Under the pieces are notes generated by a model, which saw nothing but the letters and a program-made list of their open reading frames with translations, searched no databases and had not been told where the DNA came from. Shown one piece after another: positions 1 to 64,000 of a stretch of DNA of 64,000 nucleotides (positions are counted from its first letter, which is position 1; the number at the start of each line of letters is the position of its first letter). Both the position numbers and the translations under genes were made by a program. Origin of the DNA: Lentzea aerocolonigenes (GTDB taxonomy: Bacteria > Actinomycetota > Actinomycetes > Mycobacteriales > Pseudonocardiaceae); contig NZ_BBOJ01000016.1 in assembly GCF_000974445.1 (NCBI RefSeq), positions 186,001-250,000 of the forward strand, in the 5' to 3' direction.

Positions 1-2
1 GG

Positions 3-743
3 TTGTTCGACACCGGTGAGTTCGTGCGCAAGCATCTGCCGTCGGGCGGGCACGGTTACACGGAGGCCAACGCGGACGGCGTCGACGTCTTCTACACGTT
101 CCGGATGGCGCCTGGTGTCACCGGCATCAGCATGGACACCACGAACCTCGCGGGGTTCTCCGAGGGGTCGATCGGGCTGCATCAGCTCAATTGGATCGAG
201 AAAACCCTCAGGCGGAACAGCTCGCTCTACTACGACTGGCTGGGACTGCCGCAACGGCAGAACGTCACCGACGAGCTGTTCGTGCTGTTCAGCCACCACA
301 CCAGCAAGACGATGGGCAACGTCCTGCCGGACCGGCGCCGTCCGCTCGAACCGCGCATGAACGGCGACGCGCTCGTGAACCTGTTGCACCGGTTCCCGAA
401 CGTGCTGGCGTGGGTCAACGGGCACACGCACCGCAACGTGATCACGCCGCACCGGCACGAGACGCCGGGCAGGAGCTTCTGGGAGATCAACACCGCCGCG
501 CACGTCGACTACCCGCAGCACGCCCGCGTCATCGAGGTCGCGGACAACGGGGACGGCACGTTGTCGCTGTTCACGACGCTGCTCGAGGCCGACGCGCCGT
601 ACCAGGCCGACTACGACGACCGCAGCGACTCCGGCCTCGCGAGCCTCTGCCGGGAGTTCACCTACAACGACATCCACTCGCGGACGAACCCGCTGGGCAC
701 GCCGCTCGACCGCAACACGGAACTGCTGGTCACCGTGCGATGA
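3..743 (+). CDS. Metallophosphoesterase, C-terminal part (cut by window start)
   Basis: This is the C-terminal 246 residues of a calcineurin-type metallophosphoesterase; the N-terminus, with the first metal-binding motifs, lies outside the window. The visible metal-site signatures are a SHH motif near residue 97 and NGHTHRN near residue 140, the usual late histidines of the dinuclear metal centre. The product resembles the large secreted actinobacterial phosphoesterases often annotated PPA1498/TIGR03767, but the substrate is unknown. It ends 61 bp before fbiC on the same strand, so co-transcription is possible. The family call is fairly sure; localisation cannot be judged without the N-terminus. 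Confidence 0.75.
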
Positions 744-804
744 GTGGGATGTCCCACAGCTCATCACAACTGATCAGGAATTTCGGCGGCCTAAGGTCGT
801 TGAC

Positions 805-3327
805 GTGGCAGTGGACATCTCGCTAACCCCACCGCAGCCCCGTCCGAGCGCGGCGGCCATGCGGCGTGCACTGCGCCGGGCAGCTGACGGTGCCGTCCTC
901 GACGCGACTGAGGCCGCTGTGCTGCTGCACGCGCGCGGGGAGGACCTGGACGCGTTGCTGACCGCGGCCGGCAAGGTGCGGGACGCGCACCTGCTCGCCG
1001 AAGGGCGGCCCGGGGTGGTCACGTACAGCCGGTCGGTGTTCATCCCGCTGACCAGGCTGTGCCGGGACCGGTGTCACTACTGCACGTTCGCGACCGTGCC
1101 GCACAAGGTGCCCGCCGCGTTCCTCGAACGCGACGAGGTGCTGGCGATCGCCCGCGCGGGTGCCGAGCAGGGGTGCAAGGAAGCGCTCTTCACGCTCGGC
1201 GACCGGCCGGAGGACCGCTGGCCCGCCGCGAGGGAGTGGCTGGACGCACGTGGTTACGAGTCCACTTTGGACTACGTGCGGGCCAGCGCCATCGCGGTGC
1301 TCGAGGAGACGGGTCTGCTGCCGCACCTCAACCCCGGCGTGCTGAGCTGGGAGGAGCTGACGCGGCTGCGCCCCGTCGCGTCCAGCATGGGGATGATGCT
1401 GGAGACCACGGCCGAGCGGCTGTGGAGCGAGAAGGGCGGCCCGCACTACGGCAGCCCCGACAAGGATCCCGCTGTCCGCCTTCGGGTGCTGACCGACGCC
1501 GGACGCGTGAACGTCCCGTTCACCACCGGAATCCTGATCGGCATCGGCGAGAACCTCACCGAGCGCGCCGAGTCGTTGCTCGCGATGCGTCAGGTCGCCA
1601 AGCAGTACGGGCACATCCAGGAAGTGATCATCCAGAACTTCCGCGCCAAGCCGGACACGGCGATGCGCGGCATGCCCGACGCCGACCTGACCGAGCTCGC
1701 GGCGACGATCGCCGTGGCACGCCTGGTGATGCCGTCGACCGTGAGCGTGCAGGCGCCGCCGAACCTGGTCGGCGAGGAGTTCGGCCTCATGCTGCGCGCG
1801 GGCGTCGACGACTGGGGCGGCGTCTCGCCGATCACGCCGGACCACGTGAACCCCGAGAAGCCGTGGCCCCAGGTCGATCGGCTCGTGGACATCACGCGCG
1901 AAGCCGGATTCTCGTTGCAGGAGAGGCTGAACGTCTACCCGCGCTACGTGCGCGCGGCGGCGGGCCAGTGGATCGACACGCGGCTCACCGCCCACGTTTC
2001 CGCGCTGGCACTGGAAAGCGGCCTCGCGAACCCGGACGCTCCCGTGGTCGGCCGCGAGTGGCAGGAACCCGACGGCGGGCTCGACACGTTCGGGCGCGCC
2101 GACCTGAACACCGCGATCGACACCGAGGGTCGCACGAGCGATCGCCGCGGCGACTTCGACGAGGTCTACGGCGACTGGGACGAGCTGAAGATTCCCGTTG
2201 CGCCGCAACGGCTTTCCGAAGACGTCCAACGTGGACTGAAGATCGCGGCGAACGACCCGGCCGCGTTGCTCGACGACACCGACGCCGCGATGGCGCTGCT
2301 CACCGCCGACGGCGACGCGCTGGAGGAGATGACGCGCCTCGCCGACGACCTGCGGCGCGAGGTGGTCGGCGACGACGTCACGTACGTCGTCAACCGGAAC
2401 ATCAACTTCTCGAACGTATGCTACGTCGGCTGCCGCTTCTGCGCCTTCGCTCAACGTGAACGGGACGCGGACGCGTTCAGGTTGAGCGCCGAAGAGGTCG
2501 CCGACCGCGCGCAGGAGGCGTGGGACTCCGGCGCCACCGAGGTCTGCATGCAGGGCGGCATCGACCCCAAGCTGCCGGTCACCTACTACGCGGACGTCGT
2601 GCGCGCGATCAAGAAGCGTCTGCCGCAGATGCACGTCCACGCGTTCAGCCCGATGGAGATCGTCTCCGCCGCCGCGAAGGCCGGCGTGAGCGTGCGCGAG
2701 TGGCTCACCGAGCTCAAGGAAGCCGGCCTCGACACCATCCCCGGCACCGCGGCCGAGATCCTCGACGACGACGTGCGGTGGGTGCTGACCAAGGGCAAGC
2801 TCCCGACCGCGACCTGGCTCGACGTCGTCAGCACCGCCCACGACCTGGGCATTCGCTCTTCGTCGACGATGATGTACGGCCACGTCGACCACCCCGGCCA
2901 CTGGCTCACGCACCTGCGCGTGCTGGCCAGGTTGCAGGACCAGACCGGCGGTCTCACCGAGTTCGTCGCGCTGCCGTTCGTGCACCGCAACGCCCCGATC
3001 TACCTGGCAGGAGTCGCCCGTCCCGGCCCCAGCCGCCGCGACAACCGCGCCGTGCACGCGTTCGCACGGTTGGCGCTGCACGGGCGGATCGACAACATCC
3101 AGTGCTCGTGGGTCAAGCTCGGCGACGAGGGCACCGCGGAGATCCTCAACGGCGGTGCGAACGACATCGGCGGCACGTTGATGGAGGAGACCATCAGTCG
3201 CATGGCAGGGTCCGAACACGGGTCGGCGCGTACTGTGCGTGAGCTTGAGACCCTGGCTTCGCTTGCAGGGCGTAACGCCCGTCAGCGGACTACGACATAT
3301 GGGCGAGTGCGAACCGATCATCAGTGA
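805..3327 (+). CDS. fbiC: 7,8-didemethyl-8-hydroxy-5-deazariboflavin synthase FbiC
   Basis: FbiC makes the deazaflavin chromophore Fo of coenzyme F420 from tyrosine and the ribityl-aminouracil intermediate of flavin synthesis. The 840-residue length matches the actinobacterial CofG-CofH fusion. Two radical-SAM clusters are visible: [10 protein letters not shown] near residue 90 (CofG half) and [10 protein letters not shown] near residue 540 (CofH half), each a CxxxCxxC [4Fe-4S] site. The start is the GTG at 805, giving MAVDISL. A small hairpin follows the stop. No other F420 gene or F420-dependent enzyme is seen in the window, so this is a stand-alone copy, as is usual in actinomycetes. The identification is very secure. 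Confidence 0.97.
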
Positions 3328-3353
3328 CCGATAGTCTGATTCGGCGCATCGAC

Positions 3354-3372
3354 GCTACCGGTGATCGGTAGC
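3354..3372 (+). terminator. Small hairpin after fbiC
   Basis: Perfect 7-bp arms GCTACCG / CGGTAGC enclose a 5-nt loop, 27 bp beyond the fbiC stop. There is no clear U-tract, which is common for actinobacterial terminators. It is a likely fbiC terminator, not proven. Confidence 0.45.
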
Positions 3373-3440
3373 TTGGCGGCCAATCAGTCAGCAAGGTTCA
3401 CCCTTCCGGGGTGGGTCTGTGCCTTGGGGAGGCTCGGCAA

Positions 3441-3641
3441 GTGCACGGCATGAGTCTGGTACTGAGCGCTGCGGTTGAGAGCAGCATGACCGGTACCGCT
3501 GCTGGTCCCGTGGGTCTGATCGCGGTCACGGCGGGTGTGGGTGGTCTGGTGTACGGCCTGGTCAAGCGGCGCAAGCCGGCGGTCGTCCCGGCGGCGAACC
3601 AGCGCATCGACCTGGTTCAGCAGGACACCGCGCAGAACTGA
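3441..3641 (+). CDS. Small membrane protein, unknown function
   Basis: This is a 66-residue protein with one hydrophobic segment (about residues 22-40, VGLIAVTAGVGGLVYGL) followed by a basic KRRK stop-transfer stretch and a short polar tail, so it is predicted to be a single-pass membrane protein. The GTG at 3441 is preferred because GGGGAGG (3426-3432) lies 8 nt upstream; an ATG four codons later is an alternative. It sits between fbiC and trpS, 27 bp before trpS. I recognise no family. The good ribosome site and ordered topology support a real gene, but it is short. Confidence 0.55.
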   Translation: MHGMSLVLSAAVESSMTGTAAGPVGLIAVTAGVGGLVYGLVKRRKPAVVPAANQRIDLVQQDTAQN

Positions 3642-4685
<1,044 letters not shown>

Positions 4686-4709
4686 TGCACTTGCACTAGC
4701 GTCCTGACC

Positions 4710-5696
4710 GTGGACAAGTGGCGGCGGAAGTACGCGTGGCTCGACCACGTCATGCTGGCGTACGAGCGCTACACCGAGAGGTACGGCACCCACTACGCGG
4801 CGGCGGTGACGTACTTCAGCATCCTGTCTCTGGTGCCGATCCTGATGATCGGGTTCGCGGTCGCCGGTTTCGTGCTGCAGTCCCAGCCGGACCTGCTGGC
4901 CGAACTGCGCACGGCGATCGCGGAGGCCGTGCCGGACGAGAACCTCAGCAAGCAGATCAACGAGGCCGTGAACACCGCCCTGGACTCCAAGGGCACGGTC
5001 GGCATCATCGGCCTGCTGGGCGCCGCCTACTCGGGCCTCGGCTGGATGGGCAACCTCCGCGACGCCCTGACCGCGCAGTGGGGCCACGCCAAGGAGAACC
5101 TGCCGTTCCTCGGCACGTTGTGGCGCGACCTCCTGGCGCTCATCGGTCTCGGACTCGCGATCGTGCTGTCCTTCGGCATCACCGCCCTGGGCTCGGGTTT
5201 CGCGGACCACGTGCTGGTGTGGCTGGGCCTGGAGGACGCCGGCTGGGCGCGGGCGCTGGTGAAGATCGCGTCGATCCTCCTCTCGCTGCTGGCGAACTGG
5301 ATGGTGTTCCTCTGGGTGCTCGCCCGGCTGCCGCGCAAGCCCGTGGGCTGGCGCAGCGCGCTGCGCGGAGCTCTGGCGGCGGCCATCGGGTTCGAGGTGC
5401 TGAAGCAGGCCGCCACGATCTTCCTGTCGTTCGTGACGTCGTCGCCGACCTCCGCCGCGTTCGGGTCGGTGATCGGTGTGCTGGTGTTCGCGAACCTGGT
5501 GGCGCAGTTCTTGCTGTTCATCACCGCCTGGACGGCTACGGCGAAGGAGAACCGGGAGCCGGAGGTGGTGGCTGCGCCGCCGCCCGCGGTGATTTCGCCG
5601 GTGGTGTCGGTGCGGTCGGGGCCTGCGCCGTCGTTGATGTTGGGGGTTGGGGCTGTGATGGGGGCGTTGCTGGGGTTGAGGTGGCGTAGGAGGTAG
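4710..5696 (+). CDS. YihY/BrkB-family (YhjD-like) inner-membrane protein
   Basis: This 328-residue integral membrane protein belongs to the YihY/virulence factor BrkB family, whose molecular role is not established. About six membrane segments are visible, starting with AAAVTYFSILSLVPILMIGF near residue 30, which is the hallmark N-terminal motif. The tail (about 280-328) is proline/valine rich with another hydrophobic run and ends in RWRRR. It lies directly downstream of trpS. From about 5,560 the coding strand becomes unusually G/T-rich compared with the upstream half, so the C-terminal tail looks fast-evolving. The start is the GTG at 4710. Confidence 0.88.
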   Translation: MDKWRRKYAWLDHVMLAYERYTERYGTHYAAAVTYFSILSLVPILMIGFAVAGFVLQSQPDLLAELRTAIAEAVPDENLSKQINEAVNTALDSKGTVGIIGLLGAAYSGLGWMGNLRDALTAQWGHAKENLPFLGTLWRDLLALIGLGLAIVLSFGITALGSGFADHVLVWLGLEDAGWARALVKIASILLSLLANWMVFLWVLARLPRKPVGWRSALRGALAAAIGFEVLKQAATIFLSFVTSSPTSAAFGSVIGVLVFANLVAQFLLFITAWTATAKENREPEVVAAPPPAVISPVVSVRSGPAPSLMLGVGAVMGALLGLRWRRR

Positions 5697-5970
5697 ACCG
5701 CTGGGGCCGGGATGGCGCGGCTCGGTGGTTCGGGCCTGAGGTCTCCCTGGTAGCCACCGTGCTCCTGGCGGCTCATCTGCTGCCTGAGTGAGCCACCGAC
5801 GGGCTTGCCATCCGCCGCCAGCCGCTCGCTGGCCTGCCGCGTGCCGCCTGCCGAGCCGTCGCCACCTGCCTGCCAGCCGAGTTGCCGCCCGCCCGCCTGC
5901 CGTCCGTCGCCACCTCCCAGCCGCCCGCCGCCCGCTAGTCGTCTCCCACCTGCCGCCCGCTCTCACCACC
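5697..5970. repeat. C-rich low-complexity intergenic region
   Basis: This 274-bp gap lies between two convergent genes. From about 5,810 to 5,960 it is dominated by degenerate repeats of GCCGCC, CCTGCC and GCCACCT units with very few A or T bases and a strong C-over-G strand skew. Open frames through it are compositional artefacts. No stem-loop with a U-tract or RNA gene was recognised. Confidence 0.5.
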
Positions 5971-6885
5971 TCACGGCGGCTCCACGATGTGCACCGCCAG
6001 CCTCGGCCGCGCGGCTGCCGCCCGGTGTGCGTTCCTCAGCTCCGCCGCCACCGCGTCCGGCTGGTCTCGCAGGCGGGTTGGCAGCGTCTGCACGACCAGG
6101 ATTCCTGCGGCTGCGTAGCGGGTGTTGCGCAGGAGCGTGTGTTCGTAGTCGCGCGGGCCGTAGTGGAACGCCCTCGAGTCGATCTCCCAGGCCAGGCCCA
6201 CGTCGTCGAACCAGGCGTCCGGTCTGCCGATGAGCCGGCCCGTGGCGTCGGCGAGCTGGACGTTCCAGTGCGGTGTGGTCAGGCGGATTCGGCGGGAGAG
6301 CTTGCGGGCGTCGCGTTCCGCCACGGACTCCGCGCGGTCGAGCTCTTTGAGGACTGTGCGGACGAGTTTGGCGCCGTAGCGGTTGGTGAGGGCCTCCTCG
6401 CGGAGGCTTACGGGGGTGCAGCGGCCCTTTTGGATGGCTGCGGCCACGAGCGTCGTGGCCTCGTCCGCCGAACGCATCTGCCGGCACGCGTCGACCACCG
6501 CTCTGGCTGGGAAGACCACCGGGAAGCCGTCGATGGTGGTCGAGCGGGGCATCGGTGAGGCGCGTTCGACGATCAGGGTGCCGCTGCCGCGCGCGGAACC
6601 GGGCACCAGGACGTGGATTTCGGAACCGCGGGCCGGTAGGCCGTGGCGGCGGCAGGCTTCTGCGCCGGTCAGCACGGCGTCCGGGCCTGCGCGCAGCAGG
6701 GCCGCGGTGACCTGTTGGTCGCGCGTGGGCGGGCCGTTGTGCAGCAGCACGACACCTGCGTGCATGCGCTGCCACGGCCCGCCCGGGCGGCACTTCGGCC
6801 AGGGGTTCGTCACCCCCAGCGACTTCAGGGCGGTGGTGCTGATGACACCGAGATCGCTGCGTTCGCGCAGTTGTTCGATTCGCAT
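5971..6885 (-). CDS. AbiEi-type HTH plus DUF559-like nuclease-fold protein
   Basis: This 304-residue protein matches the layout of orphan actinobacterial proteins annotated as AbiEi-family antitoxin-domain proteins. The N-terminal 60 residues look like a winged-helix AbiEi_4-type domain (GVISTTALKSLGV). The C-terminal part (about 215-290) contains WEIDSRAFHYG...HTLLRNTRYAAAGILVVQ, which resembles the DUF559/Vsr PD-(D/E)XK fold with the acidic pair E-x-D. No AbiEii toxin gene is adjacent, so a classical type IV toxin-antitoxin role is unlikely. It is convergent with the YihY gene. The family assignment is moderately sure and the function unknown. Confidence 0.7.
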   Translation of the reverse strand: MRIEQLRERSDLGVISTTALKSLGVTNPWPKCRPGGPWQRMHAGVVLLHNGPPTRDQQVTAALLRAGPDAVLTGAEACRRHGLPARGSEIHVLVPGSARGSGTLIVERASPMPRSTTIDGFPVVFPARAVVDACRQMRSADEATTLVAAAIQKGRCTPVSLREEALTNRYGAKLVRTVLKELDRAESVAERDARKLSRRIRLTTPHWNVQLADATGRLIGRPDAWFDDVGLAWEIDSRAFHYGPRDYEHTLLRNTRYAAAGILVVQTLPTRLRDQPDAVAAELRNAHRAAAARPRLAVHIVEPP

Positions 6886-6925
6886 GTCGACAGTGTGACG
6901 AGTGCCACCGACAGTTTTTGACGGC

Positions 6926-7486
6926 TCAGCGCCGGGCGAGCCTCTTGCGGTCGATCAGCAGCAGGAGCACACCCGCTGCGGCGAGCAGGCCGCCGAGCGC
7001 CGCCAGCCAGCCGATCGAGGCGCCCGTGTTGGCCAGGCGGTTGTCCTGGTGGCGCGGAGGCTTCGCGACCGGCGGGGTCGTCCTGACCGGAGGCGTTGTC
7101 GTCGACGGCTTCGTCGAGGTCGAGGGCGTCGACGTGGTCGTCGAAACCGTCGTGGTGCTCGGACGTGTGTACGTGGTCGTCGACGAAGTCGTGGAGGACG
7201 TCGTGGACGTCGTCGACTCCGTGGACGTCGTCGACTTCGACGTGGTGGTCGACGGCTCCGTGCACGTGGTGGTGGTCGTCGACGTGGTGGTGGTCGGCTT
7301 CGTCGTCGTGGTGGGCTCACCTCTTGCCTCTGGTGAGCGCCATCCAGGACGTACTTTCGGGCACCACGCGGCGGCGCAGACCCGGTCGTCGCCGGAGGCC
7401 GCAGCCTCCGGGCCCGCACCGTAGAGTCCGACGACGGTCAACACCGCGCCCGCGGTGAGCACACCGATGTAGGCGATACGTGACAT
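6926..7486 (-). CDS. Threonine-rich cell-wall protein with LAXTG sorting signal
   Basis: This surface protein of about 186 residues has an N-terminal signal segment (RIAYIGVLTAGAVLTVVGLY) and a short Cys-containing region (DDRVCAAAWCPKV). A long Thr/Ser-rich stalk, TTT, TTST and STTS units over roughly 80 residues, follows. The C-terminus has a sorting signal: LANTG, a hydrophobic stretch (GWLAALGGLLAAAGVLLLLI) and a basic DRKRLARR tail. LAXTG is the motif known for class E sortases of actinomycetes, so covalent attachment to peptidoglycan is expected. The ATG at 7486 is chosen because the signal peptide then begins properly; a GTG at 7546 would add 20 polar residues. No sortase gene is in the window. 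Confidence 0.75.
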   Translation of the reverse strand: MSRIAYIGVLTAGAVLTVVGLYGAGPEAAASGDDRVCAAAWCPKVRPGWRSPEARGEPTTTTKPTTTTSTTTTTCTEPSTTTSKSTTSTESTTSTTSSTTSSTTTYTRPSTTTVSTTTSTPSTSTKPSTTTPPVRTTPPVAKPPRHQDNRLANTGASIGWLAALGGLLAAAGVLLLLIDRKRLARR

Positions 7487-7568
7487 GGCACGATCGTTGC
7501 GCCGAGATACCGCACGTCGCGCGTGCGGCGCGCACACGTCACCCACGCGTGGACGTAATGTCCCTCGA

Positions 7569-7919
7569 TCAGGTCCAGAAGACCGCGATCCCCGCGTTCA
7601 GCACGACGAGTGACGCCGCGGTCGGCAGCAGCCAGGACGGCGCCTTCGGCTTGTTGACATTGATCGCGACCACGGCGGCGATGGCCACGACGACCAGCAG
7701 CTTCACGCCGATCTTGATGTGGTCGTACTTCACCGAGTCGACCAGCGGGTCGATGCCGACCAGCGCCACGCCGGTGAGCAGCTGCAGAGCCGCACCGTGC
7801 AACCAGCCCTTGTTGACCGGCGCGTCCTTGCCGGCCTTGGCCTGCAGCATGATCATCGCGACGAGCATGCCCATGCCCAGCAGGTGCAGGAACACCAGCA
7901 GCAGACGTACGAACTCCAC
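7569..7919 (-). CDS. Small four-helix integral membrane protein
   Basis: This 116-residue membrane protein has four hydrophobic segments: VEFVRLLLVFLHLLGMGMLV at the start, LHGAALQLLTGVALVGI, IKIGVKLLVVVAIAAVVAINV and WLLPTAASLVVLNAGIAVFW. It resembles conserved actinobacterial integral membrane proteins of unknown function. The GTG at 7919 is chosen because AGGAAA lies about 6 nt upstream and the frame before it is not hydrophobic. It lies 8 bp downstream of the SCO4848-like gene on the same strand, so the two are probably one transcript. Confidence 0.75.
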   Translation of the reverse strand: MEFVRLLLVFLHLLGMGMLVAMIMLQAKAGKDAPVNKGWLHGAALQLLTGVALVGIDPLVDSVKYDHIKIGVKLLVVVAIAAVVAINVNKPKAPSWLLPTAASLVVLNAGIAVFWT

Positions 7920-7927
7920 AACGTTTC

Positions 7928-8155
7928 CTATCGACGTCGAGTGGCCAGGAAGCCTCGCGCGCCCAGCACCCCGATGACGGTGCCGAACACGAGCGAGGCG
8001 ATCACGAGCACCAGGTGCACCGTGAAGAAAGCGGTGGGCCCGTCGTTGAACGAACGGGGGTCCTTCCAGATGTTCTTCAGGAACGTGGGCCAGATCACCC
8101 ACGACCACACTCCGAAAGCCACCAGAAAGAGTGACATCGGGCGCGAGAGCTTCAC
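7928..8155 (-). CDS. SCO4848-family membrane protein
   Basis: This 75-residue protein has two membrane helices (MSLFLVAFGVWSWVIWPTF and FFTVHLVLVIASLVFGTVIG). The intervening loop, with KNIWKDPRSF, and the overall pattern are characteristic of the SCO4848 family, a conserved actinobacterial protein of unknown function usually found beside the D,D-carboxypeptidase gene, as here. The start is the GTG at 8155, giving MKLSRPMS. Its promoter region is shared with the divergent carboxypeptidase gene at 8217. A link to envelope biology is inferred only from the neighbourhood. Confidence 0.85.
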   Translation of the reverse strand: MKLSRPMSLFLVAFGVWSWVIWPTFLKNIWKDPRSFNDGPTAFFTVHLVLVIASLVFGTVIGVLGARGFLATRRR

Positions 8156-8216
8156 AGCGACCAGTATCGGACGTGGTGCGTGCAAGCCGCTAAACGGGGG
8201 TGGATAGCCTGGAGCC

Positions 8217-9485
8217 GTGCCCTTCACCCAACGGCTCATCGTCGCCCTGGTCCTAGCAACGGCCACAGCCGCGTTCGCCGCACCGACCGGCACCGCACAG
8301 CAGGCCGCCGGCTCGGCGCAGTGCGCTAACCGCGAGACCCCGCCGCCCCCGGTGGACACGTCGGAGCAGCCCGCGCCCGGTCAGAAGGCGCCGACCCCGC
8401 TCGAGGTGCCGGACAAGCCCGTCGGTGGCGACCGGCTCGGCGAGTGCGGCCTGATCCTCCCGCCGAACTCGGCCCAGCCGCCGAGCGGCATCACCGCGGC
8501 CTCGTGGCTCCTCGCGGACATGGACAGCGGCGCCGTCATCGCCGCGTACGACCCGCACGGCCGTCAGCGCCCGGCGAGCGTCATCAAGGTTCTGCTCGCG
8601 ATGGTGGTCGCCAAGGAGCTGCGCGGCGACCTCGTCGTCACCGCCTCCGCCGAGGACACGCAGCAGGAGTGCACCTGCGTGGGCCTCAAGGACGGCGGCC
8701 AGTACACGGTCCGTCAGCTGCTGCAGGGCCTGCTGCTCACCTCGGGCAACGACGTGGCGCACACGCTGGCCCGTCAGCTCGGCGGCGTGCCGAACGCGCT
8801 GCGCAAGATGAACGCCATGGCCAAGGAGCTCGGCGCCCTCGACACCCGCGCCGTCACCCCGTCCGGCCTGGACGCCCCCGGCACCAGCACCTCCGCCTAC
8901 GACGTCGGCCTGATCTTCCGCGGCGCGATGAAGTACGAGGAGTTCGCGCAGACGATCAAACTGCAGCAGGCGCAGTTCCCCGGCCGCAACGGCGGCACGA
9001 TCATGCTGACGAACGACAACCGCCTGCTCGCGAACTACCAGGGCGCGATCGGCGGCAAGACCGGCTTCACCGACGACTCGCAGCACACGTACGTGGGCGC
9101 CGCCGAACGCAACGGCCGCCGCCTCGTCGTCGTCCTGCTGCGCGGCCAGGTGCAGCCCACGCACATCACCGCCCAGGCCGCGAAGCTGCTCGACTACGGC
9201 TTCGCCATGGGTCCCGGCGGTGTCGGCAAGCTCGTGGACGGCGCCCCGCAGCCGAAGCCGAACGTCGTCCCCACCCAGAGCAACGACGACAAGCAGGACG
9301 ACGTGGCCGCCGTCGACTCCCGCACGGGCCGCCCGACGCCGACGGCGTTCGGCACCGTCGGCCTTCCGATCACGGCGGTGGCGGGCATCGGCCTGCTCGC
9401 CGGTGTGTTCCTCTACATCCGCAACAAGCGGGCCAAGGCGGCACGGGCACGCCGTCAGGCCGCACAGGCGGCACAGGGCGTCTGA
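8217..9485 (+). CDS. D-alanyl-D-alanine carboxypeptidase (DacB1-type, low-mass PBP)
   Basis: This serine peptidase trims the terminal D-Ala from peptidoglycan stem peptides outside the cell. The 422-residue protein begins with a signal peptide (LIVALVLATATAAFAAPTGT), then a proline-rich linker. The penicillin-binding domain follows with the three catalytic motifs: S121-V-I-K124, S176-G-N178 and K281-T-G283. A C-terminal hydrophobic segment (GLPITAVAGIGLLAGVFLYI) and a basic tail anchor it in the membrane, as in mycobacterial DacB1. The start is the GTG at 8217. It is divergent from the SCO4848-like gene, a conserved pairing, and a hairpin at 9506-9537 follows it. Confidence 0.95.
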   Translation: MPFTQRLIVALVLATATAAFAAPTGTAQQAAGSAQCANRETPPPPVDTSEQPAPGQKAPTPLEVPDKPVGGDRLGECGLILPPNSAQPPSGITAASWLLADMDSGAVIAAYDPHGRQRPASVIKVLLAMVVAKELRGDLVVTASAEDTQQECTCVGLKDGGQYTVRQLLQGLLLTSGNDVAHTLARQLGGVPNALRKMNAMAKELGALDTRAVTPSGLDAPGTSTSAYDVGLIFRGAMKYEEFAQTIKLQQAQFPGRNGGTIMLTNDNRLLANYQGAIGGKTGFTDDSQHTYVGAAERNGRRLVVVLLRGQVQPTHITAQAAKLLDYGFAMGPGGVGKLVDGAPQPKPNVVPTQSNDDKQDDVAAVDSRTGRPTPTAFGTVGLPITAVAGIGLLAGVFLYIRNKRAKAARARRQAAQAAQGV

Positions 9486-9503
9486 GCCGCCACGAAGGGC
9501 ACG

Positions 9504-10670
9504 CTACGAGCCTCCAGCACCAACGCTGGGGGCTCGTTCGCGTTCCGGGACCATCACGGCGGTGAGCGCGAGGACACCGGCGATCAGCACCATCGACGCC
9601 AGCACCGCCGCGGACGTGCCGAACCGGAAGAACACCGCGCCCAGCAACGCCACCCCGGCCGTCGCGCCGAGCTGCTGCACCGCGTTCAGCAGCCCCGAAG
9701 CCCACCCGGTCTCCTCCGGCGCCGCGACGGACAGCGCGTTGCCGAAGAACGGCACGGTGAACACCCCGAGGCCGAACCCCGCGACCAGCAACGGCACCGC
9801 CGTGAACGACACCGCGATCCCCGCCAGACCGGCCAGCACCAGAACGAGGCCGAGGCGCATCACCCGGTTCCCGAACCTCGGCACGAGCACGGATCCCGCG
9901 ATCCACGAACCGAGCGCGAGTCCCGCAGACCACGGCAGCAGCGTCACAGCGGCACCGGTCGGCGTCTTGCCTTCGCGCAGCTGGAGGAACAGCACGAGCA
10001 CGAACACCAGGCCGTTCATCACCGCGAAGAAGAGCAGCGACCCGGCCAGCGACGCGGGAAACACCCTGCCGCGCAACAGTCCGCCCAACCGGGGCCTGCC
10101 CGGAGCGCGGTCTTCGCGGATCAACGGTGCCACCGCCAGCACGGCCAGTCCGAGCGGCACGTTGACCAGGAACACCGACCGCCAGCCCGCGGCGTCGGTC
10201 AGCAGACCGCCTGCCACCGGCCCGCACAACGCCGACAGCGCCATGACCGGCCCGATCGTCCCCAGCGCCCTGGCCACCTCGTCCTCGGCGAACATCGCGC
10301 GGATCAGGCCGAACGTCTGCGGGATGATCAGCGCGGCCGAGGCGCCCTGCACCACCCGCGCCGTCAGCAGCACCGCCACGTGCGGCGCCCACGCGCACAA
10401 CACCGAGCACAGCACGAAAACGAGCATCCCGATCACGAACACCCGGCGGCGCCCGAAGACGTCTCCGAGCCGCCCGCCCGCGATCAGGAGCAGCCCGAAC
10501 GGCAGCGTGTAGCCGTTGGTGAGCCACTGCAGCGCGGTGTCGCTCATCGGGTGGTCGGCGCGGGCGGCGGGCGCCGCGATCGGCATCACCGTGCTGTCGA
10601 ACAGGTTCATCGCCTCGGCGAGCAGCAAGGCGCAGAGGGCCGGCCAGCGCCGGCGGTAGAGCTGTGTCAT
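9504..10670 (-). CDS. MFS drug/metabolite exporter (DHA-type)
   Basis: This is a 388-residue major facilitator protein with about 12 predicted membrane helices. The loop-2 signature GGRLGDVFGRRRVFVIG is present, and motif C of antiporters is suggested by GPVMALSALCGPVAGGLL in helix 5. This pattern is typical of proton-coupled drug exporters. The ATG at 10670 (MTQLYRRRWPALC) is chosen; longer readings run into the divergent regulator. The gene is divergent from a tandem Lrp-type regulator with 70 bp between starts, so regulation by that protein, with an effector that is also the transport substrate, is likely. The substrate cannot be read from the sequence. Confidence 0.88.
   Translation of the reverse strand: MTQLYRRRWPALCALLLAEAMNLFDSTVMPIAAPAARADHPMSDTALQWLTNGYTLPFGLLLIAGGRLGDVFGRRRVFVIGMLVFVLCSVLCAWAPHVAVLLTARVVQGASAALIIPQTFGLIRAMFAEDEVARALGTIGPVMALSALCGPVAGGLLTDAAGWRSVFLVNVPLGLAVLAVAPLIREDRAPGRPRLGGLLRGRVFPASLAGSLLFFAVMNGLVFVLVLFLQLREGKTPTGAAVTLLPWSAGLALGSWIAGSVLVPRFGNRVMRLGLVLVLAGLAGIAVSFTAVPLLVAGFGLGVFTVPFFGNALSVAAPEETGWASGLLNAVQQLGATAGVALLGAVFFRFGTSAAVLASMVLIAGVLALTAVMVPERERAPSVGAGGS
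9506..9537. terminator. Bidirectional hairpin between carboxypeptidase and MFS gene
   Basis: Arms ACGAGCCTCCAGC and GCTGGGGGCTCGT pair almost completely around a short loop. The hairpin begins at the MFS stop codon (9504-9506), extends into that gene's 3' end and lies 20 bp after the carboxypeptidase stop. It can serve both convergent transcripts. Confidence 0.6.
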
Positions 10671-10740
10671 GTACGCGAAGCTAGGTATTCGCGACCAGAA
10701 CATCCGCGAACATCGCGATAGTTGACGGATACTGCCATCC
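10671..10740. promoter_or_regulatory. Divergent MFS/Lrp promoter region with TCGCGA-type dyads
   Basis: The 70-bp gap between the divergent starts holds near-palindromic ATTCGCGAC and CCGCGAACATCGCGATAG segments: the core CGCGA recurs three times and pairs as CGCGA/TCGCG. This is a plausible Lrp operator, but no motif is proven for this protein. Confidence 0.4.
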
Positions 10741-11667
10741 GTGACCCTCGACGATCTCGACCGAGCCGTGCTGCACGCGTTGCACATCGACGGCCGCGCC
10801 CAGTTCAACCACGTCGCGGCGGTGCTCGGCACGTCACCGCAGACCGTGGCCAGGCGCTACCGCAAGCTCAAGGAGAGCGGCGCGCTCCGGGTCGTCGGCA
10901 TGGTCGACGCGCGGAAGGTCGGCCAGGTCGAGTGGTTCCTGCGACTGGGCTGCACGCCGGACGCGGCACTGAAGGTGGCGCAGGTGTTGGCGCGGCGCCC
11001 GGACACGTCGTGGGTGCAGCTCACCTCCGGCGGCACCGAGATCTCCTGTGTCATCCGGGCCGCCAACGCGCCGGAAGCCCTGCTGCTGCAACAACTTCCG
11101 AAGACACCGAAGGTCGTGTCGGTGTCCGCGCACTGCCTGCTGCGGTCGTTCGTCGGCGGTCCGGTCGGCTGGGCGGGCCGCGCGAGTGTGCTGACCGCGA
11201 CCCAGATCGCCGAGCTCACGCCGTCCTTCGAACGCACGGAGGCCGAAGTGGACGAACGCCTGATGACCGCGCTGCGCCAGGACGGCCGCACGACGTTCGC
11301 CGACCTCGCCACGGCCACCGGGTGGTCCGAACCGACCGTGCGCCGCAGGGTCGCCCACCTGCGTGCCGCCGGAGTCCTCTACTTCGACGTCGACGTGGAC
11401 CCGGTCGCCCTCGGCTTCACGGCGATGGCGGTGCTGTGGATGTCCGTGCGGCCCCAGCGGCTCGTGGCCGTCGCGGAAGCTCTGGCGCGCCAGCAGGAAG
11501 TCGCGCTGGCGGCGATCACGACCGGTCCGGCGAACGTGCTCGCGAAGGTCGTGTGCCGCGACATCGACGCGCTCTACACCTACCTGACCGAACGGGTCGC
11601 GACGATCGAGGGCATCGAGCGGATGGAGACCGCGCCGGTCATCCGCACCGTGAAACGGGCCGGGTGA
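10741..11667 (+). CDS. Tandem two-domain Lrp/AsnC-family regulator
   Basis: This 308-residue transcription factor is made of two Lrp-like halves. The first helix-turn-helix is at residues 1-50 (LDRAVLHALHIDGRAQFNHV, TSPQTVARRYRKLKESGAL) and the second near 165-215 (RLMTALRQDGRTTFADLATA, SEPTVRRRVAHLRAAGVL). Each is followed by an AsnC-type ligand/oligomer domain. Single-domain Lrp proteins are about 150 residues, so this is a fused duplicate, a known actinobacterial subtype. It is divergent from the MFS exporter and probably controls it and itself. The start is the GTG at 10741. The effector is unknown. Confidence 0.88.
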   Translation: MTLDDLDRAVLHALHIDGRAQFNHVAAVLGTSPQTVARRYRKLKESGALRVVGMVDARKVGQVEWFLRLGCTPDAALKVAQVLARRPDTSWVQLTSGGTEISCVIRAANAPEALLLQQLPKTPKVVSVSAHCLLRSFVGGPVGWAGRASVLTATQIAELTPSFERTEAEVDERLMTALRQDGRTTFADLATATGWSEPTVRRRVAHLRAAGVLYFDVDVDPVALGFTAMAVLWMSVRPQRLVAVAEALARQQEVALAAITTGPANVLAKVVCRDIDALYTYLTERVATIEGIERMETAPVIRTVKRAG

Positions 11668-11676
11668 AACGCAAGA

Positions 11677-14600
11677 TCACCCGCGGCGGAAGTCGAACGT
11701 GTAGACGCCGTTCCCGCCGACCACCGCCAGTTCGGTGTCGCTGAGCCAGGCGCAGTCGGCTGCCTTGCCGTCGAGACGAAAGGAGGTGAGGCACTCCCAG
11801 CCGGAACTGTCGTAGATCCGCACGACCTGGTCTTCCGACACCAGAGCGACCAGTGAGCTGTCAGGCGTCCACGCAACTTCGACGTTGTGCGGGCTGAAGC
11901 CGCCGAAATCGGCTTCGCGGGTCCAGGTCTCGGTGTCCCACACCTGGATCCGGTCGCCGACGCCGAGGAGAAGTCTGCGGCCGTCCGGCGAGAACACCGC
12001 TCCCTCCGGAGAGCCGCCCACCGCAATCGTGGTGATGAGTTCGCCCGAGGCCGTGGAGAGCACGAAGAGTTCGGTGTTGAAGCCCACCGCGAGCAGATCT
12101 CCGGACGGTGCGACGCTCGCACCGAGAATCTCCGGCGGAAACGTCCTTCTCAGGAGCGGCAGGGAACGGCGGGGCCGCTCCGGTGCCGGGCGATCAGCCA
12201 GACGGATCGAGTCTCCGTCCACCACCACGTGTCTCGGTGGTCCCCACGTGTCGATGTTCCACAAGTACCAGTTGATGTAGTTGGTCGCGCAGATGTAGGG
12301 TCCGCCGGCGGTGATCGAGCTGAGGCCGAAGCCCTCCGGAGTCGTCAGCGTCTGTCCGGAGTGCCAGTTGTTCACGTCGCACAAGACGATCCCGCTGGGC
12401 ATGTCGACGAGCAGTTGCTTGCCACCTCGGATCGAGATGAGGTCGTCGGCCCGCGAGGCGAACTCCAGTTCCGTGTTGGGCCTTGTGCGGGCAAGATGCC
12501 AGATGATCGTGCTCTTCTGCGTCGAGAACGCGAACCAGCCGCCATCAGTGGAGGCCGCACAGGAGAACGCACCAGCCTGCTGCGTTCGCCCCGACGTGAG
12601 CGAGTGGTTCCACAGTCGTGCTGTTTTGTCGTCGCTCGTCGAGACGAGCGTGGAGCCGTCGGGGGAGAAGGCCAACGAGTTGATCTCTGAGCCGTGCGCG
12701 GCGATCTGCCGCGTCGGGCACCAGGTGGCGACGTCCCAGACGGTGATCATGCCGTGCTCGTCACCGGTGGCGAGCAGGTCGCCCCGAGGGGAGATCGCGG
12801 CAGTGGTCAGATCGACGTGATGGCGCAGCATCCGTACAGGACTGTCAGGCTGGGTCAGGTCGTGCAAGGCGAGGCTTTCGCTGCCGACGAGGATCACCCA
12901 GCGGTGACCTGGATCCACCACCACGCTTCTCTGGCGCCACGAGGTGGTTTTGGCAACCTGAAAGGACTTTCCGTTGTCCACGTTCCACAAGTGGATGGCG
13001 TCCTCGTCGACGCTCAGCAAGGTGGTGCCTGCCAGCGCGACGCAGCGATCGATCTCCTTGGGCACCTTGAACCGCCGCAGCCTCGCCTTGGTGGGCACGT
13101 CCCACACCGTCAGCTGCTTCCGGTCGTTCGCAGTGGCCAGCGTGCGGTTGTCCGCCATGAAGGCGAACTGCACCGACAGGCCTCCGCTGTCGAGGGTCGC
13201 GTGCAACGCCCACGTCTCGGTGTCGAAAACGTGCACCTCCGCGGCGGAGCCCTCGACTGCGAGCCACTTCCCGTTCGATGAGAGAGTGCCGTGGACGAAC
13301 AGGCGCTGTTTGCTGGCGATCACCTGCAGCAGGCGACCGTTGTTCGGGTCCCACACGCGAATCGTGTTGTCGTTTCCGATGGTGGCGAGCCAATCTCCGT
13401 TCGGAGAGAACAGAGCGTCGTACACCTCGCTGCGGTGATCGAGCACCCTGCTCAACGCCAGGTCGGGCAGGTCCGGAAGAGGTGAGCTCGGCACGAGGCG
13501 AGGTACCTGCTCCGTTGCCGTCAAAGCGGCATCGCGCAGCTTGCTGAGCGCCGGGTACTGGACGAGACGATGAGCGAGGGCGTTGACCACGGCGTGCTCG
13601 GGGTCGGTCGGCGTGAGGGTGTGGCCGAGCTGGTCGAGGAACCGGGTCAGTTCACGGCTGTGCGGGCTGTCGACGAGCGCCACGTCCTCGGCGACCGCGA
13701 CGGGGCCGAACCTGCGCAGCTTGCCGATGATCCACTCCGGCGCCTCGGCCAGTGCGGCCAGTTCCTCGGTGCGCCGGGCACCGGTGAGGTGGTAGGCGAG
13801 CGTGCGCCACAGGTGTTCCTGCTCGTAAGGAAGCTGCCACCACTCGGCAGAGCCCGCGGCGGCCGCGTCGAGGAACGCGTTGTGCAGCGCGGTGAGGCGG
13901 TCGTCCCCGCACTCGTGCCGCAGGTAGGAACGGATGACGTCGTGCAGGCGAATCCGGAGTCGCCCGGTCGCCAGCGAGAGGTCGACGACCTCCTCGCACA
14001 ACCGGTCGGTCTCCTCGGACGACAGCCCCGCCGTGCGCTGCCAGAGCAACGCGATCAGGTCCTGCGGGATGTCGGTGTCCTCGGGGAAGATCGCGAGCTC
14101 GACCACTCGGTCCCGCCGGTCGCCGAGCAGGCTCAGTGACGACTCCAGCGTCGCGGCGACGGTCCGGTCCCGGCGGTCCTTGTCGGTGACGTCGAGTGCG
14201 GACGGGCCGAGTTTTTGCAGTCGTTGCAACAGCTTTCGCGCGGTTTCGACGACATCGGCGCCCTCGCGGTCCGCACGTCGCAGAGCGGCGTTCGTCAGGC
14301 TGAGGGCGAGCGGCCACCGCCCGGTGATGTCGAGCAGGGCGTCCCCGAGCGAGTCGGGCAGTCCGGTGATGCCGCTGTTGACCAGCGCACTCGCCTGGTC
14401 CGGCAGCATCTGGTTGACCTCGACGGCCTGCGCGTCGCCGGGCAGGACGTCGGAGAACCTCGTCGTCACCAGGAGCGTGCAGCCACGTCCCGCGTCGAGG
14501 AACGGGCGGAGCTGCTCCGCGGTCCAGACGTCGTCGACGACCAGCAGTGACTTGCCGCGCTCCTTCAGCAGGGCACCGAGGTGCATCCCCGCCTGCTCGG

Positions 14601-15087
14601 GCCGCGTGAGACCGGGGCTCTGGCCGTCGATGCGCTTGATGACGTCGTTGATCGTGTCGGCGAGAGCGGCACCGCGCATCTCCTGGCCGACGGTGACCCA
14701 CCAGATGTTCTTGTCGAACATCGCCTTGACCTCGGGGTTCTGGCAGACCTCGTTGGCGAGTGTCGTCTTGCCGAACCCGCCGGCTCCCCAGAGCCCCGTC
14801 GTGATGGCGACCTTGCGCGACCTGGGGCTCAGCAGCAGCCGGACGATCTTCCCGGACAGTTCGGGACGCGCCACGACACCACTGGCCGACTGCACTGCGG
14901 GTGCGCCGAGAGGCTTGATCCGGCCTGACGAGGCCTGCCAGACGGCGAGCGCGATCCAGATGCCGGACAGCACCGCCAGCAGCGCGAAGATCGTCCAGCT
15001 CCACCCCGACGTCAGCACGTTGACGACGATCGCCACCGCGATGCTGATCACGGTGACTGCGGCCGCTGCCGATGTCTGCTTCGTCAA
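11677..15087 (-). CDS. Membrane-anchored NB-ARC / WD40 STAND protein
   Basis: This 1,136-residue protein has an unusual membrane-anchored plan. Two hydrophobic segments lie at residues 9-26 and 31-49. A NB-ARC NTPase follows, with P-loop GAGGFGKTTL (101-110), Walker B LLVVDDVW (181-188), a sensor-like LLVTTRFSD and a GLPL-like GRWPLALSL. After a helical linker come about a dozen WD40 blades from residue 550 onward (for example SPDGSTLVSTSDDKTARLW). Proteins of this type act as signal-activated scaffolds, some in defence or development; no effector enzyme domain is visible here. It starts at TTG 15087 with GGAG about 5 nt upstream. It is transcribed alone and is convergent with the Lrp gene. 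The cellular role is unknown. Confidence 0.88.
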   Translation of the reverse strand: MTKQTSAAAAVTVISIAVAIVVNVLTSGWSWTIFALLAVLSGIWIALAVWQASSGRIKPLGAPAVQSASGVVARPELSGKIVRLLLSPRSRKVAITTGLWGAGGFGKTTLANEVCQNPEVKAMFDKNIWWVTVGQEMRGAALADTINDVIKRIDGQSPGLTRPEQAGMHLGALLKERGKSLLVVDDVWTAEQLRPFLDAGRGCTLLVTTRFSDVLPGDAQAVEVNQMLPDQASALVNSGITGLPDSLGDALLDITGRWPLALSLTNAALRRADREGADVVETARKLLQRLQKLGPSALDVTDKDRRDRTVAATLESSLSLLGDRRDRVVELAIFPEDTDIPQDLIALLWQRTAGLSSEETDRLCEEVVDLSLATGRLRIRLHDVIRSYLRHECGDDRLTALHNAFLDAAAAGSAEWWQLPYEQEHLWRTLAYHLTGARRTEELAALAEAPEWIIGKLRRFGPVAVAEDVALVDSPHSRELTRFLDQLGHTLTPTDPEHAVVNALAHRLVQYPALSKLRDAALTATEQVPRLVPSSPLPDLPDLALSRVLDHRSEVYDALFSPNGDWLATIGNDNTIRVWDPNNGRLLQVIASKQRLFVHGTLSSNGKWLAVEGSAAEVHVFDTETWALHATLDSGGLSVQFAFMADNRTLATANDRKQLTVWDVPTKARLRRFKVPKEIDRCVALAGTTLLSVDEDAIHLWNVDNGKSFQVAKTTSWRQRSVVVDPGHRWVILVGSESLALHDLTQPDSPVRMLRHHVDLTTAAISPRGDLLATGDEHGMITVWDVATWCPTRQIAAHGSEINSLAFSPDGSTLVSTSDDKTARLWNHSLTSGRTQQAGAFSCAASTDGGWFAFSTQKSTIIWHLARTRPNTELEFASRADDLISIRGGKQLLVDMPSGIVLCDVNNWHSGQTLTTPEGFGLSSITAGGPYICATNYINWYLWNIDTWGPPRHVVVDGDSIRLADRPAPERPRRSLPLLRRTFPPEILGASVAPSGDLLAVGFNTELFVLSTASGELITTIAVGGSPEGAVFSPDGRRLLLGVGDRIQVWDTETWTREADFGGFSPHNVEVAWTPDSSLVALVSEDQVVRIYDSSGWECLTSFRLDGKAADCAWLSDTELAVVGGNGVYTFDFRRG

Positions 15088-15144
15088 CGTGGCTCCACAA
15101 GGGGGTCCGGTCGTGTACGTCCGAAAGACTTACCACGCGCAAAG

Positions 15145-15181
15145 CGAAGCGCCGCGCTCCTTGGCGGAACGCGGCGCTTCG
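15145..15181 (-). terminator. Terminator of the sdh operon
   Basis: Sixteen-base arms CGAAGCGCCGCGCTCC and the complementary GGAACGCGGCGCTTCG pair with one G-U wobble around a 4-nt loop. The hairpin begins 12 bp beyond the sdhB stop on the minus strand and separates sdh from the NB-ARC gene. Confidence 0.75.
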
Positions 15182-15192
15182 AAACGAAGAAC

Positions 15193-15974
15193 TCAGACGC
15201 GCTTGAACAGCAGCGCGCGCTTCACTTCCTGGATCGCCTTGGTGACCTGGATGCCACGCGGGCAGGCGTCGGTGCAGTTGAACGTCGTCCGGCACCGCCA
15301 CACGCCGTCGATGTCGTTGAGGATGTCGAGCCGCTCCTCAGCGCCCTCGTCACGCGAGTCGAAGATGAACCGGTGCGCGTTCACGATCGCCGCCGGGCCG
15401 AAGTACGAGCCCTCGGTCCAGTAGACCGGGCACGACGTGGTGCAGCAGGCGCACAGGATGCACTTCGTGGTGTCGTCGAACCGCTCGCGGTCGGCGACCG
15501 ACTGGATGCGCTCGCGCGTCGGCTCGTTGCCGTAGGTCACGAGGTACGGCTTGACCGCGCGGAACGCCTCGAAGAAGGGCTCCATGTCGACGAGCAGGTC
15601 CTTGTTCACCGGCAGGCCCTTGATGGGCTCGATGGTGATCGTGGTCTGCTTGTCGCCCGTCTGCAGCAGGTCCTTCAGCAAGACCTTGCACGCCAGGCGG
15701 TTCACGCCGTTGATGCGCATGGCGTCGGAACCGCAGATGCCGTGCGCGCAGGAGCGGCGGAACGTCAGCGTGCCGTCCACGTACCACTTGATGTAGTGGA
15801 GGAGGTTCAGCACGCGGTCCGACGGGAGGGCGGGGATGTCGAACGAGTCCCAGCGCGGCTCGTCGTCGAACTCCGGGTTGAACCGGCGGATCTTGACGGT
15901 GACCGTGACAGCGCCGTCCGGAACCGGCGGCTGGGAGCCGCGCGAGCCAGCAGTGGTTTCAGCGGTGGCGGTCA

Positions 15975-15975
<1 letters not shown>
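15193..15975 (-). CDS. sdhB: Succinate dehydrogenase iron-sulfur subunit
   Basis: This 260-residue electron-transfer subunit of complex II passes electrons from the flavin to the quinone site. All three cluster-binding motifs are present: CAHGICGSDA plus a distal Cys for the [2Fe-2S] centre, CILCACCTTSCP for the [4Fe-4S] centre, and CRTTFNCTDACP for the remaining [3Fe-4S] and shared ligands. The start codon at 15975 overlaps the sdhA stop as ATGA, which implies translational coupling. It is the last gene of sdhCDAB and is followed by a strong hairpin. The identification is secure. Confidence 0.97.
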
Positions 15976-17729
<1,754 letters not shown>

Positions 17730-17751
17730 TGTGGTGGGCTCCCCGCGCGGG

Positions 17752-18162
17752 TCAGTTCGACGAGATGTTCGGGTCGAAGGTGAAGATCACGAACGTGCCG
17801 AGCGAGACGATCAGCACCATCGAGACGTAGAGCAGCATCTTCAACCAGAACCGGGTGGAGTCCTTGCGCGCGTAGTCGTTGATGACCGTCCGCACGCCGT
17901 TGCCGCCGTGGATCTGCGCGAGCCAGAGCATCGCGAGGTCCCAGAACTGCCAGAAGGGCGACGCCCAGCGGCCGGCGACGAAGCCGAAGTTGATCTTGTG
18001 AACACCGCCGTCGAGGATGTTCATGATGAACAGGTGGCCCAGGACCAGGACCACGAGCAGGAGGCCGGAGAGGCGCATGAACAGCCAGCTGTAGAGCTCG
18101 CCGTTGCTGCGGCGGGCCGCGGGGCGGCGCGGCTGGCGGGGCTTGTCGAGTGCGAGAGACAT
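17752..18162 (-). CDS. sdhD: Succinate dehydrogenase membrane subunit SdhD
   Basis: This 136-residue membrane-anchor subunit has three predicted helices: LFMRLSGLLLVVLVLGHLFI, WDLAMLWLAQIHGGNGVRTV and MLLYVSMVLIVSLGTFVIFT. Histidines in the first and second helices (GHLF, IHGG) are candidates for haem or quinone contacts. The ATG at 18162 lies 2 bp after the sdhC stop. The N-terminal 20 residues are basic and proline-rich. The position between sdhC and sdhA and the topology identify the subunit; primary sequence in this family is weakly conserved. Confidence 0.92.
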   Translation of the reverse strand: MSLALDKPRQPRRPAARRSNGELYSWLFMRLSGLLLVVLVLGHLFIMNILDGGVHKINFGFVAGRWASPFWQFWDLAMLWLAQIHGGNGVRTVINDYARKDSTRFWLKMLLYVSMVLIVSLGTFVIFTFDPNISSN

Positions 18163-18164
18163 GG

Positions 18165-18587
18165 TCAGTGACCCCCAACCAGGTCGGAGATCGTGCGCTC
18201 CATCATGAAGTAGAAGCCGGGGATCATCACGACGACCCAGACGGCCAGCACGGTCCAGAGCATGACCCGCTGGTACTTGGCGCCCTTCTCCCAGAAGTCG
18301 ACCAGCATGACCCGGATGCCGTTCAGCGCGTGGTAGAGCACCGCGCCGACGAGGCCGACCTCGAAGAGGTTCACGACCGGGTTCTTGTAGGTCTCGATCA
18401 CCGCGTCGTACGCGTTCGGTGACACCCGCACGAGTGCGGTGTCGAGCACGTGGGTGAAGAGGAAGAAGAACGTGAGGACACCGGTGATCCGGTGGGCGAC
18501 CCAGGACCACATGCCCAGATCACCGCGGTAGAGCGTCCCACCCCCTCGGGTGGTGCCCGACCGCTCGGGTGCGCCTGCGCTGGTCAT
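18165..18587 (-). CDS. sdhC: Succinate dehydrogenase cytochrome b subunit SdhC
   Basis: This 140-residue cytochrome b-type anchor is the first gene of the sdhCDAB operon. The family signature SWVAHRITGVL is present with H32, followed by H46 (FTHVL) and H86 (YHALNGIRV); H86 is the likely axial haem ligand. Three membrane helices are predicted. The start is the ATG at 18587. A non-coding region of 601 bp upstream, to the transporter lipoprotein gene, should contain the operon promoter, but no clear -10/-35 pair was picked out. Confidence 0.94.
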   Translation of the reverse strand: MTSAGAPERSGTTRGGGTLYRGDLGMWSWVAHRITGVLTFFFLFTHVLDTALVRVSPNAYDAVIETYKNPVVNLFEVGLVGAVLYHALNGIRVMLVDFWEKGAKYQRVMLWTVLAVWVVVMIPGFYFMMERTISDLVGGH

Positions 18588-19188
18588 GCGCCGCGGCCTC
18601 CAACGTCAGTGGTGGTGGTCGGTGAACAGTTCTGCCCGACCATGACCGGAAAATCCTAGTCCCGCACGTTGGAACCAACCCAGCAGGCGCACCCGCTCTG
18701 TGATCGATGAGACACGCTGTCGATCGGCCAAGCGGTCTTTATCGATCCCGAAATGCGGTCCACGCCACATCCGAAGTGCACGCGGGGAGCTTTCGTTCGC
18801 ATGGAGCGCACGAAGGGGCCCCGCGTGCCGTCCGCGAAATGGAGGACGGCGGCCCAGGACCTCCGCCTTGGTCCGGGCCGCCGTCGTGGCAAGGGCACTT
18901 GCCGACCTGTACACGGCGGAGAGGGCGCGATCGGTTCAACGTCGGGTCGTCGGCGCGCGGAACTGGGCCGTTTGGACGACGATCAGTGACGGGGAAGCGG
19001 CCGAAGGGGACGTTTCGCCACGCGCCGAACACGAGTGATCACCAAAGGTGCGGCCAAAGCGTCGAATGCGTAACCGATAGGGGTCTTTGTAGGTGCTCGC
19101 CGCAACGTGTCTGGTTACTAAGAGGTACGGTGCGCCGTCTAGAACCCAACAACGTCGTTGGGGAGGAACCTCAGGGAGGAGACGAGCC
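18588..19188. other. 601-bp divergent intergenic region (sdhC / BMP lipoprotein)
   Basis: There is no convincing gene here; short open frames are GC artefacts and coincide with the palindromic repeat at 18779-18827. The right end holds CCCAAC/GTTGGG arms (19145-19162) a few bases before the ribosome site AGGGAGGAG (19173-19181) of the lipoprotein gene, which could be an operator or a leader hairpin. Promoters for both operons must lie here. Confidence 0.5.
18779..18827 (+). repeat. 49-bp palindromic repeat, copy A
   Basis: This imperfect inverted repeat begins CACGCGGGGAGCTTTCGT and ends GGGGCCCCGCGTG, so outer arms CACGCGGGG / CCCCGCGTG pair perfectly and the inner parts pair partly. A second copy, in inverted orientation and of identical length, is at 48951-48999; by eye about 40 of 49 positions agree. 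It lies in a divergent intergenic region, so it is not simply a terminator. Confidence 0.7.
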
Positions 19189-20334
19189 GTGCGTCGTCGT
19201 ATGCGTGGCGTCGCGGTCGCCGCGATCGCGCTCACCAGCGTGATGACTATGGCCGCCTGTGCGAAGGACTCGGGTGGCGGTAGCAACACCTCGAACAACG
19301 GCAGTGGTGCCGCTTGCGAGTACGCCACGCCTCCCACTGCGCCCGCCACCTCGAACACCAGCGCGGCCGCCGGTGACAAGGTGGACGGCAGTGCGCTGAA
19401 GGTCGGTCTGGCCTACGACATCGGTGGTCGTGGCGACGCGTCGTTCAACGACTCCGCCGCCGCCGGTCTGGACAAGGCCATCACGGACATGGGCATCAAG
19501 AAGGAGAACACGCGCGAGCTCTCCGCTGCCCCGAACGAGGACGAGGCGGCGAAGCAGACCCGTCTGCGCCAGCTCGCGTCCGAGGGCTTCAACCCGATCA
19601 TCGGTGTCGGCTTCGCCTACGCCGAGTCGATGAAGCTCGTCGCCGCGGAGTTCCCGAACGTCAAGTTCGGCCTGGTCGACTCGGCCGTGGACGGTGCCAC
19701 CAACGTCACGCCGCTGCTGTTCGCCGAGCAGGAGGGCTCCTTCCTCGCCGGTGTCATCGCCGCGTACCAGAGCAAGAAGTGCCACGTGGGCTTCGTCGGC
19801 GGCGTCGAGATCCCGCTGATCCAGAAGTTCGAGGCCGGCTACTTCCAGGGTGCCAAGGCCGCCGCGCCGAAGATCGAGATCGAGAAGAAGTACATCACCC
19901 CGGCCGGTGACTTCACCGGCTTCCAGGACGCCCCGAAGGGTCAGGAAGCCGCGAAGGGCCAGATCGACAAGGGCGCCGACGTGATCTACCAGGCCGCGGG
20001 CGCCTCCGGCAAGGGCATCTTCTCTGCCGCCAAGCAGGCCGGCGTGCTGGCGATCGGTGTCGACTCCGACCAGTACAACCAGGCGACCGTCGCCGACACC
20101 AAGGACGTCATCGTGTCGTCCATGCTCAAGCGCGTCGACGTCGCGGTCTACGACTACATCAGGGCCGTCGCCAAGAACGACCTCGCGTCGCTGCCGAAGG
20201 TCTTCGACCTGAAGGTGAACGGTGTCGGTTACGCCACGTCCGGTGGCAAGATCGACGCCAAGCTGCAGGGCATCCTCGAGGGCTACAAGGCCCAGATCAT
20301 CGAGGGCAAGATCACGGTCAAGGACAAGCCGTAG
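19189..20334 (+). CDS. BMP-family nucleoside-binding lipoprotein (PnrA/BmpA-like)
   Basis: This 381-residue substrate-binding lipoprotein of a nucleoside-type ABC importer carries a lipobox ending VMTMAAC with the modified Cys at residue 24. A Gly/Ser/Asn-rich linker and the BMP fold follow, including GLAYDIGGRGDASFNDSA, where the DxGGxxDxSFN motif is the family hallmark. The GTG at 19189 is chosen over upstream starts because AGGGAGGAG sits 7 nt before it and the signal peptide then starts at once. A strong hairpin separates it from the ATPase gene. The adjoining cdd and deoA argue for nucleosides as ligands, which is inference. Confidence 0.93.
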   Translation: MRRRMRGVAVAAIALTSVMTMAACAKDSGGGSNTSNNGSGAACEYATPPTAPATSNTSAAAGDKVDGSALKVGLAYDIGGRGDASFNDSAAAGLDKAITDMGIKKENTRELSAAPNEDEAAKQTRLRQLASEGFNPIIGVGFAYAESMKLVAAEFPNVKFGLVDSAVDGATNVTPLLFAEQEGSFLAGVIAAYQSKKCHVGFVGGVEIPLIQKFEAGYFQGAKAAAPKIEIEKKYITPAGDFTGFQDAPKGQEAAKGQIDKGADVIYQAAGASGKGIFSAAKQAGVLAIGVDSDQYNQATVADTKDVIVSSMLKRVDVAVYDYIRAVAKNDLASLPKVFDLKVNGVGYATSGGKIDAKLQGILEGYKAQIIEGKITVKDKP

Positions 20335-20352
20335 TCCGCTGACCAAAGCACA

Positions 20353-20393
20353 CACCGGGCCCTGTGAGGATTTGCCCCTCACAGGGCCTGGTG
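20353..20393 (+). terminator. Intra-operon hairpin between lipoprotein and ATPase genes
   Basis: Seventeen-base arms CACCGGGCCCTGTGAGG and CCTCACAGGGCCTGGTG pair with a single G-U around a 7-nt loop, directly after the lipoprotein stop. Such partial terminators or 3' stabilisers allow binding proteins to be made in excess over membrane subunits. Confidence 0.7.
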
Positions 20394-20415
20394 CGTCGTA
20401 GGAGGAGCCTCGACG

Positions 20416-21996
20416 ATGAGCAGTTCCACGTCCGTACGGACGGACGATCCCCCCGCCGTGGTGCTCACCGGCATCACCAAGCGATTCCCCGGTGTGGTCG
20501 CCAACAGCGACGTCCACCTGACCGTCCGCCGTGGCGAGGTGCACGCGCTCTGCGGTGAGAACGGCGCCGGCAAGTCCACCCTGATGAAGATCCTCTACGG
20601 CATGCAGCCGCCGGACGAGGGCACCATCGAGGTGAACGGCGAGCAGGTGCGGTTCCGCACGCCGTCCGACGCCATCAAGGCCGGCATCGGCATGGTGCAC
20701 CAGCACTTCATGCTCGCCGACAACCTCACCGTCCAGGAGAACGTGGTCCTGGGCGCCGAGGCTCTGCACGGCATCGGCCAGAAGGCCCGCAAGCGCATCA
20801 TCGAGCTGTCCGGCAGGACTGGCCTCAACGTCGACCCCGGCGTCCTCGTCGAGCAGCTCGGCGTCGCGGACCGGCAGCGCGTCGAGATCCTCAAGGTGCT
20901 CTACCGCGGTGCCAAGGTGATCATCCTGGACGAGCCGACCGCCGTGCTCGTGCCGCAGGAGGTCAACGAGCTCTTCGACACCGTCCGCGGCATGCAGGCG
21001 CAGGGCTACACGTTCCTGTTCATCTCGCACAAGCTCGACGAGGTCCGCGCGATCGCGGACTCCGTCACGGTGATCCGCCGCGGCACGACCGTGGGCAGCG
21101 CGGACCCGAAGACCGTGTCGTCGCGCCAGCTCGCCGAGATGATGGTCGGCAGCGAGCTCCCCAGCCCGGAGACCCGCGAGTCCACCGTCACCGACACCGT
21201 CGTGCTCGACGTCAAGGGGTTGAAGTTGCTGACCCCCGACGGGTCGCGGCCGATCCTCGACGACATCGACCTGGTGGTCCGTTCCGGCGAGGTCGTCGGC
21301 ATCGCCGGTGTCGAGGGCAACGGCCAGACCGAGCTCGTCGAGACGATCATGGGCATGCGCAAGGCCGGCAGCGGCACGATCACGTTGCAGGGCAACGACC
21401 TCACGAAGCTGGGCACGCTCGCCCGGCGCGAGGCGGGCATCGGCTACATCCCCGAGGACCGCCACCGCCACGGCCTGCTGCTCACGCAACCTCTCTGGTA
21501 CAACCGGATTCTCGGCTACCAGACCCGCAAGCCGGCGTCCAAGGGCATCTGGCTCGACACCGACGGCGCCAAGAAGGACACCGAGCGGATCGTCACCGAG
21601 TTCGACGTGCGCACGCCCGGCATCGACGTGCCCGCGGCCGCGCTGTCCGGTGGCAACCAGCAGAAGCTCGTCGTCGGCCGGGAACTGTCCGGCGACCCGG
21701 TGCTGCTCATCGCGTCGCACCCGACCCGCGGTGTCGACGTCGGCGCGCAGGCGTTGATCTGGGACGAGATCAAGCGCGCCCGTGCCGCCGGTCTCGCCGT
21801 GCTGCTGATCTCCGCCGACCTGGACGAGCTGATCGGCCTGTCGGACACGATCAAGGTCATGCTGCGCGGCCGTCTGGTGGCCGACGCCGACCCGAGCACC
21901 GTCACGCCCGAGGACCTCGGCAGCGCGATGACGGGTGCGGGCAGCACGAGCGCGGCGGTCCAGGAGACCGCTGTCGTCGAGGAAGGCGAGAACTGA
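20416..21996 (+). CDS. Nucleoside-type ABC transporter, fused double ATPase
   Basis: This 526-residue cytoplasmic ATPase has two ABC cassettes in tandem, as in the YufO/NupO and sugar importer (RbsA-like) families. The first cassette has Walker A GENGAGKSTLMK and Walker B VIILDEPTAVL. The second has a diverged Walker A-like GVEGNGQTELVE, signature LSGGNQQKLVVGRE and an altered Walker B. In the first cassette the signature region reads QLGVADRQRVEI instead of the usual LSVG, so one composite ATP site is probably non-canonical, as is common in this family. The start is the ATG at 20416 with AGGAGG upstream. The stop overlaps the next permease start as ATGA. Confidence 0.93.
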   Translation: MSSSTSVRTDDPPAVVLTGITKRFPGVVANSDVHLTVRRGEVHALCGENGAGKSTLMKILYGMQPPDEGTIEVNGEQVRFRTPSDAIKAGIGMVHQHFMLADNLTVQENVVLGAEALHGIGQKARKRIIELSGRTGLNVDPGVLVEQLGVADRQRVEILKVLYRGAKVIILDEPTAVLVPQEVNELFDTVRGMQAQGYTFLFISHKLDEVRAIADSVTVIRRGTTVGSADPKTVSSRQLAEMMVGSELPSPETRESTVTDTVVLDVKGLKLLTPDGSRPILDDIDLVVRSGEVVGIAGVEGNGQTELVETIMGMRKAGSGTITLQGNDLTKLGTLARREAGIGYIPEDRHRHGLLLTQPLWYNRILGYQTRKPASKGIWLDTDGAKKDTERIVTEFDVRTPGIDVPAAALSGGNQQKLVVGRELSGDPVLLIASHPTRGVDVGAQALIWDEIKRARAAGLAVLLISADLDELIGLSDTIKVMLRGRLVADADPSTVTPEDLGSAMTGAGSTSAAVQETAVVEEGEN

Positions 21997-23069
21997 TGGG
22001 AAACCTGCGCGGCAAACTCCTGCCGCCGGCGTTGGCGATCGTCTTCTCGATGCTGCTGTGCGGTGTGGCGCTGGTGATCTCCGGCGCGAACCCGTTCAGC
22101 GCGTTCGGTGCGATGGTGACGCAGGTCGGCAAGGGCTCGACGCTCGTCGACATCATCAACTCGACGGGCATCTACTACATCGCGGCGCTCGCGGTCGCGA
22201 TCGGGTTCCAGATGAACCTGTTCAACATCGGTGTCGAGGGCCAGTACCGCGTCGCGGCCGTCGTCGCCGCGGTCGTCGGCGGCTCGATCGCGCTGCCGCC
22301 GGGCATCCACACGCTGGTGATCATCGTCGTGGGCGCGCTCGCCGGTGCCGCCTGGGCCGCGATTCCCGCGATCCTCAAGGTGACCCGCGGCGTGAACGAG
22401 GTCATCTCGACGATCATGATGAACGGCCTCGCGATCGGCCTGTCCGCCTACCTGATCCGCCGCGACGTCTTCGGTGAGCTGCGGGGCAACAACATCCGCA
22501 CGCCGGAGATCCCGGAGAGCGGCTGGATGCCCGGCATCTCCTTCGGTGGCGGCGGCACGATGTTCGGCTTCCTGTTCGTGGCCATCGCCCTGGGCGTCGG
22601 CTACTGGATCATGATGAACCGCACCAGGTTCGGCTTCGAGCTGCGCGCGTCCGGCGAGTCCGCGACCGCCGCGTCGGCCGGTGGTGTCAACGCCAAGAAG
22701 ATGATCCTGGTGTCGATGCTGCTCTCCGGCGCCATCGCGGGCCTCATCGGCCTGCCGGAGATGCTCGGCCGCGACCACACGTTCAGCCTGAACTTCACCG
22801 CGGGCATCGGTTTCTCGGGCATCGCGATCGCGCTGCTCGGCCGCAACCACCCCGGCGGCATCGCGTTCGGCGCGCTGCTGTGGGCGTTCCTCGACAAGTC
22901 GGGTCTCGCGCTCGACAACGTCGGTGTGCCAAGGGAGATCGTCACCATCATGCAGGGCTCGATCGTCCTGTCGGTCGTCGTCGCGTACGAGGTGGTGCGC
23001 CGCGTCGAGCTCGCCGCGGAACAGCGTCGCGTCGGCCGTGAGCTCGGAACTGTCGGAGGTGCCGCGTGA
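21996..23069 (+). CDS. Nucleoside ABC transporter permease 1
   Basis: This 357-residue permease of the BPD_transp_2 family (NupP/YufP-like) has about 8-10 membrane helices. The conserved NLFNIGVEGQYRVAAVVAAV motif and the EVISTIMMNGLAIGLSAYL segment are visible. Its start (21996) overlaps the ATPase stop and its own stop overlaps the next gene's GTG, so the subunits are translationally coupled. It should pair with the second permease to form the pore. Substrate assignment to nucleosides comes from the operon context. Confidence 0.92.
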   Translation: MGNLRGKLLPPALAIVFSMLLCGVALVISGANPFSAFGAMVTQVGKGSTLVDIINSTGIYYIAALAVAIGFQMNLFNIGVEGQYRVAAVVAAVVGGSIALPPGIHTLVIIVVGALAGAAWAAIPAILKVTRGVNEVISTIMMNGLAIGLSAYLIRRDVFGELRGNNIRTPEIPESGWMPGISFGGGGTMFGFLFVAIALGVGYWIMMNRTRFGFELRASGESATAASAGGVNAKKMILVSMLLSGAIAGLIGLPEMLGRDHTFSLNFTAGIGFSGIAIALLGRNHPGGIAFGALLWAFLDKSGLALDNVGVPREIVTIMQGSIVLSVVVAYEVVRRVELAAEQRRVGRELGTVGGAA

Positions 23070-24319
23070 TCACGACGATGGAGGAGAAGCCCCACGTCCC
23101 GGCGGCGCCTCGCAGGAAGAAGTTCCCCGGCTGGGCCGTCGGAATGATCAGCGTCGCCGGCGCGGTCGCGTTGCTGTCGGTCACGTCGTACATGACGAAC
23201 TTCCCGCAGCTCACGTCGTCCGGCACGACCCAGACCGCGGTCCGGCTGATGCTGCCGATCCTGCTCGCCGGTCTCGGCGGCCTGTGGGCGGAACGCGCCG
23301 GCGTGGTCAACATCGGCCTCGAAGGCATGATGATCATGGGCACGTGGGGCGCGGCGTGGGCCGGCTACCAGTGGGGCCCGTGGGCGGCGCTCGTCTCGGC
23401 CGTCGTGTTCGGTGCGCTGGGTGGCCTGCTGCACGCGATCGCCACGGTCACGTTCGGCGTCAACCACATCGTCTCCGGTGTGGCGATCAACCTGCTCGGC
23501 GCCGGCCTGACGAAGTACCTGTCGACGCTGGTGTTCTTCCCGCTGTCGCACAACCCGCGCCAGTCGCCGCCGGTCCAGCCGTTCGACACGTACTCGGCGG
23601 CGGGTTTCGCGGACTGGCTCGGTGAGCTCGAGTCCGGGCAGCGCCTGTTCATCTCGGACGTCGCGGGCATCCTGCGCGGCCTGGTCACCGGCGTCTCGCC
23701 GTTGACGATGCTGACGATCCTGCTCGTGCCGCTGTCGTACTACCTGCTCTGGCGCACCCGCTTCGGCCTGCGCTTGCGCTCGGTCGGCGAGAACCCGCAC
23801 GCGGCGGACTCGCTGGGCGTGAAGGTGTACTTCCACAAGTACGTCGCCGTGATCGTCTCCGGTGGCCTCGCCGGCCTGGGCGGCGCCGCGCTGGTGCTGA
23901 ACCCCGGTCAGCTGTCCTATTTGGAGGGTCAGACCGGCGGCCGCGGCTTCATCGGCCTGGCTGCGATGATCTTCGGCAACTGGCGGCCCGGCGGCCTGCT
24001 GGGCGGCGCGGCGCTGTTCGGTTACGCCGACGGCCTGCAGCTGCGTTCCGGCGGCGACACGGTGCTGGCGCTGGTGTACGGCGTGGTGATCTTGCTCGGC
24101 GTGATCGTGGTCTACCAGCTGATCAAGCGGAAGTGGTTCTCCGCGGCGGCGGCGATCGTCGTGGCCGTGCTGCTGTACCTGCTGTACATCAGCCTCGACG
24201 AGATCCCCGGCGAGTTCGTGTCCTACGCCCCGCACATGGTGACGCTGGCCGTGCTGGCCGTGGCGTCGCAGCGGCTGCGCATGCCGGCCGCCGACGGTGT
24301 GGTGTACCGCCGTGGTTGA
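23066..24319 (+). CDS. Nucleoside ABC transporter permease 2
   Basis: This 417-residue permease of the BPD_transp_2 family (NupQ/YufQ-like) contains the signature RAGVVNIGLEGMMIMGTWGA and the NHIVSGVAINLLGAGL segment. It is longer than typical because of an extended periplasmic loop around residues 165-205 and an additional C-terminal hydrophobic pair. The start is the GTG at 23066 in a GTGA overlap with permease 1. The 3' end overlaps the cytidine deaminase start by 8 bp, tying transport and salvage into one transcript. Confidence 0.92.
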   Translation: MITTMEEKPHVPAAPRRKKFPGWAVGMISVAGAVALLSVTSYMTNFPQLTSSGTTQTAVRLMLPILLAGLGGLWAERAGVVNIGLEGMMIMGTWGAAWAGYQWGPWAALVSAVVFGALGGLLHAIATVTFGVNHIVSGVAINLLGAGLTKYLSTLVFFPLSHNPRQSPPVQPFDTYSAAGFADWLGELESGQRLFISDVAGILRGLVTGVSPLTMLTILLVPLSYYLLWRTRFGLRLRSVGENPHAADSLGVKVYFHKYVAVIVSGGLAGLGGAALVLNPGQLSYLEGQTGGRGFIGLAAMIFGNWRPGGLLGGAALFGYADGLQLRSGGDTVLALVYGVVILLGVIVVYQLIKRKWFSAAAAIVVAVLLYLLYISLDEIPGEFVSYAPHMVTLAVLAVASQRLRMPAADGVVYRRG

Positions 24320-24695
24320 TTGGGATCTTCTCCGGGCACGGGCAGTGGAAGCGGCGTCGTTCGCCCACTGCCCGTACTCGGGGCTTCAGGTCGGTGCCGC
24401 GGCGCTGTGCGACGACGGCCGCGTCATCGTCGGCTGCAACGTCGAGAACGCCTCGTACGGTCTCGGGTTGTGTGCCGAGTGCACCCTTGTCGGCCAGCTG
24501 CGGCTGACCGGCGGCGGCCGGTTGGTGGCGGTGGCTTGTCGTTCCGGTGCCGGCGACCTGCTGATGCCGTGTGGCCGCTGCCGTCAGCTGATCTACGAGT
24601 TCGGTGGCCGCGAGTGCCTGGTGGACACCGCTCGCGGACCGTTGCCGATGACCGAGGTGCTGCTCGACGCGTTCGGACCGGAGGACCTGCCGTGA
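24312..24695 (+). CDS. cdd: Cytidine deaminase
   Basis: This 127-residue zinc enzyme converts cytidine and deoxycytidine to uridine and deoxyuridine. The substrate motif FxxCPYSGLQVGAA (17-30) is present, then CNVENASYG (42-50), the catalytic C54-A-E56-C57 and the zinc pair P86-C87-G-R-C90. The length suits the homotetrameric type. The start is the GTG at 24312, overlapping the permease stop by 8 bp; the stop overlaps deoA as GTGA. Coupling to both neighbours supports a nucleoside scavenging operon. Confidence 0.97.
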   Translation: MVDWDLLRARAVEAASFAHCPYSGLQVGAAALCDDGRVIVGCNVENASYGLGLCAECTLVGQLRLTGGGRLVAVACRSGAGDLLMPCGRCRQLIYEFGGRECLVDTARGPLPMTEVLLDAFGPEDLP

Positions 24696-25966
24696 GTTTC
24701 TCTGCTGTGGATGTCATTCGTGCCAAGCGCGATGGCCTTGTGTTGTCCGACGCTCAGATCGACTGGGTCATCGACGCCTACACGCGCGGTGCCGTGGCGG
24801 ACGAGCAGATGTCCGCGCTGGCCATGGCGATCTTCTTCAACGGCATGACTTCGGCGGAGACCGCGCGCTGGACGCAGGCGATGATCTCGTCCGGTGAGCG
24901 GTTGTCGTTGCACGTGGACCGCCCGACCGTGGACAAGCACTCGACGGGTGGGGTGGGCGACAAGATCACGTTGCCGTTGGCGCCTCTGGTGGCTGCTTGT
25001 GGTGCGGCTGTTCCGCAGTTGTCCGGGCGCGGGCTCGGGCACACCGGTGGGACGTTGGACAAGCTGGAGTCGATTCCAGGGTGGCGTGCGGCACTGTCCA
25101 CTTCGGAGATTCTGTCGCAGTTGTCTTCCGTTGGTGCTGTTGTTTGTGCTGCTACGGAAGGGCTTGCTCCTGCGGATCGGAAGCTCTACGCGTTGCGGGA
25201 CGTCACCGGGACTGTTGAGGCTATTCCGCTGATCGCTTCTTCGATCATGTCGAAGAAGATCGCGGAGGGGGCTGAGTCGTTGGTTCTGGATGTGAAGGTC
25301 GGGTCCGGGGCCTTCATGAAGGATCTGGCTTCGGCTCGGGCTCTGGCTTCTGCGTTGGTGGGTATTGGTGTTGAGCACGGGGTGCGGATTTCGGCTCTGT
25401 TGACTGACATGTCGGTGCCGCTGGGGCGGGCTGTCGGCAATGCGGTTGAGGTCGCCGAGTCCGTTGAGGTGTTGCGTGGTGGTGGGCCTGCGGACGTTGT
25501 CGAGCTGACGGTGGCGCTGGCTTCGGAGATGCTTGCTTTGGCTGGGATTTCGGCTGATCCGGCTGCTGTGTTGGCTTCTGGTGAGGCTTATGAGACTTGG
25601 GCTCGGATGATTCGGGCTCAGGGTGGGGATCCGGACGCTGTGCTGCCGGTGGCGTCGCACAAGCACGTGGTGACCGCGCCTGCTTCCGGCGTGTTGTCCA
25701 CTTTGGACGCCTACGGCGTTGGGGTGGCTGCCTGGAGGCTCGGGGCTGGGCGGGCTCGCAAGGAGGACCCGGTGCAGGCTGGGGCCGGTGTGCTCTGCTT
25801 GGCCAAGCCCGGGGATTCCGTTGAAGCCGGACAGCCTTTGCTGGAGCTGTACACCGACACGCCGGACGCGGTCGAGGGTGCCTTGCAGGCGTTGGAAGGC
25901 GCCTACTCGGTGTCGGACTCGGCGCCGGAGCGGTCGCCGCTGGTGATCGACACGATCCGCGGCTGA
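24692..25966 (+). CDS. deoA: Thymidine/pyrimidine-nucleoside phosphorylase
   Basis: This 424-residue enzyme splits thymidine and deoxyuridine with phosphate to base and deoxyribose-1-phosphate. The family signature SGRGLGHTGGTLDKLESIPG and the phosphate-binding KHSTGGVGDK loop are intact, followed by SSIMSKKIAEG. It starts with GTG at 24692 in a GTGA overlap with cdd. From about 25,000 to 25,830 the codon usage shifts to T- and G-ending codons (GTT, GCT, GGT, TCT), unlike the first 100 codons and the neighbours, while the protein stays intact. A terminator hairpin follows. Confidence 0.96.
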   Translation: MSFSAVDVIRAKRDGLVLSDAQIDWVIDAYTRGAVADEQMSALAMAIFFNGMTSAETARWTQAMISSGERLSLHVDRPTVDKHSTGGVGDKITLPLAPLVAACGAAVPQLSGRGLGHTGGTLDKLESIPGWRAALSTSEILSQLSSVGAVVCAATEGLAPADRKLYALRDVTGTVEAIPLIASSIMSKKIAEGAESLVLDVKVGSGAFMKDLASARALASALVGIGVEHGVRISALLTDMSVPLGRAVGNAVEVAESVEVLRGGGPADVVELTVALASEMLALAGISADPAAVLASGEAYETWARMIRAQGGDPDAVLPVASHKHVVTAPASGVLSTLDAYGVGVAAWRLGAGRARKEDPVQAGAGVLCLAKPGDSVEAGQPLLELYTDTPDAVEGALQALEGAYSVSDSAPERSPLVIDTIRG

Positions 25967-26031
25967 CGTCGCTTGATCGTGGTAGTCGCCGTCGGTTCAG
26001 CCTGAACCCGAAAACTCGTCCCTGACGAAAT

Positions 26032-26062
26032 CTGCCCCCGGAGCTCGCGGCTCCGGGGGCAG
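26032..26062. terminator. Bidirectional terminator after deoA
   Basis: Perfect 13-bp arms CTGCCCCCGGAGC / GCTCCGGGGGCAG enclose a 5-nt loop. A smaller hairpin GGTTCAG/CTGAACC lies just before it (25994-26008). They separate the convergent deoA and coiled-coil genes. Confidence 0.8.
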
Positions 26063-26079
26063 TTCCACACGTGTCGGAC

Positions 26080-27480
26080 TCAGGCGCCCTCGGCCGCCAG
26101 GTCGTCGTCGTCCATGTCCTTGCCGCCGTTCACCGGCTTGGCGCCGTTCTTGCGGGTGCGGCGCTGCGGGCGCGGCAGGGCGGTGGGGGGCGGGGGAGGC
26201 GTCGGGGAGCCGCCGCCGAGGATGAGCTCGGCGAAGGTGGCCATGGCCTCGTCCAGCTGGCCGCCGATGCGGAGTTCCGACTCCTGGTTCGACTTGCGGA
26301 CCAGGGACTGCAGGGCGTCGGTGTCCGGGCGGGCGCCGACGGTCTCGGCGACCTTGGTCAGGCTGGCGTCTACCGTGCCGCCGAGTTCGGAGATGCGGGC
26401 CGCGAAGCCGTCTTCGACCTTGTCCAGGCGGTTGGTCATGTTGTCGAGCTGTGAGGTGACCAGCTCCAGGCGGCGGGCCAGGGACTCCAGGCGGTCGGCT
26501 GCGTCCACCTGGTCGCGGGACTGTTCGATCGCCGCGTACAGGGCCGTGCGGGCCTCGTCCAGCTTGCCTTCGACGGTGGAGCGGGTGTCGGCGACCGCGG
26601 AGGCCAGCTCGGTGCGGGTCTCGGCGAGCGAGGAGGCCAGGGCGTCGCGGGTTTCGGCGACCGTGCCCTCCAGGGAGCCGCGGGTCTCCGCCACGGCTCC
26701 TGCCAGCGAGTCGCGGGTCTCGACGAGGGAGGCGGCCAGCTGGTTGTGGCGGTCGGTGACTGCGGAGACCAGCTTCTCGCGGCTGTCGGCGACGGCGGCG
26801 GCCAGGTCGGCGCGGGCGGCGGCGAGGGCGTCGCGCTGCTCGTCGGCGCGGCCGTGGATGCCGGAGAACGACTCGGCGAGGATCTTCTGCAGGGCCTCGC
26901 GGGTGCCGTCGAGGTGCTCGTGCACGCCCTCGTCGACCTCGTCCAGGCGGCCGCGCAGGGCGGCTTCGAGGGCCTCGATGCGCTCGCGCAGCGGGTTCGT
27001 GACGGCGCCGGGGATCGCGTCGACCTTGCCGTCCTGCTTGTCGAGGTGGCCGTCGAGGTCGTCGATGCGCTTGTGGATGCTGGCGAGCTTGTCCTCGAGG
27101 CCGTCCATGCGGCCCGCGACGCCCTCGAAGCGGCCGGCGACGCCGTCGAGGCGGCCGTCCAGCTGGGCGAAGGGCTTGGCGAGCTTGTCCACCAGGGCGT
27201 CGACCGCGCGACCGATGTCGGCGACGGCGTTGTCCTGGGCCTCCAGCTTGGCGAGGGCCTCGTCGAGACGCTCCGCGAGGACGCTGACCTCGGTGCGGTC
27301 CGGCAGCTCCGACAGGCGCTTGCGGACCGAACCCAGCGACTCCAGAGGCGACATCCGGGCGTGGATCTCGTCCAGCGCGTCGAAGATCTGCTGCTGCTCG
27401 CTCTCACGGATCTCCGCGGCGCGCGTGAGCATGTTGCGCATCCGATCGAAGGACATCGTGGAGTTGTTGTTCTCTGTCAC
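26080..27480 (-). CDS. Long coiled-coil protein with 11-residue repeats
   Basis: This predicted soluble protein of 466 residues is almost entirely helical, with no signal peptide or membrane segment. The middle (about 215-300) has successive 11-residue repeats such as AETRDSLAGAV, AETRGSLEGTV, AETRDALASSL and AETRTELASAV. This is a hendecad pattern expected to form a right-handed coiled coil or an amphipathic apolipoprotein-like helix. Flanking parts contain further RxDGLxxKL-type repeats, and the C-terminus is proline-rich then acidic. The GTG at 27480 (MTENNNSTMSFDRMRN) is chosen with GAAGG about 10 nt upstream. The function is unknown; a structural, scaffolding or membrane-surface role is a guess. 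Confidence 0.8.
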   Translation of the reverse strand: MTENNNSTMSFDRMRNMLTRAAEIRESEQQQIFDALDEIHARMSPLESLGSVRKRLSELPDRTEVSVLAERLDEALAKLEAQDNAVADIGRAVDALVDKLAKPFAQLDGRLDGVAGRFEGVAGRMDGLEDKLASIHKRIDDLDGHLDKQDGKVDAIPGAVTNPLRERIEALEAALRGRLDEVDEGVHEHLDGTREALQKILAESFSGIHGRADEQRDALAAARADLAAAVADSREKLVSAVTDRHNQLAASLVETRDSLAGAVAETRGSLEGTVAETRDALASSLAETRTELASAVADTRSTVEGKLDEARTALYAAIEQSRDQVDAADRLESLARRLELVTSQLDNMTNRLDKVEDGFAARISELGGTVDASLTKVAETVGARPDTDALQSLVRKSNQESELRIGGQLDEAMATFAELILGGGSPTPPPPPTALPRPQRRTRKNGAKPVNGGKDMDDDDLAAEGA

Positions 27481-27815
27481 GGCTGAGTGCCTTCGTCCAG
27501 GGGAGGGGGAGACCACGGGAGCCTATCCGCGTCACGGGACGTCTCTGTACCACCCCCGGCAGTAAATGGCCGGGTGCGGACGGGCGACTGACCCGGTCAG
27601 GCTACCTGATTACTCTGAACGCCAAGTTACTGGCCGGAAGCATGCGACAGCGACCGGTGATGTTCCTACCTTGGGGTGACTCAAGCCTGGTTGTGGTTGC
27701 AGAAAGTTGCTGATCACGGATCGGCAACGACGTTGAACCGACAAATGATCATATCGGCGACAAGATCATTTTGGCCAGCGCTGAAGCGGCGTGTCGGCTG
27801 AAGTAACGTGTAGCA
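27481..27815. other. Divergent intergenic region (coiled-coil gene / add)
   Basis: This 335-bp gap has no convincing gene. It is more AT-rich toward the right, with TGATCA at 27746-27751 and AGATCA further on around an imperfect dyad about 65 bp before the add start, which may be a regulatory site. No RNA gene or riboswitch was recognised. Confidence 0.35.
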
Positions 27816-28904
27816 ATGTCCACGCCGCTTACCTTGGAGTCCATCCGCAGCGCGCCGAAGGTGCTGCTGCACGACCACCTCGACGGTGGCCTCCGCCCGC
27901 AGACGGTGATCGAACTCGCCGATGCCTCCGGCTACCAGGGCCTGCCCACCACGGACGCGGGCGTGCTCGGCGGCTGGTTCCGCGACAACGCGAACTCGGG
28001 TTCGCTCGTGCGTTACCTCGAAGGTTTTGCCCACACGTGCGGTGTGATGCAGGACGAGGCCTCTCTCGTCCGCGTCGCCGCGGAGGCCGTCGAGGACCTC
28101 GCTGCCGACGGGGTCGTCTACGCGGAGATCCGCTACGCCCCCGAGCTGAACATCGAGAAGGGCCTCTCGCTGGAGCAGGTCGTCGAGGCGGTCCAGGAGG
28201 GCTTCCGCCTCGGCGCCGCCCGTGTCGCCGAGACCGGCCGCAAGATCCGCATCGGCACGCTGCTCTGCGCCATGCGCCAGAACGAGGGCTGGCTGCGCAT
28301 CGCCGAGCTGGCGGTCCGCTACCGCGACCTCGGTGTCGTCGGCTTCGACATCGCGGGCCCCGAGGCCGGCTTCCCTCCCACCAGGGGCCTCGACACGTTC
28401 GAGTACCTGCGCCAGCAGAACGCGCACTTCACCATCCACGCGGGTGAGGCGTTCGGCCTGCCGTCCATCTGGGAGGCCATCCAGCACTGCGGCGCCGAAC
28501 GCCTCGGCCACGGCGTGCGGATCGTCGACGACATCAAGGTCTCCGGCGACGGCACCGTCCAGTTGGGACGGCTCGCCGCCTACGTCCGCGACCGCCGCAT
28601 CCCGCTGGAGATGTGCCCGACCTCGAACCTGCAGACCGGCGCCGCGGCCACCATCGCCGACCACCCGATCGGCCTGCTGGCCAAGCTGCGGTTCCGCGTC
28701 ACGGTCAACACCGACAACCGCCTGATGAGCGACTGCTCCCTCTCCAGCGAGTTCGCGGTGCTGGCCGAGACCTTCGGCTACGGGTGGGCGGACCTGCAGT
28801 GGTTCACGATCAACGCCATGAAGTCGGCGTTCATCGGGTTCGACGAGCGGCTGTCGATCATCAACGAGCTGATCAAGCCGGGCTACGCGGCGCTCACCGC
28901 GTAG
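27816..28904 (+). CDS. add: Adenosine deaminase
   Basis: This 362-residue zinc hydrolase deaminates adenosine and deoxyadenosine to inosine forms. Metal ligands H19 and H21 are in [11 protein letters not shown]; the substrate motifs HAGEAFG and LGHGVRI follow, and the [10 protein letters not shown] segment carries the late Asp. The length is usual for bacterial Add. The start is the ATG at 27816. It is transcribed alone and its stop overlaps the 3' end of the convergent RmlB-like gene by 11 bp. Its product feeds purine nucleoside phosphorylase encoded about 30 kb away in the window. Confidence 0.96.
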
Positions 28905-29874
28905 CTGTCGCCCAGGCGCTCTCGTCGATCGGGCTGAGGGCGCGCAACGGCTCCCACCACGCGCGGTTGGCCGCGTACCAGCGGATGGTGTCCCGGACAC
29001 CGGCTTCGAAGCCGATCTCCGGGCGCCATCCGAGCTCACGGCCGATCCGCGCGGAGTCCAGCAGATAGCGGCGGTCGTGGCCCGGACGGTCCGCCACGAC
29101 CGACTTCCGCGACTGCGGCAGCCCCAGCTCGTCCAGGACCAGGTCCGCGATCTGGTCGACGCTCGCCTCCACGCCCGTGCCGACGTGGTAGGTCCGCCCG
29201 ATCTCGCCGTCCCGCAGCACCGCCTCGATCGCCCGGCAGTGGTCCAGCACGTGGATCCACTCGCGCCGGTTGTCGCGCGCCGCGTAGAGCGGGAGCTGCT
29301 CACCGTTCAGGGCTTTGACCGTGAACAGCGGGATGACGTTCTCCGGGAACTGGTTCGGCCCGTAGTTGTTGGCGCAGTTGGTGATCGTCACGGGCAGGTC
29401 GAACGTCTCGAAGTACGAACGCACGGCGTGGTCCGCGCCCGCTTTCGAGGCGTTGTACGGCGTGCGCGGCCGGTACGGCGACTCTTCGTGGAACGCGTCG
29501 ACGGCATCCAGCGCGAGATCGCCGTACACCTCGCACGTCGACACGTGGTGGAACCGCCGCACACCAGCGCGGCGGCAGGCCTCCAGCAACGCCTGCGTGC
29601 CGAGCACGTTGGTGCGGAAGAACCGCGCGGGGTCCAGCACGGCGAGGCTGTTGTGGGACTCCGCCGCGAAGTTCACGACGACGTCGACGCCCTCGACGTC
29701 GGCCTCGGCGATGTCCGCGTGGACGAACGGCACGCCGGTCGGCAGGTTCGCGCGCGTGCCGCGGTAGGTCAGCGCGTCGAGGGCGATCACCTCGTCCGAG
29801 GGGTGTTCGCGCAGCCAGTGACGGGTGAAATGCGAGCCGATGAACCCGGCCGCACCGGTGACGAGCACGCGCAT
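28894..29874 (-). CDS. RmlB-like nucleotide-sugar 4,6-dehydratase homologue with Asp-to-Cys change
   Basis: This 326-residue extended short-chain dehydrogenase closely resembles dTDP-glucose 4,6-dehydratases. It has the NAD motif TGAAGFIGS (6-14), [12 protein letters not shown], catalytic YNASK and the family segment [10 protein letters not shown]. In true RmlB enzymes the active-site segment reads T-D-E-V-Y-G; here it is S-T-C-E-V-Y-G-D, so the Asp that acts as acid in dehydration is Cys. The codon is TGC on the minus strand. No rmlA, rmlC or rmlD gene is adjacent. The gene follows a GntR regulator with a 2-bp gap, so they share an operon. It is a nucleotide-sugar enzyme, but the exact reaction is doubtful. 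Confidence 0.85.
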
Positions 29875-29876
29875 GG

Positions 29877-30620
29877 TCAGTCCTCCGAAGGAATCGCTGC
29901 GACGCCGGGAGGTTCCGCGCCGGGCCAGCCGCGGAACTCGACCTCCAGCTGGAACCGGTGGCCCAGGTAGTGGTGCTCGGACAGGGCGATCGGGCGTTCC
30001 GAGGCGTCCAGCGCGGTGCGGCGCACCAACAGCACCGGCGTGGCGGCCGTGACGCCGAGCAGGGTGCCGATCTCGCCCGCGGCGACGGCCGCGATGTTCT
30101 GCCGGACGACGGCGATCTGGTTCCCGTTGCGGCGCAACGTCTCCCACGTGCCGGGTGACTCGGCGTCGGCGCGGCTGACCGGTGCGGCGAGCTCCAGCGG
30201 CACCCACTCGGTCACGACGTCCAGCGGGGTGTCTCCGGTGCGGCGCAACGAAAGCACGCGCAGCACCTCACCTGCCCCGAACGTGTGCGCGACGCTCGGG
30301 GGCGCCTCGCAGTAGCCGTACTCGACGACGGTCCGGCTCAGGTCGACGCCGGCTTCCGCGACGGCGGACCGCGCGTGCTGGAACGTGCCGAGCGCCAGCG
30401 GCTGGGCGAACGACGCGACGTACCAGCCGGCGCCCTTGCGTGACGCCAGCAGGCCCTCGTCGCGAAGCAGTTCCAGCGCGCGGCGCACGGTGACGCGGCT
30501 GACCTCGTAGCGGCGGCCGAGCTCCGCCTCGCTCTCGATCGCCCCCGCCGGACCGTAGTCGCCGAGCGTGATGCGTTCCCTCAGCTCAGCGGCGACGCGC
30601 TGCGACCGCGAACCTGTCAT
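29877..30620 (-). CDS. GntR/HutC-family regulator with UTRA domain
   Basis: This 247-residue repressor-type regulator has an N-terminal winged helix (about 5-70) in which ESEAELGRRYEVSRVTVRRALELLRDEGLL is the classic GntR pattern. A UTRA ligand domain follows (about 90-240), including TEWVPLELA and ALSEHHYLGHRF. The start is the ATG at 30620. A perfect 7+7 palindrome lies 4 bp upstream and is probably its operator. It heads a two-gene transcript with the RmlB-like enzyme, which suggests it senses a sugar-related ligand. Confidence 0.9.
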   Translation of the reverse strand: MTGSRSQRVAAELRERITLGDYGPAGAIESEAELGRRYEVSRVTVRRALELLRDEGLLASRKGAGWYVASFAQPLALGTFQHARSAVAEAGVDLSRTVVEYGYCEAPPSVAHTFGAGEVLRVLSLRRTGDTPLDVVTEWVPLELAAPVSRADAESPGTWETLRRNGNQIAVVRQNIAAVAAGEIGTLLGVTAATPVLLVRRTALDASERPIALSEHHYLGHRFQLEVEFRGWPGAEPPGVAAIPSED

Positions 30621-30623
30621 AAA

Positions 30624-30638
30624 CCTGTATCATACAGG
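30624..30638. promoter_or_regulatory. Palindromic operator before the GntR gene
   Basis: CCTGTAT-C-ATACAGG is a perfect 7-bp dyad with a single central base, 3 bp upstream of the ATG. Its position and shape fit an autoregulatory GntR/HutC site that would block initiation. Confidence 0.65.
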
Positions 30639-30667
30639 CAAGCGCAACCTGCCCTGCTCAAACGAAA

Positions 30668-30713
30668 CGCGGGAGCCCCGCGTACCCCGGAGGGTTACGT
30701 GGGGCTCCCGCGT
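30668..30713. terminator. Strong hairpin upstream of GntR gene, after the 407-residue ORF promoter side
   Basis: Arms ACGCGGGAGCCCCGCGTA and TACGTGGGGCTCCCGCGT pair nearly perfectly, with CCC/GGG and a few bases in the loop. It lies 26 bp beyond the stop of the minus-strand 407-residue gene's neighbour side and 48 bp before the GntR start, so it terminates no obvious gene cleanly. The ACGCGGG/CCCGCGT theme recalls the 49-bp palindromic repeat. Confidence 0.55.
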
Positions 30714-30739
30714 GACTTTCAGAATGCGGAAAGGAGCGG

Positions 30740-31963
30740 TCAGTTGACGTTGAGCCGGTCCTCGAACGTCGCTTGCAGCGCGCGGAACGCGGCCACCTCG
30801 GCGTCGTACGGAGCGGACGGCGCGAGACGGGTCGGGTCCGGCGCGACCACGAACGACACGAGCCAGCCCAGCGACTCCGAGGAGGCGAGCGCGTCCTTCA
30901 CGGACTCGTCCTCGGCCCACTCGCCCGCGTCCTCGAACAGCTCGACGGCGAGGTCCAGCTGCTGCGGGTCGAGGGAGTCGGGGCCCTCCTCCATGTCCTC
31001 GGCGATGCCGGTCAGCACGTAGACGTTCTCGTCGTCCACGTCGACGTCGAGCTCGCCCGCGGTGGCCTTGACCTTCACGTCGTTCCACGTCTCGACCTCG
31101 GCCAGGTCGTGCTCGTCGTTCTCGGCGACGAAACGGCTCAGGCCACGCGCGGAGGTGAAGACCTCGATCTTGCCCCGGCGGCCCAGGAACACCGGGTCGT
31201 CGCCGAGGTAGCAGCGCAGCGTGTAGAACTCGCCGGCGGACGTGATGATCTTGATGGGGTCGATGCCCGCCTCGGCCCAGAAGCCGGTGGGCTCGGCCTT
31301 CTCCTCGTCGGAGTCCTCGTCGTCGGAGCCCGCGTCGACGGCAGCCGCGGCGGCGGCCGCCTCCTCCAGCGCGGCGAGCTCCTCCTGCGCGACGGCGAGC
31401 TCCTTCTCCGGCACCTCGGGCGTGCTCACGACGCTGTCGATCGCGTCGAGGACCTCGTCCCACTTCTCGGAGACGACCTCGGACAGCTCGTCCCACAGCT
31501 TGGCGCCGTCACGGCCGCTGAACGGCAGCGTGCCCTGCGGCAGCAGCGAGAAGCCCTCCGCGGAGTCGAGCACCTCGTGGACCTTCTCCAGGTCGCAGAC
31601 GTCCGCGAGGGCGCGCACGATCGCGATGACGTCGGCGAGCTCACCGATCGTCCAGGTGTCCGGGTCCTCGGCGATCAGCTCGGGCACACCGACGAGGTCG
31701 AACTGGTGGTTGTCGTCCGGCGAGAGGTCCGCGACGCCCAGCGACGGCACGATCGGCCACGCAGGGTGATCGGTGAGGTCGTGCTCCTCGGCGGTGCGCA
31801 CGAAGGCGGCGAGATGCGCGGCGTCGGGGAAGACGAACAGGTCTTCCTCGTCACCGAGGAACGCCTCCCACTCCTCGCCCTTCTCGCGCCAGCGGGGTGC
31901 CCACAGCGTGACCACGTCACCCTGCGTCAGCCCCAGCTCGATGGGGACGATGTCCTGCGCCAT
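30740..31963 (-). CDS. Conserved acidic actinobacterial protein, unknown function
   Basis: This is a 407-residue soluble, very acidic protein. The halves look similar: WAPRWREKGEEWEAFLGDEEDLFVFPD near residue 22-48 resembles CYLGDDPVFLGRRGKIEVF near 255-272, each followed by a residue run about Phe-Val-x-x-x-E-x-HDL (AAFVRTAEEHDL and SRFVAENDEHDL), so an internal duplication is likely. The two are joined by an Ala/Glu/Asp-rich linker (about 195-235). Homologues in related actinomycetes are often labelled primosomal protein without visible support. The start is the ATG at 31963. It ends before the hairpin at 30668-30713. Function unknown. Confidence 0.8.
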   Translation of the reverse strand: MAQDIVPIELGLTQGDVVTLWAPRWREKGEEWEAFLGDEEDLFVFPDAAHLAAFVRTAEEHDLTDHPAWPIVPSLGVADLSPDDNHQFDLVGVPELIAEDPDTWTIGELADVIAIVRALADVCDLEKVHEVLDSAEGFSLLPQGTLPFSGRDGAKLWDELSEVVSEKWDEVLDAIDSVVSTPEVPEKELAVAQEELAALEEAAAAAAAVDAGSDDEDSDEEKAEPTGFWAEAGIDPIKIITSAGEFYTLRCYLGDDPVFLGRRGKIEVFTSARGLSRFVAENDEHDLAEVETWNDVKVKATAGELDVDVDDENVYVLTGIAEDMEEGPDSLDPQQLDLAVELFEDAGEWAEDESVKDALASSESLGWLVSFVVAPDPTRLAPSAPYDAEVAAFRALQATFEDRLNVN

Positions 31964-32017
31964 CCTGACCTCCCGGTCACGCCTGCCTGATGCCGTGGGC
32001 GAGCCTAACGGTGCTGA

Positions 32018-32455
32018 TCACCGGCGCCCAAAGGGGTTCTCGAAGAACGCGTCCTCGTCGGGGTCCTCGACGATCGGCGCCCTGGACCGACGCTGGGAAG
32101 GTGCGTCGGGAGCTGCGGATTTCGGGGGCACGACGGGGTTCCACGTCGACCGGAAGGGTGAGTCGCCGGCGATGGACTCGACGTCGATCGCCACGCCGTC
32201 GCCCAGCGCCAGCGCCATCCGGTTGAAGCTCGTCTGCACGGCCGCGTTGGTCGCGAGCCGCACGGTCTCGGTGACGACCTCGCCGACCGCCTGCGGCCCC
32301 TGGCCGAGCAGCGCCGGGTGCAGGTGCAGGGCCTTGATCTCGCCCTTCGCGGTGGCCGTGGCCATGCAGAGCCCGTTGGGGTGCTCGACCGTCTCGGCGG
32401 TGACGGCGAGGTCGCGCTGAAGCTGTTCGACGGCCTGTCTGCGTTCCTCGTTCAC
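32018..32455 (-). CDS. YbaB/EbfC-like small protein 2
   Basis: This protein of about 145 residues has an N-terminal part (residues 1-100) with the YbaB/EbfC-like pattern: a helix (ERRQAVEQLQRDLAVTAETV), two strands (GLCMATATAKGEIKALHLHP) and a long helix. The C-terminal 40 residues are proline-rich then acidic (DPDEDAFFENPF). The GTG at 32455 makes a GTGA overlap with the upstream gene; a GTG at 32464 would add three residues. It is paired with a second YbaB-like gene. Similar proteins in actinomycetes occur beside WXG100/EspC-type genes, as here. Confidence 0.72.
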   Translation of the reverse strand: MNEERRQAVEQLQRDLAVTAETVEHPNGLCMATATAKGEIKALHLHPALLGQGPQAVGEVVTETVRLATNAAVQTSFNRMALALGDGVAIDVESIAGDSPFRSTWNPVVPPKSAAPDAPSQRRSRAPIVEDPDEDAFFENPFGRR

Positions 32456-32805
32456 CGCTGCCACCCGAACTCGTCGTCGTCGCGCTCGCGCACGAAGCCC
32501 AGTTCGGTCAGCTCGCGCGGGTCGACGACCCGTTCCAGCGTCTGGTGCAGCCGGCTGCCGGCGTTGCGCCGCGCTTTCTCGGCGACGCGCATGATCTCGG
32601 CGGCCAGGCCGTGCGGGCCCATCCGCAACGCCGCGGCGCTGACCGTGATCTGCTGCGGCGGACCGCCGGGCGTCGCGACCACCGTCACCGCGCCGTCCGG
32701 TGAGGACGCCCGCCCCGTGACGGGATCGCTGCGCGTGACGTGCTCGGACACGGCCTGCTCGACATCGCGCACCTTCCGTGCGGCGCGCTCGACGTCGTCG
32801 TCCAC
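32452..32805 (-). CDS. YbaB/EbfC-like small protein 1
   Basis: This 117-residue protein has a helix-strand-strand-helix layout: [20 protein letters not shown], then a strand pair in [21 protein letters not shown], then [23 protein letters not shown]. This is the YbaB/EbfC pattern, a family of nucleoid-associated DNA-binding dimers, although the actinobacterial two-gene version may be adapted to other partners. The GTG at 32805 is chosen with TAGGGGG upstream. The stop overlaps the next YbaB-like gene, so the two products are made together and may form a heterodimer. Confidence 0.72.
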
Positions 32806-32892
32806 CCGATCACCCCCTACCGCGACAGTGTGCCGCATCGCGGAGCAAGGGGTTGTGTGGTTCGAGTCGATGTGGCTGCGATCGTGTGTCCC

Positions 32893-33219
32893 ATGATCCT
32901 GCGTTCGGTCGTGCTGTTCGTCCTCGCCGCCCTCATGGAGATCGGCGGCGCGTGGCTCGTCTGGCAGGGCGTGCGGGAGCACCGCGGCTGGGTCTGGATC
33001 GGCGCGGGTGTGATCGCGCTGGGTCTCTACGGCTTCGTCGCGACCCTGCAGCCCGACGCGAACTTCGGCCGGATCCTCGCGGCCTACGGGGGCGTGTTCG
33101 TGGCGGGCTCGCTCGGGTGGGGCGTGGTCGTCGACGGCTTCCGGCCCGACCGCTACGACGTGATCGGCGCCCTCGTCTGCCTCGCCGGGGTCGCCGTGAT
33201 CATGTACGCGCCGCGGTAG
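32893..33219 (+). CDS. YnfA/UPF0060-family membrane protein
   Basis: This 108-residue protein has exactly the usual length for UPF0060. Four helices are visible, with the family signatures [32 protein letters not shown] and [20 protein letters not shown], and a terminal [22 protein letters not shown]-type ending. The family is a distant relative of small multidrug-resistance transporters; the function is not established. The start is the ATG at 32893. Its 3' end overlaps the convergent TetR gene by 20 bp. Confidence 0.93.
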
Positions 33220-33757
33220 CCGCTTCGAGCAGCGCGGTGAGCTCGGCGGCCACGTCGTCCAGCGGTTCGATGCTGCGCTGGGCACGGCACATCGCGACCG
33301 CGCCCTCGGCACCGGTGACGACGAGCCGGGCCAGCCGCCTCGCCCGCTCGTCGGCGACACCCGCCTCCTTCAGCGCGTCGGCGAGCTGGGTCGTCCAGAT
33401 CCGGAACGCCTCGGCGGCCGCGTCCAGCGCCTCGGAGCTCTCCTCGATGGACACGGCGAGCACCGGGCAGCCCGCCTGGAAGCCCGACTCGATGACGACC
33501 TGGCGCCACATCGTGAAGAACGCCCGCACGCCCTCGGCCGGACCTTTGCGGAGCTTCGCCGTGAGCACCGTCCGCACGGTGTCCGACGCCCACTGGACGG
33601 CTTCCGTCGCGAGCTGTCCCTTGCCGCCGGGGAAGTAGTGGTACGTCGAGCCGAGCGGCGTTCCCGCGTGCTTGGCGACCTCGCGGATGCTCGTCGCGTT
33701 GAGGCCGCGCCGGCGGATCATGTCGGCCGCGCCGGTGACGATCTGCTGTCGGGACAT
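33200..33757 (-). CDS. TetR-family regulator (divergent to tautomerase)
   Basis: This is a 185-residue TetR protein. The N-terminal helix-turn-helix is [20 protein letters not shown] (about residues 21-40), followed by YFPGGKGQL, the typical stop of the DNA-binding domain. The C-terminal ligand domain carries the [10 protein letters not shown] segment found in the LmrA/YxaF-like TetR subgroup. It is divergent from a tautomerase-like gene, and two copies of a palindromic 18-bp site lie between them. It most likely represses both genes. The start is the ATG at 33757. Confidence 0.9.
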
Positions 33758-33773
33758 CGACTCGCCTCTCTGG

Positions 33774-33819
33774 CTATAACGCTCGTCATAGGTTAGCGTC
33801 GATATAACAGTCGTCATAG
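33774..33819. promoter_or_regulatory. Twin TetR operators
   Basis: CTATAACGCTCGTCATAG (33774-33791) and ATATAACAGTCGTCATAG (33802-33819) are near-identical repeats, and each is itself a dyad (CTAT...ATAG with inner symmetry). Repeat spacing is 28 bp. They fill the 75-bp divergent gap and fit binding of two TetR dimers. Confidence 0.75.
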
Positions 33820-33832
33820 ATCGGAGTTCGCC

Positions 33833-34267
33833 GTGCCCATGATCGAGCTGACCGCTCCTGCCGGATCGCTGACCGACGCCGGTCGCAAGAGCGTGCAGCG
33901 GGACCTGGGGGCGTTGCTGCTCAAGTGGGAGGGCGCGCCGGACACCGCGTTCTTCCGCTCGGTGTGCTGGACCTACCTGCACGAGCTGCCCGCGGGTGCG
34001 CAGACGACCGGTGAGGACGACGCGCCGCGGTTCCGGGTCGACGTCCGGGTGCCGACGGGCGTGTTGTCCGACCGGCGCAAGGCCGGGCTGGTGCAGGACG
34101 CGACGGCCCTGGTGCTCGAGGCCGCCGGGCTCGGTGAGGCCGACGCGATGCGGGTGTGGGTGCTCATCCACGAGCAGCCGGACGGGACGTGGGGCGCGGG
34201 CGGGCAGATCGTGAACTTCACCGAGCTGAAGGCCGCCGCGCGGGCCGCGAAGGCCGAGGGTGCCTGA
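33833..34267 (+). CDS. Tautomerase-superfamily enzyme
   Basis: This 144-residue protein begins GTG-CCC, giving Met-Pro; after Met removal Pro becomes residue 1, the catalytic base of the 4-oxalocrotonate tautomerase superfamily. The sequence PMIELTAPAGSLT and the late VRVWVLIHEQPDGTWGAGGQ segment fit a longer two-unit (beta-alpha-beta twice) member of the superfamily. The substrate is unknown. CGGAG lies 6 nt before the start. It is controlled presumably by the divergent TetR protein through the twin operators, as for enzymes that detoxify reactive carbonyls. Confidence 0.85.
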   Translation: MPMIELTAPAGSLTDAGRKSVQRDLGALLLKWEGAPDTAFFRSVCWTYLHELPAGAQTTGEDDAPRFRVDVRVPTGVLSDRRKAGLVQDATALVLEAAGLGEADAMRVWVLIHEQPDGTWGAGGQIVNFTELKAAARAAKAEGA

Positions 34268-34306
34268 TCTGACCCCGGGACGTCGTGCTGCGGCGTGACT
34301 ACCACG

Positions 34307-35479
34307 TCACCCCGTCGGCCGGTAGAAGCCGTAGAACGACATCCCGCTGTTCGTCGTCCGGATCTTCCCGACCTGCACCGGGTCCCCGGCCTCGACCATC
34401 TGCCCGTTGCCGATCACCATCGCGACGTGCCCGTCCCACACCACGAGATCGCCGGGCAGCAGCTGGTCCGGCGGCACGGACGCGCCCATCGCCTGGGACG
34501 AGGCCGGCCGCGGGATGTCGAAGCCCGCGTTCTTGTACGCCCACTGCGTCAGGCCCGAGCAGTCCGTGCCCTGCGGCGGGTTCGCGCCACCCCACACGTA
34601 CGGCGTTCCCAGCGCCGACAACGCGTTGCGCACCGCCTTGGCCGCGGTCTCGTTCGGCGCCTCGGCACTGCTGCCGTCGGGCAGGTTCACACCGACGCCG
34701 GTGCCGGGCTGCGGCGGGATCGCCACGGGAAGCCGAGGGCCTGAACCGCCGCCACCGCCTCCACCGCCGCCTCCTCCGCCACCGCCACCGCCGCCACCCG
34801 AGCCGGCGCCACCGCCTGAGCCGGCACCGCCGCCGGAGTTCGAGCTGGAACCGGACTGGGACGACGAAGAAGCGCTCGAAGCCGAAGTCGTGCCCTCGTC
34901 ACCGCCGAGCGGCTCGCCGAGTTTGCTCAACGCCCCGACATCGGGCTTCTGCAGCCCGTTCAACTGACCGACGAGCTGCGTGAGCTGGTCGCGCACCTTC
35001 TGCAGTTCGGCGGAAGTCCGGCCCTGGTAACCGGAAGCCATCCCGGCCAGGTCCGCGAGCGCGGCCAGCACGATGCCCGGACCGGCCACCAGCGAGGCGG
35101 CGACCGCGGCGGCCAGCTTCGGGGTCGCCTTCGACGTGAACTCGTCGATCAGGCCCTGGATCGCGGTGCGCCCGCCGGTCACCGCGGACACACCGGTCGA
35201 GGCCACGGTCTTGAACACGGAAGCGTTGGAGGACAACGTGTTCGCGGCCGACGTGAAGGTCGCGACCCGACCGGTGAACGTGTTGGCCTTCTCGCCGGAC
35301 CACGTGTTCAGCACGGCCGTGGAAGCCGACGAGTGCCGTGATCCGAGGTCTGTCAAAGCGGTCTGCGCGCGGCCGAACGCGTCGCCGGCACGCGTGGCGC
35401 CGCCGGTGTCGCCGTCCAGCTTGGCCAGATCTTCCTTCATCGGTGCGATGAACGAGCTCAGGAGTCCTTCGACGCTCAT
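34307..35479 (-). CDS. WXG100-like/NlpC-P60 peptidoglycan hydrolase
   Basis: This 390-residue protein probably reaches the cell surface through a type VII-like route. The N-terminal 170 residues are helical with a WxG turn (LNTWSGEKANTF) like WXG100/PPE-type domains and have no signal peptide. A linker (about 200-250) follows, consisting of Ser and then a nearly uninterrupted Gly run. The C-terminal NlpC/P60 domain carries the catalytic Cys in GTDCSGLTQW and His in WDGHVAMVIG. It likely cleaves peptide bonds of peptidoglycan. The start at 35479 overlaps the EspC-like stop as ATGA, so the two are coupled. No EccC-type ATPase is in the window. Confidence 0.88.
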   Translation of the reverse strand: MSVEGLLSSFIAPMKEDLAKLDGDTGGATRAGDAFGRAQTALTDLGSRHSSASTAVLNTWSGEKANTFTGRVATFTSAANTLSSNASVFKTVASTGVSAVTGGRTAIQGLIDEFTSKATPKLAAAVAASLVAGPGIVLAALADLAGMASGYQGRTSAELQKVRDQLTQLVGQLNGLQKPDVGALSKLGEPLGGDEGTTSASSASSSSQSGSSSNSGGGAGSGGGAGSGGGGGGGGGGGGGGGGGGSGPRLPVAIPPQPGTGVGVNLPDGSSAEAPNETAAKAVRNALSALGTPYVWGGANPPQGTDCSGLTQWAYKNAGFDIPRPASSQAMGASVPPDQLLPGDLVVWDGHVAMVIGNGQMVEAGDPVQVGKIRTTNSGMSFYGFYRPTG

Positions 35480-35802
35480 GCACGCGCCGCCTTGTCCAGC
35501 GCCGCCTTGTGCGCGTCCTCCTGGGCGATGTAGGCGTCACGGGCCTTGGCGACGGCGGTGCCGAGACCGGCCAGCCCGGTGGAAGCCGCCTTCAGCGCGT
35601 CGAGCTGGGCCTGGGCCGCGGTCTGGAAAGCGGCGTTGAGACCCACCTCGTTGCCGATCTTGCCGAAGCAGTCGCCGGGCAACGCCGTCGTGCCGGTCAA
35701 CGTGCCGGTGCCGACCGCGCCCACCTCGCTCGCCAGACCGCTCACCGCCGACGCGTATCCGGTCAAGGCGTCGAGGTCGGCCCTGAGTCCCTGTTCCGCC
35801 AT
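35476..35802 (-). CDS. EspC-like type VII secretion substrate
   Basis: This 108-residue all-helical protein is of the EspC/WXG100-like size. The first helix begins EQGLRADLDALTGYASAVSG and the second half is AAFQTAAQAQLDALKAA..GLAGLGTAVAKARDAY, an antiparallel helical hairpin. It lacks a signal peptide and an obvious WxG, as EspC-type substrates often do. The ATG at 35802 is chosen. The stop overlaps the start of the NlpC/P60 gene, so the two proteins are probably secreted as partners. Confidence 0.78.
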   Translation of the reverse strand: MAEQGLRADLDALTGYASAVSGLASEVGAVGTGTLTGTTALPGDCFGKIGNEVGLNAAFQTAAQAQLDALKAASTGLAGLGTAVAKARDAYIAQEDAHKAALDKAARA

Positions 35803-35894
35803 CTGAAAGCTCTTCCCCCAGTCGTGACCTGTTCGCTCCGATCCTGCCCCGATGGGCGGTACCTCGCCCGTCGTTCCGCCAAGATCATGGAACC

Positions 35895-36431
35895 GTGGGT
35901 GTGATCGAGCACTGGAACCGGATCCTGGCATGGCTGGCGGAGCACGCTCCTGCCACCCGTGCCGTGCTGCGTCCGAGGTACGACGCGCTGCCGGAGCTCA
36001 GGGTTCCGGCCGACCTCCAGCTGTGGTGGAGCGTCTACGGCGGCACCGAGGAGGGCCTCTTCGCCGAGATCCTGCCGCCCTTCTACACGCCGCTCGGCGC
36101 CGATCGCGCGTTCGTGCTCAGGGACACCCACCGGAGCAAGCCCGCGGACGGGTCGGAGGCGGGCTCGCCGACGACCGGGTTCCACCCCGAGTGGCTGCCG
36201 ATCGCGTTCGACGGCACGGGTGACGTGCTCGCGATCGACCTGAGGCCCGGTGTGCTGCGCGGCTGCGTGGTCGAGTGGGACCGGGAGCGCAGCGAGATGA
36301 TCAAGCCGGAGTTCACGTCGCTCGTCGAGATGTTCGACCAGGTCGCGACGGCCCTGGAGACGCGCAGCGCGGTCGGGCACTGCTTCCCGATGGTCAACTC
36401 GGCCGGCGAGCTGGGCTGGCGGACCTGCTAG
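35895..36431 (+). CDS. SMI1/KNR4 (SUKH)-family protein
   Basis: This 178-residue protein shows the SMI1/KNR4 pattern: an early Leu-rich helix (HWNRILAWLAEHAP), LPADLQLWWSVYGGTEEGLF-type core (written here as PADLQLWW...YGGTEEG), FHPEWLPIAFDGTGDVLAIDL, and an acidic final helix. In bacteria this superfamily supplies many immunity proteins to secreted toxins. Its divergent position next to the EspC-like gene is suggestive, but no toxin domain is evident nearby. The start is the GTG at 35895; a second GTG two codons later is possible. Its stop shares a CTAG tetramer with the convergent MarC gene. Confidence 0.82.
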   Translation: MGVIEHWNRILAWLAEHAPATRAVLRPRYDALPELRVPADLQLWWSVYGGTEEGLFAEILPPFYTPLGADRAFVLRDTHRSKPADGSEAGSPTTGFHPEWLPIAFDGTGDVLAIDLRPGVLRGCVVEWDRERSEMIKPEFTSLVEMFDQVATALETRSAVGHCFPMVNSAGELGWRTC

Positions 36432-37018
36432 ACCTTGCCGATGATGTGCAGTTCCTCGAGACCGCTGATGATCAGGTCGACGCCCAGCGCCGCCAGCAGC
36501 ACGCCGAGGACCCGCACGAGCACCCACGCGTAGGTCATCTGCACGTAGCGCATCAGGATGCCCAGCACCGCGATCGCGGCGAGGTCCAGGGCGATCACCG
36601 CGGCGAACGCGGCGGCCAGCACCAACGTGGACGCCGCCGTGCTGGTGTCCGACATCAGGAACAGGTAGGCGATCGCCACCGGGTTCGCGTAGTACGAGGT
36701 GGCCAGTTCGTGCGTGCCGCCGGTCGGGTCGTGGTGCGGCTCCTGCTTGCGGCCGAGCACGAGGTCCAGCGCGTGCACGAAGAGGATCACGCCGCTCGCC
36801 AGCATCAACGCCCCGCCGCTGATGTGGAACAGCTGGATCAGCAGTCGTCCCGCCCCGACGACGAAGAGTCCGGTGGCGAGAGCGATGCCGGTGGTCGTGA
36901 GCGCCACCCGCCAGCGCTGCCCGGCGTCCTTGCCTTCGGTGTCCAGCATGAAGGCCACCAGGATCTTCGGCGGACCCACGACGGCGACGAGGATGCTGAA
37001 CGCCTCGACGAAGCTCAT
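36428..37018 (-). CDS. MarC/UPF0056-family membrane protein
   Basis: This 196-residue protein has six predicted helices and the MarC pattern: VEAFSILVAVVGPPKILVAF at the start, HISGGALMLASGVILFVHAL with the family's central Gly pair, and NPVAIAYLFLMS in place of the common PLAxPLLAGPG. The function of MarC proteins is unknown; the older link to multiple antibiotic resistance is not supported by later work. The ATG at 37018 is the start. The C-terminal stop overlaps the SMI1-like stop in a shared CTAG. Confidence 0.85.
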   Translation of the reverse strand: MSFVEAFSILVAVVGPPKILVAFMLDTEGKDAGQRWRVALTTTGIALATGLFVVGAGRLLIQLFHISGGALMLASGVILFVHALDLVLGRKQEPHHDPTGGTHELATSYYANPVAIAYLFLMSDTSTAASTLVLAAAFAAVIALDLAAIAVLGILMRYVQMTYAWVLVRVLGVLLAALGVDLIISGLEELHIIGKV

Positions 37019-37119
37019 GCCGTTGATGATCGAGCCGGCGCGGTGGTGCCGCGACTCGGCGAGCGCAACTCACCCCTGGCGGGCGAGCTTCGCGACGTGC
37101 CGGCCGCGACCTGGCGGCC

Positions 37120-37641
37120 CTACCTCACCCCGGCGAACGGGCGTTGCGGCAGAGCTGCCGTCTTCACGCGCGCCCACACCTTCACGGCTGCCAGCGCACT
37201 CAGCCACCCGAGCGCGGTGCCCGCGGTGTTGGCGATCAGGTCGTCGACGTCGAAGATCCGGTTGGCCCACAGCAGCTGCGAACCCTCGATGAGCAGCGAG
37301 ACGCCGTAGCCGATCAACGCGGCCTGGCCGATCGTGCGACGGCCCCAGAACATCAGCATCGCGCCCAGCGGCACGAACAGCAGCACGTTGAGCGTCATCA
37401 GGTCGAACGCGATCCGCCCGTCGCGGAACGTGTCGGCGATCCACTGGAACGGGACCAGCTGCACGGCCTGGCGCGGCGGCACGGTCTGCATCGGCAGGAA
37501 CGTCGCCGCGAACAGCATGCTCGCGTACACGGTGATGGTCGCGCCGCGGAACGTCAGCTGACGGAAGAACAGCTGCGGCAGCAGGAAGACGACCGACAGG
37601 AAAAGGCCCCACTGGATGCTCGCGAGATGTGCATTCGTCAT
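37120..37641 (-). CDS. VanZ-like membrane protein
   Basis: This 173-residue protein has about five hydrophobic segments. The VanZ-domain core is recognisable in VPFQWIADTF followed by NVLLFVPLGAMLMFW, IGYGVSLLIEGSQLLW and FDVDDLIANTAGTALGWL. VanZ proteins are associated with low-level teicoplanin resistance and envelope functions, but most are uncharacterised. The start is the ATG at 37641. A 13-bp hairpin lies just upstream between this gene and the ABC permease gene. Confidence 0.88.
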   Translation of the reverse strand: MTNAHLASIQWGLFLSVVFLLPQLFFRQLTFRGATITVYASMLFAATFLPMQTVPPRQAVQLVPFQWIADTFRDGRIAFDLMTLNVLLFVPLGAMLMFWGRRTIGQAALIGYGVSLLIEGSQLLWANRIFDVDDLIANTAGTALGWLSALAAVKVWARVKTAALPQRPFAGVR

Positions 37642-37659
37642 GAATCCAAATTAGGAAAA

Positions 37660-37690
37660 TGGCCTTCAGCGCACATCGCGCTGAAGGCCA
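37660..37690. terminator. Hairpin after the ABC permease gene
   Basis: Perfect 13-bp arms TGGCCTTCAGCGC / GCGCTGAAGGCCA enclose a 5-nt loop, 28 bp after the permease stop and 18 bp before the VanZ start on the minus strand. It is the likely terminator of the ABC exporter genes. Confidence 0.75.
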
Positions 37691-37718
37691 CTTCGGTCCT
37701 CGTACTTCCGGTCGAGGT

Positions 37719-39896
37719 CTACTCGGCCGCGTAGTCCCGGGGACTGATCCCGCGTAGTACCGGACCACACGCCAGTGCTGCGACCAGCGCGACCACGACA
37801 CCGACGCCCACGGGAGCGACTACCCACGGGGTGAACGGCATTTCCCCGCGACCGACCATTCCACGCGCCAGCGTGAGCAGTCCGAAACCGACGACAATTC
37901 CCGCGCCGCACGCCGCGATCGTGACCGCGAACACCGGGAGCATCACTTCCCGGCGCAATGCGTGACCCAGCACGCGAATCGGAGTTCCGGCCGCGATCAA
38001 CGCACCGAAGGTGCGCCTGCGGTCGATCACCGACCCGGCTGCCGCCACCGCCGCGCCGATCCCGCCGAGCACCGCCGCGATCGAGAGCCCGATGACCGTG
38101 GCCCGTTCGAGGTCGGCCATCAGCGTGTCGCCGTACAGACCGCGCTGCTCACCGTCCACCAGCCGCACGCCCGGCAGCGTGCCGACCAGCGCCGTGTGCA
38201 CCGCGTCCCGGTTCTCTGACGTCGTCGGCACCCCGACCATCGACACCTCGCCCGCGATCGACGGCAGCAGGTCCCTGTCGATGAAGGCGCTCACCCTCCC
38301 GGCGCCCGCGAAAGGCCGCGTCTCGTACTGCGCGGGCAGCTTCGCCGTCACCGTCCTGCCAAGGCCGGACGACGTGAACTCGTTGCCCGCCAACGGTGTG
38401 GGCGCGTACACGGCAGGTCCCGGCTGACACGTGAGACCGGTCAGCACCTTCGACACCTCGGCACACTGCCCGACGACCACGTAGGTGCCGCGGCCTTCGC
38501 TCTTGATCAGGCCGTCGAACATCGTGACGATCGGGGCGGAGGTCGCGAGCCGCAGCGGCGTGACGTCGTGCGTCACCTGTTCCGCGACGATCGCGCTCTC
38601 CTGCCACGTCGAGTCGCGGTAGGGGACCTGGCTCTCCAGGCCCGGCAACATGGTCAGCGCCATCGACCCGGTGAAGACCGCGATCACCACGCCCGCCGAA
38701 CCGCGGAACGCCGCGACCGGATCACCGGAGAGCCGCCGGCCCGCCAGCAACGTCGACGGCCTGCGCCACCGTCCCACGAAGAACCTGCCGACCTGCGCTG
38801 TCACCACAGGCCCCGCCAGCACCAGCGCGAACGCCACCGCGCCGAGGCCGAGCAGCACGACGGTGAACTGGCTGTCCCCGCCGGATTGCTGCGCGTACAC
38901 GATGCCCAGGAAGAACACGCCCATCGCGCCGACGATCGACAACAGCCGCCACGACCGCACCGTGCGCTTCTCCTGCGCCGCGAGTGGCCGGTTCACCACG
39001 CGCCGCAGCCCCATGATCGCCGCCGCGACGACCAGCACCGGCGCGAGCACGGCGACCCCTGCCACGACAGCGGGATCCGGCACGAAGTCGCCGGGGAACC
39101 AGGTGCCGCCCTCCCACGGGACCTCCGCGGTGACGTGGCTGAACGGCTGTGCCAGCAGAACACCGAGCACGCTGCCGACGACCGCGCCGACCGCCGTCTC
39201 GATCGCCGTCATCACGACGACCTGCCGCGGCGACGCGCCAGCGAGCCTGAGCGCGGCCAGGCGGCGCTCCCGTTTCGCCGCCGTGAGCCGTGCGGCCGAG
39301 GCGACCAGCACTAGGCACGGCACGACGAGCACCACGAGCCCGACGCGCGTGAGCAGGTAAAGCATGCCGTGGTAGTCGTCGCGGTACGAACCGCGGCCGG
39401 CCTGCAGACCGGGCGCGGGGAAGCCGTTCTCGACCTTCTCGTGGCCGATGACCGCGACGAGCTCGTCCGGGAACTTGAGCGCTTCCGGCCCGAGCAGGCC
39501 GATCTGCCTGCCGGGGAAACGGTTGCCGAGCTTCTCCGCGGGCGTGCTGTGCACCAGGTCCGCGAGCGCGGGGGAGAGCAGCACCTCGCCGTTCTCCGGG
39601 AACTTCGGGATGCCCTTCGCGACGGGCACCGCACCCTGCTCGTTGCGTGCGACGTCGAACCGCTCGATGAGCTTGCCGCCGTACGAATCCTTGTTCGCCG
39701 CAATGGAAATGGCGCCGGTCTCGCTCTGGCTCAGGGCTTCGCGCCACGCCGTGCGGTCCGCCCGCGCCTGCAGACCGTTCGGGGCGGCGAGGAGCCAGAG
39801 GACCAGCGACACCGCGATCATCACGCCGAGCGCGACCAGCACCGTCGCGACCTGGCTGCGGCGGTCCCTGCGCAGCACCGCGAGAGCGATCCTCAC
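37719..39896 (-). CDS. FtsX/MacB-type ABC transporter permease
   Basis: This 725-residue permease has the double-FtsX layout. The first helix is VATVLVALGVMIAVSLVLWLL (about 17-37), then a large extracytoplasmic domain, three helices (about 190-330) with the FtsX motif RLAALRLAGASPRQVVVMTA, two further helices, a second extracytoplasmic domain, and a final FtsX set with RRTFGALIAAGTPIRVL. Such proteins export lipids, peptides or antibiotics, or act as mechanotransmitters. The GTG at 39896 overlaps the ATPase stop as GTGA. The divergent two-component system may control it, in the manner of peptide-antibiotic sensing modules. Confidence 0.92.
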   Translation of the reverse strand: MRIALAVLRRDRRSQVATVLVALGVMIAVSLVLWLLAAPNGLQARADRTAWREALSQSETGAISIAANKDSYGGKLIERFDVARNEQGAVPVAKGIPKFPENGEVLLSPALADLVHSTPAEKLGNRFPGRQIGLLGPEALKFPDELVAVIGHEKVENGFPAPGLQAGRGSYRDDYHGMLYLLTRVGLVVLVVPCLVLVASAARLTAAKRERRLAALRLAGASPRQVVVMTAIETAVGAVVGSVLGVLLAQPFSHVTAEVPWEGGTWFPGDFVPDPAVVAGVAVLAPVLVVAAAIMGLRRVVNRPLAAQEKRTVRSWRLLSIVGAMGVFFLGIVYAQQSGGDSQFTVVLLGLGAVAFALVLAGPVVTAQVGRFFVGRWRRPSTLLAGRRLSGDPVAAFRGSAGVVIAVFTGSMALTMLPGLESQVPYRDSTWQESAIVAEQVTHDVTPLRLATSAPIVTMFDGLIKSEGRGTYVVVGQCAEVSKVLTGLTCQPGPAVYAPTPLAGNEFTSSGLGRTVTAKLPAQYETRPFAGAGRVSAFIDRDLLPSIAGEVSMVGVPTTSENRDAVHTALVGTLPGVRLVDGEQRGLYGDTLMADLERATVIGLSIAAVLGGIGAAVAAAGSVIDRRRTFGALIAAGTPIRVLGHALRREVMLPVFAVTIAACGAGIVVGFGLLTLARGMVGRGEMPFTPWVVAPVGVGVVVALVAALACGPVLRGISPRDYAAE

Positions 39897-40567
39897 GCGG
39901 ACACCCCCGCGGCGATGCGACCGTCCTGGATCTCCACGACGCGCAGCGCACGGTCCGCGATCGCCTTGTCGTGCGTGACGATCACGACGGCCGCGTTGGT
40001 CTCCTCCGCGGCGGCCAGCAGCGCGGTCATCATCTCCTGACCGGTGCGCGTGTCGAGGGCGCCTGTCGGTTCGTCCGCGAAGATCACCCGCGGCCGGTGC
40101 GCCAACGCCCGCGCGATCGCCACGCGTTGCGCCTGACCGCCGGACAGCTGGTCGGGACGCCGTTTCTCCATGCCCTGCAGGCCGAGCCGGCCGAGCCACC
40201 GCCGGGCCGCACCGAGCGCCTCGTCGCGTGAACCACCCGCGAGCAGCATCGGCAGCGCCGCGTTCTCCTCCGCGGTCAGCTCGGCGACGAGCATGCCTGA
40301 CTGGAAGACGAACCCGAACGCCGTCCGCCGCAGCTCGCTGCGTCCCGTCTCGTTCAGCTCGCCGATCGCGCGCCCGTCGAGGAACACCTCGCCGCCGTCG
40401 GCGCGCAGGATGCCGGACAGCACGTGCAGCAGCGTCGTCTTGCCGGAGCCGGACGGACCGACCACCGCCAGCACGTCCCCCGCGGAGATGTCGATGTCCA
40501 CCCCGGCGAGCGCGTGCACGTCGCCGTAGGTCTTGACCAGGCCACGAGCGGCCAGAACCGTGTTCAT
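39893..40567 (-). CDS. MacB/LolD-type ABC transporter ATPase
   Basis: This 224-residue ATPase has all motifs: Walker [14 protein letters not shown]-loop [13 protein letters not shown], signature [15 protein letters not shown], Walker [13 protein letters not shown] and H-loop [11 protein letters not shown]. The ATG at 40567 ([15 protein letters not shown]) is chosen over upstream codons because it begins the fold directly. It is coupled to the FtsX-type permease and is divergent from the histidine kinase gene with 109 bp between starts. Confidence 0.95.
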
Positions 40568-40676
40568 GACGTTGAAGGTGCCGGGTCCGGGCCCGCGAAA
40601 CCTCAGCCTTGACGACACACCGGATCAGCCGGATGACCGAGGCCGTAGGGGTGTGGTGGTCCTACCGTTGTCTGCC

Positions 40677-41807
40677 GTGGACAGTCATCGGGGCCAATGG
40701 CCGATCGCCGCCGGGCTGGCGTTGCTGATGCTCGGCGAGCTGCTGCTCATGAACGGGCTGGGCAGCGCCGGGGCACTCGTGTGGCTGCTCAGCGTGCCGC
40801 CGTGCATCGCGGCCGTCGCATCGTTCAAGTCGCGTGACTTCGCGATCCCGGTGACCGTGGCGTCGATCTTCGTGTCGTCGTTCGTCATCCGGCTCTTCCA
40901 CGTGAACATGCCGACGATCCTGAGCCCGCTGACAATCGCCGAGACCGCCGCGTGCCTGGTCCTCACCGCCGTGATCGTGCGCGAGGAGCCGCGCCGCGCC
41001 GCCACGTGGTCCGTCGGCTGGCTGATGGCGGTGAGCTTCTTCGCCGCGATCGTCCGCGACAACTGGATCTCGGGGAGCAACTACAACGAGATGCTGGGCT
41101 CGCTGGTCCTGGGCTTCGGGGCCGTCGGCGTCGGCCTGTACTTCCGTGCGCGGGACACCGAGAGCGGCCGGTTGATCGCCTCCGCCATCACCGACGCGCA
41201 GAAGGAAGAGCGCATCGCGCTGGCCCGCGAGCTGCACGACGTGGTCGCGCACCACGTCACGGGCATGCTCGTGCAGGCCCAGGCCGCGCTGGAGGTCTCG
41301 GACGACGACCCGAAGGCCGCCCACCGCCTGTTGCCGGGCATTGTCCGATCGGGCACGGAAGCGCTCGGCGCGATGCGGCGGATGGTCGGCACCCTGCGCC
41401 AGGGCGAGAACGAGATCGCCACGACCGACCTGGCCGCCGACGTCATCGCGACCGTCGAACGCACCCGCGAGCTCGGCTTCGAGACCAGGCTGCGCATCGA
41501 CCTGCCGGACGAGGTGCCACCTGAGCTCGGCCGCTCGGTGTTGCGCCTGGTCCAGGAGTCGCTCACTAACGTGCACAAACACGCGCAGAGCCCCACCATG
41601 ATCGACGTGGAGATCTTGCGGACGCCCCAGAACGCGCTCCGGGTGGTCGTCGCCGACGACGGTCAGCCGCACGAGCTGAACCAGGGCGGCTACGGTCTCG
41701 TAGGCATGCGTGAGCGGGTCGACCTGCTCGGTGGCCTGTTCTCCGCGGGCCCGCGTGAGAACGGCTGGCAGGTGCTCGCCGAGCTACCCCTGGAAGGAAG
41801 CAAGTGA
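40677..41807 (+). CDS. NarL-type sensor histidine kinase
   Basis: This 376-residue membrane kinase has four to five N-terminal membrane helices (about 8-150) and no large extracellular domain. A HisKA_3 dimerisation helix follows with the phospho-accepting His in ARELHDVVAHHVTGM, and an HATPase domain ending DDGQPHELNQGGYGLVGMRER. Such intramembrane-type sensors often respond to envelope stress. The GTG at 40677 is chosen as it starts just before the first helix. Its stop overlaps the response regulator start as GTGA. It is divergent from the MacB-type exporter, a likely target. Confidence 0.9.
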   Translation: MDSHRGQWPIAAGLALLMLGELLLMNGLGSAGALVWLLSVPPCIAAVASFKSRDFAIPVTVASIFVSSFVIRLFHVNMPTILSPLTIAETAACLVLTAVIVREEPRRAATWSVGWLMAVSFFAAIVRDNWISGSNYNEMLGSLVLGFGAVGVGLYFRARDTESGRLIASAITDAQKEERIALARELHDVVAHHVTGMLVQAQAALEVSDDDPKAAHRLLPGIVRSGTEALGAMRRMVGTLRQGENEIATTDLAADVIATVERTRELGFETRLRIDLPDEVPPELGRSVLRLVQESLTNVHKHAQSPTMIDVEILRTPQNALRVVVADDGQPHELNQGGYGLVGMRERVDLLGGLFSAGPRENGWQVLAELPLEGSK

Positions 41808-42430
41808 TCTCGGTCCTCATCGCCGACGACCAGGAGATGGTCCGGGTCGGCTTCCGGATGATCCTCGAGAAGCAGCAGGACATCACCGTCGTCGCGGACG
41901 TGGCGGACGGCATCTCGGCCGTCACCGCCGCGCGTGAGCACAAGCCCGACGTGGCGTTGCTGGACATCCGCATGCCCGGTCTGGACGGACTGGAGGTCAC
42001 CAAGAAGCTCTCGCCCACGACCAAGGTCGTCGTGGTGACGACCTTCGACCTCGACGAGTACGTGCACACGGCGCTGGAGAACGGGGCGTCCGGCTTCCTG
42101 ACCAAGGACGCCGGCCCGGCCCTGCTCGTGGAGGCGGTGCGGGCAGCGGCGCAGGGCAACGCGTTGATCTCGCCGCAGGTGACCGTGCGGATGCTGGAGC
42201 ACTTCGCGCGGCCCGCCGAGCGGCCGGATCTCGGGCTGCTCACCGCCCGCGAACAGGACGTGGTGCGGGAGGTGGCGCGGGGCCTGAGCAACCAGGAGAT
42301 CGCGTCGGAGCTCTACCTGTCGCTGTCGACGGTGAAGACGCACCTCGCGTCCGTGCAGACGAAGCTCAACGTCAAAAACCGCGTAGGCATCGCCTCCTGG
42401 GCCTGGCGAGCAGGCCTGGTAAACACCTGA
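41804..42430 (+). CDS. NarL/FixJ-family response regulator
   Basis: This 208-residue regulator has a receiver domain (1-120) with the acidic pair in VLIADDQEMVRVGF, the phosphorylated Asp in VALLDIRMPGLDGLE and the conserved Lys in FLTKDAGP. A LuxR-type helix-turn-helix follows (145-205) with LTAREQDVVREVARGLSNQE and LSTVKTHLASVQTKL. It is coupled to the sensor kinase by a GTGA overlap. The stop lies within a long palindrome that ends the operon. The regulon probably includes the divergent exporter. Confidence 0.95.
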   Translation: MISVLIADDQEMVRVGFRMILEKQQDITVVADVADGISAVTAAREHKPDVALLDIRMPGLDGLEVTKKLSPTTKVVVVTTFDLDEYVHTALENGASGFLTKDAGPALLVEAVRAAAQGNALISPQVTVRMLEHFARPAERPDLGLLTAREQDVVREVARGLSNQEIASELYLSLSTVKTHLASVQTKLNVKNRVGIASWAWRAGLVNT

Positions 42431-42489
42431 AAACGATGAAGGGTCCCTTCATCCACGTGAGGTGGATGAAGGGACCCTTCATCGTTTCA
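42428..42489. terminator. Bidirectional 28-bp-arm palindrome
   Basis: The left arm TGAAAACGATGAAGGGTCCC... (42428-42456) pairs with the right arm ending in ...CATCGTTTCA (42462-42489) with a single bulged A and a 5-nt loop. Each arm also contains self-complementary GAAGGGTCCCTTC. It fills the whole gap between the convergent response-regulator and ALDH stops. Confidence 0.8.
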
Positions 42490-42491
42490 AG

Positions 42492-43355
42492 TCAGACGCC
42501 CATTGGGTGCCAGACCGTTTTGGTTTCCAGGTAGGCGCGCAGGCGGGACATGTCCGGGGTGACGGAGAAGTCCTCGCTCGCCTTGTTGCGCAGCACGCGC
42601 TTCACGGTGCCGGCCGCTGAGCGCTCCAGGTCAGCGCGCAACGACTCGGGCGCGCCGGTGAGGTCGAGCGCGTTCACGTCGGCGTGCGACGCGAGCCACG
42701 GCGCGATCTCCGCGGTCCGGCCGGTGATGATGTTGACGACGCCGCCCGGAACATCGCTGGTCGCGAGCACCTCGGACAGCGTGATCGCGGGCAGCGGGCG
42801 TTCCTGCGAGGTGATGACCACGGCCGTGTTGCCGGACGCGATCACCGGCGCGATCACGGACACCAGGCCCAGCAACGACGACTGCTGCGGCGCGAGCACC
42901 GCGACGACACCCGTCGGCTCCGGCGTGGAGAACGAGAAGTACGGCCCGGCGACGGGGTTCGAGGAACCCAGCACAGCCGCGATCTTGTCCGTCCAGCCCG
43001 CGTACCAGACCCAGCGGTCGATCGCCGTGTCCACGATGGACTGAGCCTTCTTCACCTGCACGCCCTCGGACGCGGCGACCTCGGTGATGAACTGCTCGCG
43101 ACGGCCCTCCAGGACCTCGGCCACGCGGTACAGGACCTGGCCACGGTTGTAGGCCGTGGCGCCGGACCAGCCGGGGAAGGCCTTGCGGGCGGCGGCGACC
43201 GCGTCACGGGCGTCCTTGCGGGAGCCCTGCGCGGCGTTGGCGAGGAAGGTGCCCTTCGAGTCGGTCACCGGGTAGCTCCGGCCCGACTCGGAGCGCGGGA
43301 AGGCGCCGCCGATGTAGAGCTTGTAGGTCTTCGCGACCGAGATGCGATCAGACAT
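42492..43355 (-). CDS. Truncated aldehyde dehydrogenase-like protein
   Basis: This 287-residue protein is homologous to the N-terminal NAD-binding part of aldehyde dehydrogenases (YIGGAFPRSESGRSYPV, then AARKAFPGWSGATAYNRGQVLYRVAE, and GNTAVVITSQERPLPAITLSEVL). It stops well before the usual 480-500 residues, and no catalytic Cys motif (GQxCxAGSR) is present. It overlaps the upstream full-length ALDH by 8 bp, so it is translationally coupled. The reading frame is clean and ends in a natural C-terminus, so it is probably a conserved partner subunit and not decay. Role unknown; a structural or regulatory subunit is inferred. Confidence 0.82.
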   Translation of the reverse strand: MSDRISVAKTYKLYIGGAFPRSESGRSYPVTDSKGTFLANAAQGSRKDARDAVAAARKAFPGWSGATAYNRGQVLYRVAEVLEGRREQFITEVAASEGVQVKKAQSIVDTAIDRWVWYAGWTDKIAAVLGSSNPVAGPYFSFSTPEPTGVVAVLAPQQSSLLGLVSVIAPVIASGNTAVVITSQERPLPAITLSEVLATSDVPGGVVNIITGRTAEIAPWLASHADVNALDLTGAPESLRADLERSAAGTVKRVLRNKASEDFSVTPDMSRLRAYLETKTVWHPMGV

Positions 43356-44775
43356 CGAGGTAGGCCTCCAGACCGGTGCGGCCGCCCTCACGGCCGAAGC
43401 CCGACTCCTGGTACCCGCCGAACGGCGCGGCCGGGTCGAAGCGGTTGAACGTGTTGGACCACACCACGCCGGCGCGCATCCGTTGCGCCATCCAGAGAAT
43501 CCGCGAGCCCTTCTCGGTCCAGACGCCGGCGGACAGGCCGTACGGCGTGTTGTTCGCCTTGGCCACGGCCTCGTCGGGCGTGCGGAACGTCAGCACCGAC
43601 AGCACCGGGCCGAAGATCTCCTCGCGGGCGATCCTCATCGCCTGCGACACGTTGGAGAACACGGTCGGGGCGAAGTAGAAACCCTTGTCCGGCAACGGGC
43701 ACGAGGACGTCCAGCGCTGGGCGCCCTCGGCCTCGCCCGACTCGGTCAGCTCCTTGATCTTCGCGAGCTGCTCGCGCGAGTTGATCGCGCCGACGTCGGT
43801 GTTCTTGTCCAGCGGGTCGCCGACGCGCAACGTGCTGACGCGCGCGTGCAGCTTCTCCAGCAGCTCGTCCGCGACGGATTCCTGGACCAGCAAACGGGAT
43901 CCGGCGCAGCAGACGTGGCCCTGGTTGAAGAAGATGCCGTTGACGATGCCCTCGACGGCCTGGTCGAGCGGCGCGTCGTCGAACACGATGTTCGCCGCCT
44001 TGCCGCCCAGTTCCAGCGTCAGCTTCTTGTTCGTGCCGGCCAGCTGCCGCTGAATGATCTTGCCGACCTCGGTCGACCCGGTGAACGCCACCTTGTTGAC
44101 GTCGCCGTGCTCGACGAGCGCCGCACCGACGTCACCGGCACCGGGGATGATGTTCACGACACCCGGCGGCAGGTCGCACTGCTGGATGATGTCGGCCAGC
44201 ACCAGCGCGGTCAGCGGCGTGGTCTCGGCGGGCTTGAGCACGACGGTGTTGCCGCACGCGAGCGCGGGCGCGATCTTCCACGCGGCCATCAGCAGCGGGA
44301 AGTTCCACGGGATCACCTGTCCCGCAACACCCAGCGGCTTCGGGTCCGGCCCGTAACCCGCGTAGGAGAGCTTGTCCGCCCAGCCCGCGTGGTAGAAGAA
44401 GTGCGCCGCGGCCGTGGGCACGTCGACGTCGCGCGACTCCTTGATGGGCTTGCCGTTGTCGAGCGACTCCAGCACCGCGAGCTCACGCCCGCGCTCCTGG
44501 ATCTGCCGCGCGATCCGGTAGATGTACTTGGCCCGCTCGGAACCGGGCATCTTCGACCACACGCGGTCGTAGGCGCGCCGTGCCGCCTTGACCGCGGTGT
44601 CCACATCGGACTGCGACGCGGTCGAGACCTCCGCGAGCACCTCTTCGGTGCCGGGGTTGATGGTCTTGAGCGGTTCGCCGGAGCCCTCGACGAACTTGCC
44701 GTCGACGAGCATCCGGTAGTTCGGCTTGAGGTTCGCGATGTCCCGCGACTCGGGCGCGGGGGCGTATTCCCACAT
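43348..44775 (-). CDS. Aldehyde dehydrogenase (full length)
   Basis: This 475-residue NAD(P)-dependent aldehyde dehydrogenase has the glutamate motif LTLELGGKAANIVFDDA and the catalytic cysteine region GHVCCAGSR around residue 290, followed by the C-terminal NxxxxGLSAGVWT and FGGYQESGFGREGG signatures. It starts 5 bp after the deoC stop and overlaps the truncated ALDH. The expected substrate is acetaldehyde released by DeoC; this is inference from the operon. The start is the ATG at 44775. Confidence 0.93.
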   Translation of the reverse strand: MWEYAPAPESRDIANLKPNYRMLVDGKFVEGSGEPLKTINPGTEEVLAEVSTASQSDVDTAVKAARRAYDRVWSKMPGSERAKYIYRIARQIQERGRELAVLESLDNGKPIKESRDVDVPTAAAHFFYHAGWADKLSYAGYGPDPKPLGVAGQVIPWNFPLLMAAWKIAPALACGNTVVLKPAETTPLTALVLADIIQQCDLPPGVVNIIPGAGDVGAALVEHGDVNKVAFTGSTEVGKIIQRQLAGTNKKLTLELGGKAANIVFDDAPLDQAVEGIVNGIFFNQGHVCCAGSRLLVQESVADELLEKLHARVSTLRVGDPLDKNTDVGAINSREQLAKIKELTESGEAEGAQRWTSSCPLPDKGFYFAPTVFSNVSQAMRIAREEIFGPVLSVLTFRTPDEAVAKANNTPYGLSAGVWTEKGSRILWMAQRMRAGVVWSNTFNRFDPAAPFGGYQESGFGREGGRTGLEAYLDV

Positions 44776-44779
44776 GTCT

Positions 44780-45736
44780 TCAGTCCACCGTCACGTAGTC
44801 CGGGCCGCTGTAGTGGCCGTCCAACTGGGTCCGCCGCTGCATGAGCAGGTCGTTCAGCAACGTCGACGCGCCGAACCGGAAGAGGTTCGGGTCGAGCCAC
44901 TCCGGCCCGGCCACCTCGTGCACGGCGACCAGGTACTTGATCGCGTCCTTGGTGCTGCGGATGCCACCGGCGGGCTTGACCCCGCGCAGCTCACCCGTCT
45001 GCGTCTGCCAGTCCCTGACGGCCTGGAGCATCACGTGCGTCACCGGCAGCGTCGCGGCGGGCTGCACCTTGCCGGTCGAGGTCTTGATGAAGTCACCACC
45101 GGCCAGCAGAGCCAGCCAGGACGCGCGGCGCACGTTGTCGTACGTCACGAGCTCGCCGGTCTCCAGGATGACCTTGAGGTGCGCGTCCCCGCACGCCTCC
45201 TTGACCTTGACGATCTCCTCGAACACCTGCCCGTAGCGGCCGGAGAGGAACGCGCCGCGGTCGATCACCATGTCGACCTCGGTGGCGCCCTGCTCGACGG
45301 CGAACCGGGTGTCGGCGAGCTTGATGTCCATCGTGCTGCGGCCGCTGGGGAACGCCGTCGCCACGCTGGCGATGTTGATCCCCGTGCCCGTCAGCTCGTC
45401 GGCCGCGGTCCTGACCATGTCCGGGTAGACGCAGACCGCTGCCACCTTGGGCACGTCCGGCCGGTCCGGGTCCGGACGCTTGGCTTTGGCGGCCAGGCTG
45501 CGCACCTTGCCGGCGGTGTCCGCACCCTCCAGCGTGGTCAGGTCGACCATGCTGATCGCCAGGTCGATGGCGTGCAGCTTGGAGGCCTTCTTGATGCTCC
45601 GCGTGCCGAGGCCCGCGGCTCGTTGCTCGACGCCGACCTGGTCGACGCCGGGGAGCCCGTGCAGGAAACGCCGCAGCGACGATTCGTCGCGCGCGGCGTC
45701 AGCCAGGGCCGACGGCAGTGTCGTTGGAGCAGCCAT
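44780..45736 (-). CDS. deoC: Deoxyribose-phosphate aldolase
   Basis: This 318-residue class I aldolase cleaves 2-deoxyribose-5-phosphate to glyceraldehyde-3-phosphate and acetaldehyde. The Schiff-base Lys is K218 in GGDFIKTSTGK, the proton-relay Lys is in GVKPAGGIRS, and CVYPDMV marks the early barrel strand. It is longer than the common 220-260 residues because of an N-terminal helical extension seen in actinobacterial and eukaryotic forms. The start is the ATG at 45736. It heads an operon with two ALDH genes and completes deoxynucleoside breakdown with DeoA and the PmmB-like mutase. Confidence 0.96.
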   Translation of the reverse strand: MAAPTTLPSALADAARDESSLRRFLHGLPGVDQVGVEQRAAGLGTRSIKKASKLHAIDLAISMVDLTTLEGADTAGKVRSLAAKAKRPDPDRPDVPKVAAVCVYPDMVRTAADELTGTGINIASVATAFPSGRSTMDIKLADTRFAVEQGATEVDMVIDRGAFLSGRYGQVFEEIVKVKEACGDAHLKVILETGELVTYDNVRRASWLALLAGGDFIKTSTGKVQPAATLPVTHVMLQAVRDWQTQTGELRGVKPAGGIRSTKDAIKYLVAVHEVAGPEWLDPNLFRFGASTLLNDLLMQRRTQLDGHYSGPDYVTVD

Positions 45737-45792
45737 GTGTGCGAGTCTAAGCGGAATGGGACGCCCGTCCTAAGTGAGGACGTTTCCCCTGG

Positions 45793-46113
45793 TCAAGCGG
45801 TGTAGAAGCACGTCGGATACCGCTCCGTGAGCTCCAGCTTCGCCATCTCGAACTCGAACAGTGCGGTGCCGTTGCCCGCGAAGTCGGCGCTGTCCAGGCA
45901 CTCGTCGAGAACGCCGTGCAGGGTGCGCACGACGGCGCACTTGCGCGCTGCCGGGATCTGGTCGACCCACAGGCAGTTCGCGGCCGCGGAGTCGTCGCAG
46001 ACCTCGAGGTCCGCAGGGTCGGTGGAACGCGCGCGGAGGGTGGCGATCACGGTCTCGAAGGAGCCGCTCCGCATCGTGACCTCGCCGTCGTCGAAGGCGA
46101 TCATCGCGACCAT
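45793..46113 (-). CDS. Small cysteine-containing protein, unknown function
   Basis: This 106-residue acidic protein has five Cys (residues near 39, 47, 59, 72 and 102) in an otherwise ordinary alpha/beta-looking sequence: IAFDDGEVTMRSGSFETVIA, then ANCLWVDQIPAARKCAVVRTLHGVLDECL. It has no signal peptide or membrane segment. It is the last gene of the MatAB-like operon and overlaps the 82-residue gene upstream by 13 bp. I recognise no family. The start is the ATG at 46113; another ATG at 46104 is possible. Confidence 0.6.
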   Translation of the reverse strand: MVAMIAFDDGEVTMRSGSFETVIATLRARSTDPADLEVCDDSAAANCLWVDQIPAARKCAVVRTLHGVLDECLDSADFAGNGTALFEFEMAKLELTERYPTCFYTA

Positions 46114-46349
46114 CGTTTGCTCTCCAGCTCGAGGCAGTTCGTACGGGAAGTCGTTCCAGGCGAAGGCGGTTTGCGCAGATCAGGCAGGTCACCCGGCAGC
46201 GTGCCCGCGCGCCCCCGGATGAACCCGATCACCTCGTGGAAGTGCCGGGTGCCTGCTCGCAGCGCGCCCGTCTCACCGAGGTCCGGGTGCCGCAGGGCGA
46301 CGGTCCACGGAGCCGGGTCGTCCGCGCAGCGCGGGCCGTCCAGCCTCAC
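46101..46349 (-). CDS. Small hypothetical protein coupled to the MatB-like gene
   Basis: This frame of 82 residues begins with GTG at 46349, overlapping the stop of the MatB-like gene as GTGA, and it ends inside the next small gene. The sequence (PAPWTVALRHPDLGETGALR, HFHEVIGFIRGRAG, SRTNCLELESKRWSR) is polar and basic with no membrane segment. Coupling at both ends supports a translated gene, but the composition is not distinctive and I recognise no family. Confidence 0.45.
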   Translation of the reverse strand: MRLDGPRCADDPAPWTVALRHPDLGETGALRAGTRHFHEVIGFIRGRAGTLPGDLPDLRKPPSPGTTSRTNCLELESKRWSR

Positions 46350-48475
46350 CGCACCAGCTCACGCCGGTTGAGCGGCACCGTGCGCTCGTCGAGCTCCGGC
46401 GCGTCCTGGGCCGCGCTGCCCGTGCGCTTGAGCTTCTGCCACGGCAGCACCGCACCGGCCAGCGCGGTGATCACCGACTGGATCACCACGAGGTACATGA
46501 GCTGCCGGTACACGACCGGTTGCAGCGCGACGGCCCACAGCGGCCGCAGTCGTTCGCCGTCGAGCCGGAACGCGATCACCGCGGGCACCAGTTGCAGCGC
46601 CAGGAACCCGAGCCACGCGAACGCGCCGGCGACGGGATCGGTCCACAGGCTCAGCACCGCGAACACGTCGATCGCGGGTGCCAGCACCGGCAGCAGCACC
46701 TGGTAGAGGAAGAGGTACGGCAGCGCGCGACGGCCGAGTTTGCCGCCCATGCCGCGGTCGAAGACGGCGCCGCGGTGCTTCCACATCGCCTGCAACGTGC
46801 CGTAGCACCAGCGATAACGCTGCCGCCACAGCTGACCGAGGCTCGCCGGTGCCTCGGTCCAGGCCCGCGCGTGCTCGGTGTAGACCACGGACCAGTCGGC
46901 GCGTTCCAGCGCCATTGTCAGGTCGGTGTCCTCGGCCAGCGTGTCCTCGGGGACGCCACCGACCTCGCGCAGCGCCTCGACGCGGAAGCCGCCCACCGCG
47001 CCCGGCACCGTCGGCATGCACTGCATGACGTCGTACATCCGGCGGTCGAGGTTGAAGCCGATCACGTACTCGATGTGCTGCCAGCGGCCGAGGAGCCCTG
47101 ACCTGTTGCCCACCTTGGCGTTGCCCGACACCGCGCCCACCGCCGGGTCGGCGAAGGGCTGCACGAGGTTGGCGACGGTCTCCGGTTCCAGCACGGTGTC
47201 GCCGTCGACCATCACGACCAGTTCGGTGCGGGTGTGCCGCAGCCCGGTGTTCAGCGCCGCCGCCTTGCCCGCGTTCCGCTGGCGCACCAGGGAGACGTTG
47301 GGCAGGTGCAGGCTCTTGACCACCTCGGACGTGCGGTCGGTCGAGCCGTCGTCGATCACGATCACGTGCACGGGGTTGGTGCTCGAGAGGATCGTGCGGA
47401 CGGTCGCCTCGATGCCCGCTTCCTCGTTGTAGGCGGGCACGAGCACCGTCACCATCTGCGGCCGCAGCCGTGGCGCGTGCTTGCCGGGTTTGCGCTTCGC
47501 GTGGATCGCCGTCGTGACCAGCAGCACCGCGGCGCGGGCGAGCGCGAGCACGCTGGAGATCAGGACGAGCCACGTGAGCAGCTCCGTGACGAACCGCGAG
47601 AACCGCACGGCCAGCGACACCGCCGTGCCCTCCGCGCGTTCGGCCGCCGTCGCCGGACGGATGACCTGCTGCACGCCGTACGCCTCGCCGGCGGTCTGGA
47701 ACGTGAACCCGCGCTCCTTCAGGCTCGGGATCAACTTCTCCAGCGCGGCAACGGTTTGCGATCGATCACCGCCGCCGTCGTGCATCAGCACCACGGCGCC
47801 CTTGGTGTCCTTCGGCGAGGAGTTCGCGACGATCGCGTCCGCGCCGGGCCTGCGCCAGTCCTCGCTGTCGAGGTCGGAGAGCAGCACGAGATTTCCGGCC
47901 GCGGTGACCCGTTGGATGCCGACCAGGTCCTCGTCGTCGACCGCGTCCGGCCGGTTCGAGTAGGGCGGCCGCACGAGCTGGCTGAATTGCCCGGTGCCGC
48001 TCGCCACGACGAGCCCGGTCTGCCCCAGCTCGATCCGTGCGCGGGTCGCGCCCACCTTGCCGAGGTCGACGTGGGTGAACGTGTGCACGCCCACCTCGTG
48101 ACCCTCGGCGTGGACGCGTTCCAGCACGTCCTGGTGCTGCGCCGCGTTCGCGCCGGTGACGAAGAAGGTGGCCTTGACCCCGAAGCGCCGCAGCACCTCG
48201 AGGATCTTCGGCGTCCACTCGGGGTCGGGCCCGTCGTCGAACGTCAGCACCACCGTGCGGTCCGGCGTGGTGCGCGAGCTGAGCCCCGACCCGGTGTCGC
48301 CGATCAGCGGCCCGCCCTGGTGCACGCTCTCCGGCACCGTGTTCGCGGGTCCAGCGGTCGGCGCGGCACCCTGGCCGACGCGGCCGACCACGAACGTGTC
48401 CAGCAGCAACGCGCCGAGCAGGATCACCATGCTCAGCCCCAGCAGCACCCAGTGTGCGCGCGGCTGAGGTCTCAC
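46346..48475 (-). CDS. MatB-like bifunctional polysaccharide deacetylase / glycosyltransferase
   Basis: This 709-residue membrane enzyme resembles MatB, the Streptomyces protein making a poly-N-acetylglucosamine-type polymer that causes hyphal aggregation. After an N-terminal helix (about 12-30) comes a NodB deacetylase domain with LTFDDGPDPEW, HTFTHVDLG and RPPYSNRPD (metal and catalytic residues intact). After another helix comes a processive family-2 glycosyltransferase with VIDDGSTDRT, MVDGDTVLEP, LAEDTDLTMA and RQRYRW, then C-terminal helices. It would polymerise UDP-GlcNAc and partly deacetylate the product. It is coupled to a MatA-like gene upstream and a small gene downstream. Confidence 0.93.
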   Translation of the reverse strand: MRPQPRAHWVLLGLSMVILLGALLLDTFVVGRVGQGAAPTAGPANTVPESVHQGGPLIGDTGSGLSSRTTPDRTVVLTFDDGPDPEWTPKILEVLRRFGVKATFFVTGANAAQHQDVLERVHAEGHEVGVHTFTHVDLGKVGATRARIELGQTGLVVASGTGQFSQLVRPPYSNRPDAVDDEDLVGIQRVTAAGNLVLLSDLDSEDWRRPGADAIVANSSPKDTKGAVVLMHDGGGDRSQTVAALEKLIPSLKERGFTFQTAGEAYGVQQVIRPATAAERAEGTAVSLAVRFSRFVTELLTWLVLISSVLALARAAVLLVTTAIHAKRKPGKHAPRLRPQMVTVLVPAYNEEAGIEATVRTILSSTNPVHVIVIDDGSTDRTSEVVKSLHLPNVSLVRQRNAGKAAALNTGLRHTRTELVVMVDGDTVLEPETVANLVQPFADPAVGAVSGNAKVGNRSGLLGRWQHIEYVIGFNLDRRMYDVMQCMPTVPGAVGGFRVEALREVGGVPEDTLAEDTDLTMALERADWSVVYTEHARAWTEAPASLGQLWRQRYRWCYGTLQAMWKHRGAVFDRGMGGKLGRRALPYLFLYQVLLPVLAPAIDVFAVLSLWTDPVAGAFAWLGFLALQLVPAVIAFRLDGERLRPLWAVALQPVVYRQLMYLVVIQSVITALAGAVLPWQKLKRTGSAAQDAPELDERTVPLNRRELVR

Positions 48476-48873
48476 GGCTTGCCTCCGCCGGGGTTGCTCG
48501 GCCGGTTCGACGCACCCGGTGGATCGGTGCGCTTGTTGCCGTTCTCGACGGTGGTCGTGGTCGTCGGCGTGGTGTTCGCCACGGGAGCCGCGCTCGTGGC
48601 GGCCGGCGGAGTGGTCGTGGTTTCGTTGCGTGGCAACGATGTTGCTTCGGGTGACGAAGCAGGGGTGTCCGTGGTGGTGGTGACGGCGGGTTCGGCGGCC
48701 TTCGGGATCGGCAGCAGCGTCGTCGGGTTCACCGGGCCACCGGCGAGCGCGATGACGAGAAGTACCAGGTAGGACACCACGCCCACGGCGACAACGCCGA
48801 TGGCGATGCGCATCACCTTGCGGCGGCGGCCACTCGGATCAACGAAAACGGGTCTGTCAGAGGGAGTCGTCAT
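48472..48873 (-). CDS. MatA-like membrane protein with Thr/Pro-rich outer segment
   Basis: This 133-residue protein has a short cytoplasmic N-terminus (FVDPSGRRRKVMR), one membrane helix (IAIGVVAVGVVSYLVLLVIAL, about 23-43), and an extracellular tail rich in Thr, Pro, Ala and Asn (TTTTTVENGNKRTDPPG). Its position directly before the MatB-like gene, with a 4-bp overlap, and its topology match MatA of the Streptomyces matAB locus, but low-complexity sequence makes homology uncertain. The start is the ATG at 48873. Confidence 0.7.
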   Translation of the reverse strand: MTTPSDRPVFVDPSGRRRKVMRIAIGVVAVGVVSYLVLLVIALAGGPVNPTTLLPIPKAAEPAVTTTTDTPASSPEATSLPRNETTTTPPAATSAAPVANTTPTTTTTVENGNKRTDPPGASNRPSNPGGGKP

Positions 48874-48950
48874 GACCTTCGCGGGGGAGGCGGCATGCGG
48901 TCGCAGGAGGCTAACCGGTTACCTCTTCCAGCGGAAGTCGTTCTTTGTGG

Positions 48951-48999
48951 CACGCGGGGCCCTTGCGCGCGCTCCTGGAGTACGAAAGCTCCCCGCGTA
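48951..48999 (-). repeat. 49-bp palindromic repeat, copy B
   Basis: On the minus strand this reads TACGCGGGGAGCTTTCGT at one end and AAGGGCCCCGCGTG at the other, matching copy A at 18779-18827 in order, length and most bases. The outer arms pair as a hairpin. It sits between two minus-strand genes, upstream of the MatA-like gene and downstream of the DUF1707 gene. Confidence 0.7.
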
Positions 49000-49011
49000 C
49001 TCTCCGCAACG

Positions 49012-49656
49012 TCAGTCGAGCAGTTCGCGCAAGATCTGCGACTTCTTCCGCTTGGGCCCCTTGACCTCGACACCGCCCATGATCGCGAGTCCGGTGATGC
49101 GCACGGTGGGAGCACCGGGAATGTGCCGCCGCCCCGGCGCGCGGTCCTCGAAGGCGCCCATGAACCCGAACCCGTCGACCTTCACGTTGATGTCGTCCGG
49201 CACGCGGATCTCGACACCGCCCCAGAACGCGAAGCAGCTGATGGTGACCTCGGCCTCGGCGAAGCTCGCGTGGGTCAGGTCGATCTCGATCCCGCCCATG
49301 ACCGCGACGGCGTTGTGCATCCGCGGGACGACCCACTGGCCCTTGCGGTTGACGCCGGACCAGAAGGCCACCGACACCGCGCTGCCCGGCTCGCCGCCGA
49401 TGCGGTCGCTCAGCGCGGGCTGGTACTGCGGCACCGCCGGCGTGTGCGGCAGGCCGCTCAGCACCAGGTCGGCGGTGATGGGAGCGAGCTCGCCGTAGGT
49501 CTTGGCGGCGTAGACGGCCGCGAGCCGCTCGTCCAGCTCGTGGATGTCGAGGCGCCCCTCTGCCGTCGCCTGGTGCAGCACCTGCGCGATCCGTTCCCGG
49601 TCCGCGTCCGAGGCGCGCATGTGACTCTGGTCAGCCGGTACCAGCTCGTCGCTCAC
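49012..49656 (-). CDS. DUF1707 / LiaF-like envelope protein
   Basis: This is a 214-residue soluble protein. An N-terminal DUF1707 (SHOCT-like) domain occupies about residues 12-62, where RASDADRERIAQVLHQATAEGRLDIHELDERL is the hallmark. The C-terminal part (about 85-205) is a beta-rich LiaF-type domain with repeated GG-hydrophobic turns: VAVMGGIEIDL, FAFWGGVEIRVP, FGFMGAFEDRA and LAIMGGVEVKG. LiaF-type domains modulate cell-envelope stress signalling in Firmicutes; in actinomycetes the role is unknown. The start is the GTG at 49656. It is followed by palindromic repeat copy B. Confidence 0.88.
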   Translation of the reverse strand: MSDELVPADQSHMRASDADRERIAQVLHQATAEGRLDIHELDERLAAVYAAKTYGELAPITADLVLSGLPHTPAVPQYQPALSDRIGGEPGSAVSVAFWSGVNRKGQWVVPRMHNAVAVMGGIEIDLTHASFAEAEVTISCFAFWGGVEIRVPDDINVKVDGFGFMGAFEDRAPGRRHIPGAPTVRITGLAIMGGVEVKGPKRKKSQILRELLD

Positions 49657-49675
49657 CCGATCGAGTTTAGGGCTC

Positions 49676-49873
49676 CTACTTGCGGTTCGGGGCGTACTTG
49701 ACCGTGATGGCGAATGCCAGCACCAGCAGTGCTCCGAGTGCCGCAGCGAGTGCCGGGCTGTGGCCCCACAGCGCGGGCAGCACACCGATCACCACGGCGA
49801 GTGACGTCGACACACCCAGGATGACCAGCGGGGATTCACACACTTGCTGGACGGGCTTCTGCTTGATCGTCAC
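49676..49873 (-). CDS. Small two-helix membrane protein
   Basis: This is a 65-residue protein with two hydrophobic helices (SPLVILGVSTSLAVVIGVLP and SPALAAALGALLVLAFAITV) and a basic C-terminus (KYAPNRK). The GTG at 49873 is chosen because GGAGG lies 8 nt upstream; a GTG three codons earlier overlaps that ribosome site. It lies 19 bp before the DUF1707 gene on the same strand and is probably co-transcribed with it, suggesting an envelope-related function. No family recognised. Confidence 0.7.
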   Translation of the reverse strand: MTIKQKPVQQVCESPLVILGVSTSLAVVIGVLPALWGHSPALAAALGALLVLAFAITVKYAPNRK

Positions 49874-49970
49874 CGTTCGCACCTCCGCGTCTCAACTGGC
49901 TACGAGACACTTCGGAGTCGCTTTGTCGATTCTGTACTCCCGGATCGGGTTGTATCGGCCCCGAATCGGG

Positions 49971-50963
49971 TTACGCGGTCGGCTGGCGCAGCGGCAGCCC
50001 GGCCGCCCGGTAGATCGAGTCGATCACCGTCATGTTCTTCACGGCGTCGTCCGCGGTCGTCGGGAACGCCTTGCCGTGCAGCACCGCGTCGGTGAACGCG
50101 TCGAGCTGGTAGGCGTAGGTCGCGCGCCGCCCGAACGTCTCGGCCGAGCTCCTGTCCTTGAGCCGCAACGACAACCGGTGGAACACCTGCGGGCCCAGCG
50201 GGTTGAAGACGCTCAGCGTGCCGTTCTCGCCGACGGCCTTCATCGACAGCTTGAGCACCGTCGACGACCACAGCGACGCGTGCACCGAACCCGTGTGGCC
50301 GGACGGGAAGCGGAGTGAGGCGCGCATCGCCCTGTCGATGGACGGGCCGCGCAGCAACGCCCGTGCCGAGCGCACCTCCGGTTCCTCGCCGCCGAGCAGG
50401 CGGGCCATGTGCACGGCGTAGCAGCCGGCGTCCATCATCGCGCCGCCCGCGAGCGAGTAGTCGTAGCGGATGTTGGAGAACATCGGCAGCGGGAAGCAGA
50501 CGGAGGCCTCGACGTGCCGCAACGGTCCGAGCACGCCCGAGCGCATGATCTCGTCGACGCGCACGGCCAGCGGGTGGTAGCGGTAGTGGAACGCCTCCAT
50601 CACCACGAGCCCCGAGTCGCGGGCGGCTGAAGCCACTGAGGCGGCCTCGGAAGCGTTGGCGGTGAACGGCTTCTCGCACAGCACGTGCTTGCCCGCCTCC
50701 AGCGCGGCCAGCGTCCACCTGCCGTGCAGGCCGTTCGGCAGCGGGTTGTAGACGGCGTCGACGGCGGGGTCCGCGAGGAGCTCCTCGTACGAGCCGTGCA
50801 CGCGCGGGATGCCGTGCTTGTCGGCGAATGCCTGGGCCCGTTCCGTCGACCGCGCGGCGACCGCCACGACTTCGGCGGCGGTCGACGAGCGGGCCGGGCG
50901 GATGACAGCGGGTGGCGCGATCATGGCCGCGCCGAGCACTCCGATGCGCACGTGGTCCGTCAC
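49971..50963 (-). CDS. Gfo/Idh/MocA-family oxidoreductase
   Basis: This 330-residue NAD(P)-dependent dehydrogenase has an N-terminal Rossmann fold with IGVLGAAMIAPPAVI and the EKPF motif in KHVLCEKPFTANAS, which is diagnostic of the family. The C-terminal domain includes GGAMMDAGCYAVHMARLL, where the Asp and His-like positions shape the active site. Members oxidise or epimerise sugars, inositols or related polyols; the substrate here cannot be read. The start is the GTG at 50963. It is transcribed alone. Confidence 0.9.
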   Translation of the reverse strand: MTDHVRIGVLGAAMIAPPAVIRPARSSTAAEVVAVAARSTERAQAFADKHGIPRVHGSYEELLADPAVDAVYNPLPNGLHGRWTLAALEAGKHVLCEKPFTANASEAASVASAARDSGLVVMEAFHYRYHPLAVRVDEIMRSGVLGPLRHVEASVCFPLPMFSNIRYDYSLAGGAMMDAGCYAVHMARLLGGEEPEVRSARALLRGPSIDRAMRASLRFPSGHTGSVHASLWSSTVLKLSMKAVGENGTLSVFNPLGPQVFHRLSLRLKDRSSAETFGRRATYAYQLDAFTDAVLHGKAFPTTADDAVKNMTVIDSIYRAAGLPLRQPTA

Positions 50964-50996
50964 GCGGACGACCCTACACCCATCAGTTAACGGCGT

Positions 50997-51608
50997 TCAC
51001 TCCGTCAGATCGGTGGCCCTGGGCGGGAAGAACGGGATCTTGTCGATCGGTGCGGGGCCCGACCAGTTCCACGACTCCATCTGACCGCGCGACCTCCTGC
51101 CGAAGAACGCGCGCCACAGCTCGTAGCCGTCGACCTCCAGGGTGATCGGGCCGTCGCCGAGGTCGCCGAACTCGGTCTTCACGGTCACGTCCGGCATCCT
51201 GCGCGGCGTCATCCACACCAGGGTCGGTTGCCACACGGTGCCCGGCAGGCGTTCGCGGCCGAGCGCGGCGCGCAGGTCGGCCTCGTGGGTGATCGCGTCC
51301 AACGCCAGCTGGAACGGGATGCGCTCCATCTCGCCGATGTGCTCGCCGGCGACGTTCCACTGCTCCAGCAGGTCGTCCACGGGCACGTTCTCGCGTTCGG
51401 CGACGTGCCTCGCGGTCCACTCGTCGGACGGTGCGCCCTCCATGCGACCGCTGACCAGATCGGACGCGCCGCCCGCTAGATGTGCGATCAGCTGGTGCAC
51501 GGTCCACTCAGGACAGGCGGGCACGGGACGGGCGAGCTCCTCCGCGCCCAGGCCCATCGTCAGGCCCACGACGCGCTGACGTGCCTCCCGGTAGATCTCT
51601 TCGAACAC
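50997..51608 (-). CDS. Mycothiol-type maleylpyruvate isomerase family protein
   Basis: This 203-residue DinB/MDMPI-fold protein has the diagnostic segment ARPVPACPEWTVHQLIAHLAGG, where the first His of the metal triad is in AHLAG, and a later His pair around FQLALDAITHEADLRAAL. The family includes mycothiol-dependent maleylpyruvate isomerase and transferases that use mycothiol, the main actinobacterial thiol. The specific reaction is unknown. The start is the GTG at 51608. It is divergent from upp with 33 bp between the starts. Confidence 0.85.
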   Translation of the reverse strand: MFEEIYREARQRVVGLTMGLGAEELARPVPACPEWTVHQLIAHLAGGASDLVSGRMEGAPSDEWTARHVAERENVPVDDLLEQWNVAGEHIGEMERIPFQLALDAITHEADLRAALGRERLPGTVWQPTLVWMTPRRMPDVTVKTEFGDLGDGPITLEVDGYELWRAFFGRRSRGQMESWNWSGPAPIDKIPFFPPRATDLTE

Positions 51609-51641
51609 CCCTAGCTCCTCCCAGCGGTTACGGTGTCGGGC

Positions 51642-52265
51642 ATGGACGTCCTGGTCGTCGATCATCCACTCGCCAAGGCGAGACTCACAACCATGCGCGA
51701 CGCGCGCACGGACAACGCCGCGTTCCGCGCGGCGTTGCAGGAACTCACGGTCATGCTGGTCTACGAGGCCATGCGCGAGGCGCCGCTGACGGAGGACCGC
51801 ACCCACACGCCGGTCGCGCGCACCACCGGTTACCGGCTGGCGAACCCGCCGCTGCTCGTCCCGGTGTTGCGGGCCGGGCTGGGCATGGCCGACCAGGCGC
51901 ACAAGCTGATCCCGGACGCCCAGATGGGCTTCGTGGGGCTCGCGCGCGACGAGGAGACGTTGCAGCCGACGCCGTACATGGAGTCGTTGCCGGAGAACCT
52001 CGCGGGACGTCCCGTGTTCGTGCTCGACCCGATGCTCGCGACCGGCGGCTCGATGGCCTACACGATCCGGTTGCTGACCCAGCGCGGCGCGACCGACGTG
52101 ACGGCCGTGTGCGTGCTCGCGGCGCCCGAGGGCATCAACCACCTCGAGGACTCCAAGCTCCCGGTGCGTCTCATCACGGCGTCCGTGGACGAGCGGTTGA
52201 ACGACTCCGGCTTCATCGTCCCCGGTCTGGGCGACGCCGGTGACCGTCTGTACGGGGCGGTTTAG
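51642..52265 (+). CDS. upp: Uracil phosphoribosyltransferase
   Basis: This 207-residue enzyme converts uracil and PRPP to UMP. The PRPP-binding motif is [14 protein letters not shown], the uracil-binding region is [18 protein letters not shown] near the C-terminus, and [10 protein letters not shown] forms the flexible hood region. The length is typical. The start is the ATG at 51642. It would recover the uracil freed by DeoA or nucleoside hydrolysis. It is divergent from the MDMPI-family gene and followed by a chitinase promoter. Confidence 0.97.
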
Positions 52266-52289
52266 GACATACCTCCGATCGGACGTAGC

Positions 52290-52327
52290 AGTGGTCTAGA
52301 CCTTAGAGCTAACGTGCTCTGGACCAC
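52290..52327 (+). promoter_or_regulatory. Paired DasR-like boxes before the chitinase gene
   Basis: TGGTCTAGACCT (52292-52303) and TGCTCTGGACCA (52315-52326) are direct repeats 23 bp apart, each a near-palindrome. They match the TGGTCTAGACCA core of the DasR operator and the paired 12-bp repeats known from Streptomyces chitinase promoters. They lie 34-70 bp before the start codon. Confidence 0.75.
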
Positions 52328-52360
52328 AACGCCGCTGCCGCCACCCGATTGAGGAGTCAC

Positions 52361-53653
52361 ATGTCCAGACGGAGATGGGGTGTCGCCGCGCTCGCGGTCG
52401 GCGCCCTGTCAGCGTCGCTGGCCGTTGCGCCGGCGAACGCCGATGTCGAGACCAGTGGGCACCACGGTTACTCGAAGGCCCGGACCGTCGGGTACTTCAT
52501 CCAGTGGGGCGTGTACGGCCGGAACTTCCGGGTCCGCAACCTCGTGGACAGCGGGGCCGCCGCGCGGCTCACGCACCTGAACTACGCCTTCGGTTTCCTC
52601 GACGAGTCCGGCAAGTGCGTCAGCGCCGACCCGTGGGCCGACTGGCAGATGCCCTACACCGCGGAGCAGTCCGTGAGCGGCAAGGCCGACGAGCCGGGGC
52701 AGGCCCTGATGGGCAACCTGAACCAGCTCAAGCAGCTGAAAGCCAAGTACCCCAAGCTGAGGATCAACATCTCGCTGGGCGGCTGGACGGGCTCCCGGTA
52801 CTTCTCCAACGCCGCGCTGACGCCCGAGTCGCGCGCCGCGCACGTCAAGTCGTGCACCGACATGTGGATCAAGGGCAACCTGCCGGGTCTGCCGGAGGGC
52901 GCCGCGAAGGGCGTCTTCGACGGCGTCGACCTCGACTGGGAGTGGCCGGCGAGCCCCGGCAACCCCGAGCCGCCCAACGTGATCCGCGACGCCGACCGCG
53001 AGAACTTCACGCTGCTGCTCGCCGAGTACCGCAAGCAGATGGGCTGGAACCGCGACCTGACCGCGTTCCTCCCGGCCGACCCGAAGCAGGTCGACAAGGG
53101 CTTCGAGGTCGCGAAGGTGTTCTGCTACCTCACCTTCGGCACGTTGCAGGGCTACGACTACCACGGTGCGTGGGACCCGGAGGCGAACCAGCAGTCCGCG
53201 CTGCGCGTGCCCAAGGGCGACCCGTCCAAGGACGAGTTCAGCTCCGAGGTGACGGTCAACGCGTGGCTGCGGCGCGGTGCTCCGCGGTCGAAGGCCGTGC
53301 TCGGTGTGCCGTTCTACGGCCGCGGCTGGACCGGTGTCGCACCCGGCACGCGCAACGGCCTGTTCGGCACGGGCACGCCCGCGCCGGCGACGTACGAGGC
53401 CGGCTACGAGGACTTCCACGCCATCAAGACGAAGCTCGCCGACCCGAAGTACAAGATCTACCGCGACGAGCGCGCCGGGTTCGCGTGGATCTACGACGGC
53501 ACGACGTGGTGGACCTACGACGACGCGACCGAGATGAAGCGCAAGGCCCGCTTCATCAACGAGCGCAAGCTCGGCGGCGCGATGATCTGGTCGCTCGACG
53601 GTGACACCGCCGACGGCGAGCTGATCAAGGCGCTGGACGGCGCCCTCAAGTAG
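52361..53653 (+). CDS. Secreted GH18 chitinase
   Basis: This 430-residue secreted enzyme hydrolyses chitin. A signal peptide (MSRRRWGVAALAVGALSASL...APANA) is followed directly by a family 18 barrel. The catalytic DxxDxDxE is DGVDLDWEW around residues 187-195, SLGGWTGS is the strand-3 motif, and the insertion between strands 7 and 8 (FYGRGWTGV onward) indicates a subfamily A, exo-type processive fold. No carbohydrate-binding module is present. The ATG at 52361 is chosen because GAGGAG lies 6 nt before it. The paired DasR-like boxes suggest N-acetylglucosamine control. Confidence 0.96.
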   Translation: MSRRRWGVAALAVGALSASLAVAPANADVETSGHHGYSKARTVGYFIQWGVYGRNFRVRNLVDSGAAARLTHLNYAFGFLDESGKCVSADPWADWQMPYTAEQSVSGKADEPGQALMGNLNQLKQLKAKYPKLRINISLGGWTGSRYFSNAALTPESRAAHVKSCTDMWIKGNLPGLPEGAAKGVFDGVDLDWEWPASPGNPEPPNVIRDADRENFTLLLAEYRKQMGWNRDLTAFLPADPKQVDKGFEVAKVFCYLTFGTLQGYDYHGAWDPEANQQSALRVPKGDPSKDEFSSEVTVNAWLRRGAPRSKAVLGVPFYGRGWTGVAPGTRNGLFGTGTPAPATYEAGYEDFHAIKTKLADPKYKIYRDERAGFAWIYDGTTWWTYDDATEMKRKARFINERKLGGAMIWSLDGDTADGELIKALDGALK

Positions 53654-53684
53654 CAGTGCCGAAGTGAAGGCCGCACCACGAGAC

Positions 53685-53707
53685 GGACTGTCCTAACCGG
53701 ACAGTTC
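53685..53707. terminator. Convergent terminator chitinase / TetR
   Basis: Arms GGACTGTCC and GGACAGTTC pair with one G-U around 5 nt. It lies 32 bp after the chitinase stop and touches the TetR stop at 53706. Confidence 0.6.
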
Positions 53708-54329
53708 AGCGGGTCCGGGGAGGTTTCGCGGCGGCCGCCTCCCCGGATTCCGCCAACCACCCCCTGCCGTGCGCGCGCAACGCCAGCTCGTAGGTGGCCT
53801 CGGCGTCCACGCCGGGCGGCAGGTTGCCGTTGAGCTCCAGGCTCACCAGGCCGTGCGCGATGCCCCACATCGACATCGCGATCTGCTCCGGGTCCTCCGC
53901 GAGGTAGACGCCCTGCTCGACCGCCCGCCGCACCGCGTTGATCACGGGCGCGAACGTCCTGCCCGCCGCGCGGCTCATCTCCTTCGTCGGCTCGACGACC
54001 TTCGAGTACAGCACCGAGTAGAACTGCGGGTCCTCCAGAGCGCTGCGCCGGTACGCCAGGCCGATCTGGAGCAGGTCCTCCGCCGGGTCGTCGGTGATCG
54101 GCACGTTCGCGAGGTTCGTCCCGAACCGGTTGAACGCCTCGTCGTAGAGCGCCTCGAGCAGCGCGGGCTTCCCGCCGAAGAGGGAATAGACCGCGGTCGT
54201 CGAGGTGTTGACGTCGGTGGCGATCTTGCGCAGGCTCACCGCGGCCGGGCCCTCGGTGCTGAGCAGCTCGCCCGCCCGTTCGAGCAGACGCCGCCGCAGA
54301 GCGTCGTCGTGGGTCTTGGGCCTGGGCAT
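53706..54329 (-). CDS. TetR-family regulator (WHG/TetR_C_13-like)
   Basis: This 207-residue TetR protein has the helix-turn-helix VSLRKIATDVNTSTTAVYSLFGGKPALL (about 31-58). The C-terminal domain has YSVLYSKVV and MSMWGIAHGLVSLELNGNLPP, which includes the WGIAHGL signature of the WHG TetR subgroup. The start is the ATG at 54329. It is divergent from the CopG/Doc-like pair with 55 bp between starts; whether it regulates them, itself or a remote target is unknown. Confidence 0.9.
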   Translation of the reverse strand: MPRPKTHDDALRRRLLERAGELLSTEGPAAVSLRKIATDVNTSTTAVYSLFGGKPALLEALYDEAFNRFGTNLANVPITDDPAEDLLQIGLAYRRSALEDPQFYSVLYSKVVEPTKEMSRAAGRTFAPVINAVRRAVEQGVYLAEDPEQIAMSMWGIAHGLVSLELNGNLPPGVDAEATYELALRAHGRGWLAESGEAAAAKPPRTR

Positions 54330-54359
54330 CGCGCAATTCTAACGGGCTCTGGCTTCAGT

Positions 54360-54376
54360 GGTATCACATTGATACC
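54360..54376. promoter_or_regulatory. Palindrome before the CopG gene
   Basis: GGTATCA-CAT-TGATACC is a perfect 7-bp dyad 8 bp before the CopG start and within the divergent TetR/CopG gap. It could bind the ribbon-helix-helix protein as an autorepressed antitoxin operator, or the TetR protein. Confidence 0.6.
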
Positions 54377-54384
54377 GTCTCTCC

Positions 54385-54591
54385 ATGGCGATGACCTTGC
54401 GGTTGACCGAAGAGGAGAACCTGCGGCTCGCTGAACTGGCGCAGGCCGAGGGTCGCTCCAAGCAGGAGGTCGTGCGGCTGGCGATCGCGGACCGCTACCA
54501 GCGCATGCAGCAGGAAGAGAAGCTCGGTGAGGTTCTCGGGCGAGTTCTGCCCAAGTACCGAGGTCTTTTGGATAGGCTCGGATCTTCCTGA
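54385..54591 (+). CDS. CopG-type ribbon-helix-helix antitoxin-like protein
   Basis: This 68-residue protein has an N-terminal strand (MTLRLTEEENLRL) and two helices (LAELAQAEGRSKQEVVRLAIADRYQ), the standard ribbon-helix-helix of CopG/Arc-type DNA-binding antitoxins. The C-terminal extension (EEKLGEVLGRVLPKYRGLLDRL) would wrap a partner toxin. It is followed after 32 bp by a Doc-like gene. The start is the ATG at 54385, with ATG 54391 possible. Confidence 0.85.
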   Translation: MAMTLRLTEEENLRLAELAQAEGRSKQEVVRLAIADRYQRMQQEEKLGEVLGRVLPKYRGLLDRLGSS

Positions 54592-54623
54592 AACTGTCAG
54601 ACCTCTGTGATCAACTGGGTGCC

Positions 54624-55010
54624 GTGATCTCCTACCTCGACGCCGGGGACCTCCTGGTGCTGGCCACGGCCGTGACCGGCGGCGATCTCGTCGTCAGGGA
54701 CATCGGCCTGCTGGACACCGCGGCGTACCGTCCCCGCGCCACCGTTCTCGGCGTGGAGGCTTACGACACGCTGTGGCTGAAGTCCTCCGCCTTACTCGAC
54801 TCGATCGTGCGAACCCGCCCTCTCATCGAGGGGAACTGGCGGCTCGGCTGGGTCGCCGCCGTCACGATGTGTGACATCAACGGCTACTGGATCGACGCCG
54901 ACGAGGACGACGCGCTCGACCTCGTGCGCGCCCTCGGCCGTGACAAGATCGACGTCCCGGAGATGGCAGGTCATCTCGAAGCGTGGGGACTCCCGAAGGA
55001 TTCCGCTTGA
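54624..55010 (+). CDS. Doc-like (Fic-fold) toxin homologue with altered active site
   Basis: This 128-residue protein has the fold pattern of the Doc/Fic family: ISYLDAGDLLVLATAV...RDIGLLDTAAYRP at the start, then the active-site helix region IEGNWRLGWVAAVTMCDING and YWIDADEDDALDLVRAL. Active Doc toxins have H-x-F-x-D/E-G-N-K-R; here it reads R-P-L-I-E-G-N-W-R, so the catalytic His and Lys are missing. Degenerate Doc-like partners of CopG proteins occur in actinomycetes. It is probably a non-phosphorylating homologue or has another activity. The start is the GTG at 54624. Confidence 0.75.
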   Translation: MISYLDAGDLLVLATAVTGGDLVVRDIGLLDTAAYRPRATVLGVEAYDTLWLKSSALLDSIVRTRPLIEGNWRLGWVAAVTMCDINGYWIDADEDDALDLVRALGRDKIDVPEMAGHLEAWGLPKDSA

Positions 55011-55037
55011 CCTAGAGCGCACTCTAGGTCATAGCGT
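55007..55037 (+). promoter_or_regulatory. MerR-type promoter with dyad operator
   Basis: TTGACC (55007-55012) and TAGCGT (55032-55037) are spaced by 19 bp, the extended spacing typical of MerR-activated promoters. Between them, arms GACCTAGAG / CTCTAGGTC form a 9+9 dyad (55009-55030). It overlaps the Doc-like stop codon and precedes the MerR gene by 8 bp. Confidence 0.8.
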
Positions 55038-55044
55038 CGAGTCC

Positions 55045-55422
55045 GTGAGTTACTCGATAGCCCAAGCCGCGCAGCGCAGTGGGTTGTCCATCGACACCTT
55101 GCGCTACTACGAACGAATCGGGCTCGTCGACCCGCCCGCGCGGGACTCGGGCGGTCGTCGCAGCTACTCGGACGACGACCTCGGCTGGCTGGCCTTCGTG
55201 ACGCGCCTGCGCACGACCGGCATGCCGATCCGCATGATGCGCGAGTTCGCGCAGCTCAGGCACGGTGGCGACCTGACGGCAGGCCGCCGCAAACAGATCC
55301 TCGTGGAGCACCGCAACGACGTCCGCGCCCGCGTGGCGGAGTTGCAGACGTGCCTGGAGGTGCTCGACTACAAGATCGACCACTACGCGGTGGTTGAGCG
55401 TGACTTGGAGGCGACGGCTTAG
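55045..55422 (+). CDS. MerR-family regulator
   Basis: This 125-residue MerR protein has the N-terminal wing-HTH SYSIAQAAQRSGLSIDTLRYYERIGLV, followed by RRSYSDDDLGWLAFVTRLRTTGMPI and a coiled-coil dimer helix ending KIDHYAVVERDLEA. There are no metal-binding Cys pairs, so it is of the oxidative/aldehyde type commonly placed beside aldo/keto reductase genes. Just downstream only the 3' remnant of such a reductase survives. The start is the GTG at 55045, with its own spaced promoter and dyad. Likely autoregulated. Confidence 0.92.
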   Translation: MSYSIAQAAQRSGLSIDTLRYYERIGLVDPPARDSGGRRSYSDDDLGWLAFVTRLRTTGMPIRMMREFAQLRHGGDLTAGRRKQILVEHRNDVRARVAELQTCLEVLDYKIDHYAVVERDLEATA

Positions 55423-55718
55423 GACCAGACCTGTCGCGCCCGCGCTGCCCCCGCCAGGATCTCGGTGCCGTCCAGCTCGATCCGCGTCTCGCCGACGCCC
55501 CGGGCTTCCCATCTCACGGCGACGACAAGCGGTCCGGGCGGGGGCAGCGGGTGCACGTAGATGCCCTGCCGCAGATGTGTTTCACCGCCACCGGCGGTTG
55601 AGGTGACGTTCAGCGTCACCATTGCACTGGTGTCCTGTCCGTGTTCGAGCGGATCCAGCGTCGTGGCCTTGCGTCCGTCGGGAAATCGCACCGCCACGTT
55701 CAGTCCGTCGGGTGCCGG
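55419..55718 (-). pseudogene. 3' remnant of a conserved hypothetical gene
   Basis: The minus-strand frame contains NVAVRFPDGRKATTLDP, then GGGETHLRQGIYVHPLPPPG, and ends with a VRWEARGVGETRIELDGTEIL segment. This resembles only the C-terminal half of conserved actinobacterial proteins of about 150-180 residues. Its reading frame is closed by TAA at 55719-55721, so the N-terminal half is missing. A GTG at 55697 could start a 92-residue product. Its 3' end overlaps the MerR stop by 4 bp. It abuts the truncated aldo/keto reductase, so both were probably cut by one deletion. Confidence 0.65.
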
Positions 55719-55722
55719 TTAG

Positions 55723-55965
55723 CTGCGAGCCCTGGCCGCCGACCGCGGCGTCACGGCGGGTCAGCTGGCGCTGGCGTGGGTGCAGCACCGCGGCGACGAC
55801 GTGGTGCCGATCCCGGGGACCAAGCGGATCAAGTACCTGGAGGAGAACGTGGCGGCAGCTTCGCTCGCGCTGTCCTCCGACGACCTGGCCGCGATCGAGG
55901 CCGCGGTGCCGGCGTCGGCGGTGGCCGGGGACCGGTACCCGGACATGAGCACCGTGGGCCGTTAG
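55723..55965 (+). pseudogene. 3' remnant of an aldo/keto reductase gene
   Basis: The frame reads LRALAADRGVTAGQLALAWV, then QHRGDDVVPIPGTKRIKYLEE, which is the C-terminal quarter of an aldo/keto reductase; IPGTKRxKYLEEN is the NADPH-binding signature. The frame is preceded by TAG at 55720-55722 and the barrel with the catalytic Tyr is absent. Intact members have about 320-330 residues; 80 remain. The neighbouring MerR gene and operator probably once controlled it. It is unlikely to be functional. Confidence 0.85.
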
Positions 55966-55986
55966 AACACACGTTCGAAGGTATCC

Positions 55987-56033
55987 CCAGGGTTGTCCAC
56001 AGGTTGGGGACAAGAGGCTGTGGACAACCCTGG
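55987..56033. terminator. Hairpin built from DnaA-box-like sequences
   Basis: Perfect 16-bp arms CCAGGGTTGTCCACAG / CTGTGGACAACCCTGG enclose 15 nt. Each arm contains TTGTCCACA, the actinobacterial DnaA-box consensus, and a third copy follows at 56039-56047 (minus strand). It stands between the aldo/keto reductase remnant and the convergent flavodoxin stop, so a terminator is the simplest reading. Confidence 0.65.
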
Positions 56034-56035
56034 CT

Positions 56036-56488
56036 TCATGTGGACAACTGGGCCGCGACGGTGGCGCCGAGCTCCCAGCAAGCCTCCAGATCGGCCTTCG
56101 ACGGCTCACCCGTGACGAGGACGTGCTGAGCGGCCTTCTCCCAGCCCAGCCCGGTCGTGGCCGTCTCGACGCTGCGCACCGCACCCGTCGTGTCGTTGTT
56201 GCCGTGCACGTAAAGCCCGAACGGCCTGCCACGCGAGGAATCGAGACACGGGTAGTAGACGGTGTCGAAGAAGTGCTTCAACGCACCGCTCATGTACCCG
56301 AGGTTGGCGGGCGTGCCGAGCAGGTAGCCGTCGGCCTCCAGGACATCCACAGCGGTTGTGGACAACGCGGCTCGCCGGACCACCTCGACGCCTGCGATCT
56401 CGGGTGTGGTGGCGCCGGAGACCACGGCTTCGAACATCGCCTGCAGGGCGGGCGACGGAGTGTGGTGGACGATCAACAACCTGGACAC
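56036..56488 (-). CDS. Flavodoxin-like / NADPH-dependent FMN reductase family protein
   Basis: This 150-residue flavodoxin-fold protein starts SRLLIVHHTPSPALQAMFEA, where the HHTPS loop binds the FMN phosphate. It has GYLLGTPANLGYMSGALKHF, the conserved flavin ring loop, and ends with a helical tail. It probably carries FMN and transfers electrons from NAD(P)H; the physiological partner is unknown. The GTG at 56488 is chosen because it begins the first beta-strand; ATG codons at 56500 and 56509 would add a few residues and overlap the divergent methyltransferase start. Confidence 0.85.
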   Translation of the reverse strand: MSRLLIVHHTPSPALQAMFEAVVSGATTPEIAGVEVVRRAALSTTAVDVLEADGYLLGTPANLGYMSGALKHFFDTVYYPCLDSSRGRPFGLYVHGNNDTTGAVRSVETATTGLGWEKAAQHVLVTGEPSKADLEACWELGATVAAQLST

Positions 56489-56507
56489 GTCGAGCAACAT
56501 AACGCCC

Positions 56508-57134
56508 ATGACCCGTGCCTCCTACGACGTTGTCGCCGCCAGCTACGCCCAGCTCATCCCGGACGCGCACGACGGCCGTCCCCTCGACGCCGCGATCATG
56601 CGGGCGTTCGCCGAACTCGCGAACGGCCCGATCGCCGACCTCGGCTGCGGCACCGGCCGCATCACCCAGCACTTGCACGAGCTCGGCAAGGACGTGTTCG
56701 GCGTCGACCTGTCCGACGGCATGCTCGACCAGGCGAAGAAGCTCTACCCGCACCTGGACTTCTTCCAGGGCGACATCACGAAGCTCGACCTCGCCGACGA
56801 CAGCCTGGGCGGCGCGGTCGTCTGGTACTCCACGGTCCACATGCCGGCGGAGGAAGTGCCGTGGCAGGAGTTCCACCGCGTCCTCGAACCCGGCGGGTAC
56901 CTGTTGCACGCCTTCAAACTGGGCAACCGGAAGAACCACATGACCCACGCGTACGGCCACGACGTGGACCTCGACGTGTACTGGCACGACATCGACGAAA
57001 CCGTGAGCAACGCGACGGAAGCCGGGTTCAACGAAGTGGCACGCCTGCAACGTCAGAAGGGTGTGGACGAAGGGGGACCGCAGGCGTTCTTGTTGATGAG
57101 CAAACGGAACCCCGCGCCCGGCCAGACGTCTTAG
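56508..57134 (+). CDS. Class I SAM-dependent methyltransferase
   Basis: This 208-residue methyltransferase has motif I PIADLGCGTGRITQHL (about residues 42-57), the acidic end of strand 2 in VFGVDLSDGML, and a motif II-like VVWYSTVHMPAEEVP. It is a compact single-domain type (Methyltransf_25/11). The substrate is unknown. The start is the ATG at 56508, which is only 19 bp from the divergent flavodoxin start, so transcripts are probably leaderless or very short-leadered. Confidence 0.9.
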   Translation: MTRASYDVVAASYAQLIPDAHDGRPLDAAIMRAFAELANGPIADLGCGTGRITQHLHELGKDVFGVDLSDGMLDQAKKLYPHLDFFQGDITKLDLADDSLGGAVVWYSTVHMPAEEVPWQEFHRVLEPGGYLLHAFKLGNRKNHMTHAYGHDVDLDVYWHDIDETVSNATEAGFNEVARLQRQKGVDEGGPQAFLLMSKRNPAPGQTS

Positions 57135-57155
57135 TGGGTGTACACAGGAGGGACC

Positions 57156-57491
57156 ATGAAGACCACCGCCCTTATGACCACCAGTCCTCGTCAGCGTCGC
57201 ATCACCTGGGGTTTCGGCCTTGCGATCGGCATCGGGATGATCGGGTTCGGGCCCCTCTTCGCGTCGCTGTGGCCGGGGTTCGACCACAGTCCGTGGGACG
57301 TCAACACGATGTTGTTCGGACTCGGCGTGGGGCTTTGCACGATCGCGTACATCTTCGGGCGGATCGCCGTCGCGGCGGTCACGGAGGGTCGCCGCAACGC
57401 GATCGCCCCGCCGACCAGAAGGGCCTACTTCGTGGCCGGCGGGGGCTTTGCCCTGGCCGCGTTGTGCCTGGCGATCGCGCTGGCTAGCTGA
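57156..57491 (+). CDS. Small three-helix membrane protein
   Basis: This 111-residue protein has three membrane helices: ITWGFGLAIGIGMIGFGPLF, MLFGLGVGLCTIAYIFGRIA and [21 protein letters not shown] short polar loop with TEGRRNAIAPPTRR lies between the last two. I recognise no family. The ATG at 57156 is supported by GGAGGG 5-6 nt upstream. It lies 21 bp after the methyltransferase gene and overlaps the convergent mutase stop by 8 bp. Confidence 0.75.
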   Translation: MKTTALMTTSPRQRRITWGFGLAIGIGMIGFGPLFASLWPGFDHSPWDVNTMLFGLGVGLCTIAYIFGRIAVAAVTEGRRNAIAPPTRRAYFVAGGGFALAALCLAIALAS

Positions 57492-59088
57492 CCAGCTCCG
57501 TCACCCGCTCACGCAGCTCGGCCAGCCGAGCCCTACCTGCCGCACGGGCGGACTCCAGTCCGTCCGTGACCGGCTGGACGACTTCCAGGTACGCCTTGAG
57601 TTTCGGTTCGGTGCCGGACGGGCGCACGATCACGCGCACGCCGTCGGCCGTCCACCGCAGCACGTCCGCGCCGGGGAGCAGGTCCTCGGACTCGAAGTCC
57701 GCCGGCGGGGTGGCGCGCAGGCGGGACATGGTCGCGCCGATCAGCGACAGATCGGTGTACCGCAAGGAGATCTGGTCGGTCAGGTGCAGGCCGTGGTCCA
57801 GCGCGAGCTGGTCCAGGGCGTCCAGCAGCGTGCGGCCCGACGCCTTCAATCCGGCCGCCAGGTCCGCCGCCACGACGGCCGCCGAGATGCCGTCCTTGTC
57901 CGCGACGAACTCCGGGTCGACGCAGTTGCCGAGCGCCTCTTCGTAGGCGAACACGAGGCCTTCGCCCGCGCGTGCCAGCCACTTGAAGCCGGTCAGCGTC
58001 TCCGCGTACCGGGCGCCGTGCGCCGCCGCGATCGACTTCAGCAGCGACGACGACACGATCGTCGTCGCCACCAGCGGATCCGCCGACTCCGTGGTGGACA
58101 GCACGAGCGAGCCGAGCAGCACGCCCGTCTCGTCGCCGCGCAGCATCCGCCACGTCGAGCCGTCACGCACGCCCAGCGCGCACCGGTCGGCGTCCGGGTC
58201 CAGGGCGATCGCCAGGTCCGCGTCCACCGACGCCGCGAGGGACAGCAGTTCGTCGGACGCGCCCGGCTCCTCCGGGTTCGGGAACACCACGGTCGGGAAG
58301 TCCGGGTCCGGCACCGCCTGCGAGCGCACCACGTGCACGTCGGTGAAACCCGCGCGCCGCAACGCTTCCACGGCGAACGCGCCACCGACGCCGTGCATCG
58401 GCGTCAACGCGACCTTCAGCTCACGCGAGTTCTGGCGCGGCAGCGAGGCGACTCGTTCCAGGTACTCGTCGACCTCGGCATCGGACACCGTCGTGTACGT
58501 GGTTGCCCGCGGCACGGACACGGCAGCGGGAACGGCCTCGATGGCCTTCTCGATCTCCCCGTCCGACGGCGGCACGATCTGCGAACCACCGGCCAGGTAG
58601 AGCTTGTAGCCGTTGTCCGCGGGCGGGTTGTGCGACGCGGTGATCTGAATTCCTGCCACAGCACCGTGTTTGCGCACCAGGAACGCGAGCACCGGCGTCG
58701 GCAACGGCCCCGGCAGCATCCGCACGTCGAAGCCCGCCGCCGCCATCACCTCGGCGGCAGCGGCGGCGAAGTCCTCGGAACCGTGCCGGGCGTCGCGCCC
58801 GACGAACACCAGGCCCGAAGTTGTTCCCAGCCACGACGCCAGACCGGCGGTCGTGCGGACGACCGTGGCGACGTTCATGCCGTTGGTGCCCGCACGCACC
58901 GGCCCGCGCAGCCCGGCGGTGCCGAACGTGAGCGGCCCGGCCATGCGGTCCCGCAAGTCCTCCAGCGCGGCGGCATCTCCGCCCATCGCCCGCGCCAACA
59001 CGCCCTGCAGCTCGGTTCGAGTCGCGTCCGACGGGTCGTCAGCGATCCACCGGAACGTCGCGTCACGCAGTGCCGGCGTCAGGCTCAT
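57484..59088 (-). CDS. pmmB: Phosphosugar mutase (PmmB-like, phosphomannomutase/phosphopentomutase)
   Basis: This 534-residue alpha-D-phosphohexomutase has the first-domain motif [16 protein letters not shown], the catalytic phosphoserine loop [15 protein letters not shown], the metal loop [10 protein letters not shown], and the C-terminal phosphate-binding [14 protein letters not shown]. The length and sequence fit the PGM2/PmmB type. In actinobacteria this gene follows the purine nucleoside phosphorylase gene, as here with a 4-bp ATGA overlap. Interconverting ribose- or deoxyribose-1-phosphate and the 5-phosphate is therefore a likely activity, besides mannose or glucose phosphates. The start is the ATG at 59088. 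Confidence 0.92.
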
Positions 59089-59876
59089 GCGCGGTCCACC
59101 AGCTCACGCAGCAGCGTGCCCATGCGCTGAGCGGCGGCGGCACCGGCCTCCAGCACCTCCTGGTGGTTCAGCGGCTCGCCGGTGATGCCCGCCGCGAGGT
59201 TCGTGACCAGCGACAGACCGAACACCTCGACGCCTTCGGCCCGCGCGGCGATGGCCTCGTGCACGGTCGACATGCCGACCAGGTCCGCGCCCATCGTGCG
59301 CAGCATCCGGATCTCGGCCGGCGTCTCGAAGTGCGGGCCCGGCAGACCGGCGTACACGCCCTCCTCCAGCGACGGGTCGATCTCCTGCGCCAGCTTGCGC
59401 AGCCGCGGCGAGTACAGGTCCGTCAGGTCCACGAACCGCGCGCCGACCAGCGGCGACAGCGAGGTGAGGTTCAGGTGGTCGGAGATCAGCACCGGCTGCC
59501 CGACGGACATGCCCTGCCGCAGGCCACCGGCCGCGTTCGTCAGCACGATCGTGGACACACCGGCAGCAGCAGCCGTGCGCACGCCGTGAACGACCTTCTG
59601 CACGCCCTTGCCCTCGTAGCCGTGGGTACGGCCGAGGACGACGAGGACCTTCTTGCCGCCCACGTCGACGGAACGGATGGTGCCGCCGTGGCCGAGCGCG
59701 GTCGGGGCCTCGAAGCCTTCCAGCTCACCGACGGGGATTTCGCTCGCCGGCTCACCGATCACGTCGGCGGCTGGCCGCCAGCCGGAACCGAGCACGATCG
59801 CGATGTCGTGCTTCGCCACGCCGGTGCGGCTCTGGATCTCTTCCGCGGCCTTGCCGGCCAGCTCTTCTGGAGTCAC
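59085..59876 (-). CDS. punA: Purine nucleoside phosphorylase (trimeric type)
   Basis: This 263-residue enzyme splits inosine and guanosine forms with phosphate. The family signature [12 protein letters not shown], phosphate contacts in GHGG and RTHGYEG, the purine-site Glu in [16 protein letters not shown], and the late Asn of [10 protein letters not shown] are all present; Asn indicates 6-oxopurine specificity. The length and motifs fit the low-mass homotrimeric type. The start is the GTG at 59876. It lies 9 bp after a Ser/Thr kinase gene and is coupled to the PmmB-like mutase. Confidence 0.95.
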
Positions 59877-59885
59877 CGCCAGATG

Positions 59886-61520
59886 TTAAACCGGGGCGAA
59901 CGTGGAGGCGATCGCGTCGAACAGCCGTGCGCGCGCCTCGTCCTCCTGCTCTGTGGGCACCACCACTTCGACCACCCACAGGTCGTGGTTGAACGGCAGC
60001 ACGCGGGAGAAGTGCGACCGCCTCAGGGCGTTGGGTTCGTCACCCTCGACCGTGCGGTAGACGAACTGGATGCTGTCCTCGATGCGCGGCCCGGAGAGAT
60101 TCGGCGTCGGCACCGTCTCGCCGCCGAAGAACCGGCCGGGCCACCGCGACTGCACCCCCGTCACGTACGTCTTGACGTCGCGCTTCGGGTAGTAGTCGGG
60201 GAACCGTTGCACGGTCACCTGGTACGCGCCGCTGCCGGACACGAAGTGCACCACCGCCGACGTCGGGAACCTCAGGTCGGCGGCGCGCTGCTCGGTGTAC
60301 ATCGACCAGCTCTGCTCGACGTTCAGCTTGAACTCGCCGCCCTGGTCGCCGATCGCCGTCAAGGCGGACGCGGTGCGCGGCACCAGCGTTGCCGAGTTGG
60401 GCAGCGTCGGCAGGGTCTGCACCGTCTGCTGGGTCGGCGGCAGCAGTGGCACGCCCGCGGCCAGTCTGGTGAGCGCGAACCCGCCACCGGAACCCACCAC
60501 GAACAGCAGGACAGCCGCGACCAGCACGAACGTGGAGGCGACCCGTCCCCGGCGCTGAGGCGTGATCGGCTTGGTGACCATGAACGGCAACGGGCCGGGG
60601 TCGTCGGCCAGCGGCGCGTCCGGTTCGATCTTCGGCTTCGGCCGCACGACGACCGGCAGCGGCACGGACTCGCGGACCTCGAACGCGTCCGTGCCCGGCT
60701 CCGGCAGCAGCGGGTAGACCTGCTTGCGCACGTCGACCAGCGACAGCCGCTCGGACGGCTCCTTCCGCATCAGCCCGCTGATCACCGGCGCGAGCCGATG
60801 AGCACCCGCGGGCACCGGCACGTCACCGTTGATCACCGCGTTGATCGTCTGCATGACGTTCTTGCCCACGTACGGCGGTTCGCCCGCCATCGCGGCCCAC
60901 ATCGTGGCGCCGAGCGACCACCGGTCCGCAGCCTCGGACACGTCACCGCCCTGCGCCACCTCGGGCGCGATGTAGGCGGGCGTGCCGAGCGTGATGCCGC
61001 GCGCGGTCATGGTGGCCTCGGCGACGTTGCGCGCGATGCCGAAGTCCGTGAGCTTGACCCGCCCGTCGTCCGCGATCAGGACGTTGCCCGGTTTGACGTC
61101 CCGGTGGGTGATCCCGACCCGGTGCGCGGACGCCAGCGCGGCCGCGACCGCGTCCAGCACCGCGGCGCCCTGCTTCTCGGTGAGGCAGCCCTGCTCCTGC
61201 AACACCTCGCCGAGGCTGCGCGACGGCACCAGCTCCATCACCACGTACGGGTCGCCGTCCTGCTGCACGACGTCGTAGAGCGTGACGAGGTTCGGGTGGG
61301 AGAGCGCGGCCACGGCACGCGCCTCGCGCATGGTCCGTTCCCGCAGCTGAGCGGCCTCGACGTCGGGCATGCCGGGCGTGTGCAGAATGCCCTTCACGGC
61401 GACCTGCCTGCCCAGCACCTCGTCGTGAGCGGCCCACACGGTGCCCATCGAGCCCTGACCGAGCACGTGCAGCAACCGGTACCGGTCCGCGATCAGGCGT
61501 TTCAGGTCACCCTTGTCCAC
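59886..61520 (-). CDS. PknB-type serine/threonine protein kinase with unknown sensor domain
   Basis: This 544-residue receptor kinase has a kinase domain (13-275) with the Gly loop VLGQGSMGTVW, catalytic Lys K43, HRD with D141, DFG at 159-161 and a Thr-rich activation loop MTARGITLGTPAYIAPE. A proline-rich linker, one membrane helix (about 327-350) and an extracellular domain of about 190 residues follow. That domain has no PASTA repeats; it looks beta-rich (KLNVEQSWSMY, VVHFVSGSGAYQVTVQRF). The start is the GTG at 61520. It lies 9 bp before punA and pmmB on one strand, so all three are probably one operon. Confidence 0.93.
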   Translation of the reverse strand: MDKGDLKRLIADRYRLLHVLGQGSMGTVWAAHDEVLGRQVAVKGILHTPGMPDVEAAQLRERTMREARAVAALSHPNLVTLYDVVQQDGDPYVVMELVPSRSLGEVLQEQGCLTEKQGAAVLDAVAAALASAHRVGITHRDVKPGNVLIADDGRVKLTDFGIARNVAEATMTARGITLGTPAYIAPEVAQGGDVSEAADRWSLGATMWAAMAGEPPYVGKNVMQTINAVINGDVPVPAGAHRLAPVISGLMRKEPSERLSLVDVRKQVYPLLPEPGTDAFEVRESVPLPVVVRPKPKIEPDAPLADDPGPLPFMVTKPITPQRRGRVASTFVLVAAVLLFVVGSGGGFALTRLAAGVPLLPPTQQTVQTLPTLPNSATLVPRTASALTAIGDQGGEFKLNVEQSWSMYTEQRAADLRFPTSAVVHFVSGSGAYQVTVQRFPDYYPKRDVKTYVTGVQSRWPGRFFGGETVPTPNLSGPRIEDSIQFVYRTVEGDEPNALRRSHFSRVLPFNHDLWVVEVVVPTEQEDEARARLFDAIASTFAPV

Positions 61521-61542
61521 GACTCGATTCTTCCTGACAGAC

Positions 61543-61641
61543 TGAGGTTCGCTTCACGGGTCCCGTCCGCGACAGCCGGGGCTGAAGCGGAACCACTTCA
61601 ACCGCGACTCTCATCGAACGGGACCCATGAAGCGAACCTCA
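61543..61641. repeat. 99-bp element with 24-bp inverted terminal arms
   Basis: TGAGGTTCGCTTCACGGGTC... (61543-61566) and its complement at 61618-61641 agree at 23 of 24 positions. The 51-nt centre holds small stems AGCC/GGCT and GAAG/CTTC. It lies in the 186-bp gap between the divergent kinase and mutA starts, and no gene is inside it. Confidence 0.7.
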
Positions 61642-61706
61642 CTGCATCGTTAACGGCGGTGAACCTCACATAGCCGTGTCGGTACTGGTCGGTAACACTG
61701 CAACGC

Positions 61707-63584
61707 ATGATGGAGTTGGCCTTGCCCGCCGAATTCCGCTCGAACGAGTTCCCCTCGGCGTCGAGGGAGCAGTGGCGTGAGCTGGTCGACGCCGTGCTCC
61801 GCAAGACCGGTGCGAGCTTCGACTCGCTGGTCACGAAGACGTACGACGGCATCGAGCTCCAGCCGCTCTACACCCCCGACGACGCGCTGCCCGCCTACGC
61901 CCTCGTGCCGGCGAAGCAGGGCTGGGACGTCCGCCAGCGCCACTCCGTGCCCGATCCGGTCGCGATCATGAACGACCTGGAGGGCGGCGTCACCTCGTTG
62001 TGGCTGGCCCTCCCCGCCTCGTCGCTGGAACGCGTGCTGGACGGGGTGTACCTCGACCTCGCGCCGATCGTGCTCGACGGAGACGTCGACGCGGCGCGCA
62101 CGATGCTGCGGATCTACGACCAGGCCCCGCTGCTGGCGACGGAGGTGCGCGGCAACCTCGCGCTGGTGCCTTCCGGTGAGGCGCTCGACGTCATCAGGCA
62201 GGCCGTCGAACAGTTCCCCGGCCTGCGGACCGTCGTGGTGGACGCGCTGCCGTTCCACGACGCGGGTGGATCCGACGCCGAGGAGCTCGGCGCGTCCCTC
62301 GCGCTGGCCGTCTCGTACCTGCGCGCGCTGACCGACGCCGGACTCGGTGTCGAGCAGGCGTTCGCGCAGCTGGAGTTCCGCTACGCCGCGACCGCCGACC
62401 AGTTCACGACGATCGCGAAGCTGCGGGCCGCGCGCCGGCTGTTCGCGCGCGTCGCCGAGGTGTCCGGTGTGGACGTGCCGCAGGTGCAGCACGCGGTGAC
62501 GTCCTCGGCGATGATGACCCGCCGCGACCCGTGGGTGAACATGCTGCGCACGACCGTGGCTTGCCTGTCCGCTGGTCTCGGTGGCGCCGACTCGGTGACG
62601 GTGCAGCCGTTCGACGCGGCCATCGGGCTGCCGGACGAGTTCGCGCGCCGCGTCGCCCGCAACACGCAGAACCTGCTGCTGGAGGAGTCGCACCTCGGTG
62701 AGGTGATCGACCCGGCGGCCGGGTCCTGGTACGTCGAGAAGCTCACGGACGCGCTGGCCGGTGAGGCGTGGTCGTGGTTCCAGGAGATCGAACGCGCGGG
62801 CGGCCTGCCTGCCGCGCGCGAGGTGGTCGCTGCGCGGATCGCTGCGACGTGGGAGAAGCGGTCGGCCCGATTGGCGGATCGGAGTGACCCGATCACGGGG
62901 GTGAGCGAGTTCCCGAACCTGGGTGAGAAGCCGGTCGTGCGCGAGCCCCTCGTTGTTCGCGAGCCTGCCGCTGTCCGCGAACCTGCCGCCGGAGCCGAGC
63001 CCGCCCCCGGTCCTGCTGCGGACGAGTCCGCAGTCGTGCGCGAGCCCGCCCCCGGAATCGATTCGGACTCGCAGGCCCCCAGGGGGGATGCACCCCCCAT
63101 CCCAAGTCTCTCAAGCAGGTCTGACAGTTTCGGCCTGCCGCGCGTCCGCTACGCCCAGGCCTTCGAGGAGCTCCGCGACCTCGCCGACGCCCAGCCCGAA
63201 CGCCCCCAGGTCTTTCTCGCCACCCTCGGCCCGGTCGCCGCCCACACCGCCCGCGCCACCTTCGCCGCGAACCTGTTCAACGCCGGCGGTTTCGCCACCC
63301 CGAACGCGGGGCCCACGAAGACCCCGGAAGACGTGGCCGAGCAGTTCAAGGCGTCCAAGGCGAAGATCGCCGTCCTGTGCGGCAGCGAGACGAGCTACGC
63401 CGACCAGGCCGTGCCCACCGTGAAAGCCCTGCGCGAAGCCGGCGCCGAACGGGTACTCCTGGCAGGCAAGAAGAGCGACGCGCAGGTCGACGGCTTCGTG
63501 TACACGGGCTGCCCCGCGCTGGAGATCCTGAACAACACCTACGACTTCCTCGCCATCGAAAAATCCCAGGGAGTGGAGCGATGA
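61707..63584 (+). CDS. mutA: Methylmalonyl-CoA mutase small (beta) subunit
   Basis: This 625-residue subunit partners MutB in converting methylmalonyl-CoA and succinyl-CoA. The TIM-barrel part (about 80-390) contains [40 protein letters not shown] and [16 protein letters not shown]. The C-terminal flavodoxin-like domain (about 475-625) has [16 protein letters not shown] in place of the B12-binding DxHxxG, as expected for the non-catalytic subunit. Between them lies an extended linker with VREP units and Pro/Ala repeats. The start is the ATG at 61707 (or 61710). The stop overlaps mutB as ATGA. Confidence 0.95.
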
Positions 63585-64000
63585 TCCCCAACTTCGCGGA
63601 CATCGACCTCGGCCCGCTCCCGTCGGCGAAGTACGAGACCGACCTGCCGGTGTGGGAGACGCCGGAGGGCATCGCGGTCAGGCCGGTCTACACCCAGGCC
63701 GACACCGACGGTCTGGACTTCCTCGGCACCTATCCGGGCATCGCGCCGTTCCTGCGCGGCCCGTACCCGACGATGTACGTCAACCAGCCGTGGACCATCC
63801 GGCAGTACGCGGGTTTCTCCACGGCCGAGGAGTCGAACGCCTTCTACCGCCGCAACCTCGCGGCCGGGCAGAAGGGTCTGAGTGTCGCTTTCGACCTCGC
63901 CACGCACCGCGGCTACGACTCGGACCACCCGCGCGTGGCCGGTGACGTCGGCATGGCGGGCGTCGCGATCGACTCGATCTACGACATGCGCACGCTGTTC
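63581..64000 (+). CDS. mutB: Methylmalonyl-CoA mutase large (alpha) subunit, N-terminal part
   Basis: The first 140 codons of the catalytic subunit are in the window; the gene runs past its end. Visible are [20 protein letters not shown] and the substrate-pocket segment [20 protein letters not shown] with the catalytic Tyr region, then [20 protein letters not shown]. All are highly conserved in MutB. The start ATG at 63581 overlaps the mutA stop, so the subunits are made in equal amounts. Propionate, odd-chain fatty acid and branched-amino-acid use, or supply of methylmalonyl-CoA for polyketides, is the expected role. Confidence 0.97.

What the first reader, a model, noticed from the sequence alone, without database searches (positions are those of the whole stretch)
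18779..18827. Dispersed 49-bp palindromic repeat, copy A
The sequence is an imperfect hairpin with CACGCGGGG/CCCCGCGTG ends. A copy of exactly the same length and about 40 of 49 identical bases lies 30 kb away on the opposite strand (48951-48999). Both are intergenic, and neither position is explained as a plain terminator, since copy A sits between divergent genes. This looks like a REP/MITE-type repeat family.
Basis: seen in the sequence. Interest (0 to 1): 0.6.

Follow-up and report, generated by a model that had tools for sequence, protein, structure and literature searches.

The report
RAYT-less REPIN-like repeats in Lentzea
The 49-base palindrome is one of roughly a hundred copies of a small hairpin repeat that appears to have spread separately through genomes of one genus of soil bacteria (Lentzea), settling mostly just behind the ends of genes, and we found no sign of the enzyme that moves similar repeats in other bacteria.

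Summary
Confirmed and extended. The two palindromes match at 41 of 49 bases. They belong to a dispersed family: 90 sites by covariance model in the source genome (capped list, merged by me) and 108 by a looser pattern, control 0. The genus is Lentzea. Outside it, 115 genomes of the same family have 0-4 looser matches each, controls 0-3. The window holds a third, divergent copy at 30667-30713.

The unit is a 17-nt imperfect palindrome. The element is an inverted pair at fixed spacing (17+13+17 = 47 nt; about 60 nt with conserved edges). It can fold as one long hairpin or two small ones, and covariation gives some support to each.

Copies lie on both strands, mostly within 20 nt of stop codons (52 of 73). 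Orthologous sites show bare junctions, other family members, or ordinary terminator-like hairpins. Copy number is patchy: one sister pair has 69 and 1.

Anatomy and placement are REPIN-like, but no RAYT tracks the family: Y1 transposase occurs in 5 of 12 element-rich and 6 of 12 element-poor genomes. Best reading: a non-autonomous REPIN-like element with unknown mover, probably also working as a two-way terminator. Mobility is inferred; termination is untested.

The parts
18773..18834 (+). Copy A, whole element with conserved edges (62-nt model match)
   Evidence: CM R1, 84.3 bits, E 1.1e-16 in the window; R1 was built with this copy among its 28 sequences
18780..18796 (+). Copy A, conserved 17-nt unit ACGCGGGGAGCTTTCGT
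   Evidence: 0 mismatches to ACGCGGGGNNCNNNCGT; positions invariant or nearly so in 90 genome sites
18797..18809 (.). Copy A, 13-nt spacer between the two units
   Evidence: Fixed 17+13+17 geometry
18810..18826 (-). Copy A, second inverted 17-nt unit ACGCGGGGCCCCTTCGT
   Evidence: 0 mismatches to the unit pattern on the minus strand
48944..49005 (-). Copy B, whole element with conserved edges
   Evidence: CM R1, 73.5 bits, E 2.7e-14; in R1's training set. No exact half-site string in the 175 nt before the orthologous anchor in any of 23 other Lentzea genomes
48982..48998 (-). Copy B, conserved 17-nt unit
   Evidence: 0 mismatches
48952..48968 (+). Copy B, second inverted 17-nt unit
   Evidence: 1 mismatch
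30659..30720 (-). Third, divergent copy (units 30667-30683 and 30697-30713, same 17+13+17 geometry), 26 nt behind the stop of the gene 30740-31963
   Evidence: CM R1, 26.8 bits, E 6e-4 in the window, not in the training set; units with 0 and 1 mismatch; MFE -45.6
18165..18587 (-). Left neighbour of copy A: succinate dehydrogenase cytochrome subunit gene
   Evidence: Pfam Sdh_cyt E 2.9e-20
19189..20334 (+). Right neighbour of copy A: PnrA-like (Bmp) substrate-binding protein gene
   Evidence: Pfam Bmp E 3.3e-53
49012..49656 (-). Gene behind whose stop codon copy B lies (DUF1707 / LiaF-like C-terminal)
   Evidence: Pfam E 5.3e-23 and 1.4e-8

Best explanation
The palindromes are members of a genus-restricted family of REPIN-like, non-autonomous dispersed elements in Lentzea. 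The basic unit is a 17-nt imperfect palindrome, ACG-CGGGGNNCNNN-CGT, whose short stem is extended by its flanks; the element is two such units inverted to each other at a fixed 13-nt spacing (47 nt; about 60 nt with its edges). As single-stranded DNA or RNA it can fold either as one long hairpin or as two small hairpins, as proposed for REPINs. Shown by comparison: copies are gained as clean additions of about 60 nt in some species and absent in others, and copy number differs sharply between sister species. Inferred: single-strand-specific transposition in trans by an enzyme that we did not identify (not a recognisable Y1 transposase/RAYT), with extra units added in 30-nt steps by the same process or by template switching. 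Copies survive mostly just behind stop codons, where they do little damage and, as long GC-rich hairpins that stand where related species have ordinary terminator hairpins, probably stop transcription from both sides (inferred, untested).
For: Copy number and dispersal. Fixed geometry: 48 of 50 listed source-genome matches are exactly 47 nt although 21-51 was allowed; unit offsets 30, 60, 90, 120. Fold: 5' half hairpin in 90 sites 688 Watson-Crick cells vs 616+-9 shuffled, maximum 647 of 1000; long hairpin in 44 looser copies of two other genomes 480 vs 434+-8.5, maximum 462. Gain: at C55:424991, 10 of 22 genomes have bare overlapping or abutting stop codons where G014 and G000 carry an insert of about 59 nt that leaves TGA stops on both strands; copy A site 5 of 24 genomes; copy B 1 of 24. 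Patchiness: sisters G006/G015 69 vs 1, G018/G003 41 vs 2. Placement: 38 convergent, 35 tandem, 12 divergent, 5 overlapping a predicted gene; 52 of 73 within 20 nt of a stop; tandem 21 of 35 vs 6.5 expected, at most 15 in 5000 draws. Ordinary terminator-like hairpins at the same site in relatives: C19:14311 vs L117, C55:190828 vs L107, C43:174890 vs L126 and L151, C55:159703 and C55:273926 vs G005.
Against: No mover was found, and no element was caught moving; all mobility evidence is comparative. In the 90 source-genome sites the long hairpin does not exceed its shuffles (1846 vs 1822+-12, maximum 1867) and the 3' half shows no covariation (624 vs 617+-10); in G001 alone (20 copies) the long hairpin does not exceed them either (195 vs 185, maximum 209). 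Shuffles ignore relatedness. No U-tract: 0 of 90 have 5 or more T in the 10 nt behind the hairpin on either strand, so canonical intrinsic termination is not indicated. 12 of 90 copies, copy A among them, lie between divergent genes where a terminator is not needed. Most empty sites are not clean to the base, and no target duplication was seen at the one that is.
Confidence: 0.62

Rival explanations
1. REP/REPIN family in the strict sense, mobilised by a RAYT that has been lost, is too diverged for Pfam Y1_Tnp, or sits in unsequenced parts or other strains.
For: Architecture, placement, supply of stop codons and two alternative folds agree with REPs/REPINs as described in PMC3116915 and PMC3733652. 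Y1_Tnp genes do occur in 11 of 24 Lentzea genomes, two of them damaged or split in the source genome.
Against: Element-rich genomes G001, G008, G009, G010, G016, G018 and G023 have no Y1_Tnp match at E 0.001 although G010 is one complete contig; 5 of 12 rich and 6 of 12 poor genomes have one. None of 21 Y1_Tnp loci holds a unit (one weak match, G006:C3:1330288, had no locus and was not examined).
Confidence: 0.15
2. Only terminators: a favoured hairpin sequence that arises or is copied between gene ends by gene conversion because it terminates well, without being a mobile element.
For: Strong 3'-end placement; relatives have other hairpins at the same site; different family members, even inverted, at orthologous sites, as repeated conversion would give.
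Against: The 5' arm is almost invariant in sequence, not only in pairing (CGCGGGG and TT.CG at 90 of 90 positions or nearly so), spacing is fixed, 12 divergent and 5 within-gene sites exist, and bare stop-codon junctions gained a whole element. Neutral terminators need no shared sequence.
Confidence: 0.12
3. A binding site for a dimeric DNA- or RNA-binding protein (chromosome organisation or a 3'-end regulator), duplicated because it is useful.
For: Rigid 17+13+17 spacing and 30-nt period; invariant loop sequence CGGGGAGCTTT in most of the 90 sites.
Against: Near absence (0-3 looser matches) in several Lentzea species, including close sisters of rich ones, argues against a core function. Fixed spacing also follows from common descent.
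Confidence: 0.08

Closest known systems
REPINs (inverted REP doublets; Bertels and Rainey 2011, PMC3116915, passages read)
   Same: Inverted pair of short conserved palindromic units with a less conserved spacer; compensatory changes; long hairpin or two-hairpin ('clover') fold; mostly extragenic; about 100 copies; strong genome-to-genome differences.
   Different: No RAYT found with or correlated to the family; different unit sequence without a GTAG-type tag; 17+13+17 nt with a 30-nt period, against 71 nt between the 16-mers of the GI REPIN; an actinobacterial genus.
CGTC-tagged REPs (Di Nocera et al. 2013, PMC3733652, abstract, passages and section 15 read)
   Same: No dedicated transposase; inverted dimers predominate; behind gene ends, convergent sites within 20 bp of both ORFs; some copies in genes.
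   Different: Those have a CGTC tag, 8-9 bp stems, 4-5 nt loops and a CCA tail; here a 17-nt unit with 11-nt loop and flank-extended stem. CGTC occurs at some right edges (CCGTCAG) but not as a constant unpaired tag.
GTAG-tagged REPs and BIMEs (PMC2817692 and PMC3733652, passages read)
   Same: Placement behind stop codons; element ends supply stop codons to neighbours (TAG there, TGA here); clusters with alternating orientation.
   Different: No GTAG tag and no RAYT gene flanked by units.
MITEs with inverted ends
   Same: Short, non-coding, dispersed, palindromic, patchy presence at orthologous sites.
   Different: Whole element is the palindrome; no target duplication at the one clean site; no parent transposon with these ends was identified.

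Membership tests
REP/REPIN with RAYT | Many extragenic copies of a short palindromic unit | tested here: met
   90 sites by CM, 108 by looser pattern, control 0; 85 of 90 outside predicted genes
REP/REPIN with RAYT | Units arranged as inverted doublets able to fold, with compensatory changes | tested here: met
   Fixed inverted 17+13+17 geometry; covariation partly significant
REP/REPIN with RAYT | Cognate RAYT (Y1 transposase) in the genome, flanked by units, tracking copy number | tested here: not met
   5 of 12 rich and 6 of 12 poor genomes have Y1_Tnp; no unit in 21 Y1_Tnp loci
REP/REPIN with RAYT | Excision or transposition intermediates observed | not testable with these tools
   Needs population sequencing reads
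GTAG- or CGTC-tagged REP super-families | Constant unpaired GTAG or CGTC tag at one end of the unit | tested here: not met
   Column counts of 90 sites show no such constant tag
MITE | Target-site duplication | tested here: inconclusive
   None at C55:424991; other sites not resolved to the base
MITE | Parent autonomous transposon with the same ends | tested here: inconclusive
   Two inverted pairs about 1.1 and 1.4 kb apart (C18, C44) enclose genes that by eye are not transposases, no family search was run on them; no systematic search
Intrinsic terminator (L-shaped) | GC-rich hairpin followed by a T run | tested here: not met
   Hairpin yes (mean MFE -37 kcal/mol), T run in 0 of 90 on either strand
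Rfam RNA family | Match at gathering score | tested here: not met
   0 matches in the window

The most novel reading that the evidence does not exclude
A self-spreading, portable two-way terminator: a REPIN-like element moved by a single-strand DNA enzyme that is not a Y1 transposase, which inserts at overlapping stop codons of convergent genes (CT|AG), restores a stop codon on each strand from its own ends, and thereby creates a terminator where there was none or replaces an ordinary one.
Probability: 0.25. Interest if true: 0.7.

Novelty: new variant of a known kind. Interest (0 to 1): 0.42.

Why it matters
REPINs are explained as elements moved by RAYTs. A REPIN-like family that expands and contracts within one genus without a detectable RAYT points either to another mover or to spread without a transposase, and the sister pairs G006/G015 and G018/G003 make that directly testable. 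It would also be a case where a mobile repeat supplies gene-end hairpins, so that transcript boundaries differ between close species. Our paper searches found no report of it, but they covered open-licence papers only.

Tried and rejected
RAYT as mover: tested by Pfam Y1_Tnp in the source genome and 24 Lentzea genomes, no association. Rfam: nothing. Plasmids and phages: copy A (62 nt) has no match at E 1e-5 in either collection. Ordinary intrinsic terminator: no T run. Composite transposon: genes between inverted copies on C18 and C44 looked at by eye only. An early view that only the half hairpin covaries was given up, because the 90-site set had been chosen by likeness to one loop type. Paper searches that returned unrelated papers or none: ('rayt' matched unrelated words). 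An earlier count gave the bare junction at C55:424991 as 10 of 24; the right figure is 10 of 22, since G003 and G007 gave no result there.

Limits: the list was capped at 150 scored candidates, so weaker copies are missing. Gene borders come from a simple codon-usage caller of my own. The named contigs L076-L163 were fetched because they hold the strict pattern, so shared occupancy is enriched by selection. The tree rests on one 3.85-kb locus. In one search several genomes have another gene in front of the anchor, so for them the locus is not fully comparable.

Full report
Observation. The palindrome at 18779-18827 and its counterpart at 48951-48999 are as described: 41 of 49 bases agree after reverse complementing. 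Copy A lies between divergent genes (sdhC and a Bmp-family substrate-binding protein gene; Pfam), copy B 12 nt behind the stop codon of a DUF1707/LiaF-like gene. A third, divergent copy lies at 30667-30713, 26 nt behind the stop of the gene 30740-31963.

A real family. In the source genome (G000, 10.69 Mb, 55 contigs) the 16-nt arm CGCGGGGAGCTTTCGT with up to two mismatches is found 70 times forward and 73 reverse, against 2 and 2 for the reversed pattern. A covariance model from 28 copies gave 150 scored rows, the cap; I merged rows on both strands into 90 sites, two of which overlap by a shared arm. The looser pattern ACGCGGGGN{5,35}CCCCGCGT gives 108, control 0.

Where it occurs. The strict two-arm pattern is in 16 of 24 genomes of the genus and in 11 of 249 genomes sampled from the family, all in one of 46 genera. 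Contig lengths identify G002 with L. alba NEAU-D13 and G006 with L. californiensis DSM 43393. With the looser pattern, 115 genomes outside the genus have 0-4 matches each, controls 0-3, whereas within the genus counts run from 0 to 147, controls 0-3. Copy A has no match in the plasmid or phage collections.

Anatomy. Column counts of the 90 sites put the edges at about 7 nt before and 8 nt behind the 47-nt core, about 60 nt in all. The core is two inverted 17-nt units, ACGCGGGGNNCNNNCGT, with a 13-nt spacer. Of 50 source-genome matches listed for the looser pattern 48 are exactly 47 nt although 21-51 was allowed; of 22 in G001, 20 are. In the fetched loci, which were chosen for holding elements, the gap between ACGCGGGG and CCCCGCGT is 31 nt in 92 of 122, 98 of 117 and 17 of 25 pairs, and most others are 1, 61 or 91-95; unit offsets peak at 30 and repeat at 60, 90 and 120. 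Chains of units occur, for example three same-direction units about 30 nt apart at C30:107182-107256 and three 32-nt repeats in L147.

Fold. Each half can fold alone: in the 5' half positions -7 to 1 pair with 13 to 21 around an 11-nt loop. In the 90 sites this half has 688 Watson-Crick cells against 616+-9 in 1000 shuffles, maximum 647; the pair -4/18 alone has 52 Watson-Crick and 28 G-T of 90 against 24.5 expected, in five pair types. The 3' half shows nothing (624 vs 617+-10) and the long hairpin does not exceed its shuffles (1846 vs 1822+-12, maximum 1867). That set was chosen by likeness to one loop type. In 44 copies from G001 and G006 chosen only by the outer eight bases, the long hairpin does covary: 480 vs 434+-8.5, maximum 462; G006 alone 285 vs 260, maximum 280; G001 alone 195 vs 185, maximum 209, not beyond shuffles. 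Shuffles ignore relatedness. Both folds therefore have some support.

Placement. Of 90 sites 38 are between convergent, 35 between tandem and 12 between divergent genes, and 5 overlap a predicted gene. Element-free neighbours in the same stretches are 35 convergent, 193 tandem and 54 divergent pairs. Of 73 sites with a gene end on at least one side, 52 start within 20 nt of a stop codon; placing the elements at random within their own gaps gives 32 on average and at most 42 in 2000 draws. For tandem sites it is 21 of 35 against 6.5, at most 15 in 5000; only 1 of 35 is within 20 nt of a start. Orientation is 18 with and 17 against transcription. There is no T run behind the hairpin (0 of 90 with 5 or more T in 10 nt on either strand).

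Orthologous sites. Copy A's site holds family units in 5 of 24 genomes (G000, G002, G006, G013, G014), in variants that differ beyond simple descent. Copy B's site holds none in the other 23, though several of these have another gene there. At C55:424991, readable in 22 genomes, 6 have family units, 10 have bare stop codons of the two convergent genes (11-17 nt between the aligned flanks), and 6 have other inserts; comparing G014 with the bare state shows an addition of about 59 nt between CT and AG that leaves TGA stops on both strands, with no duplication. At C55:431551, 4 of 24 have family units. Elsewhere relatives carry another family member, at times inverted (C55:431551 vs L152, C43:77560 vs L109), or an ordinary hairpin (C19:14311 vs L117, C55:190828 vs L107, C43:174890 vs L126 and L151; C55:159703 and C55:273926 vs G005). 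At C55:358133 the element is inside a predicted gene in G000; G010 and G023 carry other elements there, G005 and G008 none.

Turnover. On a tree of one 3.85-kb locus, element-rich genomes (19 or more) are not clustered: 7 changes are needed, 8.2 on average for shuffled labels, 137 of 500 shuffles as low; G006 (69) and G015 (1) are sisters, as are G018 (41) and G003 (2).

The mover. Y1_Tnp is found in 11 of 24 genomes: 5 of 12 rich and 6 of 12 poor. Seven rich genomes have none, G010 among them, which is one complete contig. No unit lies in any of the 21 Y1_Tnp loci read; one further weak match had no locus. The source genome's two Y1_Tnp genes look damaged or split. So RAYT mobilisation, the defining partnership of REPs in PMC2817692 and PMC3116915 (passages), was tested and not met.

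Comparison with what is known. The parallels with REPs are close: conv-REPs within 20 bp of both gene ends, ends that supply stop codons, copies in genes (PMC3733652 section 15); inverted doublets with compensatory changes and two alternative folds (PMC3116915). CGTC REPs also lack a dedicated transposase. I therefore say that it works like a REPIN and is REPIN-like in form, but do not file it as a RAYT-REPIN. The paper library holds none of the seven arm strings searched, and brought up no description of the family; subscription papers are not covered.

Verdict. Real, dispersed, genus-restricted and dynamic: well supported. REPIN-like spread by an unknown mover: the best reading, inferred. 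Two-way termination: likely from placement and from the swap with ordinary hairpins, untested.

Noticed in passing
window 18842-18886: A second hairpin, GGACGGCGGCC...GGCCGCCGTC, directly beside copy A between the divergent genes; recognisable in most of the 24 Lentzea genomes aligned, in the arms and in the loop (ACCTCCGCC); possibly an RNA element or the terminator of a small RNA.
   Followed up: no
window 42430-42490: A long near-perfect unrelated hairpin (GATGAAGGGTCCCTTCATC...; MFE -50.7) fills the gap between convergent genes ending at 42430 and 42492; other Lentzea terminator-like hairpins seen also begin GAAGGG.
   Followed up: no
G004:C20 and G017:C23, site orthologous to G000:C55:424991: A different insert, about 165 nt, with inverted ends TAGTGGTGTGGC...CGCCACTA between the same two stop codons, apparently repeating CTAG; looks like a separate MITE using the same junction.
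   Followed up: no
G015:C5 and G022:C22, same site: Longer inserts (about 360-390 nt) that share a strong palindrome GGTGGGGTCCC(A/G)TCACGAG...CTCGTGA(T/C)GGGACCCCACC; another possible repeat family.
   Followed up: no
L147 (L. californiensis), beside the element orthologous to C55:431551: Half-units amplified as a head-to-tail array of 32-nt repeats, three copies.
   Followed up: partly
L084, L104: The strain deposited as Nocardia sp. NRRL S-836 carries the Lentzea-specific element and aligns with the source genome over a shared locus; probably misnamed.
   Followed up: no
G000:C55:358133 and orthologues: Elements of different types lie in the same variable linker of a predicted protein gene in G000, G010 and G023.
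   Followed up: partly
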